This document shows, piece by piece, positions 1-64,000 of a stretch of 64,000 nucleotides of DNA. Numbering within the stretch: the stretch's first letter is position 1; each line of letters opens with the position of its first letter. The stretch is taken from the NCBI GenBank assembly GCA_009667805.1, contig CM019075.1, forward strand, positions 12,787,738-12,851,737, in the 5' to 3' direction. A program made the translations under genes and the position numbers. Source of the DNA: Leptobrachium leishanense (Eukaryota; Chordata; Amphibia; Anura; Megophryidae). Below the pieces are notes generated by a model that did no database searches, was not told where the DNA came from, and saw only the letters and a program-made list of their open reading frames with translations.

Positions 1-970
1 TCACCTGGACAATATTTATGCAGTGGAGGGTACAAAAAATGAGGTATATTATCCCCCACCCAGGTATTCAATTTCTGCATTGCCTTACCCAACAGTACAA
101 CCTGGTCATTCAATTTAATTTCCCCTAATGCCCGAAGGTCCCCCCTTAGTCCATTAATCAGAGGGGTAGGCCGTCCAAACATAAGTTCGTACGGACTTAG
201 CTTCAATTGGGGGGTGGGCCTGCACCTAATGTGTAATAAAACTATTGGGAGCACATCCAACCAGTCTAGTGACGTTTCTTGGCACAGTTTGGACATTAGA
301 GTCTTCAAGGTGCGGTTCATTCTCTCGAGTTTTCTTGAACTTTGGGGCCTGTAGGCAGTGTGTAGCTTCCAGGTGATACCCAATAGACGGGCAAGTTGCT
401 GCAAACAGTTCTGTAAAAATGCAGGGCCATTGTCCGACCCTATCTCAAGAGGCAGTCCGTAGCGCGGTATTATTTCTCTCATCAGACTTTTCACTACCTC
501 CGCTGTCTTTTCTGTTCTTGTCGGGAAGGCTTCCACCCATCCTGTTAGGGTGCACACCATTACCAGTAAATATTTGTATCCTTTGCAGGGTGGTAACACT
601 GTGAAATCTATCTGTAATGACGCCATTGGAGACAGCCCGATTGGCTGTTTCCCTGGAGGTTGAGACGGACCTGTTCTTGGATTATTCTTGGCGCATGTCA
701 CGCACTGCTGGGCTATTGCTTTGCAGATTACTGACATTCCTGGTACGTAGAAATGTGGCTCCAGTTGCTGTTCCATCATTTCTCTTCCTCCATGGGTACT
801 TGCGTGAAGCGTTCTTACAATCTCGGGCGCCAGTGTTGCTGGTAGAACTATTTGTCCATTCTCTAACTGGAACCATCCGTCTTCTCCATATCCGCCTTGT
901 TCTTCTGACAGCCATTTCTTTTCTTTCTCTGAATATACAGGTGTCCATTCACTCAGTGGCGCCGGTAGGA
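1..970 (-). CDS. pol: ERV pol: integrase (partial at left edge)
   Basis: This is the integrase part of pol, which joins viral DNA to the host chromosome. After a short linker comes an HHCC zinc-binding module (HASTH near 806, CVTC near 695). The catalytic core follows, with aspartates in IDFT (about 608-597) and GSDNGPAF (about 440-417) and the glutamate in KLERMN (about 325-308), so the DDE residues are all present. No stop occurs from the RNase H region to position 1, so the frame runs out of the window. It shares its frame (minus, codons starting at 608, 605 and so on) with the OGFr-type domain and RNase H. The C-terminal part is outside the window. Confidence 0.92.
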
Positions 971-1628
971 GTGCAGCCACCACTGGTTTCGCTTTGTATT
1001 GTGCCAATTCTTCATGGTTTCCCCAGACAAATTCTTCTTTCGGGAAATAGTATCGCCATGCAAAAAACAGCAGATCTTGTCTGTCTTGTGAATCTCTTAC
1101 TGCTGGTATGAAAAAGTTCATTGCACTTTTCTTCATTCTTGGCAGCTCATTTTTGATAAAGATCTCCTTGAGGAAGAACCTCACCAATGGAGCTTGGTAT
1201 TCTTCTGCTCCCAGTTCTCCCAGACTTAGCAGTATTCGCGTAATCCGTAGATTATTATGAGGGTTGGTTGTCAAATTTTCGTAACGTTCGGCGAAATTTT
1301 CTGCTCGTTCAACTTCGGTTACTTTTGTGTCTTCTTCTCCATACTCCCCCATTAATTTTACGCCGAAGAATTTCAGCATCATTTTGTATGCTCTGCGTAG
1401 TCTGTGCTGGACTTCTGAGGTGTTGATCATTAGGCGTGTCTCTTGCAGAGTTAGAGGAGTTGAATAAAAATTTCGGCCTTGATACTGAGTTGGAAAAAGC
1501 CATTGGATATAATCATGATTGAGTTCTAATAGTTCGTAATCATCTTGCCACTTGTGCAGTATAATTTCAATGAACTCGCCTTTGGGTTCGAACTTTCTCC
1601 AATTCATGTAGAATTCATAGTTTGGCAT
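971..1628 (-). CDS. OGFr_N-like (opioid growth factor receptor) domain fused in ERV pol
   Basis: About 219 codons between RNase H and integrase, in the same open frame, read as an OGFr_N domain, the conserved part of the cellular opioid growth factor receptor (OGFR/OGFRL1 family). Landmarks in order are: FEPKGEFIEIILHKW; DYELLELNHDYIQWLFP; TPLTLQE; RRAYKMMLKFFGVKL; ERAENFAERYENL; HNNLRITRILLSLGELG; YQAPLVRFFLKE; ELPRMKKSAM; and FAWRYYFPKEEFVWG at the end. The whole domain seems present, from the FIE..W start to the FVWG end, without intron or stop. The first Met is at 1628, but the upstream sequence is open, so the domain is probably made as part of Pol. No retroviral pol I know of carries it. 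Its role is unknown: host-gene capture is an inference. Confidence 0.9.
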
Positions 1629-2494
1629 AGGAGGTTGGGGCTCTTGCTTGCAGAGCAGAACTTTGGCTTGATCGCTTGTTAGCAATGGTTTTGCAGCCGT
1701 TTTTGCGGCCTGGTCAGCGCGCCTGTTGCCTTTTGGAATTTCATCATGACCTTTCTGGTGGCCACGACAGTGCATAATACTGACAGCGCTTGGTTTCCAT
1801 ACAGCTTCTAGGAGGGCCGCGATTTCAGCTGCATACTTGATTTGTTGTCCTGAGGAAGTAAGTAGGCCCCTTTCTTTGTAGAGTGCACCATGTGCATGGA
1901 CTGTCATGAAAGCGTACTTGGAATCGGTGTAGATATTCACCCTTTTTCCTTCGGAGATCTCCAGAGCTCTGGTCAGGGCTGTTATTTCGGCCAATTGTGC
2001 AGATGTGTGGCCTGGTAATGGATTTGCTTCGATAATTTCTTCTGCTGAAACCACTGCATAGCCGGAGACTTTCTTTCCATCATTCATATTGCTGCTACCA
2101 TCGGTGAAAAGCTGTAGATCGTATTTGTCTAGGGGTACGTCTTTCAAATCTGGCCTGCTACTGAACACTTCTTCCATGACTTGGAGGCATTCATGAGTTG
2201 GATCCTCTTCACAGTCAGGCAGTAAAGTAGCAGGGTTCAAGGTAGCGATGAGGTCCAAATGAACCCGTGGATTCTCACACATCATAGCTTGGTACTTCGT
2301 CATCCGGCTGTTGCTGAACCAGTAGCTTCCTTTCACATCCAGCAGGGCCTTGACAGCATGAGGCACCTTGACATGAAGAACTTGTCCAAGGGTCAGCTTG
2401 TCTGCTTCTGCTATCAGCATTGCTGTGGCTGCCACGGCTTTCAGGCATGGGGGTAGGCCGCAGGCCACAGGATCACGTTGTTTGGAGAGGTAGG
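1629..2494 (-). CDS. pol: ERV pol: RT connection/tether and RNase H
   Basis: This section continues pol after a frame change at about 2494. A connection region is followed by RNase H, which degrades the RNA strand of RNA-DNA hybrids during reverse transcription. The acidic residues are visible in LFTDGSSN (about 2108), LAEITALTRALE (about 1990), IYTDSKYAF (about 1930) and NRRADQAAK (about 1725). A conserved-type histidine lies in HCRGHQKG (about 1765). The frame is open throughout and continues without a break into the OGFr-type domain. The segment DQAKVLLCKQEPQPP (about 1673-1629) is the linker into it. Confidence 0.92.
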
Positions 2495-3475
2495 CCGTAG
2501 CCAAGAGCCGAAACTTTGAATCAGCACTCCTGTAGCTGTTTGATTGTGTTCATGCACGTACAGCTGGAAGGGCTTGCTGTGATCTGGCAATCCCAACGCA
2601 GGGGCTTCCATTAAGAGAGTTTTTAATTTCAGAAAGGCTGCTGTTTGTTCTTCTTCCCAGAGAAAGGGGTCATGCTCTCCCCCCTTGGTGGCTTGATGGA
2701 GGGGTTTAGCTATGTCTGCGAAGTTGGGGATCCACAGGCGGCAGAAGCCCGCAGCTCCCAGAAATTCACGAACTTGTCTCCTTGTCTTTGGTTGAGGTAT
2801 TCGGCATACTGCTTCCTTTCTCTCAGCCCCCAGTGCACGTTTTGTACCTGTTAATTGAAAACCAAGATATTTCACAGTCTGTTTACATATTTGTGCTTTT
2901 CTTTTGGACACTCTGTAACCTGCAAGGCATAGCAGATGTAACAGAGCTTTAGTGGCAGAGAAACAGTCTTTTTCTGTGGGAGAGGCCAGTAATAAATCGT
3001 CGACATTTTGCAACAAAACAACTTTGTCTGGCTGAGCGTTGAAGGACAGGAGGTCCTGGCTTAGCGCGCACCCAAAAATCGTGGGCGAGTTTTTGAAACC
3101 TTGAGGGAGGCGTGTCCAGGTCATTTGATGATGCGCTCCCGTGGTGGAGTCCTCCCATTGAAATGCAAAAAGGGGCTGGCTTGTTGGAGCCAGGCGGATA
3201 CAGAAAAAAGCGTCTTTTAAATCAAGCACCGTGTAATATTTTGTATCTCCAGGAATTAATGCCAACATATTGTATGGATTGGGGACCACGGGGTGTAGAG
3301 TTACTGTGGCCTCGTTAACCGCTCGTAAATCTTGAACTGGGCGGTACTCTTGTGTGCCCTCTTTCAGTACTGGCAACAGAGGTGTGTTCCACGGTGACAC
3401 GCAGAATTTCAATATGCCGTAATCTTTAAGTCTCTGCAAATGTGTCTGGATATGGTGCTGTACGCCATTCTTCTT
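2494..3475 (-). pseudogene. pol: ERV pol: reverse transcriptase, frame-disrupted, NVDD active site
   Basis: This is the retroviral RT polymerase domain. Recognisable pieces are SPWNTPLLPV, RPVQDLRAVNE, VLDLKDAFFCIRL, TRLPQGFKNSPTIF and the catalytic loop LLQNVDDLLLA (near 3000), then the thumb region with KYLGFQLT. The usual aromatic residue before VDD is Asn here (codon AAT), although both aspartates remain. The frame differs from protease upstream (change at about 3430-3480) and from RNase H downstream (change at about 2494). The protease-to-RT spacing also seems shorter than usual, so a small deletion is possible. Confidence 0.92.
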
Positions 3476-3905
3476 CTCTGGGCATAATTACTGCAATTTT
3501 TGTGGGTTGGATGCACTGGCTGGCTGGGCTGTGCTGCCGTGCAGAGCTGCCACTCTCAGGCAGATCTAATCTAGCGTGACCCCCGGGGAGAAACGTAATT
3601 TGGGCTTGCAATTTGCAAAGGATATCCCGCCCCAGGAGCTTGATGGGACATTCGGGCATATACAAAAATTCATGTTCAACATTGTGCCCACCCACACTAC
3701 ATTTTCGTGAAGCAAGAAAAGGGTATTTAGCGGATACCCCCGTTGCTCCCACGATGTCAACCTCAGTTCCCATCGGGGGAGCAATTTGCTGTGTTGCAAC
3801 AGAATATTTGGCACCGGTGTCAACCATAAAAATTTCATCTTTATTTCCCACTCTCATAGTGACCGTGGGCTCGTGATTACCGAGCGGGATGGGCCCAGGT
3901 TCGTG
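3426..3905 (-). CDS. pro: ERV aspartic protease (pro)
   Basis: This is a retroviral aspartic protease, which cleaves Gag and Gag-Pol. It follows directly after an in-frame TGA (3908-3906) in the same frame, as in gammaretrovirus-like genomes where pol is reached by stop readthrough. The catalytic motif is MVDTGAKYSV (near 3830), and the second conserved motif is KLLGRDIL (near 3635). The frame ends at a TAA at 3426, just past the point where the RT frame takes over, so the pro-RT join carries a frameshift. Confidence 0.88.
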   Translation of the reverse strand, partial: HEPGPIPLGNHEPTVTMRVGNKDEIFMVDTGAKYSVATQQIAPPMGTEVDIVGATGVSAKYPFLASRKCSVGGHNVEHEFLYMPECPIKLLGRDILCKLQAQITFLPGGHARLDLPESGSSARQHSPASQCIQPTKIAVIMPREEEWRTAPYPDTFAET

Positions 3906-5703
3906 TCAAAATGTACCTTGCCCTTCAAATGATGTCCCCGCCAACCCAACAAATCCTGCACCGGCACCATCATTTCTCTCATACCTGCCGTTTGTTACCT
4001 GACCATTAGGAGCCTGACCTCCCGATTCCCCAGCTTCCCCCGGCACGCCGGGCAATCATTTTTCCAGTGACCTTCGCCCCGGCACCAGGCGCACTGATTG
4101 GGCCCCAGGGGTGCCCTAGGGGCTCCCCTACCTCTACCCCCACGTCCCCTCGCTCTCCCTCTGTCTGTGGCACCTCTCCCTCCAGTTCCCATATATCCGA
4201 CCACCCCTGTATGTCCCTTCTGCTTCCTCATCTCCTCCTGTTTTTCTTCTATATCCCGATTATAGTACACTTTATTAGCAATTTCTACCAATTCGCTAAT
4301 ACCTTTACCCAAAAACCCATCTTGTTTCTGTATTTTATTCCGTATGTCTCTCTGTGATTGACCCACAAAGGAAGAATTAATTAACCTCTGATTCTCCGCC
4401 GCTTCAGGGTCAATAGGACTGTACATCCTGTATGCATCTAGTAACCTTTCTAGAAATGTACTTGGGGTTTCTTTATACTCTTGCATAACATCCGCTATTT
4501 TCCCCATGTTTGTGGGCTTCTTCTCTCCTGCTTTAACACCCATTATTACCGCTGTGCGGTACGTCTGCAAGTGGGCAATGCCTGCAGCGGTATTGTACGG
4601 CCTTTGGGATCTGTTTTGGGGTAGTGTTCCTCTGCCCACGCTTCTGGCTGCGCTCTGGCATCTTCTACGGCTTGGGCAAGTAAAATTTTTCGCGCGCTAC
4701 TATTTATTCGGGCTCTTTCCTCAGTAGTAAACATTGTCAGCATTAGTTGCTGGCTATCTGCCCATGTGGGGTTATGTGTGAGCATTATTGACTCTATTAT
4801 ACTGGCCACTGCCGCGGGATTAGCGGAATACAGTGGTGTGTGTGTTTTCCAATTAAACAGATCTGTCGTTGTAAATGGGACATATGTGTATTGCACTGGC
4901 CCAGGTGCTCCGTTTTCCAGTAAGGGACCTGGCACTTCCCGTAGGGGCATCTGCTTTTTACTCTTACCGGGGTTGTGTTGATATAAATCTCGGGGTTTAT
5001 ATACATTATTCGCTGCGCGAGTGGTAGCACCTTGCTTTACACCTTCACTCTCATCACCATCATCACTGTCCTCTCGGTCTACCAGTTTATACATACTCCC
5101 ATCGGGCATTTCGATCTTTCTTAGTGGGACCTCTCTATCTCCTCCACCCACTGCCCCCTCTTCCGCAACTCTGCCCGGAGTGGAGGAAGCCGGTGGAGCC
5201 GTAGCCGCCACCCTCCTCCTCCCCTCCGCCCGCGCAGCCGCGGCACCCAAAACTTCTCTAGCTGCCCCATAATGTGATGAATAGGGCGGGGACAGGGAAT
5301 CAATCTCATCCGGCTGTTCTACCAACACCGGTCTTTTCTTTTTATTATTTTCTTTATTGGGGGGTACCTGCTTTTTGTTGCGTCCCGCCATCATTATAAA
5401 ATGACTTTTATCCCTTACACAATACTTCCATATATCTATATATGGGTACTGCTCAGGCTGTCCGCATTTCCCGGTGACCTGGGAATGCACTTTCTGTATT
5501 AGCTCCGGGTCCATTGACCCCTGCTCTGGCCACTCTGGAACCAGCAGTGGCCACACCATTGTACACATTCCCGTTAACTTTTCCTTAGTTAATTTTACAC
5601 CATAATCATGTGTTGTATATAGTGCTTCAAAATTCCGCACCATATACCCTAGGGGCGTCTCATCCTTCTTTACCTTCCCTGGCTTGGATGATCCGTTACC
5701 CAT
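3906..5703 (-). pseudogene. gag: ERV gag (matrix, capsid, nucleocapsid), frameshifted
   Basis: The start is placed at ATG 5703 because it gives MGNGSSKPG, a typical N-myristoylation start. Longer upstream readings enter the A/T-rich leader. The matrix part carries a tryptophan/proline stretch (WPLLVPEWPEQG). A charged, disordered region with an alanine-rich segment follows, then the capsid region (DLFNWKTHTPLY onward). The frame changes near 4600, after which capsid continues (GIAHLQTYRTAVIMG) to an arginine/glycine-rich stretch and one CCHC knuckle, CAWCRGEGHWKNDC (about 4090-4050). Another frame change near 4030 leads to the final Gag residues and TGA at 3908-3906. Confidence 0.88.
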
Positions 5704-5755
5704 CGTTACTTTTAAAAGCAACAACCTTTTTTTTTTAAAAAAAAAAAAACTCTTT

Positions 5756-7480
5756 GGGGGGGCGGAGCTAACACTCAACGGGACCAGACGCATCTCCTGG
5801 TGCTCTCTGGCTCCGTAGCTGATTTTCTGTGGATTCTGGACTCTCTCCCTAACTATTTTTGTGTCAGAGGTGGGTGGTGACCTCCTGGACCTGTACGGGT
5901 GCCCCGAATTGCAGTTGCCATCCTGTCTGGCTCAGACTGGGGAAATATCGAGGAGTGGGGCCTGGTGCGGTGGCTGGGACCTGGCGGCCATTTTGTAGGA
6001 TTGCCTCTGACTGAACTGCCTGGTGACTCGACGAGCGGACTTTCAGCATTTACTATGGGTCGCAAATCGGCGAAGAAAACCCCATTACCAGAGGACATCG
6101 GGCAGAGGGACATCCGTGATGCACTGGGTGAGAACCGACGGAAACGGCAAAGTGAGCCCCCCGCATACCTGTCTCCCACGAGGGGCTCCTCGGAGGACGA
6201 TGACCCATATTGGTCTGAGGCCTCTGTGGCTGCACGGCGGTCGCCGGGGCAGGTGGGAGGGTCGGTGGCTGAGACGGGCGGCTCGAAGAAATTGGTGGCA
6301 CGTAGGCTTGAGGCGTCTTCTGTCCCTCCCGGGCAGGCTGATTTGCTGCGGGATCCTAACGGGACGCGAGCGGAGGTGGGCCTTCTGTCCTTTACGCGGG
6401 ACGATGTCCGCCACTTGCTGGGAGAGGCTCTGGAAGAAATGAGGGCAGTATGGCGTTCCGACTTTGCGGTCTTAACTACTGACCTGAAGAAGGTTAAAGG
6501 ACGGCTGAAGGCTGTTGAAGTTCAGGTTGAGGAGACTGTGGCGACGCAGACCCTACTTCTGCCACAGGTGGAATCTTTGCAATCACAGGTTAAGATGCTT
6601 ACGGGAGCGGTGGAGGTGGCTGAAAACCGACATCGCCGACGAAACGTCCGTATCCGGGGGATCCCGGAGACGATTGCCGATGAAGCTTTGCTGCTGTATG
6701 TGAACAAATTTGTATCGCACGTGATGGGGACACCGAACGGGACTGTTTTTGGGAAGGCTTTTCGCCTGCGGAAAGCGGCTACGGCCCCGGTTGAATCCCC
6801 CCGCGATGTGTTAGCGGTGGCGGGACTTGAGGCCGATAAACGTTGTCTGATGTCGACCACTGCAGCTCGTGCCCCGATAGTTTTTGGGGACCTATCTTTG
6901 TCGTTACTCAATGATTTGCCTTTTGTTACACTGATTGCTCGGCGGCAATTTCGTGAAATCTCGGCTTTTCTGAGGGGCTGTGGGGTTCGATATAGATGGG
7001 GGGTGGTAGGATCCATGTATATAAACCATGACAACCTATCTCACCTGGTGTCCACCCCAACGGAAGCCTGGACACTGCTACGCTCCCTGGGCCTCTATTC
7101 TACCCCGGTGTCTCCCGGCCCGGTCCCCGGGGCTCCATCTTCTGCTTCGCTGGCCCCGGGTTAGGGTTGCACAACGGATGTACCCACTCGGTGTATTTGC
7201 CTTTGTGGATTTTTCTATTTCCTCTTTTCCCTTTTTTTTTTTTTCTCTCTCATCCTCCCACCCTACGGTTCTCTGCGACTTAAATTTCTCTCTTTTTGTT
7301 TTATTTTTGGATACCCTATGCTGATTCTGAGCTTCCTAAGTGCCTTTTCAAAATATGCTGATCTCGTAGATGTTATATTTGTAGGTTCTTGCTTTGACTT
7401 AGGTAGTTGGCCCTGCGTGGTCCAATCTAATGGTTGATGTATGACATCTTTCTGTTTTTCAAAATAAAAACTTTAAATTT
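5756..7480 (+). mobile_element. ORF1-only LINE (half-L1-like) inserted in the ERV leader
   Basis: This insertion of about 1.7 kb has a G-rich 5' end, a 5' UTR, one ORF (6055-7164), a 3' UTR of about 320 bp and an A-rich tail (AAATAAAAACTTTAAATTT). The flanks share A-rich DNA ending in ACTCTTT (5738-5755 and 7481-7493), consistent with a target-site duplication. It lies opposite to the ERV, between gag and the PBS. No ORF2 (endonuclease/RT) is present, so it resembles mammalian HAL1 half-LINEs. Internal deletion of a longer L1 is the alternative. Confidence 0.8.
6055..7164 (+). CDS. L1-type ORF1 protein, intact 369 codons
   Basis: This is a LINE-1-type ORF1 protein, a nucleic-acid chaperone that coats the element RNA. 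The start at 6055 is chosen because MGRKSAKKTPLP is a typical basic ORF1 start; an upstream in-frame ATG (5899) would add a less plausible leader. After a charged, disordered N-terminus comes a heptad-like stretch (about residues 110-190) followed by NRHRRRNVRIRGIPE, the start of the RRM-like core. FREISAFLRGCGVRYRWG matches the C-terminal domain. No stop or frameshift is present. Confidence 0.82.
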   Translation: MGRKSAKKTPLPEDIGQRDIRDALGENRRKRQSEPPAYLSPTRGSSEDDDPYWSEASVAARRSPGQVGGSVAETGGSKKLVARRLEASSVPPGQADLLRDPNGTRAEVGLLSFTRDDVRHLLGEALEEMRAVWRSDFAVLTTDLKKVKGRLKAVEVQVEETVATQTLLLPQVESLQSQVKMLTGAVEVAENRHRRRNVRIRGIPETIADEALLLYVNKFVSHVMGTPNGTVFGKAFRLRKAATAPVESPRDVLAVAGLEADKRCLMSTTAARAPIVFGDLSLSLLNDLPFVTLIARRQFREISAFLRGCGVRYRWGVVGSMYINHDNLSHLVSTPTEAWTLLRSLGLYSTPVSPGPVPGAPSSASLAPG

Positions 7481-7493
7481 AAAAAAACTCTTT

Positions 7494-8490
7494 AGCAACA
7501 ACACTTAGAATTTTTCCAGTCTGGTACTTCAGTCAACAATTCATATGTGTCTGACCCGCTTCCTCCGTCAGTAGCCGGACTGCAGTCGCCTGAGCCGGAA
7601 ACGTACTTTGGGAGTCCACTCTCAAGTTTGCTTTCTCGCAATGCGAGTAGGCGCTCGTTCACTCACAGCAGTCTCAGCAATCAATCACAACCCATACCGT
7701 ACCAGATACTTTCAACACAAAACAATACATAAACAATTCAACTCTTTCCACTAGCCGAGGGTACTCGGTCCCTCCCTTTTGGCTCCTTATACACCGTTAA
7801 TTGAGCTCTAACTCTTGACTGTTTGTGACTATGTGCACCCCGTTCTATAACTACACTCCCGTCTGCAATTCCAATTTGCCTATGAGTAATTCTACCCACC
7901 CGGCACCACTATCTCTGCAGCTACCGCTGGCTCCAATGAGCCCTCTTCACTACACGACGTACACACTAGCACTGACACAGGGCTCTAAGCCCGGTCACAG
8001 AAATCTCTCCTCCTTTCCTTTGTCCACATGGTGAAGCTTTATTTACAAACACTGACTATGACTGTGCAACTCCACGCGGCTCCCTTCTCCCTCACATACA
8101 GACTCTACCCCTTGGTTAACATCCGATCCCCCGAGTCCAGACACGCGCTTGCCACTCTGGCCCCTGTGCTTGACCGTGCTTTCGGCGTTGGGTTCGGTAT
8201 GCTAACGAAACCGTGGCTACGGGTTTCCTTATCCAACTTCGGTCGGACGTTTCCCTTTATACCGGTATTTCCCTTTCCATTAGACATACAAACATAGAAG
8301 ACACTTTACCTGTCGCCGCGCTGTTCGCTGTTTCCTCGGACTCAGGGGTGTCCCAGCTTCCCGGGCCGGGGGTCCATTTGGGACGAGACGAGGTCCACTG
8401 TACAGGAAATCCTGCTTGCACTCGCACTCGCACCTGCAGTCAACCGCTACAGTGTCCAGCAATCGTTACCGTGCCGGCAAGGGCCCGTAT
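7494..8490 (-). other. ERV 5' leader between PBS and gag
   Basis: About 1 kb of sequence between the primer site and the LINE insertion, continuing at 5704-5755 up to the gag ATG. It would hold the packaging signal and splice donor of the provirus. No convincing ORF was seen. The long leader itself is unusual. Confidence 0.55.
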
Positions 8491-8509
8491 CCCGGCTATC
8501 GAGCCCCCA
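8491..8509 (-). promoter_or_regulatory. Retroviral primer binding site, tRNA-Pro-like
   Basis: Four bases inside the LTR end the minus strand reads TGGGGGCTCG, then ATAG, then CCGGGAT. This matches the 3' end of tRNA-Pro apart from three extra bases in the middle. Its position fixes 8514-9180 as the 5' LTR. Confidence 0.8.
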
Positions 8510-8513
8510 GAAA

Positions 8514-9180
8514 TGTTACCGGAATCCACTTGGTTCACTTGGGACGAGGCCGGACCGGACACGAGCAAGGATTGTCTGAACACGAGTCTCTTCAGGAAAG
8601 ACAAACTTTTATTGTGACGTCACAGAATGCTCAGACAGGATTAAATCGCAAAGACTGAGCCCCGAGTTCCCCCCGACCAGGGGTCTTATACCCCGAATAC
8701 ATAATTAGGTACATCCCAATTAATCCACCTCCCTGTGACACTATCCCACCCCACGTGGGTTAATACCTCCCTTAGTCTAATACAAAAAAAGCATTTTATT
8801 AATTGGCCGTAAATTGCAAACCTTGGGTTAGTAACAGTAAATCATGATTAGTCACTCCTACTGTCCCGGGCTGTGCTTGGTTCCCTAGCTTCCTCAATTA
8901 TTTGTTACAGATGGCACCTGGTCCGATCTCTATACTCCTTTGTATTTCTGCGGGCCCCAACGTCCTTGATGTATCTTTCTTCTGTCCCGGGAACGGCAGA
9001 GATCTTTCCCAGCACTTTAATTATTTTTCTGCTAATCTCAGCACATTCCTAAATCTCTATGTATGCCTGATTGTAATTTCAACTACCAACTACCTAATTA
9101 TTTTCAAGTGAACCAATATTCTGAACAAGATGGTCGCCTGGCTTATAATGGCGGCCATCTTCCAGTCTATTTCCACTTCA
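8514..9180 (-). repeat. ERV 5' LTR (667 bp)
   Basis: The minus-strand ends are TGAAGTGG...TAACA. A near-identical copy lies at 9734-10398. A TATA-like GTATAAG (about 8690-8684) precedes a poly(A) signal AATAAA (8613-8608), giving U3-R-U5 order in the minus direction. The U3 end carries GATGGCCGCCATTATAAG. Confidence 0.9.
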
Positions 9181-9479
9181 ACATGTGACCAGGAAAACCT
9201 GGCCGACCTGGCATCCCTAGCCCAGGTGAGCTGCACCTGCCAGGGCTGAGTCCAGGATCTTCTTCAGTATGGCTGCCAGGCCATCCATGCTCTCCTGGAC
9301 ACTTTGCTACTATTCACAGCACAGAAGCCGCACAGGAAACGGGTCACTTCATATATTACGGTGTTTTATTCATGCTGCCATATACAATATTTATACAATC
9401 TTGAAAGTAAAGTCTAAATTGTGTGAAATCCTGTTGCCTGGTTAACTGCTTGTTTTGCATGATAAGCTGTTACGTTAAC

Positions 9480-9725
9480 CCTTTGAACGCCGGCTGGGTA
9501 GAGTAGCGGTAACTTCACTGCTCTGCATGGAGAGAGCCTGTGGAGACATGGCTTTGATCCCCGGCAAGAGCACCTCTCCAGTAATTGTCCTTGGGCAAGA
9601 CACCTAACGGTACATACTCGCCACCCAGGACATACTTGAAAACGAGAGAAATCTCAATGTATCCTTACTGGTAAAATCCTTTCTCAAAAAAAGTGTTACT
9701 TATCAGGGCTAGGATTACTTCGAGG
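9480..9725 (+). repeat. V-SINE-like tRNA-derived SINE
   Basis: An A-box-like GGCTGGGTAGAGTAGCGG (about 9490) and a B-box-like GGCTTTGATCCCCGG (9550-9564) are followed by CCTTGGGCAAGACACCTAAC (9589-9608). That last stretch resembles the conserved central block of vertebrate V-SINEs. A 3' tail follows. It is not a functional tRNA. Confidence 0.7.
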
Positions 9726-9733
9726 TAGCGTAC

Positions 9734-10398
9734 TGTAACCGGAATCTGCAGGTTCACTCAAGACGAGGCCGGACCGGACACGAGCAAGGATTGTCTGAAC
9801 ACGAGTCTCTTCAGGAAAGGCAAACTTTATTGTGATATCACAACAGATGCTCAAACAGGATTCAATCGCAAAGAATGAGCCTCGATTATACAGTGTCCTG
9901 AGGTTTTATACCTCAAATACATAATTAGGTACATCCCAATTAGCCCACCTCCCGATGACACTATCCCACCCCACGTGGGTTAATACCTCCCTTAACTTAA
10001 TACAAAAGACATTTCATTAATTGGCCGTAAATTGTCAAACTTTGTGTTAGTTTCAATAAATCATGATTAGTTGCTCTTACTGTTCCGGGCTGCGCCCGTT
10101 TCCCTAGCGTCTTCAATTATTTGTTACAGATGGCACCTGGTCTGATCTCTATACTCCTTTGTATTTCTACGGGCCCTAACGACCTTGATGTATCTTTCTT
10201 CTGTGCCGGGAACAGCAGAGATCTTTCTCAGAGCTTTAATTGCTTTTCTGCTAATCTAGCACATTCCTAAATTTCTACGTATGACTCATTCTAGTTTCAA
10301 CTAAAACTTGCCTAGTTATTTTCAAGTGAACCGATATTCTGAACAAGATGGTCGCCTGGCTTATAATGGCGGCCATCTTCCAGTCTATTTCCACTTCA
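9734..10398 (-). repeat. Solo LTR of the same ERV family
   Basis: This 665-bp copy of the 8514-9180 LTR is flanked by a 4-bp target duplication GTAC (9730-9733 and 10399-10402). No internal retroviral sequence adjoins it, so it is the product of LTR-LTR recombination of a separate insertion. Confidence 0.88.
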
Positions 10399-10486
10399 GT
10401 ACCTCGATGACTTTCTTCCATTTTTTTTACACTTCATTTTCAGGCAACATAATCTGGAGTTGGAGTAGAATCATCGGCTTAACCTA

Positions 10487-10800
10487 GGGTTGCTAGATCC
10501 TCCACGTGTTCCTGGACACATAACTTATTCATGCTGATGGCCAGGGCATGAAAAAAAAAGCAACCCTGCAGTATGTAGAATCCATACGCTGCTGGTGAAA
10601 AAAGTAAAATCCCAAACGAGCTGCCTTGATCAGAGAATAGGTTTCCTGCTGGGAGCATTTGGGCTATACATGTTACAGGACTTCTTCCCTGTGCCTGTCG
10701 TCTGCATGGAATAGCTATGTGCCAGGAATACACAGCTGATCTGTTAACCCTACCGGTTCTGTGTGTCTCCCTGTAACGTCCCTCTGTAAATGCTGGGACT
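10487..10800. repeat. Dispersed repeat, copy 1 (related to 43655-43965)
   Basis: The sequence from GGTTGCTAGATC through ATGAAAAA...GCAACCCTGCAGTATGTAGAATCCATA resembles the copy inside the palmitoyltransferase gene intron 3. The family was not recognised. Confidence 0.6.
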
Positions 10801-10832
10801 CTATTACTTACGTAGGGCATACTGATGAAATA

Positions 10833-11250
10833 TACATTAAGTGCTCAAACACACCACACATTACTGTGAGTTTTACTGCTGTGGAGCTCTGTGACGCGCT
10901 CATACACTGCACATTACTGTGAGTTTTATTGCTGGGGAGTTCGTTGATACACTCATACACAGTGCACATTACTGTGCATTTTATTGCTGTGGAGGCCTGT
11001 GATGCGCTCATACACACCACATATTACTGTTTTATAGCTGTGGAGCTCTGTAATACGCTCATACACACGGCACATTACTGTGAGTTTTATTGCTGTGGAG
11101 CTCTGTGATACGCTAATACACACCACACATTACTGTGAGTTTTATTGCCGTGGAGCTCTGTGATATGCTAATACACACCACACATTACTGTGAGTTTTAT
11201 TGCTGTGCAGCTCTGTGATACGCTCATACACACTGCACATTGCTGTGGGT
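10833..11250. repeat. 55-bp tandem satellite, about 7.5 copies
   Basis: Units contain CACATTACTGTGAGTTTTAT, then TGCTGTGGAGCTCTGTGATA and CGCTCATACACACC, with small length variation. Single units recur at 24525 and 24825. Confidence 0.85.
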
Positions 11251-12072
11251 TTTGTGGTCATATTTTATACTTTTCTGGTGCGTCCCTGTTGTCCCCATTG
11301 AAATACTTGGCCATGGGCTGCTATGACATTGTATTGTGCGTTTATATATTAGTATCCTGTGTTGTATGGCACGTGATGATATACCGGGCTGGTTGTCTAT
11401 GATTTTCATGGGCTGCTTTTTATTCCCACTTCAGCCCTGCCTAGAACCCACCCTAATGGACAGATTATCATCAGCAGTATGGCTTTATCTTGGCATTATG
11501 AACCTACATGGTAGCCAGGGTTGTTTCTGCCGAAGTCCTCCCCCTCTTGTTTCTTATTAACATGTTCTTGGCGTGCTTGGACGGATCACTCACTAGACCA
11601 AGGTCCATCTATCCAATTTGATTGTTGCTTTGACATCTTGAACAGATCTTGGCAGTCTCTCTTGGCACTTGTACTTTCTGGGCAGCGGATTAAAAAAAAA
11701 GCTTATTAACTGTTTCACTAGTAGGTGATCTCGGTTGGAAAATTATTTAAACGTTTAGTTGAAACATGCGTCTAACGGTAGCAGATCAACAAAGGGTAAA
11801 ATAAGCATTTTGAACAGCGGTTGTTGAGAGCAAATGTATTTTTCACCTATTTATCCTTGACACTTATCACTGGGATGACGGGTTCTAAACTCTAGATGGT
11901 GTCCCTTATCTGGCACAATGTCACACGGCGTCTCTGCATTATCAGCATACAGGCAGGAATGGCCTTTGTGTCAGTAAATGTGCTGCAGACAGATAATAAA
12001 ATGGAGAGATCTCCTGCTTATTTGGATTTGTAGTGATCAGAATGAGATTATTAGCAATGCAGCAAAACGCAT
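11251..12072. other. Intergenic, nothing recognised
   Basis: Only short, unconvincing ORFs are present. No repeat family or RNA gene was recognised. Confidence 0.5.
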
Positions 12073-12178
12073 TAAATTGTTATTGAATGGCCTGGCTGCA
12101 GACCGAAATGGCGGCGTAAATCTCGAGCTCCCGACCCGACTACTGTAAAAATTCGCAGAATTCACAACCCGAGTGGCT

Positions 12179-13260
12179 ATGGTCCGCACATCGAACAGCA
12201 GGAAAACCAGGAACTCCTCTGCATCCTCCGGCACTACTCCGACGAGACCTATCGCGGAATTTTTCGACTCTCCGCACCCGCGGCCCAGGACGAAGGGCGC
12301 GCCTAAGATGGCGGCCTCCCCGGCACTCTCAGAATCATCCTCCATGGGAGGGCAATCTGCAATACAGCGACTAGAGCTTCTGATAGCCGACCTCCCCACC
12401 CGGGCCGAACTACCTACCCGCGCGGACTTCGCTGATATGTTGGCTCAGGTGCAAGCATCGTTTGGGCGGGAGATATCGGAGGTACGGGCTGAAGTCTCTA
12501 CGATCGCTACACGTGTACAACGCCTCGAGGTGGAGGTGAAGGCACTACCAACAACATCTACGAGCGCGGACCAGATGACGGAGCTACGTATATCGGACCT
12601 ACACCGCAGAACAGACGACCTAGAAAATAGATCGAGAAGACACAATATAAGGGTGAGAGGGGTGGGAGAGGATGTCCTTGAAATTAAGGCCTTCTTACTT
12701 GGTGCCTTCTCACATGTTTTGAGCGGCCCTCCATTACCCAACGCCGCGATTGACAGGGCCCATCGAGCCCTCCGCCCTAGAGCTCCCACCACCTCAGCCC
12801 CCCGAGGGACATAATTTGCCATCTCCCTGACTTTTCGTTAAAAGAGGCAATAATGATGGAGGCCAGAGTACGCCGACAATGGAAATTTGCGGGTGAGACT
12901 TTCGAGATCTTTCAGGACCTCTCCCCTTATACACTGGCAGCGAGGAGAGCGTTACGCCCTATAACCCGCCAATTACAAGAAACAAATACCCCTTATCGGT
13001 GGGGATTTCCTTTCGCTCTTTCAGCTCGCAAAAACAATTTAATGCACACCATTCATTCTCCATCAGATGTGAGCTCGTTCCTCTCAGCAATGGGATTGCC
13101 GGATACTGAGATCTCAGACTGGGAACGCACCCCGCTGTCCCCTCCGGCAATGAGGCCTCTGAACGGGGCTTCCCGCCCACAGCGCTCGCCCAGAGGGAGT
13201 CGATATCACGAATCCCGTTCACCACCTACTGCGCAACCGCACTCGCAACAACCAGATTGA
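12179..13260 (+). pseudogene. L1 ORF1 with one frameshift
   Basis: The first part starts MVRTSNSRKTRN and has a coiled-coil-like segment and the signature ENRSRRHNIRVRG. It ends at a stop (12812-12814) because the frame changes between about 12775 and 12800, where the reading would pass into PRDIICHLPDF. The second part (12853-13260) contains PITRQLQETNTPYRWGFPF, the C-terminal ORF1 domain. The protein would coat LINE RNA. As it stands it is broken by a single small indel. Confidence 0.82.
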
Positions 13261-14144
13261 GATAGGAACTCTTCTTCTCAGTACTGGGTCCCGGACGCTG
13301 AGGAGGCCGACGGGGAACATACTCTGCAGCCCACGTGGCACTGGAACCTCTGAACAGGACGTCTCGCCCACACCGCTCCCCTAGAGGAACTCGGGTCCTG
13401 AAACCCAAGATCCACTTGCTGCATCTCCGGTAGCATTGAGTCCGGATTGAGGTGTGTTTTTTCTTTTGTTTTTTTTTTTTTTTTTTTTTTGGGAAGAGAG
13501 AGACAAAAACTAACGGGGGGGGAAAAGAGGGAACGAAAAGGGGGGGGAGGGGGAAGGAAAAAAAGAAAAGAAAAAGAAAAGAAAAAGAAGAAAAAAGAAG
13601 GGGGAAAAAAAAAAAAAAAAAAGGGAAAGAAAAAAAAGGAAGGAAAAAAAAAAAAAAAAGAAGGGGAAAAGGGAAAAAGAAAAGAAAAAGAGAAGAAGGG
13701 GGGGGGAAAGGGGAAAAAAGAAAAAAAGAGAAGGGAAAAGGGAAGAAAAAAGAAAAGAAGGGGGGGGGAAAAAAAGAAAAGGAAAAAAAAAAGAAGGAAA
13801 GAAAAGGAAGGGAAAAAAGGGGAAAAAGAGAGAAAACAGGAGGGGGAAAGAGAAGGGGACACATAATGGTTTGTCTCACGAAAGAAGCACAATTTTTTTC
13901 ATTATTTTAATAAGTCCAGAACTGTTGGTCGTTGGACCGTGTCGGGATTAACCTCACTTGAAATAACTGGGGCTGATTTCTATATTGGAGGACAGAATAC
14001 CGATTTCCATATACGCTTGATGGACTGCGCCCGCAGCCTGATAGGCAGCCGCTCTCGTTGACACGGATGACCTGAACTCTAGTTGCGATTGGGTTCGAAC
14101 ACTACAACGAGCGGAGTTACCTCGGGCTTCTACCTACCCGAGTT

Positions 14145-14181
<37 letters not shown>

Positions 14182-14901
14182 CTACCATATCATATGTTTG
14201 GTTCTTTCACTTGGTTGTGGTTAGGCCCACATAGTGTTTCTGATATTATAATCGTCATTTAATGTAGCTGCAGGATATGTTATTGTTTGTACATACTGCA
14301 CCAGTTTAAAATGTTATTTTTATTTTAAGAATCGATTCTTATGCCAACCTGTTACTTTAAACCGAGTCCAGTTTAGTTTAGACCATAGCACACTTGAATT
14401 TTTTGAACGTCGGTAGTTGGGGGTGGGAAGTTCTTTGGTCGTGCTGCACATTAATACTATACAGGTATTGAAATATTTTCTCTTGTAGTGCTTAATCGAT
14501 TGTGAGCCTTGCCGCCTACGCCCCGCGAGGCATAGTGCGACTCCTCTCCCTCTTGCTTGTGGACTCTCCACTTAGCCCTTGGACTGGGCGGTGGTGAGTA
14601 TCATCACAGTAAGCGCACTTTAAGCCTCCTTTTTAAGTACAAGCTCGTTCATCACTCCTTTCTTGGTGTCTACTATTCTTAATGTTCTAAGCCACTTCAG
14701 TAACCTCTTACACACCTTCTCTTCTACTTTTTATCTCAATCTTTACTTACTCTACCCTCTTTTTTACACGCTGTATCTCTCCCACTCCCCCTAACCCATT
14801 TGTGACCCCTCCCGTCTATTTCTCCTATTGTTCAAGTGCTCCCGACTTGCCTTCTTCGTACCAGCGACTCCTTTAAATTTTATACAGGCAAATAACAAAA
14901 C
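13261..14901. other. Long inter-ORF region of the L1 with low-complexity tracts
   Basis: 1.6 kb separate ORF1 and ORF2. It contains a T run (13470-13490), the purine tract described separately, and another T run at 14143-14175. The remainder has no ORF of note. Inter-ORF spacers of L1 elements are normally short. Confidence 0.7.
13535..13836. repeat. 302-nt uninterrupted homopurine (G/A) tract
   Basis: Every base from 13535 to 13836 is A or G, with AAAAAG/GGGGGA-type blocks of changing length and no fixed period. It is flanked by near-pure purine DNA (13490-13860). The ORFs seen on either strand here are composition artefacts. Confidence 0.95.
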
Positions 14902-17900
14902 ATGTCAAGTCACAAACCCCCATATGTGGCCCGCACTTTACAGCTGACTAGCATAAATGCACGTGGCTTAAATATCCCAGAAAAAAGATCCCGACTTTTA
15001 CGAGACATAAGGGCTGCCAGGACGTCCGTCGCCTTCCTCCAAGAGACGCATTTTAGGAACGGTTCTGCCCCCGCGTTTGGAAACGCTGACTTTCCTACAG
15101 GTTTCTTTAGCAATTACACTGTGAGCAAATCACGTGGAGTAGCAATCTTATTTTCTAAAGATATACCCTTTGTGGTAGATGCGACAGAAACAGATGAGGG
15201 CGGAAGATACCTCTTTGTCAGGGGATCTATTCTAGACACAGTTTACACTTTTGTATCAATATACTTACCAAATAAGAAACAACACACGTGCTTGACAAAA
15301 ATACTCCGATCCTTGGACTTGTTTGAGAAGGGTATCACTATCATGGCCGGTGACTTTAACGTGGTCATAGACCCCCGACTTGACTCCTCCGCCGGCACAT
15401 CGACCACACCCCCACACGTGTTACGTGGAGTGCGACGCACGTTACAGGAACGTAGATTTGTGGATGTGTGGCGGACTCTACACCCCACGGAACGTGATTA
15501 TTCTTTCTTTTCTGCCGCGCACACGGTACATACACGCATCGATTATTTTTTCATGCACTATCAAGATCTAGGTCTGCCTACGTCGGTGGACATTAAGGCT
15601 ACTACGTGGTCTGATCACGCACCTATTTCGCTCACCTTACGGTCACCTCTTTTCGCTCCTCGGGAAAAAAATTGGCGCCTTAATATCTCCATTTTAGATG
15701 ACCCGTTAATCATGGCGGAATTGAAGACTATATTGACTAACTTTTTCACAGAAAACCTGACTCTTGATACCCCCATGCCAGTGATTTGGGAGGCTCATAA
15801 AGCAGTCGTCCGGGGGTTCTTTATCAGTAAGGGCACGGCCCGTAAGAAACTTCGCGAAGAGGAAATTCGCACACTCACAACGACCATCCGAGATCTCGAG
15901 ATAGAACATATTTCCACCAACGACCCGATGGTCTACCAAAACCTACTACAAGCCAGAAGCTCTCTGAATAAAATGCTGAATGACTCCATCCGCTTCCAGG
16001 CCTTGCGGTCACGTTCTTTTTTTGCATTAAACGAGAATAAACCAGGTCGTTTACTAGCGAGGATATTGCGCACTAGACGCATAGCCTCTTACATTCCGAA
16101 GATACGTATGCCGACTGGGCTGCTCACCACTGACCCGAGAGACATCTCGGCGACCTTTCTGGAATATTTCCGATCCCTATATAACATTGAGTCGACGGGC
16201 ACATGGACATCCTCGCCGGAACAACTGCAGACGTATCTAACTCGGACGATTACTCGCTCTCTTAGGCCTACAGACCAGGAGACCTTAAATGCTGCAATTA
16301 CTCCTGACGAATTGTTAACCGCTCTAAAAACAGCGAAAAATGGGAAGAGTCCGGGTCCTGATGGACTTCCAATTGAATATTACAAGATGTGCAACACGGA
16401 CTTACTTCCAGCCCTTCTTAATCTTTTCAACGCAATACGAGATGGAGTACCCCTACATCCACATTCGCTGATGGCAACAATCTCTTTGATTCCAAAGCCT
16501 GAGAAAGACCACACGTGTTGCGAAAATTTTCGGCCGATATCGTTATTAAATAATGATATGAAATTGCTAGCTCGCATACTGGCTAACCGCCTGAAGCGAT
16601 TTCTGCCACAGCTCGTGGACTCTGATCAGGTAGGATTCATCCCTGGTCGCGAAGCCAGGGATGCAACTACCAGGATACTGAATGCCTTAGCACTCTCCAA
16701 GCAGTCCAGGTCCCCACTTTTGTTGCTGTCAGCTGACGCCGAAAAGGCATTCGACAGAGTGCGTTGGCCTTTTTTGTTCCAGGCTATGCAACATTTTGGT
16801 ATTGGAGAGAAATATTTGAGTTGGGTTCAGGCTCTGTACTCAGCACCATCCGCAAGGGTTCGTGTTAATGGTGCTCTCACACAACCATTTTCAATCTTAA
16901 ACGGCACGCGTCAAGGATGCCCGCTTTCGCCTTTGCTTTTCGCACTCAGTTTAGAACCGCTTTTATCCGCTATCAGGCAAAATCCACTCATTAAGGGGGT
17001 CAGGGGAGCAAGACTGGAGCATAAGGTCTCAGCTTACGCTGATGACCTTATGTTTCTCATGCCCGACCCGATCGGGACGTTGCCGGAAGTTCTCCAAGAA
17101 TTACAAACATTTGGTGCACTTACAGGTTTTAAAATCAATGATGCAAAGTCGGAACTTTTGGCAGTCTCATTACCAATGACCTGGCGTACCAGATTGAAGG
17201 AACAGTACCCATTTCGTTGGTGCTCTCCCTCACTTACTTATCTCGGGATCAATCTAACATCAGATTACTCAAAACTTTTTACTCTTAACTATATGACGTT
17301 GCTAGACAAGTTTAGAAGGGATACCGCACAATGGACCTCTAAGTACTTGTCCTGGTCGGGCAGAATTGGGGTACTTAAGATGAATTTCTTACCGAGACTA
17401 TTATATTTGTTTCAAGCGCTTCCGATCCTATTACCTAGATCGTACCACCAATTGATTCGCTCCCTCTTCTCCAACTTTATTTGGCCACGAGGCCGCCCGC
17501 GGATTAAATATGCTACACTCTGCAAACCGAAGCTAAAGGGAGGTCTCGCTGTTCCCGACACTTTCCTTTACTATACGGCGGCACATATGAACAGAATTGT
17601 GGACTGGATGGCAGAATCCCCTAACCAGAAATGGCTGGACTTGGAGGAATTCTTGGCAGAACGACCAACCAGGCTACTTCCTTGGCTTTCTTGGATAGTA
17701 GTTAAAAACCTCACGCTTTCGGCCTCCCCCCTTGGACATACACTTCATCTCTGGCATAAATACAAAACGAAATTTGCACTGACAACGTACCCATCTCCGT
17801 TGCTTCCACTAGTTCACAACCCTGATTTACCAATTGCTATCTTACCATCCCTAATGGAGCGTTTTACAGATTCATCGGACCTCCGTGCCTATCATTTGCT

Positions 17901-18738
17901 GTGCGATGGCAATTTTGTACCACTTGACACACCGGAACACCCAGTTCCAACCTTTAATGTTCGCTTTAACTATCACCAAATTAAATCGTTCTTGAGGAAG
18001 TTACCGGGTAATGCCTCACTGAACAGACAACTCACCTCGTTTGAATCACTATGCCAAAAGGCACTGCCGTTAGTGCACGGCATCTCCACCATCTATTGCA
18101 TGCTACAAGCAGTTGGAGAGGAACCTCCGGACTTTATGGCCCGATGGGAACGTACCCTTAACACCCCAATTTCAGATGAAACCTGGACCAAAACACTCAG
18201 TTTGACACACCATGGCTCGCCGATGGCGAGATTGCAGGAAGCCTCGTACAAGTTGCTGGCTTTCTGGTATCGGACACCGGCTTTGGTAGCCAACTTTGAT
18301 GCATCCCATTCACCGAATTGCTGGAGGTGCCTTACGGCAATTGGCACCTACATTCATATTTGGTGGGAGTGTCCTTATCTGGAACCATATTGGAGAGGGG
18401 TACAAGATTTAGTGTCCCAAACTACAGATGTGAACCTTGACTTCACACCACAAGCCTTTCTCTTACTTATATTACCCTTCTCAGTGAAATCGATGAAGAA
18501 ATCTGTGTTATTGCGCATTCTTCTGGTTGCACGCTCTTTGATTCCCCTTTACTGGAAAACGGCAAATATACCGACGATGAAAATGCTGACAGACAAATTG
18601 GAGATATTACGCTCCAACGAGGAACTTGCACTCCCGCCAGCAGCAGCTGCACAAAACTTTACGGATGTATGGTTCCATTGGACGGCATATTGCTCCACAA
18701 CCAGATTCCGAGAGATCCTGGCAGCGGAGGTGACTTGA
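14902..18738 (+). CDS. L1 ORF2: AP endonuclease and reverse transcriptase, intact 1278 aa
   Basis: This enzyme nicks target DNA and reverse-transcribes the element RNA. The N-terminal APE-type endonuclease shows LQLTSINARGLN, FLQETHF, MAGDFNVVIDPRLD, RIDYFF and SDHAPISL. The RT domain shows NGKSPGPDGLPIEYYK, LIPKPEKD...NFRPISLL, DQVGFIPGREARD, LSADAEKAFDRVRWPFL, GTRQGCPLSPLLFAL and the catalytic AYADDLMFL. A C-terminal Cys-rich motif CWRCL...HIWWECPYL follows. The length is typical of L1/Tx1 ORF2. All catalytic motifs are intact and the frame has no stops, so the protein is potentially functional. Confidence 0.95.
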   Translation: MSSHKPPYVARTLQLTSINARGLNIPEKRSRLLRDIRAARTSVAFLQETHFRNGSAPAFGNADFPTGFFSNYTVSKSRGVAILFSKDIPFVVDATETDEGGRYLFVRGSILDTVYTFVSIYLPNKKQHTCLTKILRSLDLFEKGITIMAGDFNVVIDPRLDSSAGTSTTPPHVLRGVRRTLQERRFVDVWRTLHPTERDYSFFSAAHTVHTRIDYFFMHYQDLGLPTSVDIKATTWSDHAPISLTLRSPLFAPREKNWRLNISILDDPLIMAELKTILTNFFTENLTLDTPMPVIWEAHKAVVRGFFISKGTARKKLREEEIRTLTTTIRDLEIEHISTNDPMVYQNLLQARSSLNKMLNDSIRFQALRSRSFFALNENKPGRLLARILRTRRIASYIPKIRMPTGLLTTDPRDISATFLEYFRSLYNIESTGTWTSSPEQLQTYLTRTITRSLRPTDQETLNAAITPDELLTALKTAKNGKSPGPDGLPIEYYKMCNTDLLPALLNLFNAIRDGVPLHPHSLMATISLIPKPEKDHTCCENFRPISLLNNDMKLLARILANRLKRFLPQLVDSDQVGFIPGREARDATTRILNALALSKQSRSPLLLLSADAEKAFDRVRWPFLFQAMQHFGIGEKYLSWVQALYSAPSARVRVNGALTQPFSILNGTRQGCPLSPLLFALSLEPLLSAIRQNPLIKGVRGARLEHKVSAYADDLMFLMPDPIGTLPEVLQELQTFGALTGFKINDAKSELLAVSLPMTWRTRLKEQYPFRWCSPSLTYLGINLTSDYSKLFTLNYMTLLDKFRRDTAQWTSKYLSWSGRIGVLKMNFLPRLLYLFQALPILLPRSYHQLIRSLFSNFIWPRGRPRIKYATLCKPKLKGGLAVPDTFLYYTAAHMNRIVDWMAESPNQKWLDLEEFLAERPTRLLPWLSWIVVKNLTLSASPLGHTLHLWHKYKTKFALTTYPSPLLPLVHNPDLPIAILPSLMERFTDSSDLRAYHLLCDGNFVPLDTPEHPVPTFNVRFNYHQIKSFLRKLPGNASLNRQLTSFESLCQKALPLVHGISTIYCMLQAVGEEPPDFMARWERTLNTPISDETWTKTLSLTHHGSPMARLQEASYKLLAFWYRTPALVANFDASHSPNCWRCLTAIGTYIHIWWECPYLEPYWRGVQDLVSQTTDVNLDFTPQAFLLLILPFSVKSMKKSVLLRILLVARSLIPLYWKTANIPTMKMLTDKLEILRSNEELALPPAAAAQNFTDVWFHWTAYCSTTRFREILAAEVT

Positions 18739-19364
18739 GGAGGAGAGGCTAGGATGACTTGCTCAATGGAGGAGGGCGGCGGACGGACGTGTTAGTTCTG
18801 AATTGACTAGCAGCTCGCACTCACAATTCATACCCCCCCCCCTTTTTTTAGGTTATATCTCTTAGCAGTGTCCACCCTCCCAGCAGGTCAGTTGTGTTAC
18901 TCATCCACTCTCCCACACCCCACCCCACCCCATTAATACCACTGTTCTCCCTTATCCCTTATCTAATGAGGTTTTCTTTCTTCTCTATTCTATTCTCATT
19001 CCTTTTCCGCTTCTGCTCCTGATGAATCCTTGAGCTACAGGTTCTCTTACCGTGCTCTGAAGGTTTTCTGCAGAACACACACCGGCTCACATCATGCCAC
19101 AACCCCCTTTACTTCAGGCCAATCTATTTCGCACTACTCCAGAAACAGAATAACTTCTTTATGTTTTCATATAAGTATGATGGCTTTGTTCATAATTGGT
19201 ATTAGCTTGTACATGGGGTCGCCGGGTTTGATAGACATGAATCGTAGGAATGGCGGAAAGCCAAATATGTATCTGTATGAGCTCTCAAACCTATATTAGA
19301 TATGTCGGATACTTAAAATCTGCTTGTATATTTTGCATTTGAAAACCAATAAACTTTGTATTTC
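18739..19364 (+). other. L1 3' UTR
   Basis: 626 bp from the ORF2 stop to the target duplication, with an AATAAA signal at about 19349. Confidence 0.8.
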
Positions 19365-19381
19365 TAAATTGTTATTGAATG

Positions 19382-19567
19382 CGTTTCAATGTATTAGCAT
19401 GCAAAAATAACCTCACTTGGGATTTTTGTACTTAACCAGTTGTAAATTTCATCTACTTGCATAGGGATTCCTGGATTTCCACGTGACAACATGTTCAGGT
19501 TTATGCACTAAACTAGGAATTTTGTAAAACTGCTAAATAAATTCTCACGCTTTTCTGTTAACACTTC
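19382..19567. other. Short intergenic stretch, nothing recognised
   Basis: Unique-looking AT-rich DNA between the L1 and the minisatellite. Confidence 0.4.
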
Positions 19568-19966
19568 CCTTTTAGGGCTTCCTCCATATATTCAGGGTGT
19601 GTGGGTGTCTTTTAGGGGCTCCTCCATATATTCAGGGTGTGCGGGTGTATTTTTAGGGGCTCCTCCATATATTCAGGGTGTGTGGGTGTCTTTTAGGGGC
19701 TCCTCCATATATTCAGGGTGTGCGGGTGTGTTTTTAGGGACTCCTCCATATATTCATGGTGTGTGGGTGTCTTTTAGGGGCTCCTCCATATATTCAGGGT
19801 GTGCGGGTGTCTTTTTAGGGCTTCCTCCATATATTCAGGGTGTGCGGGTGTCTTTTTAGGGCTTCCTCCATATATTCAGGGTGTGCGGGTGTCTTTTTAG
19901 GGGTTCCTCCATATATTCAGGGTGTGTGGGTGTCCTTTTTAGGGGTTGCTCCATATGTTCAGGGTG
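19568..19966. repeat. 44-bp minisatellite array 1, about 9 copies
   Basis: Units carry CTTTTTAGGGGCTCCTCCAT followed by ATATTCAGGGTGTGCGGGTGT, with T/C variants. The same unit forms a larger array at 52217-53540. Confidence 0.92.
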
Positions 19967-20310
19967 AATAACAGAACTGCAAGTCTGCAAAGCAGTAAAA
20001 CTGACTGCATTGGGTCTGTAAACAATAAAGTTGTATTCATAAAGCAGCAAAACTGCCATTTAGTGAACGGTCACCATATTTTTCAGAAATCGGATTCGCT
20101 GTAGCAGTTACTGGACGTTGGTGAAAACCGAAGAATTGAGCCGATAACTGCCGAATTGGCCTCAGTGAATTCCACCGAACTGGTATGATAAAAAGAAGCA
20201 TCCTGTTCACCGAATAGGAGCATAAATTGATTAAAGGTTTAGTAAAAATGTGTCTAAATAATAAAAAGGTCTGTTTATAAAATAAAGTTAATTTAAAAAA
20301 AATTAAAACT
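19967..20310. repeat. AT-rich decayed MITE-like sequence
   Basis: Sequence with GAATTGAGCCGATAACTGCC and related pieces resembles 21200-21490, 21929-22300 and 48300-48784. It looks like the left part of an element split by the MITEs at 20311-21183. Confidence 0.4.
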
Positions 20311-20762
20311 TAGGCTAGGGTCAGATGAGCGCATTTTGTACAGACTGTGCGTCCGTGCGGTACGAACGTACTTACTGACTGACGACAAGGTAGTGGCCAC
20401 ACAGTCCGTTTTTTTCACTGACGGATTTCTTGACTGATGTAGCAGGGAAAATAAATAAAAATGAAAAAACATTCTGTCCGTCAAAAATGCTGGACGTATA
20501 AATGCAGTCCGTCTGACCACGCTCCATCACTCACACACAAAGCTAAGCGGACGTTGTGGACGTGGCGCACTCTGCACGTCCGTTCTAGCAGTATTACGTT
20601 CTTGCCTAACCTGCGTCCGTTTGCTGCGTCCGTCAGCCCCCGCACTTCTGTGCGGACGTACTTCGTGTGTGGGGCTCCATGTAACACAATTGTATGCTAT
20701 CATGGGGGTACTTATGAGCGGCAACACGTACGTTAACACTGCGTTCGTCTGACCCCAGCCTA
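20311..20762. repeat. MITE family A, copy A1
   Basis: Terminal inverted repeats are TAGGCTAGGGTCAGAT at the left and GTCTGACCCCAGCCTA at the right. The interior is rich in CG-containing ACG/CGT words. Confidence 0.8.
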
Positions 20763-20764
20763 AC

Positions 20765-21183
20765 AAGGCTAGGGTCAAACGAACGCATTTTTCACATCGA
20801 CCGTCAAAAAGTGCGTCTGAACGCATTGACGTATTTTTTTTTACGGTGGACGCGAAAGCGGTCAAACGATGCACATTTTCGTGATCGTCAATAAAACAGT
20901 TTTTGCGTCTGGATGTTATGTAGGCTGGACATTAGCAGCGTCTGACGTCTCCTAATCACGCACACTTGCCGCTATGCCGACGCAGCGCACTCTGTACGTC
21001 AGTACTAGCGGTTCTACGTTCTCAAAAAAATGCGTTCGTTTGCCGCTTGCGTTGCGCGGCCGGTTCTTTCGTGCGGCCGTACTTCGTATATTGCCCGTCA
21101 TTGCGCGTCATTTGCTGCTACTACGGCCGTGATTAAGTGCGCCTAAACGCACGTTAAAAATGCGTTAGTGTGACCCCAGCCTA
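20765..21183. repeat. MITE family A, copy A2
   Basis: The same family lies directly beside A1. The left end is AAGGCTAGGGTCAAACGAAC and the right end is GTGTGACCCCAGCCTA. Confidence 0.82.
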
Positions 21184-21928
21184 AATAGTCATAAAATAAA
21201 TGTAATAAAGATATTCAAGTTTTTTTTTTTTTTTACATTGAAACCTATGGGATTCGCCTGTTTAAACCTATCGAATTGAAACACAGAAACCAGGGTGTTT
21301 TGGTGCAACTCTAAGTTCTGTGAGTAGAAAACACAATAGTCTTATATGGGCCAATTTCGGTGCCACCGAGCTGCGGTAAATTGCACTTTATTTCGCTGTT
21401 AGTTCGCCTGTATTTGGCGAATTGACATCTTAGTGAATAGACAAATTGCTCCTACGATGAAATTCGCAGTTCGTTGCAATTCGGGAGCACTTGGAGCAAA
21501 AGGAGACACGTAATGAGACTCTAAAGGAGATTTAACCTGAAACAAAAGAAATGTTTCTTTTGAGTGTAACGTTATGGAATTCTATTTGATAATCTGCATG
21601 TGTGTTTATATATTCTGTGGTATAATAGTAAATATATTTAAAATAGGAGAAATGTTTGTTGTTTACGGAGTCAAGTCGTTGTGTTTATTTTTTTCCCCTT
21701 TAAATTATTCTATTCTTTTATTGGGACTCTTTTTTTGGATCAAAACCAAACACAGGGACAGGTAAGTTTGAAGCAGGTAAACACAATATTAGGGATAGAC
21801 TGATATTTTTTCCAGAGCCGATTCTGATCCTCAGCAGCCTTCCTGGCCAATGGGCGATATCCAGTGACGATATTCTGTACATTGAAAGTTGTGGAGAGAA
21901 AAAAAACCCACACAAATCTGACATTCAT
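21184..21928. other. AT-rich repeat remnant and unassigned sequence
   Basis: 21190-21490 looks like the right part of the element begun at 19967-20310 (GGGATTCGCCTG, GAATTG words). 21490-21928 has no recognisable content. Confidence 0.4.
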
Positions 21929-23199
21929 AGGGGTTATTCAACCGTACAGTGCAATTTTGTGGCAGTTCGTCTATTCAGAAAGCTGTCAATCTGCCAAGTA
22001 CTGGCGAATTGACAGTGTAATACGTTGCAGTACACTGCAATTCGGCGATGGCAAAATTGGCCCATAGAAAAGTGATGGTTAATCTAGTCAGAGAACGCCG
22101 ATCTCTACCAAAATGTCAGTGAAATGCCCTGATTTTCGGTGGTTTAGTTCGACAGGTATAAAGAGGTGAATCCCATCGGATTCAATGTAAAAAATATTGT
22201 TTTTATCACTTTTTATGCTGCCGTTTTATTCATTTAGTTTTCAGCAAACCAACTTTTGTTTATTCTCTGATACATATTTTTTTTTTCTTGTACTTTTTTT
22301 TTTGCCTAAATTGATTCCCAATTTTTAAAAAGGTCCCCCGCCCCCGTAACGGACCTTTTTTTTTTTATTATGTACACGCATTTTCATTGGTTTAAACACC
22401 TTTTTAGAAGAATAGCAGAGTTTTTTTTCTTTTTTCTTTTGCTTTTCTGCAGTTTGTCGGACTTCGGCTCCATTTTTTTGGGGGGCACTTCTGGGACCCT
22501 GTGGCGAATAGTGAATTCACCGCTGGGTCAGCAAAATGGAATCGCTGAACCAGGTGAATGGAATCACCTTAAAGGGATACTCTAGGCAACATGACCACCT
22601 AAGCTATTTTAGGTGGTCATGATGCCCGGAGTATTCCCTTGCCTGTCCCTCCTGCCTCCGCTCAGCCGATCGTCAGGAAAGGCTGAAAACAGCTGAGAGA
22701 GGCGGAGGAGTTTACTCCGCCCTCCCAGCTGTCAGTCAGCAGAGCGGGAATCATATTTCCCGCTTCTGCCGACTTTTGCCGAGTAGGAGACGTCATCGCG
22801 CTTTCAGCGCGATGACATCTCCAACTCACCGCAGAAGCTGGCGGCTCCCTCTGAGGGTTAGTGTTGCACGCATCCTCTTGCGCGCAACACTAATCCTCAG
22901 AGGGAGCCGGGAGGAAGCCTGCCGATTGGCTGGCTTATGTGAGAGGCGCGCATGCGCGCTTCTCACGTTAACCAGAAGCCAAGAAGCATGAAGAAGGACG
23001 GGAGTGGAAGAGGAGGGAGGTGAGTATATAAAAAAAAAAAGACGCCGCTGGAAGGAAGAGGATTTTAGGGTAAGTACTACAGTTACAAAAAAAAGATTTA
23101 TTAAGGGAATAGGGATAGGTTAGGATAAAAAAACGGGGGGGGGGTGATTTTTTTGAGTAGAGTGTCCCTTTAAATTTCAGTGCTTTCTGAATAACCCCT
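21929..23199. repeat. GGGGTTATTCA-ended MITE, interrupted by a TTAA element
   Basis: The left end AGGGGTTATTCA (21929) and right end TGAATAACCCCT (23199) are inverted. The interior resembles 48300-48784. A second element (22569-23173) is nested inside. Confidence 0.65.
22569..23173. repeat. TTAA-target MITE nested in the previous element
   Basis: TTAA at 22569-22572 and 23170-23173 flanks inverted ends AGGGATACTCTA and TAGAGTGTCCCT, typical of TTAA-specific (Kolobok or piggyBac type) MITEs. The interior is GC-rich with palindromic pieces (GACGTCATCGCGC). Confidence 0.75.
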
Positions 23200-24520
23200 C
23201 GTTATGAACCAAATGTGTTTTAAATAAAATTATGATTACCATGAAGTAATTTTTTAAATCTGAAGTTTGTGTGGTTTGTTTTTTTAACCAACTTGGTGTT
23301 TTTTTTTTTTTTTTTACCCAGTAGTGTGTGCATTAATCACCCCTATGATACATGTGCATGTGATGCTCACGTTTCACCCATACATGATACAAATTACTTT
23401 ATTAGCAGTTAATGTGCAGTCGTAAGCAGCTTGTGACATGTGAAATAATGCTATAAGGGTTTTTTATGTTTCGCTGTAGTTAGGTTTATTTTTTGCGTTG
23501 CTGTAGATCACATCTTGTGCAAGGCTCTATTAGAATGGATGTACAGTTCTTTCCCCCCTTTCATCCAAATATATTCTGTAATGTACTGACACCTGTTAAC
23601 GTTGGAGCAAAATGTTGTCGTGTGAGTCCAAAACTAGCCTTGTCTGCCTCAATTTATAAAATCTACCTTCTGCTGGCACTTCCATCAATTCCATTTTCCA
23701 TCATCAGCCACCAGAATGAGAAGGATATTAAGAAATTTTTTTTATACAAATACCGTGATGCTGATTAACGAGAGCATTCGCACAAGTGAAGAATCAGACT
23801 CGCCAGAGGTATAGGTAGTGTAACAGATCTCAGTACCCCGACAGGGTCACATCTGCCAATGCCGCTTCCTTGCTGGACCCCCGTGTTCTTCTCATGACTC
23901 TCGTGCCTTTCTCCCGGTCCTTAGCCACAGCTTAAAGATGGGTACACGTAGGAGAGCCTTGCTCGCATCCCCAGAAATAAGCCGTGGCTGTAGATCTGAG
24001 GTCTTTCACGGTTAAAATGGAACAGAATTTAGCTGCTACCCAAACAATGAGTTGTGACTGCATGTAGGGTCAAAATAGAACTGTTTTAATCAGGGACACA
24101 CACATAGATTTATAAGGTCACAGATGGGCAGGGCCGCCATCAGGGCATTACGCCCCATGCTGTAGTAAGGGGCCCAAGGGGGCCCGGCCCCGACGGCACC
24201 CTTACTTTTTATCAACTCTGGTATCGGACTCCTCTAGGAGTCCGAATCCGGAGCTGTGTACTGGCGGGCCGCTTCCTGGCTGGCTGAACGGGCCGAGCAG
24301 CGTGCATGTGCCTCCATAGCACGTTGCTTGGCTCCGCCCTCCAGTCACATGTGTGACAGAGAAGACGTAGCGAAGAGAAGATTTTGAGAAGAAGGAGCAG
24401 GAGAAGCAGAAGGAAAAGAAGACTGGTGGAACGGTGACCCCAGGCCCAGCCAGACCCCAGGCTCAGCCAGTGCCCTGGCCAGCCCTAGGTCCCAGGCAAG
24501 CCCAAAGGCCATCATACCCA
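23200..24520. other. Intergenic, nothing recognised
   Basis: Long T runs at the left and a GC-rich segment at 24130-24330 (GGGGCCCAAGGGGGCCCGGC). No ORF with coding character was found. Confidence 0.45.
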
Positions 24521-24880
24521 CCGCACATTACTATGAGTTTTAGGGTGGTTCTCATACAAGCCAAGTAATAACGGAGACTGAAATAACAACCAAGTAGTGA
24601 ATCGCCAGGAGACGCTCAGCACTGAGGGAAGCAAACTCCTCAACAGCGCAGTGAGCCGGATCACGCGATCTATATTTAAACCCGGCGGGCACGCATCATC
24701 ATGCCGCTCCCCACCTTCTGGCCAGCTCTGCAAGCTCCGGAAGCCATCACAACTCCTGGCACCCAGCTTGTCGATGTGCAGCTGAGTGCCGGGGCCCCCT
24801 CTGAGCCCCAGACGTGACAGACACGCTCATGCACACCGCACATTACTGTGAGTTTTATTGCTGTGGAGCTGTGTTATGTC
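24521..24880. repeat. Segment flanked by single 55-bp satellite units
   Basis: Partial units related to the 10833-11250 satellite occur at 24524-24545 and 24823-24872 around about 280 bp of unassigned sequence. This may be an insertion into a short satellite array. Confidence 0.5.
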
Positions 24881-26076
24881 CTTTTTATTTGGTTTGGAAG
24901 GGGGCGAAAAGCTGTTGAAGGTTGAGGAAGTTTACGGGGGTCCCCATCGTGAGGTTCCGTAAGGGTCCCCATCATTTCTGATGGCTGCCCTGCAGGTGGG
25001 TCATTTACAAATATAAAACCTCCCCTAGATACTGTTGGGGGGCCCCAACCAGACCGAAAGAGACAATGGGACGCATTTGCCTCTTTGAAGGTGAAAGATA
25101 ATTAGATTAAGTAGACAGTTAAATTAAACATTACACATCATTTCTAAACGAGTCAAGACAATGGGAATCGGGATGATAACAGATTACAATCAGCAGATTT
25201 ACAAACTATTCAAATATAAACAGATAAACACATTCTTGAGACAGGGTAAACTGGGATGTTAATACTTTCAACAGATAACAGATACACAAGGACCAGACAA
25301 TAGCATTCTTGCATAATCAGAGATTATACCAACATTCTGAGAGCAATGGGCTAATATCGATTGAGTCCTGCACCCTACAAATATGCCTCCATGCCCCCCA
25401 AGTCCAAATGATTTACGTTACAGGTAGGTTGAGCATCCCTTAGCGGATATGCCCGGGATGCAAATTGGTTCTTGATTCCTGGTCCTGATGCCTGATATCC
25501 ACTGGCGTGCGCAGCGCGTTACATTAGGGTGTGCACCAAGGGAACATTTATTAATTAAAAACTTGTGTTTAGAAGTTTTTGCACAAAATGCTAATTTTTC
25601 ATTAGAAATAACAAGCCTGTAATCAGAGATGGCCAGTTTTTCATCATGAACCAGATAAGGTACATCTAAAATGCCAATATAGGAGGTGAAAGAGGACCTC
25701 TTCACCAAACATTAGGGTGTGCCTGGGCTCAATGACCACACCCCGCCGTACGCACACTTACACCGATATCTGAGCTTTTGGTTTTCTATTCAGTGAATTC
25801 ACTCCCCCTTTTGTCCCTCGCCATGCACTGTTCTTCTTCGGCTCAGGGACTCTCAACCTGGAAATCCTTGAAGATTTACTACGGGACTTGCATAACCATG
25901 GAACCACAAATTGTGCGCCGCTATGGAACTTGGCACTGTATGTACGCAAGTTCTGTAGCGCCTGTGCAGAACGATGGATCGGAGCTGCGCACATGCGTAG
26001 ATCCGACCCTCAGCTACCTACCCGAGAACGCTCGCTGCAGCAAATTGCCTCACGCTCCCTGCGTGCTGACATCACT
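24881..26076. other. Intergenic; dispersed repeat at 25795-26060
   Basis: 25795-26060 (TTTTGTCCCTC, GCATATGCAAG-like words, CG-rich centre) resembles 45490-45720. The rest is unassigned. Confidence 0.4.
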
Positions 26077-26357
26077 GAGGCTGGTGTCAGACGAGTGCGC
26101 TTCAGAGTGGAAAGAACGTCCGTGAGAGTGGACGTTCTTTCCACTCTGACGCCCGTCTGGCCACCTCGCTGAGCGCAGTTAGTGCGCTCAGCGCTGCAAA
26201 GCTCGATCCTCCTATGGAGGATCGTGGTTTGCAGCCCCGTCAAACGCACGTCGTGCGCGCGCTACATTGTGTGGCCCACCTCGTCGAAACGCTACAATGG
26301 ACGCCAAGTGGCGCATCAGTACGTGTGCACGTAGTGCGCTCGTCTGATACCGGCCTA
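26077..26357. repeat. MITE family B, copy B1
   Basis: The ends are GAGGCTGGTGTCAGACGAGTG and CGTCTGATACCGGCCT. The interior has TGAGCGCAGTTAGTGCGCT. The ends resemble family A but the interior differs. Confidence 0.75.
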
Positions 26358-26865
26358 AGTGACCTGGTAACCGGGTGCCAGGAAATTAAAAAAATCTGGC
26401 TGCTTGTGATACAGTGTATGGTGGTGGAAACTCCTCCACTTCTCCCTGCAATTTTGCCAGATCGGGGGCAGGGGGGCGGCACTCCTCACATCCTAATTTA
26501 AAAGTATTACTTGGTCATTATGAATTAAGTGTCCCTTTTAAAATGTGTCAAATCTCATACAAAGTGTGAAAAAATACAGAAAAACATTGTGTCTGATGTT
26601 TAGGGCCACCACCATGCATCATCTGTATTTTGGCAGGGTGTGTGGCTCCTCCCCATAAAGGGGCAGACCGGCAGCCTTGCCCACCAGGCTCAGGGCTGCA
26701 CATGCTCATTTTCATCCTGAAGCACTATGTCAATGGGTAATAAATTCCCTCTGTATATAATGTTGTGTATTATGAGACAGGAGCCTGAGAATCCTCCCTT
26801 AATCTGGGACAGCTGGGATCGGGTACGTGCATTTCGCTTCGTCTAAATTGTTTTTTCGGACAAAA

Positions 26866-27183
26866 TATCATAGAAACATAGAAAATGTCGGCAGATAAGA
26901 ACCTTTCGGCCCATCTAGTCTGCCCAATTACATGGATACTTTACCTGGATTTATCTTTTGTTTAGGATAGCCTTATGCCTATCCCATGCCTGCTTAAATT
27001 CAATTACTGTTTTGGCCTCTACCACTTCAACTGGAAGACTGTTCCATGTATCCACCACCCTCTCAATAAAATAATGCTTCCTGATGTTACTTTTAAACCT
27101 TTGCCCCTCTAATCTAAGACTATGTCCTCTTGTTTTCCTACTTTGTTTCCTTTTAAATATACTCGGCTTTTCAAGAGAGTCTG
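26866..27183 (-). mobile_element. CR1 LINE 3' end fragment
   Basis: Nearly identical to 60906-61200. It covers the 3' tail octamer (TTTCTATG on the minus strand) and the end of ORF2. Confidence 0.88.
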
Positions 27184-28215
27184 AATCAAAGAAAATTATG
27201 TTTTTGGATTAATTCGGAATCATTTTGCGAACTGGATAACGAGGGGAAAAATAATCGCGCTCTTTGTGCAATACGATCCCTAATCCATCAAGGCGGAAAC
27301 AATAACCGTAACAACCCTGGAGCCAATCCTAACTAACATTTAGGGCAATGGGGTGCTTTGAAGGTACAGAGGGGGGTATAGGGTTTAAAAATATGTACAC
27401 TGACAAAGTTTCAGACATTTCTGAAAATCTTCAGATTGTACCGAATCGGCAAATTCTGAAATCCGAGGATTCTGGATTCCGAAATTTGCCAAAAAGGAAT
27501 TTTTGGTCTGTGCACGTGTCGAGCTAGGATGGATGTACTGTATGTATGTTGCTTCTAGGTATATTTATTTTTTCTCTTGATACCATTTAAATAGTTCAAC
27601 TTCATCGGAAAGGAAACCTGTTGCCATGTTACGACTTTATAATATGTCCCAAAAATACATAAATTTAACGTGTGGAAAGCGTGCGTAACCTATGGCTGCA
27701 CCGAATGCCGGGGAACGCACGTCAATCTCTTTCCAAAACACAGACTCGGGGGCCGCATACCTCATTCTCCCCTCCGCCGTGTGGTAGTGAATAATATGGA
27801 GGTCTGGTTTTCTTTAGTTTAGATCCAGCAATATTTATACATTGTAACTTACGCCAAAAGACTGAAGACAAAAAAAAAAAAGTAGAGGAGTCTTGTTTTC
27901 CCATCTTACTCAGATTCTAAACAGGCCGATGCTGACACGTGGCAGGCAGTCTCAGCAGGCAGAAGTCACGGAACGGCCTCCCAGCAGAGGTGGTGAAGGT
28001 TAATGAGCAAGAGGTATATTTTAGGACACGTTGTTTGTTTTTTATTCAAGCCAATGTGAAAGATTCTTGTTGCACGGAGGTGATCCCAGCATCTGCAGCA
28101 GTGATTTCTCATTTGGAAACTGAGATGTTTATGAACTACATTACCCATGATACTTATTAATCCAGCGATCATCACAGCTGTCAATTGGCCTGAAAGGGTC
28201 ATTCACCTTTTAAGA
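27184..28215. other. Intergenic, little recognised
   Basis: A short plus-strand stretch at about 27955-28005 (NGLPAEVVK) looks like a CR1 ORF2 C-terminal scrap. Nothing else was identified. Confidence 0.4.
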
Positions 28216-28360
28216 CAGGGATGTCAAACTCCAGTCCCCCCACCCTTCCCTTAGATGTTGAAGGCCTACAATTCCCAGAATGCAACAGATGGCTGGGGAC
28301 TCAAAGGACTTGTAGTTCTGAATCATCTGAGGGGGGGGGGGACTGAGTTTGTCAGCCCTG
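28216..28360. repeat. hAT-like MITE
   Basis: Inverted ends are CAGGGATGTCAAACTC and GAGTTTGTCAGCCCTG. Confidence 0.65.
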
Positions 28361-28510
28361 GGGTTTTTGGAATTTCGCTGGAGGTTGACTGTTCCCAGAC
28401 CTTTTTATATGATGTCACAACCCATCCGGGTCATATGTGCCAATAAAGATGTCATTTTGAACGATATCAAAGCATCTTATTTACAGCAAGCGATTTCGAA
28501 CAGCATCTAT

Positions 28511-28940
28511 AAGGCTAGGGTCAGACTAACGCATTTTTCGTGTTGTCAGTGAAAAAGTGCGTTCGAACGAATGGACGCATTTTTTCACGGAATACGCGAT
28601 AGCGGTCATACGATGCGCATTTTCGTCCGTGATTTTGTACGGATCATTAATAAAACACTTTTTGTGTCTGGACGTGATGTTGGCCGGACATTAGCAGCGT
28701 CTGACGTCTCCTAATCACGCACACACGCCTCTAGCGGCCGCAGCGCACTCTGTACGTCCGTACTAGTGGTTTGACGTTCTAGGAAAAATGCGTTCGTTTG
28801 CCACTTGCGTTGCGCGGACTAACTTTCGTGCGGCCGTACTTCGTGTGTTCCCCGGCATTGGACGTCATTTGCTGCTAGCACGGCCGTGATTTCGTGCGAC
28901 TAAACGCACGTTAAAACTGCTTTCGTCTGACCCTAGCCTT
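28511..28940. repeat. MITE family A, copy A3
   Basis: The ends are AAGGCTAGGGTCAGACTAAC and CGTCTGACCCTAGCCTT. Confidence 0.88.
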
Positions 28941-29566
28941 ATAGTTTACAGACTCGTTGCTATGGAGCTCTGTTATACAGAGACTATATGGAGGAGCCCC
29001 TAAAAAGACATGGGCAAACCCCAGATATAAAGGGGGGGGGACATAAAAGAGTGACGTGACAGTAGATGAACTGAATCGAGACTGTGCCCAATAAGAAGGG
29101 ACACTTGGTAGGTACACCTTAAATAGTGGGATAAGGAGGAAGGACGAAGAGGAAACGCATCATTGACAACGTGGTGGGAAGGTAACCCTCCCAAAAATGG
29201 TGTCATCCTGGCGTTCGTACACAAAGGGAGTACAAGCCAGCATGGCTGCTGTCCATCCTGAGGGCGGCCAGTGCATAGAGCAGTGAGAAAGTGAGCTGCT
29301 TGCATTCTTGTATTTTGTTGCATCTTTTCTTTTATAGGAAACACAAGCCTTCCTAAAGAAAATTGCCCAAAATCAGGACTGTCCTTCCAAACCTAGGACA
29401 CTCGGAAGGCTTGCAGAAGCATCAGTGTGGCTAATGTCTATTTTTACTGGCATTATTATCAAAAACCCTCATTTAAGACAAGATCAAAGCTTCTTATTTA
29501 CAGCGAGCGATTTCTTACAGCATTTATCATAATTTACAGACTCCGTCACATAAGCTGGGGAAAAAA
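28941..29566. other. Intergenic; one minisatellite-like unit
   Basis: 28986-29020 matches one inverted 44-bp minisatellite unit (GGAGGAGCCCCTAAAAAGAC). Otherwise unassigned. Confidence 0.4.
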
Positions 29567-29800
29567 AAGCCGTCCATTGAGTTCAGCCTTTCACACATCA
29601 CCTACTGCTGCTGATCCAAAAGAAGACAAAAAAAAAAAGGCTCTCACCAAAATGCAACATACTGGGGAAAAATTCATTCTTGACCCCCAGATGGCGTCAG
29701 ATTTCTCCTTGGATCGATCAGCCTTTACCCACATATTAAATATTATAACCCTTAATATTGTATTTTTGCGGGAAGTCATCCAGTCATCATTTCATGCTGG
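29567..29800 (+). repeat. Dispersed retrotransposon 3'-end-like repeat
   Basis: CAGCCTTTCACACATCACC, GATCCAAAAGAAGAC and CCCAGATGGCGTCAGATTTC are shared with 59893-60100. The family is not certain; it is probably a LINE 3' region. Confidence 0.65.
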
Positions 29801-30394
29801 CCGTCCACTGGGTCTGTAGTCGGTCTTCCAACTACGGACAACACCGTCGCACGACCAGGGTCGTCCACCGGAAGCTTGTGTGGACGACCCAGGTCAGCCG
29901 ACGGACAAAGAAAAGAGTTTACAAAACAAAACAGCTGGAGGGTGGAAAATAACCCTCTACTTGGTGTTGACATGGTGTTTCAGCAAATAGAGCACCAGCA
30001 AACGCAGGGAGGGGGGGGGGGAACTCGCTGCAGGGGGGGGGTGGACCCTGTCCTTAGTGCTGAAAGCTATTTCAGCACCAAGGACTGAAGAAGAAGAAAA
30101 AAAATCACCCTGCATTCGGCCAGGAAAAAAAGCCTGGTCTTTTTTTTTTTTTTAAAAAAAATAGAAATCAAAAATTTTGCCACAAAAAATACTCATTCCA
30201 AAAACAATCAATAAATAGGCTTTAGGACGTATGGGGGGGGGGGACACAACTCAGGCCTCGTTGGCCTTTCCATCCTTCCTGACAGATTTACATGAACTGT
30301 GTATAATGGATGCAAAATGAGGTGTTTGATTGCAGGCACTGAGAAAGCGAGCCGTTCCACATCCCCGTGAAATCACTGCAAAATTATTTTCAAA
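29801..30394. other. Intergenic with G-rich runs and A/T tracts
   Basis: 29800-29910 contains inverted pieces (GTCGTCCACCGG, GACCAGGGTCGTC). Poly-G runs lie at 30010-30045 and 30232. No gene was seen. Confidence 0.4.
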
Positions 30395-30535
30395 GAGTAT
30401 GAACGCTTACGAAACCCTGGTTTCCTCCTGTGTTGGTTTGTCGTGTTGTTCGGTCTCAAAGTATTGTAACACTGTCTATATTGTACCCATTGTTCAGCGC
30501 TGCAGAATATGTTGGTGCTATGTAAAGAATAACTC
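30395..30535 (+). mobile_element. L2/Rex-like LINE 3' tail fragment
   Basis: ATTGTACCCATTGTTCAGCG, GCTGCAGAATATGTTGGTGC and TATGTAAAGAATA match the common tail also seen at 41600-41715, 43290-43340 and (minus) 51848. Confidence 0.65.
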
Positions 30536-30626
30536 TAGTTTTCTGCATGGCAGTCAGGTAGGATCCAACTTTGAATGTTGGTGTTTAGAAGAATTTTTTT
30601 ACACAAACCATTCCCTTTGCTTGTAT

Positions 30627-30640
30627 CTGGGGGGGGGGTG

Positions 30641-30671
<31 letters not shown>

Positions 30672-30696
30672 ATATATATATATATAGACACACACA
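30627..30696. repeat. Simple repeats (TATG)n, (TA)n, (CA)n
   Basis: Adjacent microsatellites. Confidence 0.9.
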
Positions 30697-30776
30697 CACT
30701 ATATTGCCAAAAGTATTCGCTCACCTGCCTTGACTCGCATATGGATGGGTGAGCGAATACTTTTAGCAATATAGTG
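30697..30776. repeat. Short Tc1/mariner-like MITE
   Basis: 80 bp, mostly two inverted arms: CACTATATTGCCAAAAGTAT and ATACTTTTAGCAATATAGTG. Confidence 0.7.
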
Positions 30777-30802
30777 TATACGAGTACAGCGAGTATGTTA
30801 CA

Positions 30803-32490
30803 GGTAAAGCCCGAAGTGCGGTTAATTTTAGGATTACCCGGGTAATCCTGACATTACCCAAAACCGCTGGGTAAAGCTGCAAAAAAATGAAAATTTCAGA
30901 CTTTACCCAGGTAATTTTAGGACAAACCAACTGCCCTTGGGTAACAGTCTGGAAGAGCTGAAAAATTCACACTTTACCCGGATAATGTGCAAAACTGAAG
31001 CTTCACCCGGGTAATCTGAGGACTATCCACAGCTTCACCTGGGTAATCTGAGGACTATCCACAGCTTCCCCTGGATAATCTGAGGACTATCCACAGCTTC
31101 ACCCGGGTAATCTGAGGACTATCCACAGCTTCACCCGGGTAATCTGAGGACTATCCACAGCTTCACCCGGGTAATCTGAGGACTATCCACAGCTTCACCT
31201 GGGTAATCTGAGGACTATCCACAGCTTCACCTGGGTAATCTGAGGACTATCCACAGCTTCACCTGGGTAATCTGAGGACAATCCACAGCTTCACCTGGGT
31301 AATCCGAGGACTATCCTCAGCTTCACCTGGGTAATCTGAGGACTATCCACAGCTTCACCTGGGTAATCTGAGGACTATCCACAGCTTCACCTGGGTAATC
31401 TGAGGACTATCCACAGCTTCACCTGGGTAATCTGAGGACTATCCACAGCTTCACCCGGGTAATCTGAGGACTATCCACAGCTTCACCTGGGTAATCTGAG
31501 GACTATCCACAGCTTCACCTGGGTAATCTGAGGACTATCCACAGCTTCACCTGGGTAATCTGAGGACAATCCACAGCTTCACCTGGGTAATCCGAGGACT
31601 ATCCTCAGCTTCACCTGGGTAATCTGAGGACTATCCACAGCTTCACCTGGGTAATCTGAGGACTATCCACAGCTTCACCTGGGTAATCTGAGGACTATCC
31701 ACAGCTTCACCTGGGTAATCTGAGGACTATCCACAGCTTCACCCGGGTAATCTGAGGACTATCCACAGCTTCACCCGGGTAATCTGCAGAGCATCCAACC
31801 CCGTTTGGGTAACAGTGAATTTTGCTATTATCTATGGATATTATCAATGAAAATGGTAAAAGACAAACATTAAAATGTATTAAGGATATAATGAATATAC
31901 AGAGTAACGGGATATGTTTCTTATATGAATGTTAAAGAGTTACATGATCTTTATTATGTGTCATATGTGCTTATAAATCAGTTATATAACATAATAACCA
32001 TCAGGTTACTCTTTATGTAAGATCTTTAATCTTCATAAATTAATTTTCAGAGTTACATGGCGGTTATTTAGTGGGGTTTGTGACTGTGGATACAAAATCA
32101 TTAAAAATAACCAAAAACACAGTTTTGTTCTCAGTCAGGTAACAGTTTGCAGCTTTACCCGGGTAATCCTCTGAATTCAGTCAATTGTAACCTGCTGAAA
32201 ACCCAAGAAAAGCAGAGAACCCAGAGGCGTTTGGATACTTTGCAGATTACACAGATAAAGTCTGATGTTTCGTTGCAAATCACACTTTATCCAGCTACAC
32301 TAGGTTAATGTGCGTTTTACCCTGGTAAAATACACCAGAAAACCGGAGTACCCAGAGGCCTCTGGATACTTTGCAGATTACCCGGGTAGAGTCCGAAATT
32401 TCATTTTACTTCAGATTTTTGCTAATGACGCCTGGGTAATGTCAGGATTACCCGGGTAATCCTAGGATTAACCGCACTTCTGGCTTTACC
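30803..32490. mobile_element. Terminal-inverted-repeat element with an internal 32-bp satellite
   Basis: The ends GGTAAAGCCCGAAGTGCGGT (30803) and ACCGCACTTCTGGCTTTACC (32490) are inverted, and the similarity continues for about 57 bp, including GGATTACCCGGGTAATCC at both ends. TTAA follows the right end and TTAC is near the left, so a decayed TTAA target is possible. No coding sequence was found; the interior holds the satellite and AT-rich DNA with scattered TTACCCGGGTAA motifs. Confidence 0.8.
30990..31790. repeat. 32-bp tandem satellite, about 25 copies, inside the element
   Basis: Units contain CACAGCTTCACCTGGGTAAT and CTGAGGACTATC. A two-unit variant (GGACAATCC ... ATCCGAGGACTATCCTCAG) recurs exactly 288 bp later (31273 and 31561), so nine units were duplicated as a block. 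Confidence 0.95.
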
Positions 32491-34465
32491 CTTAACATAT
32501 ACTGTATGTATATATATATTATATATAATGTTATCTGGTCTGTGGTTGTGGTCAGGGTGTGTGCAGTGGGTAAATGGGGTGCCTGGACATTCATTTCAAT
32601 AGTAACATAAATTGGACAGGCATTCAGCAAAATTCTAAATTATTTATTGGAAAGTGGTCACATGACATTAAATAAAAGGATTGGTATCAGGGAGTATCTG
32701 AAAAAAGTATTTTTAAGTAAAAAAAAAAAAAAAAAATGGAATTGATGCATCCCTAGTTATTACAGTAAGGAATGCATTGGGAATATTCCCAAAAAAATTA
32801 CTGTATTATTAATATATATATATTTATTATCGGGACATACTTGATAAATTGACATTATCCTTGGTAGCTCATAAAATGGGAAAATCTGTCCCGGCAATTT
32901 GTACGCGCTCTTTCTCTCAAAGGGTACAGATTATAGTGTTTAGGGCAGGGTTTGCCATTATAGTTCTAGGTTGCAAACTCAGTATATGTCATTATACCTT
33001 GAATGATAAGGCACAGTCTCCCCATTCATCCTATTAGTAACCTGCCTCTCCCTCCTTCGAGATAAATAGTGCGTTTGTCTGGTAATAACATATTCATGGA
33101 GCAGTATAAATAAAAGTAAGGAGATACAATTTATACACTGTATTGTTTTTTTTCCCCAAACCACAAGTGTCTGGCGTGCGATTAAAAACAGGACCGCAGA
33201 TTTGTTTATTTAATATCTTTTATGGTTTTCTCTTTCATCATAAAAACTGCAAGCAATAAATATTTGTACAGCAACACATTTGTCACGCAGTCGGTAGGTA
33301 TCGACACCATTCATTGTCGAACACACATTGAGAGACCTCAGCGTGGGAGTTATTCACTTTACAGTGGGTCGCCACAGGTTGACCGCCCACGTTTAGCTGA
33401 GGTACTTAGGTCTAGTGGTTCTCGACTCAGGAATACAACTTGCTGTTTAGTGGAAAAACCCCATTGTCGTTACAGCAATCAGGTACAAAAAGAATTTTTA
33501 CATAGAAATAGTATAAAAAAAAAAAAATGTACAAATCCTAAAACATGATTTTTCTTCTTCTTAGAATTTTGGGGAAGTGATCTGACCCCTTCGCTACTGT
33601 GACCGTGTATACACAAGCTGGGGCTATGCTGCATCACCACAAATGCAATTTTTTTTGTTGCAAACAAATTTTGTAGGAGACGCCTTCTGGAGCCCAAAAG
33701 CAAAGGTTTTTTTTCACCCTGTGGTCATAATGCCTATTGTTCTAACACTGGTTAAACTAGGTAAGTCTGAGATCTCGGACAGAGCTCCATGCACGTTTTA
33801 ACTGCAGTCACTCCATTTGGGCAGTAGGTGTCACCATCCGCCTGCCAAATAGGTTCTAACAGTAAGGAATTCACTAGGAATATTCCCAAATATTTCTTGC
33901 TGTATAAATAAGAAAATGATTTATTCCAGAAAACCAACGGTTCCCGACAGTGGATTTTTTGGAAAAACCACTTGGTAGTGGAGGGGTTAAAGGTAAATTA
34001 AAATACAGTAATACCCGTGCCCTTCTATGCTTGACTATAAATGGTGAATGCGTTCTGCCGGTATATTTGCTTTTCATGGGCTGATAAGAAACTAGAGGCG
34101 AGCAGCAGCCAGGGTTTGCAATATAAGCTCAGCATTGTGCCACCCCAAACATGCCCTGCACGGGTAACACACCAGCTTGCGGCAGAAATGTCAAATCAAG
34201 GGATTGACAAGGTAATTCAGAGTGCTAGTGTTTACCAAAGTTGCAAACACCGATGTTTCACGCACGAAACATCCAAACAACGGCAGGAGATACTTCACTG
34301 TGATTCTTCTCCTGCTGTCGTTTGGGCTGTTCTTTTGTGAAAACCATGGTTTGATTGAGCTGCAACAGCGATTTTTGGTCGTGTTTGCAACTTCTGCAAA
34401 CACCGTCAACTTTGAATAAACCTCCTAGTGTGACCTCGTGTAGTGCAACTCCCAGAAGACTTATC
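32491..34465. other. Intergenic, nothing recognised
   Basis: AT-rich DNA with (TA)n runs and many small ORFs that lack coding character. Confidence 0.5.
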
Positions 34466-34786
34466 GGGGTTATTCAGAGAGAGGTGAAAAGCAGGAGAAT
34501 GACTGGAGAAGTAAAAATTCTAGGTCAAAATAGCCAAACCAGAAAAATTTTCACATTTATCTCACTTTCCAAATCGGCAATTTGGTCTAGATCAGGGGTC
34601 AGCAACCTTGGCTCCCTGATGTTTTGGGAACTACATTTCCCATGTGGCTCAGTCAGCCTAATGGGTGACTGAGCATCGTGGGAGATGTAGTTCCCAAAAC
34701 ATCAGGGAGCCAAGGTTGCTGACCTCTTGTCTAGATTGTTCATTCTTCTGGCAAGTCTCCTGGTTTTCACCTCTCTGAATAGCCCT
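34466..34786. repeat. Foldback MITE family C, copy C1 (interrupted)
   Basis: GGGGTTATTCAGAGAGAGGT begins the left arm and CACCTCTCTGAATAGCCCTG ends the right arm. The arms carry the shared AATGACTGGAGAAG...CAAAATAGCC sequence. An hAT-like element splits the centre. Confidence 0.85.
34593..34728. repeat. hAT-like foldback MITE nested in C1
   Basis: 136 bp with long inverted arms (CAGCAACCTTGGCTCCCTGA / TCAGGGAGCCAAGGTTGCTG), flanked by the 8-bp duplication GTCTAGAT at 34585-34592 and 34729-34736. Confidence 0.88.
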
Positions 34787-35883
34787 GTAAGTCAACAAGC
34801 CAGTAGAGGATGGTGTAGGTCTCTGCAGGACACGAATCCTCTGCAAGGTTTACGCTGTATAGAATAAGGCAGCATGTTACGTGGCTGTCTGAGCTATGTA
34901 TGGAGCCAGAGGCCATGGATGGAGCGAGAGCACAGACGCTAAAGAATTCTGAAAAATACTGCCCCCTGCTGTGTATATATAATATATGGGGGAAAATAAA
35001 ACAATTAGAGAATGAATTCTTAACAGAATATATATTATTACAATAAATTTAATTTTAAAATTCTTATTATAGGTGTAATCGTTTGACGTGTACAATCAGC
35101 TGGGAGAAGACATCTCTTGCAGCTAACGTCAGATAAGGTAAATCTTCTTTTTGTTAGCAATAAACCAGTTACTGCTTTGTGCAAGGTGGTTTCTAAAGCT
35201 TTAAGAGCCGATATTTGCTTCATCTCCGTAATTTGCATATTTTCGGATCCAGATAGGAATGATGATGATGACGATCACAGATTGTGGTTTGGTTCTCTTT
35301 TTGGGAGTCTCTCTATACAGTGCCTTGTTAAAAGGGTTAAAGGGCCGTGGGGGCATCTGACCTTCAGGATCCACTTTCCCAGCTCCTGGTCCTCAAGTAT
35401 CCCAAACAGGTCACATGTCAAGGATTCCTTTGGAGAAATGCGGACTGAATCCTGCAATCACTGAGCAGCAAATCATGTCACCTGCTGTGCGTCACATATC
35501 CTGCAAACCTGGCCTGTTAGGGGGTACAAGAGGACCAGGTTTGGGGAACCGTGCGTTGTATGAGCTTCTAGTTCATGCACACCTTTTCCATTTACTGCTG
35601 TGTTTTGCTTAAGATATCAAAAGTGGTCTTAACCTTAGAAATGTCCAAACTTGTGGATGTCTTACCTTGGGCCACCAGCTGTGGTTACAGTTAAAAATTC
35701 CTAAAATATTCATAATTATCACATTACAGCTGGAGGATCAACAGAAAAAAAAACCTCTAGGATGGAGAACACTACTTGGAATTTCCATAGCGCTTTAGAA
35801 ACGGGAAGATATGAATAAAAGACACGGCAATAGAGAGAATACAGAGCCCTGCCCTCAGAGCAATCCGGCAATCAAAGCAGTGT
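34787..35883. other. Intergenic, nothing recognised
   Basis: Inverted short words CTGGTCCTC / AGGACCAGG near 35386 and 35541 hint at a decayed repeat. No coding support. Confidence 0.4.
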
Positions 35884-36197
35884 TAGGCCGGGGTCAGACG
35901 AGCGTTTTCAGAGCGGAAGGAACATCCATGAGAGTGGACGTTCCTTCCACTGACGCCTGTCTCGCTGTGCGTAGTTATCGCGCTCAGCGCTGCAAGGCTC
36001 GATTCCCTCCTGTGGAGGATGGCGCTGCGCAGCCCCGTTGCACGAGTGTTGATGGGGAGGCTTTCAGAACGTCCGCAGCATGCCTGTTGTAGTGCGTGCA
36101 ATTTGCGCGTGTGGTCGGCCCCGTCGAAGCGTCACAACGCTGCGACGTATGCCGGGAGGCACGTCCACACATAGTGCGCTTGTCTGACCCAGGCCTT
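35884..36197. repeat. MITE family B, copy B2
   Basis: The ends are TAGGCCGGGGTCAGACGAGC and TTGTCTGACCCAGGCCTTA. Confidence 0.8.
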
Positions 36198-37062
36198 ACA
36201 AGTGCTCTGCCAGATGGCCGAGGAGCTTACAATCTGAAAGGTTACATGCCTTCATATAATATGTCTACACTTGTTCCTCCAAAACCTGAAATGTGCTTTT
36301 TGACATTAACAGTTGTTTAAAAAATAAACAAACAAACACAGAATACCCAATGGAAAGCTTAAAAATATGTACATCACCCTCAAGGAGAGGGCGGGAGAGA
36401 GACTTTGCTTTCCCAGATAATTTATCTCCATGATTTAAGACCAGTTTCTTTTCGCTATTTTCCCTTTTCAGGATAACGACATTTTGTGTTAATAGTTCAG
36501 TAACAAAAAAAAAACAAATAATAAAAGAATAAATAACAAAACAGGACACTTAGTGCAACAGAATAACATTCGGCATACAAATACAGGGACAATTCAGCCG
36601 CGACGACGTATCTACGGCTAAGAGGTTGTGTTGTTCAAGGCATGAATTCAAAGCACAGCCTGGCCCCAGTTTTCTATCGGATCTGAGTAATGCCCCTTAC
36701 GTGACCATGCGGAGAGGAGAGAGGTACAGGCTCTTCGTCCATCTGCCACTTTTAAGGTTAGGTGTCTTGCGTAGCAGCTCGGAGAAGTCGCCCAGTGATA
36801 CAGAGACGGGAATTGTGACAGACAGACCCATCACATTGTGTGCGGGGACTTGTAAGGCCGGTCAAGAAAAATACCGAGTGGTTATAAGTTTAAAATCCGA
36901 GTGCGTCGAGAAGCCGTAACGTCAGAGAGTAAACAGCAACACAAGGAAGAAAGGGCAGGGAACAGAATCTTCCCAAACCCGTCCACATCTTCTCAACCCC
37001 AAATGTGAACTGAGAGGTTAAGTTGAACGTGAACATAGTGGTGTAGGAGAGGCCCTGGACTC
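36198..37062 (-). other. Region downstream of the DHHC gene stop, possible 3' UTR
   Basis: Follows the stop codon of the palmitoyltransferase gene on the minus strand. No clear AATAAA was found on that strand here, so the 3' end is not placed. Confidence 0.4.
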
Positions 37063-37151
37063 TCAGACGTCATAGTTGGGAAGGTAGCTGTAGGCCGGAC
37101 CGCCAGATGAAGGAGGACTGTTACACGGGAAAAACCAGCAGATTATGTAAC
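37063..37151 (-). CDS. DHHC gene exon 9 and stop
   Basis: Acceptor TTTCTGCAG|GTTACA. Encodes [10 protein letters not shown] and the C-terminus [10 protein letters not shown]. Stop TGA at 37065-37063. Confidence 0.95.
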
Positions 37152-40100
37152 CTGCAGAAAAAGGGAAATAATTTATGGCAGATTAAATATCAAACAGCAA
37201 GCAAAGCGAGTAGTAAAAATGGAAAAATTCAGGATGCCCCAAAACAGAGGAGTTGATTCCCCTTCCCCCTAATCCTTGTCACCCAAAAGATTGACAGGAG
37301 AGTGATTCCCTCCCTCTGTCTCTTCTATCTACGGTGGTTAATTAGGAAACACATTTAACGTAGCAATGTTTAATTAGCTGCCGGGGTTGTGATATAATCC
37401 TCATAATCTTTGATTATGAGAAAGGCAGCCTCGCCGGCCGAAACGTTGCTGCTAACCCAATTAACTATTTATTAGCATGGACTGAAAGGTTGGTAACTTC
37501 CTTTGCTAATATTTGTGTTTTTAATGGCTGATCTGGGCCCCTGGAACACCCTCAGATATGAAACAATCAGCACATGTAACTTTTTTTTGCATAACACTGG
37601 AAAATCCTCCAAGTGTCAGCTCCTCTTTAAAAGGGACTCTACCACCAAAAATGTCCTTATTGGGTTTATTTGATGTTGCTGATATCTTACATGTGTTTTG
37701 TTTTTCTCTTGTATGTTTAGTTAAGAAAATATTTTACTGTGTCACTGGGTACATCCATTGTTTGAGATGTTGTACCCCCCCCCCCCCACTGTATCTTTCC
37801 ATCACTTGCTCCTCACCATGTGGCTTTGGCCATAGTGTTGTGGAAATTTTAGTATGTGGACATTATAGTCTAGGATGTGTGTGTTTTTATAAGTTGTCAT
37901 CTGTCTCCCTGTGTTGGATTTGAATGTGTGGTTTCAAATCCAAGCCAGCGGCGTACATTATACTGTAGGGATAAGGTGTGTACAGGGGGCCGGTCAGTCA
38001 TTCTAGTCCACACCTCTGTCCTTTTGATATGTAAATGTATTTACTGGTCAAACTTGTTTTCTGTTGGATAGTCAATGGCCACTGGGCGTTGTCCTATGGT
38101 GTAATAAACAAATGACCAGAAGCCAGGAGCTCACGGAGGGCACTTTGGACTTGGCTCTTGGCTGAGGTGGTCAGATGAACTCCAGGTAGAAACAACGTGA
38201 TGGTGTCTGTCTCTTTACTGCGCGGGTTCAGGTACGTATGGCAGGGATGGCAGAGAGCTGCTTGTAAGTACAGCGGATCAAACTACATTAGGGAATTGAT
38301 AGTAGATTAATTTCCAAAACAATAGAATGGATCAGTCACCGACTCACACTGTATTGTGTGGGATGCATTCAAAGGATCTCACCAGAGGGTAGATTAAAAG
38401 GCTTTTAAACTCACTGCAATCTCTTCTCGAGTAGCATATACAGCACAGTAGATCCACTGCAGCCTTGTCTAACCATACCCCCTCACCCATTGCCCCTTCA
38501 CTATTGATTTTCCTACGGCACAGCTGCAAAGTGAGACTTGTGCTAAGATTTTGGTAAATGTTGCATCATGGGAAAAATCCAAATGAAACAAAAAAGTTGC
38601 TTTTTACATGCAGTTGTGTTTTATAATGCACAAGTAATTCATTGCTTATGTTAGTGTTCCTTTAAATACAGAGCAGATAATAATATCAGTGGGCCGGCAC
38701 ACTTGGCCATCCAGAGGTTTTTAAGCCAAATCTTCCGTGATGCACAGCCACCCATTTGGTTGTCTGGAACTACATTTCCCATGAGTCCCTAGGACATATG
38801 AATGGACAAGGTTGCTGTCCCCCTGAAATATATAGTCACGTGAACCAGCTGCAGCTCAGAGCCTCACCTCTGCCAAACACCTCACGGAGCAGCGCCATCT
38901 TTGGTTTGCGGGTGTGAGTGACCTCCTTGCGGGCTTCTTTCAACAGTCGATTCCTCAGTTGTTCAATCGGCGTCTCGTCGTTAATGATAGAGACGATCTT
39001 CAAAAGAAATAAGAAAAAACAAAAAAGACAGAGTGCTCATGGGGCCCAAACACAATCATGCTAATTTCTTATATATATAAAAAATTAAAAAGCCGGCAAC
39101 AACTTAAATTTTATTTAGGGTAAGGTTTGAAAAGAAGTCTGGTTTTGCATTAAAATTTCTTTAAACAGCAGATTTTTAAAGATTTCTGGGTTCCAACAAT
39201 GGCCAAATCAATATTATAGTGTGCCTGCACCACCCAGCGGCATGTTGTATTATACCGTCAGGGCATGGATTGGCCATAAAGGCCAGTGCGTTAGGTTTTA
39301 AGGAGACATCCGTTAGTACCATCTTTTGATCCAGCAACGGGCGCCGCCATGTTTCACCCTCGGTGGGTGGAGCTAACTGGGTCTACCACAATCAGGTGCA
39401 CGGACTGAACAGAGGGCCGTCCTATTGGACAACTCTCCTTCAAGCTGACCCTCCCCACTGCAATTTTTTTGATGCCCCCCTATCCTTCTTAAATGTTCCA
39501 AAAGTAAAGTAGAAATGTAAAGTATCTGGCTGCGAAACACATTTTTAAAGGCTTACCTGATCGTAAAAAATAACCGTAACGAAAAGGCCAAAGAGGGCAG
39601 ATTCTATGAGTAGGAGGATACAGTGCGCTCTGAAAAGCAGATAAACACAAGGGTTACAGTGACAGCACACAGCGACAGAGTATCAGGCCGCTCCAAACGC
39701 GTACAGGGTTAATCTGCCGCCGGCTTTCCCCACACGCATTATACATACTAATAATTGGCTATGTGCATATCATGATAATCACTCTGATGCCCGACGTCAA
39801 CAGGGCAACTGCTATATATATATATATATATTATATACACACACACACATGCACGTGTATGGCACGCTGAAATTTGACAGAACACACTCATATGACAAAA
39901 TAATCAGGGCTGTCAAACTCACGGTGCCCCAGCTGTTAACTCCTCCAATTCTCAGAATTTATTCAGTGCGATAGCCAGCCAGGGAATCATGGGAGTTGTA
40001 GTTTAGAAACATCTCTGGGACCAGAGTTTAACAGCCATAAATAAAATTAGAGACTACTTTTTTCCTCAGGTTTGAGCAGGTTTCAGAAAAAGATGAAGCC

Positions 40101-43100
40101 CTCAATGACCATCCACTTCCCACCTTGCCGTCAGAAGCCATTGCTTTGGAACGGCAGTGCCTGTGGTCTTCTATATTGTTGATGCGCTTAGAGTTACTAC
40201 CATCAAATGCATCTCTGCTGAAATTGCGGCTTTGTGCTTTCCAGTGTTGGCTAACTCAAAAGTATTAAGACATTTCTTAATGCAATCAACTAAGCTGACG
40301 AGCAGGGCCGGTGCTTCCACTAGGCAACCGCCTAGGGCGCACTGCCACCTAGGGGCGCAGCTGGCCCCAACCCTGGTTTCATTATTGTAACCCTTCCTCA
40401 TTGTTGGCTTGTGTAGCCGGCAGTGGCGGCTCGCAAAGCGGACCCCCACTAGTGGCGCAGAAGGTGGGCATCTTATGGCGACGCGCAGGTGCCAACAGAT
40501 GGCATGCGGGCGCCACAAAAGGCAGATAACAGAAAGAAATAATTTCCCTTATTAAATGACCCCAGTCTGACCCTTACAGATGCACGTTGTTATTATACAC
40601 AGCTTCCTTATCAGCTTCTTCTACAGCGGCTCTTTTGGGCGGCCACAGCCACGTGACCATGACCAAGCATATGGCGTAGAGACTGGCAAGGCCTGCAACA
40701 ATAAAGTAACAGAATCGAGATATTGTAGAAAGAATAAACAGAAGATGTTACACAAACGGGCGATTATCAAACGTTGACATTTTGTAAAGTGTTTGGGTCC
40801 TGTCAGCCAGTGTCTGACGCAGATAATAAATTATATAAATCACCTATTTAAGTATTGGATAATAAAGGCCCGAGCGATATGCAATGGGACATCTACAAAC
40901 ACCAAATGCTAACATTTGCAAACTGAGTGATTCCTACTTTCTGGCTGCATAGGTCTCCCCTTCTCCCGATATAATGTTCTGTATTTCAGCATTCCCCCCA
41001 TTAAAAATGCTTGTTCGGGCAGAACGCGTTTCCCTGATTAACCATTTTTTCCTCCCTCCAACTTCTTTTCCTCTCCCTCCACTCCACATAAAGGGGATTA
41101 TTCACCAAGCGCCAGTGTTGCAGCGACGACAAACGCTGGCACTTCACAAAAGTGAGATCCAAAGAGTGACAGAGGCTTCACAGTGCAACTTCCCCTGTTG
41201 CTCGCTCTTTGAATTTTGCTTTGGTGAAATGTCGTCGCCATGATGTGTATTTTAGGATTGCACGGTTCCCTGTGCTGGAGCTGGGCCTCTTAAGACCATA
41301 TACAACTCTATAAGGTCAAACAGTGACCTGCGCCTAGCTTCTCCCGCATCACCTCTTCCCATGACAGACTGCAGGATTTCTCACACGCAGCCGCCATCAT
41401 CTGGGACGCTCTCCCTCGTACTGTCAGACTCTCCCCTAGTTTCCCTTCCTTCAAACGCGCCCTTAAGACAATCCTATTCAGGCAAGCCAAACCCCCCCCC
41501 CCACTCACTAATACACCTCACTGCCCCAACTAGTCCGTCACTCTCGCCTTGCAGTCCGTCACTCTCGCCTTGCAGTCCCAACCATTAGAGATTGTGAGTT
41601 CTTACGGGAATAGGGCTCTCGTTTCCTCCTGTACTAGTTTGTCAAAATGTTCAGTGTATTGTGCCCATTGTACAGCGCTGCGGAATATGCTGGCGCTTTA
41701 TAAATAAAGACTTAATAACTACTTTGTGTACATTTAATACATATGACTGCTTTTAGCTTTAAAAATCTGTTTCTCTTCTCCCCTTCACCTTTTTATTTGG
41801 TCTTTACTGGGAAAACAAAAGGCAAACAAAACAAAACTTGCAGATTGGGGACATTGTCAGCAGAAATGAAAGGACATACTGGTGTAGAAGAGAAACTGGA
41901 TGAAGTATTTCTGGTTCAGCTCCCCTACACAATTGTTTATCCTGTCGAAGACAGAAGGAAAACGTCACTACAGAAAATTAAAAGGGAGAAATGTCCGTCT
42001 CTATGTTGGATGATTATAATACTGATACAATTCTTTACAAAAAACACTAGGGATGCACCGAGACTTTTATTTTATGTCATGCGACACTTTCCAATAAGAA
42101 CAGACCTCATATAAAAGTGCCCCCAGCTCACATGTATATACCCCCCCCCCCGAGATATATACATATACACAGAATGCCCCCAGCTCTCATGGATACTGCC
42201 CCCAGCTCTCATGGATACTGCCCCATCGAACGCTGGGGAAGCTGGCCGCGTGCATGAAAAGCACACGACCATTATTATTCTTTATTTATAAAGCGCCAGC
42301 ATATTCTGCAGCGTTCCCCTCCAGCGGCTGCAATACTCACCTCTTCCGAAGGTCCGTTCGCGCTGCTGTGGCGCGATCACGTGGCCGCCAGGCGCATCTG
42401 TGATGCTGCCTCTCGGCTGGGCGCCGGCGTCCACTTGAGTATTGCAGCCGCTGGAGGGGAACGCTGGCCGCGTGCTTTTCATGCACGCAGCCAGCTTCCC
42501 CAGCCCCGCGGATACAGGCAAGCCGGCCCAGCACCGGCTTCCAGTAATCGGGGGGTGTTTCGGGCCATTTGCACGAGTACTAAGTACTCGTGCAAACGGC
42601 AGTATCGGCACCGATACTAGTATCGGTGCATCCGTACAAAACAGCCAAAGATGAAGAGCTTATCACAAACGCATTTGCACCGGCCACACTCTGCAAAAAG
42701 CTCCTCATTATGGCATATGCGTGCTTGAAAGGAAACGAGCAGCCTGTAAACAAACCACGGGCAATGGTGATCCATGCGCCGGATGCAGCGGTGGCAAATT
42801 CGGCAGTGGTGCGCTCGAGGTGGTCTGTACGTTTCGCAGCGGTTGCACACTGTCCAGTCCTCGTTGCCCTGTGCAAACACAAAGAAACGTATAATACAAA
42901 TCACGTCCCGTCTAGACAACTCAGGTCGACCTCCACCTGTACTGCCAACTCTGGCCTCCGAGGCTTCTCAAGGGCCGCTCTGGTCCTGTGGAATAACTTG
43001 CCTCGCCCTATCAAACTCTCCCCTGATCTTCAGGCCTTCAAGAAATCTCTCAAAACCTATCTCTTCAGATTATGTACCGCATCACTGATGCAACTCATCC

Positions 43101-44539
43101 CTCTGCTCACACATGATTGAAGCCGCTTGTATGGCCCCACCATTCCCAAACCACTGGCACTAATGATCCTGCTATCTAGTGCATTCCTCTTGTCTTCTTC
43201 AACCCCAACCCCTCTAGATTGTAAGCTCCTATGAGCAGGGCCCTCTACACCTCTTGTTTCCATCCTATGTCTGTTTATCTGTATCGCGTTCCTTTTGGTT
43301 ATTGTAAAGCGCTGCGGAAACTGTTGGCGCTATATAGATGACGATAGTAAAAAGACAACATTGAGCGGGTGAGAGTGTGCCCGTTATCCCATCCGTTGCC
43401 AATCACACGAATGAATCAGCACTTGCAGGGATATTCAGAGAGCGGTGAAAAGCAGGAGAATGACTGGAGATTGGAAAATTCTAGGTCAAAATAGCCAAAC
43501 CAGAAAAATTCTCCCATTTATCTCACTTTCCACATCGGCTATTTTGACCTAGAATTTTTCATTCTCCAGTCATTCTCCTGCTTTTCACCGCTCTCTGAAT
43601 AACCCTGATTGTCATTATCAAGGTATGCATTTGAGTATATGAGACTATCACCCAGCTATGGTTGCCAGATCGGCCATGTTTTCCTGGGTGCATTATGTAT
43701 TAATGCTGATGGGCAGTGCATGAAAAATGCGACCCTGCAGCATGTAGAATCCATATGCCACAGCTAAGTAATCCCAGGTGACCTGCCTTGGTTTCCTACC
43801 TGCATCAGATGAATTATACATGTTGCAGGGCAGCACTTTTCCATGTGCCCCCACTCTGCATGAAATGGTAATATATGTCGAAGAAAACACGACTGATCTG
43901 GCAATCGTACATGCAATACAGTTTATTGTAATGGTGTTTGCAATTTGCTGGTGCAATCGCCGTGGTCTGTGTCAAGTCCTTTTAAAGGGGAGGGACCCCA
44001 CAGGAAGTGTAAGTGGTGTCCTGGTGACACGGTGGGCAGAGGGTACCAGCACACAAGCCCCCCCCCCCCACCTCAGACATGACACTTAACCTACTCCAAT
44101 GACCATTGTCATATTCTCTACTGGATTGGATGTGATGCTTGTAGATGCACTTTATAGCCGGGGGGGGGGGGTCGGCCACGTGGGCCCTTCAGATGTTTGG
44201 GAACTACGTGGCCCATGAAAACATAAAAAGTAGCTGTACTTCAAAGGAGATAGATTTCAAAAACATCTGGGAGGAAGGGGTGGGGGGCAAGGTTGCTGAC
44301 CCCTGCTTTAAGGCATTGTGTTGAGGCCAGTCGACGAGGCATCGCGATCAGGACCAGTCTGCTTTTCACATATCCAGCGGGCACTGGCAAACCTTGCAGA
44401 TCTTACCATGTCGTTTTTGCGCGGCGTATTAGAGCGGAGGTCAGAGAAGTCGATGGCCATATCCGGCAGCGGTACAGTCCCTTAAAAACAATTAAAAAAG
44501 AAAAATATGTGATGCAGTTCTTTGAATTGCTGTGATGTG

Positions 44540-44572
<33 letters not shown>

Positions 44573-47500
44573 ATACAACTGAAGTAATTGTAGCCCATCG
44601 TGAATTATAAACAAAGGAAATAACACCTGATCAGCTGCATTTCCACCTTTTTTTAAGATACACCACTGAAGAAATGGCCATCCCTGGCATCTGGGGTGTT
44701 TTGGAACCACGTGTCCCTTAGTGCTCAGACAGGCGGGAGGGAGGCCAGCTGAGCATCATGGGATATGTAGTTGTGAAATACCTGGGGTGCCAAAGCTGCC
44801 CATCACTGAACTAATGATCACTTGGCATCAACACTACCAGGAGTGACTGGTCCTGTGAAAGGCACGGGTGAGCTTTACCTGGGTCAGAAAACACAGCTCG
44901 AGTGTGGCATGCCAGCAGCATAAACACCATCAGGTTGAATCCAGCAGCATGAATCGGGAACCAGACACTGGGTGCAGGAAACAAGAGTTTCATGGTTAGT
45001 TTGGTGACTGAATGGCGCGGCACGTGGCATCCTTTATCTTATTACACCTTCAGCCCAACATCCCATCCTATAGCACATAAATACCTGAAGGTATACAGGT
45101 CTCCAACCCTGCGCCGCTCGTTAACCATTATAAAACCCTTCCCCCCCCCCTGCATTTGAAGGAAATGCATGTAAAAAGGAAAAATATTGTTACCTCTTTA
45201 TGTTTCCGTTTTGTGGATTTTTCCCATGATGCAACATTTACCAAAATCTGTTCAAAAGTTTTACTTTGTTGCTGTACTTTAGCCTATACAGTATATGACC
45301 GTTAATGAGGTGGTGGAGGAGGGAGTGTTTAGCTAAGACAGCAGGAGGTCTATTGTGTTCATCAGGCTACCAGAGAGATGGCTGAATGAGATAAGACAGG
45401 GAGGTTAAAGAATAGCCGGTCCTTTTTTTTGCCCTTAATTGGGTACAGGCTACCAACAGCCTCTACCCAATTATTTTTGGTATTTCAGGTGATTTTACTC
45501 ATCTTTTGTCCCTCCTCATGCGCTGCTCCTCCTTTTCTATGCAATTTGCGCTCCCTGCACGTCTAGCGTAGTGTAGGGAATGCACATTGTGAACCGCAAC
45601 GGCACTTGCTTACTTTACATATGCAAGTATTGTATCGCTAGCGCACAACAATGGATTGCGACTGCACGCGCTGTTTCGATCACCGGCTTTCACTCTGACA
45701 ACAGCCGACTTCACGTGCGGACATCTCGAGTGACTGACAGCCGGAAAGTTCAAACCTCCTGGATGCCCTTTGAATACATCCCACACAATACAACGATGTT
45801 GGGAAGGGGGAATCCGTTTACAACACAAAATATCACACAATGGATGCACCCAGAGTGAAATATTTTCTAAACATACAAGCAAGAAAAATAAAAACACATG
45901 TAAGATATCAGCAACATAAAATAAAACACAATAAGGCTAGGGTCAGACTGAAGCAGTGCGAACGCGCGTTCTGGCGCACTTAATCACGGCCGTGCTAGCA
46001 GCAGATGCCGGGCAATGACGGCCAATATACGAAGTACGGTCGCACAAAAGTCCGGCTGCGCAACGCAAGTGGAAAATGAACGCATTTTTTCGAGAACGTT
46101 AAACCACTAGTACTGACGTACAGAGTGCGCTGCGTCCGCTAGCGGCGTGTGTGTGTGAATTGGAGACGTCAGACGCTGCTAATGTCCAGCCAACATAACG
46201 TCCAGATGCACAAAGTGTTTTATTGATGATCCGTACAAAATCACGGACGAAACTGCGCATAGTATGACCGCTATTGCGTATTCCGTGAAAAAATACGTCC
46301 ATTCTTCGAACGCACATTTTCACGGACAACGTGAAAAATGCGTTAGTCTGACCCTAGCCTAAGGACATTACATTTTTCGGTGGTAGCGGCCCTTTAACCT
46401 TATCCATCCCCATAACCTGTGGGGGGCCCCTTTTAACCCTATTCGCCCCATAACCTATGGGGAGCCCCTTTTAACCCTATCCATCCCCATAGTCTGTGGG
46501 GATCTCCTTTTAACCCTATCCATCCCCATAGCCTGTGGGGATCCCCTTTTAACCCTATCCATCCCCATAGCCTGTGGAGATCCCCTTTTAACCCTATCCA
46601 TCCCCATAGCCTGTGGGGATCTCCTTTTAACCCTATCCATCCCCATAGCCTGTGGGGATCCCCTTTTAACCCTATCCATCCCCATAGCCTGTGGGGATCC
46701 CCTTTTAACCCTATCCATCCCCATAGCCTGTGGGGATCCCCTTTTAACCCTATCCATCCCCATAGCCTGTGGGGATCCCCTTTTAACCCTATCCATCCCC
46801 ATAGCCTGTGGGGATCCCCTTTTAACCCTATCCATCCCCATAGCCTGTGGGGATCCCCTTTTAACCCTATCCATCCCCATAGCCTGTGGGGATCCCCTTT
46901 TAACCCTATCCACCCCCATAGCCTGTGGGGATCCCCTTTTAACCCTATCCACCCCCATAGCCTGTGGGGATCCCCTTTTAACCCTATCCACCCCCATAGC
47001 CTGTGGGGATCCCCTTTTAACCCTATCCACCCCCATAGCCTGTGGGGATCCCCTTTTAACCCTATCCACCCCCATAGCCTGTGGGGATCCCCTTTTAACC
47101 CTATCCACCCCCATAGCCTGTGGGGATCCCCTTTTAACCCTATCCACCCCCATAGCCTGTGGGGATCCCCTTTTAACCCTATCCACCCCCATAGCCTGTG
47201 GGGATCCCCTTTTAACCCTATCCATCCCCATAGCCTGTGGGGATCCCATTTTAACCCTATCCATCCCCATAGCCTGTGGGGATCCCCTTTTAACCCTATC
47301 CACCCCCATAGCCTGTGGGGATCCCCTTTTAACCCTATCCATCCCCATAGCCTGTGGGGATCCCCTTTTAACCCTATCCATCCTCATAGCCTGTGGGGAT
47401 CCCCTTTTAACCATATCCATCCCCATAGCCTGTGGGGATCCCATTTTAACCCTATCCATCCCCATAACCTGTGGGCCTCCCCTTTTAACCCTATTCGCCC

Positions 47501-47779
47501 CATGACCTGTGTGGATCCCTTTTTAACCCTTTCATTCTCCTACAGCCTGCCCGCCCCTCTTTCCAATAGTATGGTTTCCCATAACCCTTTCCATCCAGAT
47601 CTTGTCATGCTCCCTGCATTCACATCTCCACTCCCGGTTCCGCCCCCTTGTCCCCCTCACCTATCTGAGTAGGAGTCCAGCAGGATGTGTTTGAGGATGA
47701 CATAGTCCGCGTAGCCCAGGCTCAGGTAAGTGAGGAGAATACACAGCAGCCCGCAAGGGTCCCCAATACAGCCCGCCAT
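37063..47779 (-). CDS. DHHC palmitoyltransferase (ZDHHC3/7-like), nine coding exons, 287 aa
   Basis: This is an integral-membrane S-acyltransferase, probably in the Golgi or another endomembrane, that attaches palmitate to protein cysteines. The coding exons are 47779-47661, 44967-44879, 44480-44407, 42868-42756, 41941-41880, 40692-40578, 39629-39557, 38997-38868 and 37151-37063. All introns are GT-AG, the phases agree and the total is exactly 288 codons with stop. ATG 47779 has a strong Kozak context (GTCATGG); an upstream in-frame ATG (47788) is weaker. Four membrane segments lie at about residues 9-31, 44-66, 144-166 and 191-214. The cysteine-rich domain spans 95-142: C102, C105, HHC114-116, C119, C122 and DHHC 127-130 with catalytic Cys130. 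DPGTVPLP follows TM2, DETPIEQL occupies the TTxE position, and the protein ends NYDV. The exact paralogue was not assigned, so the symbol is left blank. Confidence 0.95.
37381..37500 (+). repeat. Possible Penelope-like element 3' end remnant
   Basis: ATGAGAAAGGCAGCC and GCCGGCCGAAACGTTGC resemble the end of the Penelope-like element at 59620-59665 (TTGAGAAAG ... GACGAAACGCGTC). It lies in intron 8. Confidence 0.45.
37501..38867. other. Intron 8 of the DHHC gene
   Basis: Apart from a poly-C run at 37770 and dispersed-repeat sequence at 37640-37760 and 38525-38640 (inverted relatives at 45150-45260 and 45860-45930), nothing was recognised. Confidence 0.5.
38868..38997 (-). CDS. DHHC gene exon 8
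   Basis: Acceptor TTTTGAAG|ATCGTC. Encodes [20 protein letters not shown] and [14 protein letters not shown]. Donor GCAGAG|GTGAGG. Confidence 0.95.
38998..39556. other. Intron 7 of the DHHC gene
   Basis: No gene or clear repeat was recognised. Confidence 0.5.
39557..39629 (-). CDS. DHHC gene exon 7 (TM4)
   Basis: Acceptor CTTTTCAG|AGCGC. Encodes [19 protein letters not shown] to FYDQ. Donor CAG|GTAAGC. Confidence 0.94.
39630..40577. other. Intron 6 of the DHHC gene
   Basis: A (TA)n(CA)n tract lies at 39810-39850. A hAT-like MITE lies at about 39908-40030 (CAGGGCTGTCAAACTC start). A GC-rich repeat starts AGGGCCGGTGCTTCC at 40305. Confidence 0.5.
40578..40692 (-). CDS. DHHC gene exon 6 (TM3)
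   Basis: Acceptor TTGTTGCAG|GCCTTG. Encodes [18 protein letters not shown] and a charged loop. Donor CATCT|GTAAGG. Confidence 0.94.
41330..41720 (+). mobile_element. L2/Rex-like LINE ORF2 C-terminal and 3' tail fragment
   Basis: The plus strand encodes [20 protein letters not shown] and [16 protein letters not shown], the typical LINE ORF2 C-terminus. A 3' tail AGCGCTGCGGAATATGCTGG and TTTATAAATAAAG follows. It lies in intron 5, antisense to the gene. Confidence 0.8.
41880..41941 (-). CDS. DHHC gene exon 5
   Basis: Acceptor TTCGACAG|GATAAAC. Encodes [20 protein letters not shown]. Donor ACCA|GTATGT. Confidence 0.95.
42048..42638. mobile_element. hAT-like nonautonomous element, copy 1, with internal palindrome
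   Basis: The ends TAGGGATGCACCGA and TCGGTGCATCC are inverted. The interior has two GCTCTCATGGATACTGCCCC units and a long palindrome (about 42238-42520) centred on GATCACGTGG. A short minus-strand LINE tail sits in its left arm (42268-42305). It lies in intron 4, 118 bp from exon 4. Confidence 0.75.
42756..42868 (-). CDS. DHHC gene exon 4 (cysteine-rich domain, DHHC)
   Basis: Acceptor TTTGCACAG|GGCAAC. Encodes [18 protein letters not shown] and RRMDHHCPW. Donor CCGTG|GTTTGT. Confidence 0.96.
42895..43345 (+). mobile_element. L2/Rex-like LINE ORF2 C-terminal and 3' tail fragment
   Basis: The plus strand encodes [18 protein letters not shown] and [12 protein letters not shown]. The tail includes GTAAAGCGCTGCGG and TGTTGGCGCTATATAGATG. 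Its left end lies only about 27 bp upstream of the exon 4 acceptor (intron 3). Confidence 0.85.
43427..43608. repeat. Foldback MITE family C, copy C2
   Basis: A nearly perfect palindrome: CAGGGATATTCAGAGAGCGG at the left and CCGCTCTCTGAATAACCCTG at the right. Confidence 0.92.
43655..43965. repeat. Dispersed repeat, copy 2 (related to 10487-10800)
   Basis: Shares ATGCTGATGGGCAGTGCATG and CATGTAGAATCCATATGC with copy 1. Confidence 0.6.
43966..44406. other. Remainder of intron 3
   Basis: A foldback hAT-like repeat lies at about 44165-44315 (GTCGGCCACGTGGGCCC ... CAAGGTTGCTGACCCCTG). Confidence 0.45.
44407..44480 (-). CDS. DHHC gene exon 3
   Basis: Acceptor TTTTTAAG|GGACTG. Encodes [16 protein letters not shown] through RKNDM. 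Donor ATG|GTAAGA. Confidence 0.93.
44879..44967 (-). CDS. DHHC gene exon 2
   Basis: Acceptor CTGCACCCAG|TGTCTGG. Encodes [20 protein letters not shown] and ends FSDPG. Donor CCAG|GTAAAG. Confidence 0.95.
44968..45932. other. Part of intron 1, dispersed repeats
   Basis: 45490-45720 resembles 25795-26060. 45150-45260 resembles 38525-38640 inverted. No coding sequence. Confidence 0.45.
45933..46361. repeat. MITE family A, copy A4
   Basis: The ends are AAGGCTAGGGTCAGACTGAA and TTAGTCTGACCCTAGCCTAA. Confidence 0.88.
46365..47540. repeat. 39-bp minisatellite, about 30 copies, in intron 1
   Basis: Each unit contains CCTTTTAACCCTATCCATCC and ATCCCCATAGCCTGTGGGGAT (a 7-bp-stem hairpin). Because 39 is a multiple of three, the minus strand stays open for 336 codons. 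Confidence 0.96.
47661..47779 (-). CDS. DHHC gene exon 1
   Basis: Starts [12 protein letters not shown] and encodes TM1. Donor GATAG|GTGAGG. It ends after two bases of codon 40. Confidence 0.93.
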
Positions 47780-47947
47780 GACCAGCATGGACACTTCCGG
47801 GTACCTGGCCCCGCCCACGCCCCAGTGCACCAATCCATGGATTCTGCTGCTGATAGGCCCCACCCACTAGGCTAGCCGACTGTCAGATTCGCTCACTTCC
47901 TCCTGGTACCAGGGAGCAGATCCATACTTCCGGTTTGGAACGTTGTC
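47780..47947. promoter_or_regulatory. Candidate bidirectional promoter
   Basis: About 170 bp between the DHHC start codon and a plus-strand ATG. Visible sites are GGGCGGGGCC (Sp1-type) and CCGGAAGTG (ETS-type) on the minus side, ACTTCCGG on the plus side, and CCAAT-type boxes. GTTGTCATGGGAAC at 47942 is X-box-like. Confidence 0.5.
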
Positions 47948-47990
47948 ATGGGAACAGTGGAAATGAACCCCATTGGTGCAGTGATGCTCA
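47948..47990 (+). CDS. Candidate first exon of a plus-strand transcript (possibly PPOX)
   Basis: ATG GGA ACA GTG ... ATG CTC A is followed by a good donor, A|GTAAGAA. The phase would join in frame to the PPOX exon at 56411. It may instead be 5' UTR. There is no homology support for the peptide. Confidence 0.25.
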
Positions 47991-48299
47991 GTAAGAAAAG
48001 GGAGATCCCTAGCAGAGGTTGCACTTCCACTCCTATCATGCACTTTTATAGATATAATATTTTGCATGACTGACAAAACTGTGTATGAGTGACATTTATC
48101 TGGAGAGTAATCTGGTTTATTACACATTTTATGCAAAAAAGGCTGTAATTCCACGTGCAGTTCTCTATATCTGCTGCTGTAGTGGCACGTTGCGGTGCTT
48201 TTCCTTTTAAATTAAAATTAATACTGGTTTTTTTTTTCCGCCTCTGGCTTCTTGATGCCAAATAAAAATGGGGGTAACCTAACTAGCGGTCTCATGAGT

Positions 48300-48784
48300 A
48301 CACATCTCTACTGAATTCACAGTATCTGCAATTTTGGGGCAATTTACCCATCCGCTAAACTGTCAATTTGCCGAATTGACAGCAAAATACCGTGCAATTC
48401 ACCGCAGTTCGGCTGTACCAAAATTGTCGCATAGATAACTATCGATTTGTCTATTTACAGAATGCCGAAATGTTGGCGAAATGCCCTCATTTTCAATGTT
48501 TCCGTTTGACCGTAAAGAGGTGAATCTAATAGGATTTTATATAATACATTGAATACTTTTTTAAAGAAAAATTAAGACCTTTTTTTATTTTTTTGCAAAA
48601 AATCTTTATATTTAATGTTTTTTTTTAAAATACTTTTTAAAATATTTTTAAGGACCTTCTATTATTTAGACACATTTTTATTGATTTAAGCTACTAAAAT
48701 TTTATTTTACTGCGGGGGTACTTGCCAAGGAGCTATTCGGCGCATTTAGTCGACACTTGATTACTGCTTCATTTACTCCAATTT
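48300..48784. repeat. AT-rich MITE-like repeat (related to 21929-22300)
   Basis: CAATTTGCCGAATTGACAGC, CACCGCAGTTCGGC and AAAGAGGTGAATC match the other copy. Confidence 0.55.
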
Positions 48785-49202
48785 AGGCTGGGGTCAGACG
48801 AACGCAGTGAGAACGTGCGTTGAGCCGCACTTTATTACGGCGGTAGTAGCAGCAAATGACGTTCAATGACGGCCAATATACGAAGTATATATATAAAAGT
48901 TCGGCCGCGCAATGCAAGCAGCAAACAAACGCATTTTTTCGAGAACGTGGAACCGCTAGTACTGACGCACAGAGTGCGCTGCGTCGGCATAGCGGTGTGT
49001 GTGCGTGATTAGGAGACGTCAGACGCTGCACATGTCTGGCCAACATCACGTCCATTTGTTTTTAATAGCTCCATCAAAAAATACGGCCGAAATTGCGCAT
49101 CGTATGACCGCTATCGCGTCTTCTGTGAAAAAATGCGTTTGGACACATCAACGCACTTTTTGACGGTAGACGTGAAAAATGCGTTTGTCTGACCCCAGCC
49201 TC
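48785..49202. repeat. MITE family A, copy A5
   Basis: The ends are TAGGCTGGGGTCAGACGAAC and TTTGTCTGACCCCAGCCT. Confidence 0.85.
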
Positions 49203-49253
49203 AGGCAAAATACAGTGACCATTCTCTAAGGCCGGGGTCAGATGAACGTTTTT

Positions 49254-49684
49254 AAGGCTAGGGTCAGACGAACGCATTTTTCACGTTGTCCGTGAAAAAG
49301 TGCATTCGAACGAATGGATGTATTTTTTTCACGGAATACGCGATAGCGGTCATACGATGCGCATTCTCGTCCGTGATTTTGTACGGATCATCAATAAAAC
49401 CCTTTTGCGTCTGGACGTTATGTTGGCCGGACATTAGCAGCGTCTGACGTCTCCCAATCACGCAAACACGCCGCTATGCGGCCGCAGCGCACTCTGTACG
49501 TCAGTAGTAGCGGTTTGACGTTCTCGAAAAAATGCGTTCGTTGGCCACTTGCGGTGCACGGACGAACTTTCGTGCGGCCGTTCGTCGTATGTTCCCCAGC
49601 ATTGGACGTCATTTGCTGCTAGCACGGCCGTGATTTCGTGCGGCTAAACGCACATGAAAAATGCGTTCGTCTGACCCTAGCCTA
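49254..49684. repeat. MITE family A, copy A6, nested in B3
   Basis: The ends are AAGGCTAGGGTCAGACGAAC and TTCGTCTGACCCTAGCCTAA. Confidence 0.88.
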
Positions 49685-50139
49685 AGAGTGGAAGGAAAGT
49701 CCATGAGAATGGATGTTCCTTCCACTCTGATGCCCGTCTGGCCACCTCGTTGAGCGCAGTTAGTGCGCTAAGCGCTGCAAGGCTCGATCCACCTCAGGGA
49801 TGTGGAAATTTTAAAAAAATCTACTTGTCCCTCAGGATGATCAACTTGTCCTGATAATTTCAACAAAATAGTGTTTAAATAAAGGTCTTTATTCATAACA
49901 GAGGCAGTGTCAGATACATGTGATGAATAAAGACCTTTATTTAAACACCATTTTGTTGTGTGTATGTATGTATATGTATGTGTGTATGTATATATTAGGG
50001 ATGCACCGATACCACTTTTTTTAAGACCAATACCGAGTACCGATACTTTTATTTTATGTCATGTGACCACTTTCCAATAAGAACAGACCTCATAAAAATG
50101 CCCCCAGCTCACATGTATATACCCCCCGAGATATATGGA

Positions 50140-50705
50140 TATTGCCCCCAGCTCATGGATATTGCCCCAGCTCATGGATACTGCCCCAGCTCATGGATAT
50201 ACTGCCCCAGCTCATGGATATACTGCCCCAGCTCATGGATACTGCCCCAGCTCATGGATGCTGCCCCAGCTCATGGATATACTGCCCCAGCTCATGGATA
50301 TTGCCCCAGCACAGGGATATTGCCCCAGCTCATGGATAATGCCCCCAGCTCATGGATATGCCTCAGCTCATGGATACTGCCCCAGCACATGGATACTTCC
50401 CCAGCACATGGATACTGCCCCAGCTCATGGATATTGCCCCAGCTCATGGATATTGCCCCAGCTCATGGATATACTGCCCCCAGCTCATGGATAATGCCCC
50501 AGCACATAGATAATGCCCCAGCACATGGATATGCCCCAGCTCATGGATAATGCCCCAGCTCATGGATAATGCCCCAGCTCATGGATATGCCCCAGCTCAT
50601 GGATAATGCCCCAGCTCACACATGGATTTGCCCCAGCTCATGGATATTGCCCCCCCCCACTCTCATGGATATCTCCCCCCCCTCTCATGGATATTGCTCC
50701 CCAGC
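50140..50705. repeat. 19-20-bp minisatellite
   Basis: Units are TGCCCCAGCTCATGGATAC with small variants, over 25 copies. The copy at 42170-42220 has only two units. Confidence 0.93.
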
Positions 50706-50725
50706 TCAGACCCCAGACCAGACAT

Positions 50726-51003
50726 GGGGCGGCTGTTCGAATGCTCTATCGGCATTCGGACAGCCACCCCTGGAGCTCTCCGGCATACTTAGCTTCCCGA
50801 GCGGCGCCGACAAAGTCTTCACGCGTGCGCTCGCTGAAGGTCCCCAGCCACGATCACGTGGGACTCCCACGTGATCGCGGCTAGGGTCCTTCAACGTGCG
50901 GAAGCGCGAAGACTTTGTCGGCGCCGCTTGGGAAGGTAAGTATGCCGGAGAGCTCCAGGGGCGGCTGTCCGAATGCCGACAGAGCATTCGAACAGCCGCC
51001 CAA
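50726..51003. repeat. Long imperfect palindrome
   Basis: Arms of about 135 bp (GGCGGCTGTTCGAATGCTCT / AGAGCATTCGAACAGCCGCC) are centred on GATCACGTGGGACTCCCACG near 50862. Confidence 0.9.
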
Positions 51004-51367
51004 GCCCCTCGGATGTCGGCAAGCCGGCTCAATGCCGGCTTCCGGTATTGGGGTCGTCCCTGGAATTAGTCAGAAGCCCGCCGGACTGCATCTCCAAAAA
51101 AACTACTCGCCCGGTGCCCGAATCTTCATGTCCCGGGCGTCGGGCGATACAAGTCCCACACCCCTGCACCTATGGAGGATCAGGCTTTGCAGCCCAGTCG
51201 AATGCGTGTTGTATGGCTTTGACGGGGAGGCTTTTAGCACGTCTGCTGTAGTGTGTGCAATTCGTACACGCGCTATAGCAAGTGACCGGCTCCGTCGATG
51301 CGTCACAATGCTGCAACAGACGTCGTCAGTAGGGGCACACATAGTGCGCTCGGCTGACCCCAGCCTA

Positions 51368-51847
51368 AATTGTGAATTAATCATAGTTTCAAGGATATGG
51401 AATCCCCGAAGTGAGCCGACATGCAAAGCACCAAAATTGCTTCTGTTTCAATGATTAAAGCTTTCAAGGGCACATTTAACTAATAATAATAGGAGGGGTG
51501 TGAAATGCTGCCATGCGGTATGGTGACATCCCACGCTGCAAGAGGTCACAGTGCCTTAATTAGTGAACCGATAGGCTTCCTACTGTATATAAATTCCATG
51601 GAGCACTTTACTGCGCCACCCATTAGAACAGGGATCTCAAACTGGCCCCTTAGATGTTGTTTACCTACAATTGCCAGAATTCCTTGAAAGCAGCGGATAT
51701 CCTTCCAGAGAATCATGAGAGTTTTACCGAAACATGGTGTTTGAGACCAAGATAACTGTCATAGTCTGTTTAGTCATGTTTTTATATTTTTGTGTATGGT
51801 CCTCGTGTGCGTCCACCATGATTTCACAGTGAGATGCATGTGATAGG
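51368..51847. other. Unassigned, with a hAT-like MITE
   Basis: About 51630-51745 starts CAGGGATCTCAAACTGG and ends near GTGTTTGAGACC. Otherwise nothing was recognised. Confidence 0.4.
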
Positions 51848-52215
51848 ATATTATTTATTTATATAGCGCCAGCATATTCCGCAGCGCTAAACAATGGCCT
51901 CGATATAGACAGGGTTACAATACATTGAGACTGAACAACATTTGACAAACCAGTACAGGAGGAAACGAGGGCCCTATTCCCTTGGGAAACTTAAAATTTA
52001 GAAGGGTTGGGGGTGGAAAGTGGAGGAGAGGACTGCAAGGTGAGAGTGATGGCCTGCAAGGTGAGAGTGATGGACTGCAAGGAGACAGTGATGGACTGCA
52101 AGGTGGGAGTGATGGACTGCAAGGTGGGACAAGGTGGGGCAGTGAGGTGTATTAGTGAGTCGGGTGGTAGGCTTGCCTGAATAGGAATGTCTTAAGGGAG
52201 CCTTTGAAGGAAGGG
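51848..52215 (-). mobile_element. L2/Rex-like LINE 3' end fragment
   Basis: The minus strand ends in the AGCGCTGCGGAATATGCTGG tail. A local 20-bp tandem (GAGAGTGATGGACTGCAAGG) lies at 52035-52130. Confidence 0.75.
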
Positions 52216-52216
52216 A

Positions 52217-53540
52217 GACTAGGAGCTTCTCCATATATTCAGGGTGTGTGTGTGGGTGTCTTTTTAGGGGTTCCTCCATATATTCAGGTTGTGTGGGCGT
52301 CTTTTTAGGGGCTCCTCCGTATATTCAGGGTGTGCGGGTGTCTTTTTAGGGGTTCCTCCATATATATTCAGGGTGTGTGGGTGTCTTTCTAGGGGCTCCT
52401 CCATATATATTCAGGGTGTGTGGGTGTCTTTTTAGGGGCTCCTCCATATATTCCGGGTGTGTGGGTTTCTTTTTAGGGGCTCCTCCATATATTCAGGGTG
52501 TATGGGTGTCTTGTTAGGGGTTCCTCCATATATTCAGGGTGTGCGGGTGTCTTTTTAGGGGCTCCTCCATATATTCAGGGTGTGCAGGTGTCTTTTTAGG
52601 GGTTCCTCCATATATTCAGGGTGTGCGGGTGTCTTTTTAGGGGCTCCTCCATATATTCAGGGTGTGCGGGTTTCTTTTTAGGGGTTCCTCCATATATTCA
52701 TGGTGTGTGGGTGTCTTTTTAGGGGCTCCTCCATATATTCAGGGTGTGCGGGTGTATTTTTAGGGGTTCCTCCATATATTCAGGGTGTGCGGGTGGATTT
52801 TTAGGGACTCCTTCATATATTCGTTGAATGCTGGTGTCTTTTTAGGGGCTCCTCCCCTCCATATTTTCATTGAATGTGGGTGTCTTTTTAGGGACTCCTC
52901 CATATTTTCATTGAATGTGGGTGTCTTTTTAGGGGTTCCTCCATATATTCAGGGTGTGCGGGTGTCTTTTTAGGGGCTCCTCCATATATTCAGGGTGTGC
53001 AGGTGTCTTTTTAGGGGCTCCTCCATATATTCAGGGTGTGCGGGTTTCTTTTTAGGGGTTCCTCCATATATTCAGGGTGTGTGGGTGTCTTTTTAGGTGC
53101 TCCTCCATATATTCAGGGTGTGCGGGTGTCTTTTTAGGGGTTCCTCCATATATTCAGGGTGTGCGGGTGGATTTTTAGGGACTCCTTCATATATTCATTG
53201 AATGCGGGTGTCTTTTTAGGGGCTCCTCCATATATTCGTTGAATGCGGGTGTCTTTTTAGGGGCTCCTCCATATATTCGTTGAATGCGGGTGTCTTTTTA
53301 GGGGCTCCTCCATATATTCGTTGAATGCGGGTGTCTTTTTAGGGGCTCCTCCATATATTCGTTGAATGCGGGTGTCTTTTTAGGGGCTCCTCCATATATT
53401 CGTTGAATGCGGGTGTCTTTTTAGGGGCTCCTCCATATTTTCATTGAATGCGGGTGTCTTTTTAGGGGCTCCTCCATATTTTCATTGAATGCGGGTGTCT
53501 TTTTAGGGGCTCCTCCATATATTCGTTGAATGCGGGTGTG
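52217..53540. repeat. 44-bp minisatellite array 2, about 30 copies
   Basis: Same unit as 19568-19966. The right part changes to a variant with ATTCGTTGAATGCGGGTGTC instead of ATTCAGGGTGTGCGGGTGTC, with mixed units between. Confidence 0.95.
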
Positions 53541-56410
53541 TATAGCAGACCTGCAAAGCAATAGAGCACTAAGCAAATGCCATTTCCAGGATTTTTGGGT
53601 ATAACAAATATTTTAAAACCACTGATTTAAGTGAACATAGCTTCTAGTGTTACAGCCACTTCCTGGTTTACATGTCAGTTTCACAGTCTCTGTCATGTGA
53701 TTGGCTGCCAGGATTTGAACACGCCTCCTATGCTCCTATACTCTGCCATGTGGGTGGGGGTTTAGTGTAAGGAGCTGCTTCCTCTCTCCCTGGTAAGGAC
53801 ACATTGTGTTCATTTTGATGTTTCACGCTGCAAGACGGGTTACTGGCTGATAAGTACTGTCACCTTTTAATACCATTGTTCAGGAAAGAGACATAATACT
53901 GTACAGGATCACTGTCCACACAGCACCTTATTGAAGGCATTGTGGGCTGCAGGCAGTGTTTTGTGTCAGGGTTCAAGTTTTTGTGGGAGCTTTAATCCCC
54001 CCTTGGCTGTAAGGGTCTTAATGTATCTTTTATTTATTTGCTCTATTCATAGCATTATCGTTACAAAACGGCAACATATTCCATGGTGCTGCACAGTACA
54101 TAGCTGTGGCGTATCAGGAGATGTGAAAGGTCATAGACTGCACTTCTTATTGGATGTAAAGGCTATGGGTACTGTAAAGGGTAATCTCTTATTTTATCGT
54201 CTTTTATTCTCCGTGCTGCTGCTGTTAACTCAAGCTATATACAACGTTGCAATGAAAGCGTAGAGTTTAACACAACCATGCCAGGTTTTGCTTACACAAC
54301 AAATTCACTGCTATAGGCGAATTGCCTTTGAATAACCGCTTCAGTTGTGTCTATAGTCCCTCAGGTAGAATTCAGTACAGTGTTCCCATGTCCCTCTAAG
54401 GTATCCGAGACCCTCTCGGTGTAGCTAAGTCTCACTTACCTACAAAAATTAAATCTGCTAAATTACTTCATAGAGAGGTATGGTAAACTGAGTTGTGCCG
54501 GGAAAGCCTAAGGCTGAGAGTCCACTGGCACCGTAGTCGAACGACCGACTCATTCGTCAGACTATGGATGATGTCGGAGTCTGACTAGGTGCGAAGAGGG
54601 TCGTCCACTGCAAGCGATCTGTCGGAACGACCTTATGGACAATCCAGATAGATCAGATTTCAGAGGTGGAGCACAGAGGCTGCCAAAACCAGGATGAATG
54701 GTTTATGTATAAAACACCGTTCATTCTGCTTTTGGAATGACCGAACAGTAGGAGAGAGGACCCAAGAGCTTACAATCTACCAAGGAGCCTGCCATGCCCT
54801 ACCCCTCTCCCTACACAAACAGTGATAGTCCCACACATCTCACATACATATATTTAACAAATAGTTTATTTTAAATGCTTTTATAACTCACCTGATCAGT
54901 TTCTCCACATCCATCTTCTTTGATCTGCTGAAATACATGCGACACAAACAAGTGAAAAGGGAGTGGTCGCCCATCTGATGCCGTCTTCTTTACCCGTCAC
55001 TGTAAGTCGGACGCAATGGACGATGGTTCATTCACCTGCATGTTGTTGGATCATACGGACGAGGACGACGACGACGGACGATATCAGATGATCGCACCAT
55101 TGCACAAATAGGCTGGGCGTCCACTGGCGCACTAACCGTAGCTTTTACTTTTTTCAAGCTGTCTGTGCAATAACGTCAACTTGCAACATTGTGTTTAAAA
55201 ACATTCGTATCAAGGTGTTCAGCAGTTGCTGTCATTTAAAATGCTTATTTCTTCCATAGGGAGTCAAAGACTCTAAAATAAGAGGTTAGCCTGTAAAGCA
55301 CAATGTTACTGACATGATTGAACTGTGATGTCTAACATGGGCACCCCAGATGTGTAAGACCTACATAGCCCATGATGTTTGATCAGCCTTAAGGCTTTTT
55401 GTAATGTGGGGGTATCTTCTGATAAACCTAAATATCTTCTGCACCTAGCATTGGATGAGTACTTGCGATAATGCTGCGGACATTGGACTGTGCATGAAAA
55501 GGGCTGCTGGCAGCCTGTAGCCTTCATGTGCTACTGTCTTGAAGTGAAATGGTCACAGGTCTTTCTTTGGGGTGTACGGTGTCACTTACTTCACTTCAGA
55601 AGGACAAGTGACTTGGCAAAGTGGATGCAGGGCTGAAAATCACTATCCGTCTGCACGAGACCCAAAATAATAACTACGTAGCACACAATCCCCCACACCC
55701 ACTTCCCTTAATTAAATGCTGCCACCACAGGTCTAATGTATATTTCCAGTATGCCTGATATACGAAACGGAGATGACCTGAGGCCCCGTTCAACTATACA
55801 CACAAAAAAGGAAAACCGTACAGTAGATCGAACCCACCAAACCCACTTGAGTAGATCATCCTGAAACTCAAAGCTATTATAATCCTGTCTCTTCTGTTAA
55901 CGGGATTGTTATATCTGACAAAGGCAGAGCGTAATAAATGAATATTTATTATAATGCAAAAAGATTGAATCCCAGTGCATATACAGAAAAAAGATAAATG
56001 GAATATAAACGGATACCTATACTCACAAGTTAGAGGAATCTGCCCCCTGAGGCCGGGTTGGAAACACGGCTAATTACTTTTCACTGAAAATGACCCAAAA
56101 ATGTAAGAACCTTTTTAGACTTTGGGTCAGTGATTTATACACTGCTTCTTGGTCTCAGATTTCTGGGGTGGCACGTTAGGATGGTCAAGATCCCAGTTGA
56201 CAAGGAAACTTACAATGTACTGTGCCATGCTTGTTAAAATTCATCTACTTTTCTAATGTATCACCTCCTTGTTCATATATCTTGAACAGCGCTGCAGATT
56301 ATGTTGGCTCTATATACAATTAAAGTATTATTATAAAATAAGTGATAAACCTGTTGGATTGAAATCACTGTATTGTGCAATTAGATTAATTCTTTGTGTT
56401 TTGGATGCAG
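53541..56410. other. Probable PPOX upstream/intron sequence, no exon recognised
   Basis: 54510-55145 carries GGCTGAGAGTCCACTGGC and GGCTGGGCGTCCACTGGC near its ends and looks like a decayed repeat. A LINE tail scrap (CAGCGCTGCAGATTATGTTG) lies at 56284. Nothing else is clear. Confidence 0.45.
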
Positions 56411-56514
56411 ATTGTACAGCTTGCCCAATGCAGAGAACAGTTGTGGTTGCTGGAGGTGGTATAAGTGGACTGACTGCTTGTTACCACCTTGCTAAGGATG
56501 CCAGCGTCTCAAAG
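56411..56514 (+). CDS. ppox: Protoporphyrinogen oxidase, first coding exon (partial gene)
   Basis: PPOX oxidises protoporphyrinogen IX to protoporphyrin IX at the mitochondrial inner membrane, the penultimate step of heme synthesis. The exon follows acceptor TTTTGGATGCAG, has ATG at 56428 and encodes 29 residues beginning MQRTVVVAGGGISGL with the GxGxxG FAD-binding loop. It ends VSK at AAAG|GTAAGA (phase 0). Length and end point agree with the vertebrate PPOX first coding exon. No further exons were found up to 64000; the following DNA is TE-filled intron. The neighbour on the left is the oppositely transcribed DHHC gene. Confidence 0.9.
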
Positions 56515-56701
56515 GTAAGATGTGGCCCATCTCGGGGGCTCTCTGCTGCCCCTCAGTCTGTTCAAAATTTTTTTTTTTCTCTCCTACCGTGACCTGCTTT
56601 TTCTACATGACATTTAGTGATGGCTAAATGTGGAACCCCAGAACGCTTTGTCCAGTGATGCACAATCGTTAAACCTGTCTGAACATCATGGAACACATAC
56701 A

Positions 56702-56880
56702 GGGTTATTCAGAGAAAGGTGAAACATAGGAGAATGACTGGAGAAGTGAAAATTCTAGCTCAAAATAGCCAAACCAGAAAAAGTCTCCCATCTATCTCAC
56801 TTTCCAAATCGGCTATTTTGACCCAGGATTTTCATTCCTCCAAAAGTTCTCCAGAGTTTCACCTGTCTCTGAATAACCCT
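56702..56880. repeat. Foldback MITE family C, copy C3
   Basis: GGGTTATTCAGAGAAAGGTG at the left, CACCTGTCTCTGAATAACCC at the right. Confidence 0.88.
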
Positions 56881-56968
56881 GATAGATTTGGAATATCTGG
56901 TCAGAATCGGGGCAACTGCTAGGTGAACTTGGAAACCAGTTTCCTATGCCATCCCGTTGCAAACTGAG

Positions 56969-57512
56969 TGTCAGGGACCGGGTTCTTGTGACACCGGTGA
57001 CGTGAATATGAACCCAGGATGCAGTAAATAAAGGCAACAACAAAAGGCTTGGTGAAAATAGTAGAAACTTATATTGAAGAACTGGATACAAATAAAAAGG
57101 CAGGAATCTATATAAATAATAAGTCCTTGAAAAACAAACGCAGATGATGTAAAGTCTTGGGATGGGTAATGTAGAAGGGGTCTTGAGACTGTACCGGTAA
57201 GGAGTAAGAGAAGCGAAGTCCAGAGGAATAGCCAGGGGTCCGGTACACGGGAATCAGAATAAACGGCAAGGCTGGTCACTTGGCTCTTGGGATAAATCAG
57301 GCACCTTTCTTTCACAAGGAATCCAACATTAATGACAGAGCACTGGCTGGATGTGGGAGTGGTTCTTTTAAGGAACCCAGCCAGTGCTCATTACATCCAC
57401 CTGATGCAGTATGCCTTAGCCCAGCTTTTGTATACTGCTGTACATAAACTTGCCACCAGGGTTGGTCTCTTGACTTGGACTTTTTGCCATGGCGTCGCCT
57501 TGGGACTTGACA
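56969..57512. repeat. Solo LTR with 5-bp target duplication
   Basis: Begins TGTCAGGGACC and ends GGGACTTGACA. CTGAG lies on both sides (56964-56968 and 57513-57517). The 544-bp size and 5-bp duplication suit a Ty3/Gypsy or ERV LTR. Orientation was not resolved. Confidence 0.65.
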
Positions 57513-57583
57513 CTGAGCAGTTGCAGCACTATGCATTGCTGGATTCCACTCCAAGTCACTTCATATATAGTTACACAGGCTGA

Positions 57584-57620
57584 AAAAAGACATGCGTCCA
57601 TCAGGTTCAGCCTTTCACAC
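57584..57620 (+). repeat. Left part of the retrotransposon 3'-end-like repeat
   Basis: Continues at 59893 after the Penelope-like insertion (CAGCCTTTCACAC shared). Confidence 0.6.
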
Positions 57621-58350
57621 CATAGATTGAAGAAAAACACGGAGGCTTCGGTACTTCTCAGATGTCACTAGTGTATATGATCAGGGAAAAACCAATTGCT
57701 CGCTCAGGAATGATTCAAAAAAATCCAAATCATTTAAAGGATTTTTATTCTAATAAAACAATATAAAATAATTCTAAAAGCCCGACGCGTTTCTATAAAT
57801 TAGACTTTCTCAAGGGCAGCATGTTATACAAACAGTCAAAAAATAATAATCTAATACAACATTTCCCATCATTCCTTTATGTATTCTTTGAGCGTCTCTG
57901 GTTCCCATTGTCTCTCTGGCGTTGTCCTTATATGGTTACTTCCTGTATTGCCTTCTTTTTCCCATAATTCCATATGTCCAGTCTCCAGTGATTGCCTACG
58001 TCATTTAAACATCGTTCCCACTTCCTTCTCTTGTTGTGAGTATTTCTAATGTTCCCGGCGTCTTGCTTGCGACACGTCACATCCGGTTCATCACTTCCGG
58101 GGTTTCTGTGTAGTGACTCCGGTTCGCTGGTATCCATCATTCGGTCTTTTATGCGTCTTTCACTTTCGGTTTCGGAAAGCCTTCCCCATGGAACGATTCC
58201 CATCCACCACCAATTTTCATGATGCTAATAGAGTGGAAGTACAAAAGGAAAAAAATAGAAAAAAAATAGAGGAATCGAAGACAAATATATTACGAAGAAT
58301 CTCATATGAATTTTTATGCGTGATTTCAAAAACATGTTACGTCTAGTTCC

Positions 58351-59007
58351 TCATTCAAACCCCCTGGTGACATAGGATTCGCGCTGTAATATGCTCTTAT
58401 TTCTATCACCACCCCTCCACTCTTGTTCTACATGTTCCAAGCCTATGTACTTGAAATTTCCTACATTAAGTAATCTACAGTTATTACAGTGTATGGGTAC
58501 AGAATGTTTTGGGAAGTTCTTTCTAATATTATTTTGGTGTTCTAATATTCTTTCTTTTAATTTTCGTACGGTCTTACCTATATACGGTTTCCCACATCCG
58601 CATTTTAATATGTACACTACAAATTGGGTATCACATGTAATTCTTTGTTTGATCAAAAAACTTTCTTTGGTTACAGTACTGATAAAAGTGGTCACCTTAT
58701 TCTTTTTCAAATGCTTACAAGCTTTACACTTTAAACATTTATAAAATCCATTGGACTGTGTATTTGATTTTTTCTCGTTCGGTTGAAACGTGGCACTTGG
58801 ATCAATGATGGTTTTAAGATTTCTCACTCTTCTGTAGATCACCTGAGGTTTTTTTGGTATAATGTCTTTAAGAATAGGGTCTTTTTGCAAAATAAACCAA
58901 TTCTTTTGTAAAATATTCTTAATTTTATGGTGTTGGACATAATATTTAGTAGAGAACGAAAACTGGAAATCTTGCACATCATTCTGTTTTTTCTTTTTTG
59001 GTCTCAA
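58351..59007 (-). pseudogene. Penelope-like GIY-YIG endonuclease region
   Basis: A 218-codon frame with a Cys/His linker (CLKCKACKHLKK), then VVYILKCGCGKPYIGKTVRK, R...LEHQNNIR and a C-terminal HCNNCRLLN. These are the GIY-YIG nuclease features of EN-containing Penelope-like elements. The RT part (59033-59222) is in another frame, so the ORF is broken. Confidence 0.88.
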
Positions 59008-59032
59008 AAGGTTTTCTTTCCAGTTCTCCTAC

Positions 59033-59222
59033 TTACTGACAGACTCTTTCCACCTCTCTTCTATCATATTTTGTATCAATCAGTTTATTTTGAATGACCG
59101 ACATTTGTTCAAAGTAATCTTTCTGGTCTGTACAGTTTCTACGGACCCGCATTGCCTGGCTCCGTGGAATTCCTTTTAGCCATGGTTTATGGTGATTGCT
59201 AGAATAATGAATATACACTGAC
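59033..59222 (-). pseudogene. Penelope-like RT thumb fragment
   Basis: HYSSNHHKPWLKGIPRSQ and RVRRNCTDQKDYFEQ are typical of the Penelope-like RT C-terminal region. The rest of the RT is absent (5' truncation at the inversion point). Confidence 0.75.
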
Positions 59223-59239
59223 GGCATTATAAAGACATT

Positions 59240-59623
59240 ATACCAAAAAAACCTCAGGTGATCTACAGAAGAGCGAGAAATCTTAAAACCATCATTGCTC
59301 CAAGTGCCACTTTTCAACCGAACGAGAAAAAATCAAATACACAGTCCAATGGATTTTATAAATGTTTAAAGTGTAAAGCTTGTAAGCATTTGAAAAAGAA
59401 TAAGGTGACCACTTTTATCAGTACTGTAACCAAAGAAAGTTTTTTGATCAAACAAAGAATTACATGTGATACCCAATTTGTAGTGTACATATTAAAATGC
59501 GGATGTGGGAAACCGTATAACGCCAGAGAGACAATGGGAACCAGAGACGCTCAAAGACAACATAAAGGAATGATGGTAAATGTTGTATTAGATTATTATT
59601 TTTTGACTGTTTGCTGCCCTTGA
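59240..59623 (+). pseudogene. Penelope-like ORF fragment, inverted copy
   Basis: Repeats the minus-strand protein from IPKKPQVIYRR to KCGCGKPY, then jumps to non-coding 3' sequence through the internal deletion. Confidence 0.85.
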
Positions 59624-59892
59624 GAAAGTCTAATTTATAGACGAAACGCGTCAGGCTTTTAGAATTTTAGAATAAAAATCCTTTAAATTATATGGATTTT
59701 TTTGAATCATTCCTGAGCGAGCAATTGGTTTTTCCCTGACCATATACACCAGTGACATCTGAGAAGTACTGAAGCCTCCGTGTTTTTCTTCAATCTATGG
59801 TTTTCTGGAGCGGTGGACCACCTCCTGGGAGTCAACTTCAGTACCAAAGCTGAGTATTATCTATCCTCCTAAACACTATTTTTTTGTTTTAA

Positions 59893-60105
59893 TCAGCCTT
59901 TCACACGTCACCTACTGCTATTGATCCAAAAGAAGGCAAAAAACACAGTCTGAAGCGCTCGCCAATATGCAACACACTGGGAAAAATACTTCTTGACCCC
60001 AGATGGCGTCAGATTTCTCCTTGGATCAAGCAGCTTTTAGCCACATATTAAACATTATAATCCTTAATATTCTGTGCCTGCAGGAAGTCATCCAGTCGCT
60101 TTTTT
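59893..60105 (+). repeat. Right part of the retrotransposon 3'-end-like repeat
   Basis: CAGCCTTTCACACGTCACC, GATCCAAAAGAAGGC and CCAGATGGCGTCAGATTTC match 29567-29800. Confidence 0.65.
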
Positions 60106-60902
60106 AAAAGTCTGTAAAGTCGCTGACCCAACCACCTCAACAGGCAGAGCATGTGACCAGACACTCTGCAGTGAGGGAGTATGGCAGCTCCAGTGTGCCA
60201 GGGTACAACATGCTGAACTCCCCCATCTGTTACTGTTAAAGGGACCCTAAGGAAAAGGGGGAGAGATCCCCACCCTACCCACAACATTGATAAGCTCTGC
60301 ACAAAAACTGCATGTTTGGGATAGAGGATGTTGTCAGGTTCTGTGTCTATGTGCATATGAAGGGGTGTGGGGTCACTGTATGTATAGCCAAGTCTTTATA
60401 AGGTACCTAGGTAAACCTCCATTAAGCAGGGGCTACCCAAACTATGAACAGCCTAGGTGTTTAAGGGGGTTAAGAGTTTAGCCTGTTCTATTTCCCTTCA
60501 GTCCTATACCCTTTTTCCAACTTTTTCTTTGATAGATTTTCGCTGTCTTCTACAGACTTTTCTATAAAGTATGTGGGGTTTGGGACCCACTACTTTGTCA
60601 ATACTTCACCCCCCCCCCACCCACATAGCGAGCCATAGACACTGCAACTGTGCCCTACATGCTCTGCTCATGTCTATTGCTTCTGTTCTGTGTAGTCTAT
60701 AAGACTTGTCATTTAGTCCTACCTATAACTTTGTGTATATATGTACGCAGACCTGAGGTCCTCCAGATACCTAGAGCGCACAGGGTCTCCCGGATTGGCT
60801 CTGGTTTAAGTGTGGAGTTTTCATTTCTAGCTTTCGATTTATCCCGTTGCAGATTTTTCTTGATTAATAAAGCAGAGCAAGAGATCCCTTCCTCTAATTT
60901 AA
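60106..60902. other. PPOX intron sequence, nothing recognised
   Basis: No exon, RNA gene or clear repeat was seen. Confidence 0.45.
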
Positions 60903-60986
60903 AACATAGAAACATAGCAAATGTCGGCAGATAAGAACCTTTCGGCCCATCTAGTCTGCCCAATTACATGGATACTTTACCTGGAT

Positions 60987-62003
60987 TTATCTTTTGTTTA
61001 GGATAGCCTTATGCCTATCCCATGCCTGCTTAAATTCAATCACTGTTTTGGCCTCTACCACTTCAACTGGAAGGCTGTTCCATGTATCCACCACCCTCTC
61101 AATAAAATAATGCTTCCTGATGTTACTTTTAACCCTTTGCCCCTCTAATCTAAGACTATGTCCTCTTGTTTTGCTACTTTGTTTCCTTTTAAATATACTC
61201 CCTTCCTCTACCTTGTGGATTCCCTTTACGTATTTAAATGTTTCTATCATATCTCCTCTGTCTCGTCTTTTTTCCAAGCTGTACATGTTAAGATCATTAA
61301 GCCTTTCCTGGTAACTTTTCTCCTTCAAGCCGTACACCATTTCAGTAGCCCTTCTCTGAACTCTCTCTAAGATGTCTATATCCTTCTGGAGATACGGTCT
61401 CCAGTACTGCACACAGTACTCCAAGTGAGGTCTCACCATTGCTCTGTGCAGTGGCATGAGCACTTCCCTTTTCCTACTGCTAATATCTCTCCCTACGCAA
61501 CCAAGCATTCTGCCAGCATTTCCTGCTGCTCTATTACATTGACTACTTACCTTTAGATTCTCTGAAATAATAACCCCTAAATCCCTTTCCTCAGATGTTG
61601 AGGTTAGGACTGTATCAAATATTCTATATTCAGCCCTTGGGTCTTTATGTCCCAGGTGCATTACCTTGCACTTATCCACATTAAAACTCAATTGCCACAG
61701 CTCCGACCATTTTTTTAGTTTACCTAAATCATTTGTCATTTGGCTGATCCCTCCAGGAACGTCAACCCTGTTGCAAATCTTTGTGTCATCAGCAAAAAGA
61801 CATACTTTTCCATTAATACCTTCTGCAATATCACTAATAAAAATATTCAAGAGAATGGGTCCAAGTACTGACCCCTGAGGTACCCCACTGGTAACAAGAC
61901 CTTGCGCCAAATTAACTCCATTTACCACAACCCTCTGTTGCCTGTCACTCAGCCACTGCCTAATCCATTCAACAATATTGGAATCCAAGCTCAAAGATTG
62001 CAA
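60987..62003 (-). pseudogene. CR1 ORF2: RT core and C-terminal region
   Basis: The longest open piece (338 codons). It contains SGVPQGSVLGPILLNIFISD, the catalytic CLFADDTKI, ERDLGVIISENLKVSSQC, LERVQRRATEMVYGL, EKRRDRGDMIETFKYV and DTWNSLPVEVV, in the CR1 order to the normal C-terminus. Upstream YLDFSKAFDTVPHRRL continues it; a frame change near 62080 separates it from the RT start. Confidence 0.92.
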
Positions 62004-62043
62004 TTTATTGATAAGCCTTCTATGCGGAACAGTATCAAAAGCC

Positions 62044-62310
62044 TTACTGAAATCTAAATAAGCAATGTCTACTGCACCACCCAGCGTCTATTATTTTTGT
62101 TACCCAATCAAAAAAATCAATAAGATTAGTTTGGCATGATCTCCCTGAGGTAAACCCATGTTGTTTCTGATCCTGTAATCTATGTGTTTTTAGATGTTCA
62201 ACAATCCTTTCCTTTAACATGGTTTCCATTAATTTCCCCACTACTGATGTAAGACTAACTGGCCTATAGTTCCCCGATTCCTCCCTACTACCCTTCTTGT
62301 AAATGGGCAC
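62044..62310 (-). pseudogene. CR1 ORF2: RT N-terminal part
   Basis: IYKKGSREESGNYRPVSLTS and QHGFTSGRSCQTNLIDFFDW are RT blocks upstream of the core. It goes out of frame near 62080. Confidence 0.88.
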
Positions 62311-63033
62311 AACATTTGCTAATTTCCAGTCTTCTGGGACGACTCCCGTTAACAGATTTATTTAACCAATCCTTGTTAACGGTTTTGCTATTGCACCACT
62401 GAGCTCTTTTAATAACTTAGGGTGGATCCCATCAGGCCCCATTGACTGCTTTGTCTTTACTTCAGACAGCTGCTGTAGAATCTCCTCCTCTGTAAACTCA
62501 TATGTAAATGTCTCTTTTAGTGTTTCCTCCTAACGGAGGTCCCTTTCCTTCCTTTTCTTCTGCAAAGACTGAACAAAAATATTCATTGAGGCAGTCAGCG
62601 AGACTTTTATCCTCTTCTACATACCTTCCTTCCTTTGTTTTTAATCTAACTAATCCTTGTTTTACTTTTCTTTTCTCGTTTATGTATCTAAAAAATGTTT
62701 TGTCCCCCTTTTTTTACTGACTGAGCTGTTTTCTCTTCTGCGTGTGCTTTGGAAGCTCTTATAAATTGCTTTGCCTCTTTCTGCCTAATCTTATAGGTTT
62801 GCCTATCTTCTTCACTCTGAGTTTTTTTATAATTATTGAATGCTATCTTTTTGTTCTTCACTATTTTGGCCACTTCTGCAGAGTACCACAGTGGTTTCTC
62901 CCTTTTTTGTTTTTGCTAACAAGCCGAATGCAATTGCCTGTGGCCTTCAATAATGCCTCCTTTAAATAATCCCATTTCTCCTGGACTCCCTTTAAACTCC
63001 TCCAGTCTGATAATGACTCATTCACACAAAATC
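62311..63033 (-). pseudogene. CR1 ORF2: decayed linker between endonuclease and RT
   Basis: Continuous CR1 sequence with stops and frame changes. Lysine-rich pieces such as TYKIRQKEAKQFIRASKAH are recognisable near 62790. Confidence 0.75.
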
Positions 63034-63773
63034 TCATTTTAGAAAAATCAGTTGTTTAAAGTCTAAAACTTTTGTTTTTGTGTTGTACGGCTCCATCCCT
63101 GTTCTTATATTAAACCACACTGACTGGTGATCACTACATTCCAAATTTTCACCTACAACAACGTCTGATACCAAACCTCCATTTGTGAGTATTAAATCCA
63201 ATATGGCCTCTTTACGGGTCGGCTCCTCAACTACTTGTGTTAGAGATAATCCCAGTAGGGAGTTTAGAATATTTGTACTCCTGGTGCACCCAGCTATTTT
63301 GGTTTTCCAGTTCACATCAGGAAGATTAAAGTCCCCCATTATAATAACTTCCCCCTTCATTACCATTTTGGCTATTTCCTCAAACAGCAGATTATCTAGC
63401 TCTTCTACTTGTCCAGGGGTCTATAGATCACACCTACATGAGCTACTGTATGATTGCCAAATGTTAGCGTAATCCAAACTGACTCTATGTTCACCTCGCT
63501 CACTTTTATTTGGTTCGTTTTTATGTTGTTTTTCACATATAGGGCCACTCCTCCTCCTTTCCTACCTTCTCTGTCTTTTCTATATAAAGAGTACCCCGTT
63601 ATTGTTATGTCCCAGTTATTTTGCTCACTGAACCATGTCTCAGTAACCGATACTAAATCTACTTTTTCAGCTGCCATCATTGCCTCCAGTTCATTGATTT
63701 TATTGACTAAACTGCAAGCATTTATAGACACGGCTCTGAGCTTGTCATTTTTTACCCCGCATGTTGCTTGCAC
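63034..63773 (-). pseudogene. CR1 ORF2: APE-type endonuclease, frameshifted
   Basis: Piece one (63773-63405) has LRAVSINACSLVNKINELEA, LVSVTETWFSE and GGGVALYVKN. Piece two (63366-63034) has IIMGDFNLPDVNW, LDLILTNGG and LECSDHQSVWFNI. The frame changes near 63400. Confidence 0.9.
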
Positions 63774-63834
63774 CCTCAGATTTAGTTTTGGGGGACAATC
63801 GGGCTGATTGTTTTTTTACCCTTTTGTCCCCCTC

Positions 63835-63999
63835 CTAGTTTAAATATTCCTTTGTGAAACCTTTGAACTTCTCACTGAGAACATATGTTCCCCTATGAGT
63901 AAGATGCAAACCATCTTTTTTATACAGTTCCTTTCTGCTCCAATTCGAGCTATCATGGGACACAAAACCAAATCCTTGCTCCCGACACCATTCCCGAAG
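63835..63999 (-). pseudogene. CR1 ORF1 C-terminus (esterase-like domain), partial
   Basis: Fifty-four codons end at TAG (63837-63835): REWCREQGFGFV, SRKELYKKDGLHLTHRG and the end KEYLN. The DGLHL block is the last motif of the SGNH/GDSL esterase domain found in CR1 ORF1. The frame continues beyond the window; its overall state cannot be judged. Confidence 0.7.
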
Positions 64000-64000
64000 C

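What the first reader, a model, noticed from the sequence alone, without database searches (positions are those of the whole stretch)
971..1628. A complete OGFr (opioid growth factor receptor) domain inside retroviral pol, between RNase H and integrase
Seen: about 219 codons in the same uninterrupted frame as RNase H upstream and integrase downstream, with the hallmark NHDYIQWLFP, HNNLRITRIL, QAPLVRFFL and FVWG motifs in order and no intron. Known: OGFr_N belongs to cellular OGFR/OGFRL1 proteins, and I know of no retroviral pol that contains it. Inferred: a retrovirus captured a spliced host OGFR-family mRNA segment into the RNase H-integrase linker. It could alter integrase targeting through host contacts or nuclear import, interfere with host signalling, or be cleaved out as a separate protein.
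Basis: partly seen in the sequence, partly recalled or inferred. Interest (0 to 1): 0.95.

Follow-up and report, generated by a model that had tools for sequence, protein, structure and literature searches.

The report
Toad retrovirus carries captured host OGFR
A family of endogenous retroviruses in a toad genome carries, inside its enzyme gene, a piece of the toad's own opioid growth factor receptor gene, and that piece has stayed under selection, so the virus probably uses it.

Summary
Confirmed, and stronger than first stated. On the window's minus strand RNase H, OGFr_N (Pfam E 2.8e-70) and integrase follow each other in one open frame. It is a viral lineage: all 150 scored genome hits pass the family cut-off (of 5871 candidates), and of 52 loci read, 46 have RNase H upstream and integrase downstream and the other 6 have one of them. 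Sister proviruses in the same genome lack the insert. The donor is the host lineage's own OGFR, which has introns where the viral copy has none; it groups with the viral copies at 100/99. Some old copies keep more of OGFR's N-terminal part; younger ones are trimmed. The domain is under purifying selection (median dN/dS 0.127; RNase H 0.051, integrase 0.082). LTR pairs of six sampled copies are 97.2-100% identical. What the domain does is inferred: a host-partner adaptor, or a decoy, carried on Pol. By recall the slot is that of lentiviral dUTPase. Ten searches of an open-access library showed no description of it.

The parts
1008..1628 (-). OGFr_N domain captured from host OGFR
   Evidence: Pfam OGFr_N E 2.8e-70; tree with host OGFR 100/99; dN/dS 0.127 among copies
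1629..1691 (-). Linker between RNase H and OGFr_N; longer in older sublineages, where two or more copies still hold OGFR N-terminal sequence
843..1007 (-). End of insert and native linker into integrase (AALLPAPLSEWTPVYSEKEKKW), shared with OGFr-less sisters
1692..2117 (-). RNase H domain of pol
   Evidence: Pfam RNase_H E 9.6e-28
675..842 (-). Integrase zinc-binding domain
   Evidence: Pfam Integrase_H2C2 E 1.2e-10
345..629 (-). Integrase core domain
   Evidence: Pfam rve E 4.7e-17
3..2504 (-). Open frame RNase H-OGFr-integrase, runs off the window edge
2441..3439 (-). Reverse transcriptase, in a different frame from RNase H in this copy
   Evidence: Pfam RVT_1 E 7.9e-27
3426..3857 (-). Retroviral protease
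   Evidence: Pfam RVP E 5.6e-12
3995..4639 (-). gag, second frame: C-terminal part of p30 and downstream
   Evidence: Pfam Gag_p30 80-199 of 201, E 4.9e-29
4546..5703 (-). gag, first frame: matrix and N-terminal part of p30
   Evidence: Pfam Gag_MA E 1.3e-9, Gag_p30 2-65 E 1.1e-18
5756..7480 (+). Foreign insert in the provirus leader: ORF1-only LINE-like element with repeated flanks (not part of the virus)
   Evidence: ORF 5899-7164; repeat AAAGAGTTTTTTT on both sides read; no Pfam hit
8514..9180 (-). 5' LTR of the provirus, followed by a TGGGGGCTCG primer-site-like stretch
   Evidence: 97.17% identical to the 3' LTR in L059 beyond the window edge

Best explanation
A gammaretrovirus-like (class I) retrovirus of this toad's ancestors captured, once, a spliced mRNA segment of the host's own OGFR gene, from near the protein's start to the end of the OGFr_N domain, into the RNase H-integrase linker of pol. 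Later lineages lost the OGFR N-terminal stretch, kept the folded OGFr_N domain and multiplied in the germ line until recently. Shown here: insert, empty-site sisters, donor, lack of introns, one origin in the trees, trimming, purifying selection, young copies. Inferred: the domain is made with every Pol molecule, enters the virion, and acts as a host-protein adaptor tethered beside RT and integrase. The job I think most likely is to use OGFR's own nuclear-envelope or nuclear partners when the integration complex reaches the nucleus (my odds 0.4); then a truncated decoy against OGFR's brake on cell division (0.3), an unknown activity of the fold (0.2), a mere spacer (0.1).
For: Domain order in one frame; 150 of 150 scored hits over cut-off; 52 of 52 loci with a pol neighbour, 46 with both; OGFr-less sisters in 2 of 35 scored pol hits, match split at one point in 33 of 35, sisters in RNase H and integrase trees; host OGFR with introns and grouping with viral copies 100/99; OGFR N-terminal sequence in old copies; dN/dS 0.127 in frame against 0.959 and 1.539 in shifted frames; residues conserved in cellular OGFR kept in 88.8% of viral rows; compact predicted fold, pLDDT 92.6, between flexible linkers; LTR identities up to 100% over 640 bases. 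Host OGFR at the nuclear envelope and imported by karyopherin beta and Ran: PMC5876317, passages seen.
Against: No functional data. 15 sites conserved in cellular OGFR were changed in most viral rows, so the partner set may have shifted. Nuclear localisation signals reported as needed for OGFR import lie, as I recall, mostly downstream of OGFr_N, in the part that was not captured; that speaks against simple nuclear import. Selection on OGFr is somewhat weaker than on RNase H and integrase. In the first quick tree the viral group had a support of only 76, and the grouping with Pelobates and Spea is modest (82/88, 72/87).
Confidence: 0.75

Rival explanations
1. Decoy: the captured OGFr_N, cut off from the receptor's C-terminal half, competes with host OGFR for ligand or partners and lifts its brake on cell division, which a gamma-like retrovirus that needs dividing cells (recalled) would profit from.
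For: Only the N-terminal half was taken; the conserved residues are kept. OGFR regulates cell growth (PMC5876317, passage).
Against: The domain is fused within Pol, which in known retroviruses is made at a low level compared with Gag (recalled); a decoy would more simply be expressed alone.
Confidence: 0.3
2. The OGFr fold has an unknown activity of its own (binding of a nucleotide or nucleic acid, or an enzyme activity) that serves reverse transcription or integration, as dUTPase does in lentiviruses.
For: Conserved polar residues in cellular and viral rows, such as H42, Q46, N57, R119, H128, N129, N130 and R132 of the modelled piece; same slot as lentiviral dUTPase (recalled); OGFr_N occurs in other large proteins with Macro, UBA or OTU annotation.
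Against: No structural relative with a known activity.
Confidence: 0.2
3. Passenger or spacer: the domain is tolerated in the linker and does nothing.
For: It sits in a flexible linker of variable length.
Against: Median dN/dS 0.127 over 413 pairs with shifted frames at about 1 or more; conserved sites kept; 133 of 150 scored copies without a stop in the domain, although these are the best-scoring ones.
Confidence: 0.1
4. Several independent captures of OGFR by related viruses, or repeated exchange with the host gene.
For: Sublineages differ in linker length, and old copies hold a longer OGFR piece.
Against: Viral rows are one clade; OGFr distances track integrase (r 0.66) and RNase H (0.67) as well as these track each other (0.68); the integrase-side junction is shared.
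Confidence: 0.04
5. Chimeric assembly or chance resemblance.
For: None found.
Against: E 2.8e-70; dozens of loci on different chromosomes; UniRef proteins; four of six sampled proviruses with readable 4-base target duplications.
Confidence: 0.005

Closest known systems
Cellular OGFR of the host genome (tandem genes on G000:C12, L070-L072)
   Same: OGFr_N domain; sister to the viral copies at 100/99.
   Different: Split by introns; free-standing protein with a long C-terminal part that the virus lacks; not in pol.
dUTPase (DU) of nonprimate lentiviruses, encoded inside pol
   Same: An extra, cell-related domain within the Pol polyprotein (PMC12789967, passages); by recall in the same place, between RNase H and integrase.
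   Different: An enzyme of nucleotide metabolism, cut out by protease; here an OGFR domain in a gammaretrovirus-like lineage, cleavage untested.
OGFr-less sister proviruses in the same genome (L077, L078) and lizard, caecilian and metagenome relatives (P0027, P0028, P0034, P0038)
   Same: Same pol backbone; sisters at 99/95 (RNase H) and 99/97 (integrase).
   Different: No OGFr; 5-28 residues between the matched flanks in seven relatives where the window has 234-249.
OGFR-like protein of Marseillevirus LCMAC202 (A0A481YX38)
   Same: A virus with an OGFr_N-like fold (Foldseek E 2.9e-6, TM 0.63).
   Different: Giant DNA virus, separate 186-residue protein, 18% identity; an unrelated gain by inference.

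Membership tests
Gammaretrovirus-like (class I) endogenous retrovirus | gag with gammaretroviral MA and p30, then protease, RT, RNase H, integrase | tested here: met
   Pfam hits
Gammaretrovirus-like (class I) endogenous retrovirus | pol groups with gammaretrovirus-like pol | tested here: met
   Lies with amphibian and squamate elements next to the branch of avian reticuloendotheliosis virus and mammalian gammaretroviruses
Gammaretrovirus-like (class I) endogenous retrovirus | Paired LTRs with TG...CA ends and a short target duplication | tested here: met
   Six LTR pairs; 4-base duplications readable in four of six, not in the window's copy
Gammaretrovirus-like (class I) endogenous retrovirus | Gamma-type env | tested here: inconclusive
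   Env-like frames of 545, 606 and 595 aa, no Pfam match in the two scanned
OGFR family (OGFr_N) | OGFr_N over its curated cut-off | tested here: met
   236.5 bits against 22
OGFR family (OGFr_N) | Descent from cellular OGFR | tested here: met
   Clade with host OGFR 100/99
OGFR family (OGFr_N) | Receptor for met-enkephalin with C-terminal part | not testable with these tools
   C-terminal part absent from the captured segment; ligand binding needs the bench
Lentiviral dUTPase-type accessory domain in pol | Extra domain between RNase H and integrase | tested here: met
   Position shown; that lentiviral dUTPase lies there is recalled
Lentiviral dUTPase-type accessory domain in pol | It is a dUTPase | tested here: not met
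   No dUTPase hit; the domain is OGFr_N
Lentiviral dUTPase-type accessory domain in pol | Cut out of Pol by the viral protease | not testable with these tools
   The conserved native stretch after the insert could hold the integrase cleavage site; not tested

The most novel reading that the evidence does not exclude
A retrovirus lineage has turned a piece of its own host's nuclear growth-regulating receptor into a standing part of its replication enzyme. The Pol-borne OGFr domain is a new class of retroviral accessory function (help for the integration complex at the nucleus, or release of the host's brake on cell division), kept by selection over many sublineages and possibly still in play in a living toad.
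Probability: 0.5. Interest if true: 0.95.

Novelty: new variant of a known kind. Interest (0 to 1): 0.87.

Why it matters
Retroviruses that gained a host-type domain inside pol and kept replicating are few; dUTPase is the case I recall. Here the donor gene, empty-site sisters, copies with a longer OGFR piece and the trimmed end state lie in one genome, so the steps of a capture can be read directly. OGFr_N has no solved structure that my searches found and a poorly understood role; its selection beside RT and integrase gives a new handle on what the domain does.

Tried and rejected

Pelobates fuscus as an OGFr-less outgroup was rejected: its gene model P0056 jumps from query residue 271 to 633, and P0068 and P0116 jump likewise, so absence of OGFr there is not shown. 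The upstream motif K-[VMI]-L-[LP]-C was considered as a protease site; an old copy has VLPC in its OGFR-derived stretch, so I make no claim.

Papers: ten searches of the PMC open library; of these 4, 5, 17, 43, 83 and 122 asked for OGFr, alone or with retroviruses or giant viruses. Searches found no paper; the papers were judged off-topic from titles and abstract starts only; one search listed two, of which I saw passages of one. PMC5876317, PMC2427051, PMC12789967: passages only. Subscription journals and preprints were not covered.

Full report
WHAT IS THERE. The minus strand of window 2504..3 is one open frame with RNase H, OGFr_N, the integrase zinc domain and the integrase core in that order. 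OGFr_N scores 236.5 bits against a cut-off of 22 and covers profile positions 6-206 of 208, so chance is excluded. Upstream on the same strand lie RT, protease, two gag frames with gammaretroviral MA and p30 and a 5' LTR at 8514-9180. Integrase runs off the window; past the edge L059 holds an env-like 595-aa frame and the 3' LTR. This copy is aged: RT and RNase H are in different frames, gag is in two frames, and a LINE-like element with ORF1 only sits in the leader. Its LTRs are 97.17% identical.

IT IS A LINEAGE. A protein search with the OGFr region returned 26 proteins at E 0.001 or better, among 1122 candidates; 12 are from L. leishanense (56-93% identical), and in 11 of these 12 Pfam shows RNase H and/or integrase domains beside OGFr_N. 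The genome that holds the window (3.54 Gb) gave 5871 OGFr_N candidates; the 150 scored all pass the cut-off, 133 have no stop in the match and 9 lie in an open frame of exactly 1440 aa (my count of the table). These are the best by score, so the share of intact copies in the whole family, and its true size, are not known. I read 52 loci: 49 plus L074-L076. 47 have RNase H upstream, 51 integrase downstream, 46 both; the misses are L001, L005, L006, L027, L076 (RNase H) and L074 (integrase), and each of these has the other neighbour. One OGFr sequence of the genome is identical to that of UniRef entry P0005, which fits the genome being L. leishanense or very near; the organism was not told to me.

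THE EMPTY SITE. A search of the same genome with P0027, an OGFr-less Pol from an unnamed contig, scored 35 of 67422 candidates. In 2 of 35 (L077; L078, with two stops) the match runs through the linker without a break. In 33 of 35 it stops at residue 757-768 and resumes at 761-770 after a gap, and those loci lie in frames of 1410-1442 aa instead of 1204 and 1140. Several of the 33 are the same loci as (for example C2:371 Mb, with OGFr_N inside the gap); I did not check each gap for OGFr_N. In trees of RNase H and of integrase core the two OGFr-less copies are sister to the OGFr+ rows (99/95 and 99/97). In the sisters the RNase H end runs within a few residues into PVVAA.IPAPLTEW; the OGFr+ copies have the RNase H end, the insert, then PVVAALLPAPLSEW. 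In seven relatives from lizards, a caecilian and an unnamed contig the gap between the matched flanks is 5-28 residues where the window has 234-249. None of the 114 other pol hits P0027-P0140 gives an OGFr match; several are partial gene models.

THE DONOR. The host's OGFR genes lie in tandem on G000:C12 (L070-L072), with OGFr_N split over at least four exons; I read three introns in L070 and two in L071. The exon for the first residues of the domain was not found. In a 73-row tree the 31 viral rows are one clade (100/99), and viral plus the two host rows are one clade (100/99); Pelobates joins next (82/88), then Spea (72/87), both weaker. With three further old copies viral plus host holds at 100/98. 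Before the host genes were found, the viral rows were one clade inside tetrapod OGFR (100/100); in the first quick tree of 98 rows their support was 76. For some searches I left out three long or odd cellular rows (P0013, P0022, P0023) and thinned near-identical viral rows. OGFRL1 is represented by one shark protein of that name. So the virus took a spliced mRNA of its own host's lineage, after the split from Pelobates; that this split is older than 100 million years is recalled, and I computed no date.

STAGES. The old copies L074 and L075 match OGFR from residue 4 of Spea OGFR, and L076 from residue 40, well upstream of OGFr_N. Of 53 upstream stretches searched with a profile of the cellular OGFR N-terminal region (49 loci, P0012 and 3 negatives), L015 (E 3.2e-6) and L010 (6.3e-4) match, P0012 is weak (0.14) and 50 do not match. 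Young sublineages have a short linker. I read this as loss of the N-terminal stretch with the domain kept. Of the 25 loci shown, L001, L014 and L018 lose the frame on the integrase side; the others show the same native stretch there.

SELECTION. Pairwise NG86 dN/dS for pairs with dS 0.3-1.5: OGFr median 0.127 (413 pairs), RNase H 0.051 (322), integrase 0.082 (438). The same bases in shifted frames give 0.959 and 1.539 for OGFr, and 1.2-2.8 for the others. Pairs are not independent; decay after insertion pushes the ratio up. Saturated pairs (266 RNase H, 248 OGFr, 212 integrase) were left out. Of 204 aligned sites, 56 are conserved in at least 97% of 41 cellular rows, and viral rows keep that residue 88.8% of the time on average; for the 62 sites conserved in under 50% it is 20.5%; 15 sites conserved in at least 90% of cellular rows were changed in most viral rows. 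OGFr distances follow integrase and RNase H distances (r 0.66 and 0.67; RNase H with integrase 0.68).

RECENT ACTIVITY. LTR pairs of five other copies, chosen for long frames, are 99.71, 99.86, 100 (640 bases aligned), 99.71 and 97.20% identical; 4-base target duplications can be read in four of the six pairs, not in the window's. At recalled amphibian rates of 1-2 changes per site per billion years, 0-0.3% means under about 1.5 million years and 2.8% about 7-14; this is rough. PMC10435555 lists L. leishanense among hosts of invading ERVs without naming this domain (passages and a section).

STRUCTURE AND MECHANISM. The AlphaFold model of the piece is compact and nearly all helical (pLDDT 92.6, pTM 0.90); within RNase H-OGFr-integrase it is the middle domain, with low-confidence linkers on both sides (mean pLDDT 83.6, pTM 0.48). 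No solved structure matched. Selection on the folded part, keeping of residues conserved in cellular OGFR and loss of the N-terminal stretch point to a retained partner-binding function. If Pol is packaged as in known retroviruses, the domain enters the cell with RT and integrase. Host OGFR is reported at the nuclear envelope and imported by karyopherin beta and Ran (PMC5876317, passages); hence my first choice of a nuclear-step adaptor and the decoy second. Against it, the import signals of OGFR lie, as I recall, mostly outside the captured part. None of this last step is shown.

KNOWN AND NEW. Closest in plan is the dUTPase that nonprimate lentiviruses encode in pol (PMC12789967, passages; exact place recalled); closest in sequence is the host's own OGFR. 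Host-gene capture by retroviruses is a known kind; an OGFR domain in Pol, with donor, empty site and stages in one genome, I found nowhere in the ten searches made. I therefore call it a new variant of a known kind.

Noticed in passing
window 5756-7480 (+): A LINE-like element with ORF1 only (421-aa frame; RRRNVRIRGIPE-like motif, likeness recalled) inserted in the provirus leader, with AAAGAGTTTTTTT on both sides; no Pfam hit.
   Followed up: partly
window 9734-10398: A second LTR-like stretch, 88.5% like the 3' LTR, lies just beyond the 5' LTR, and 135 bases next to the 5' LTR recur on the far side of the 3' LTR.
   Followed up: no
L059:3768-5555 (-), L052:3521-5341 (-), L054:3491-5128 (-): Env-like open frames of 595, 606 and 545 aa with a RPKR/RQKR-like site and no Pfam match (two scanned), so the envelope type is open.
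   Followed up: partly
G000:C12:9479000-9508500 (L070-L072); L073 on C2726: Host OGFR is duplicated in tandem; a further partial copy or allele lies on a small contig.
   Followed up: partly
P0022-P0026; A0A481YX38: OGFr_N also occurs in large proteins from metagenomes with Macro or UBA domains or an OTU name, and in a marseillevirus, which hints at a wider use of the domain by viruses.
   Followed up: no
L049 and L050 (G000:C3, about 2.26-2.27 Mb): This provirus appears to sit inside an array of about 41-base tandem repeats, which flank both LTRs.
   Followed up: no
P0056, P0068, P0116: Gene models of pol in Pelobates, Microcaecilia and Rhinatrema skip the RNase H end to integrase stretch; either annotation habit or a shared splice, and it hides whether OGFr is there.
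   Followed up: no
P0012 residues 195-311: A sublineage has an expanded linker before OGFr with a repeated RGYPV-like motif that recalls the YRxGYP motif of cellular OGFR.
   Followed up: no
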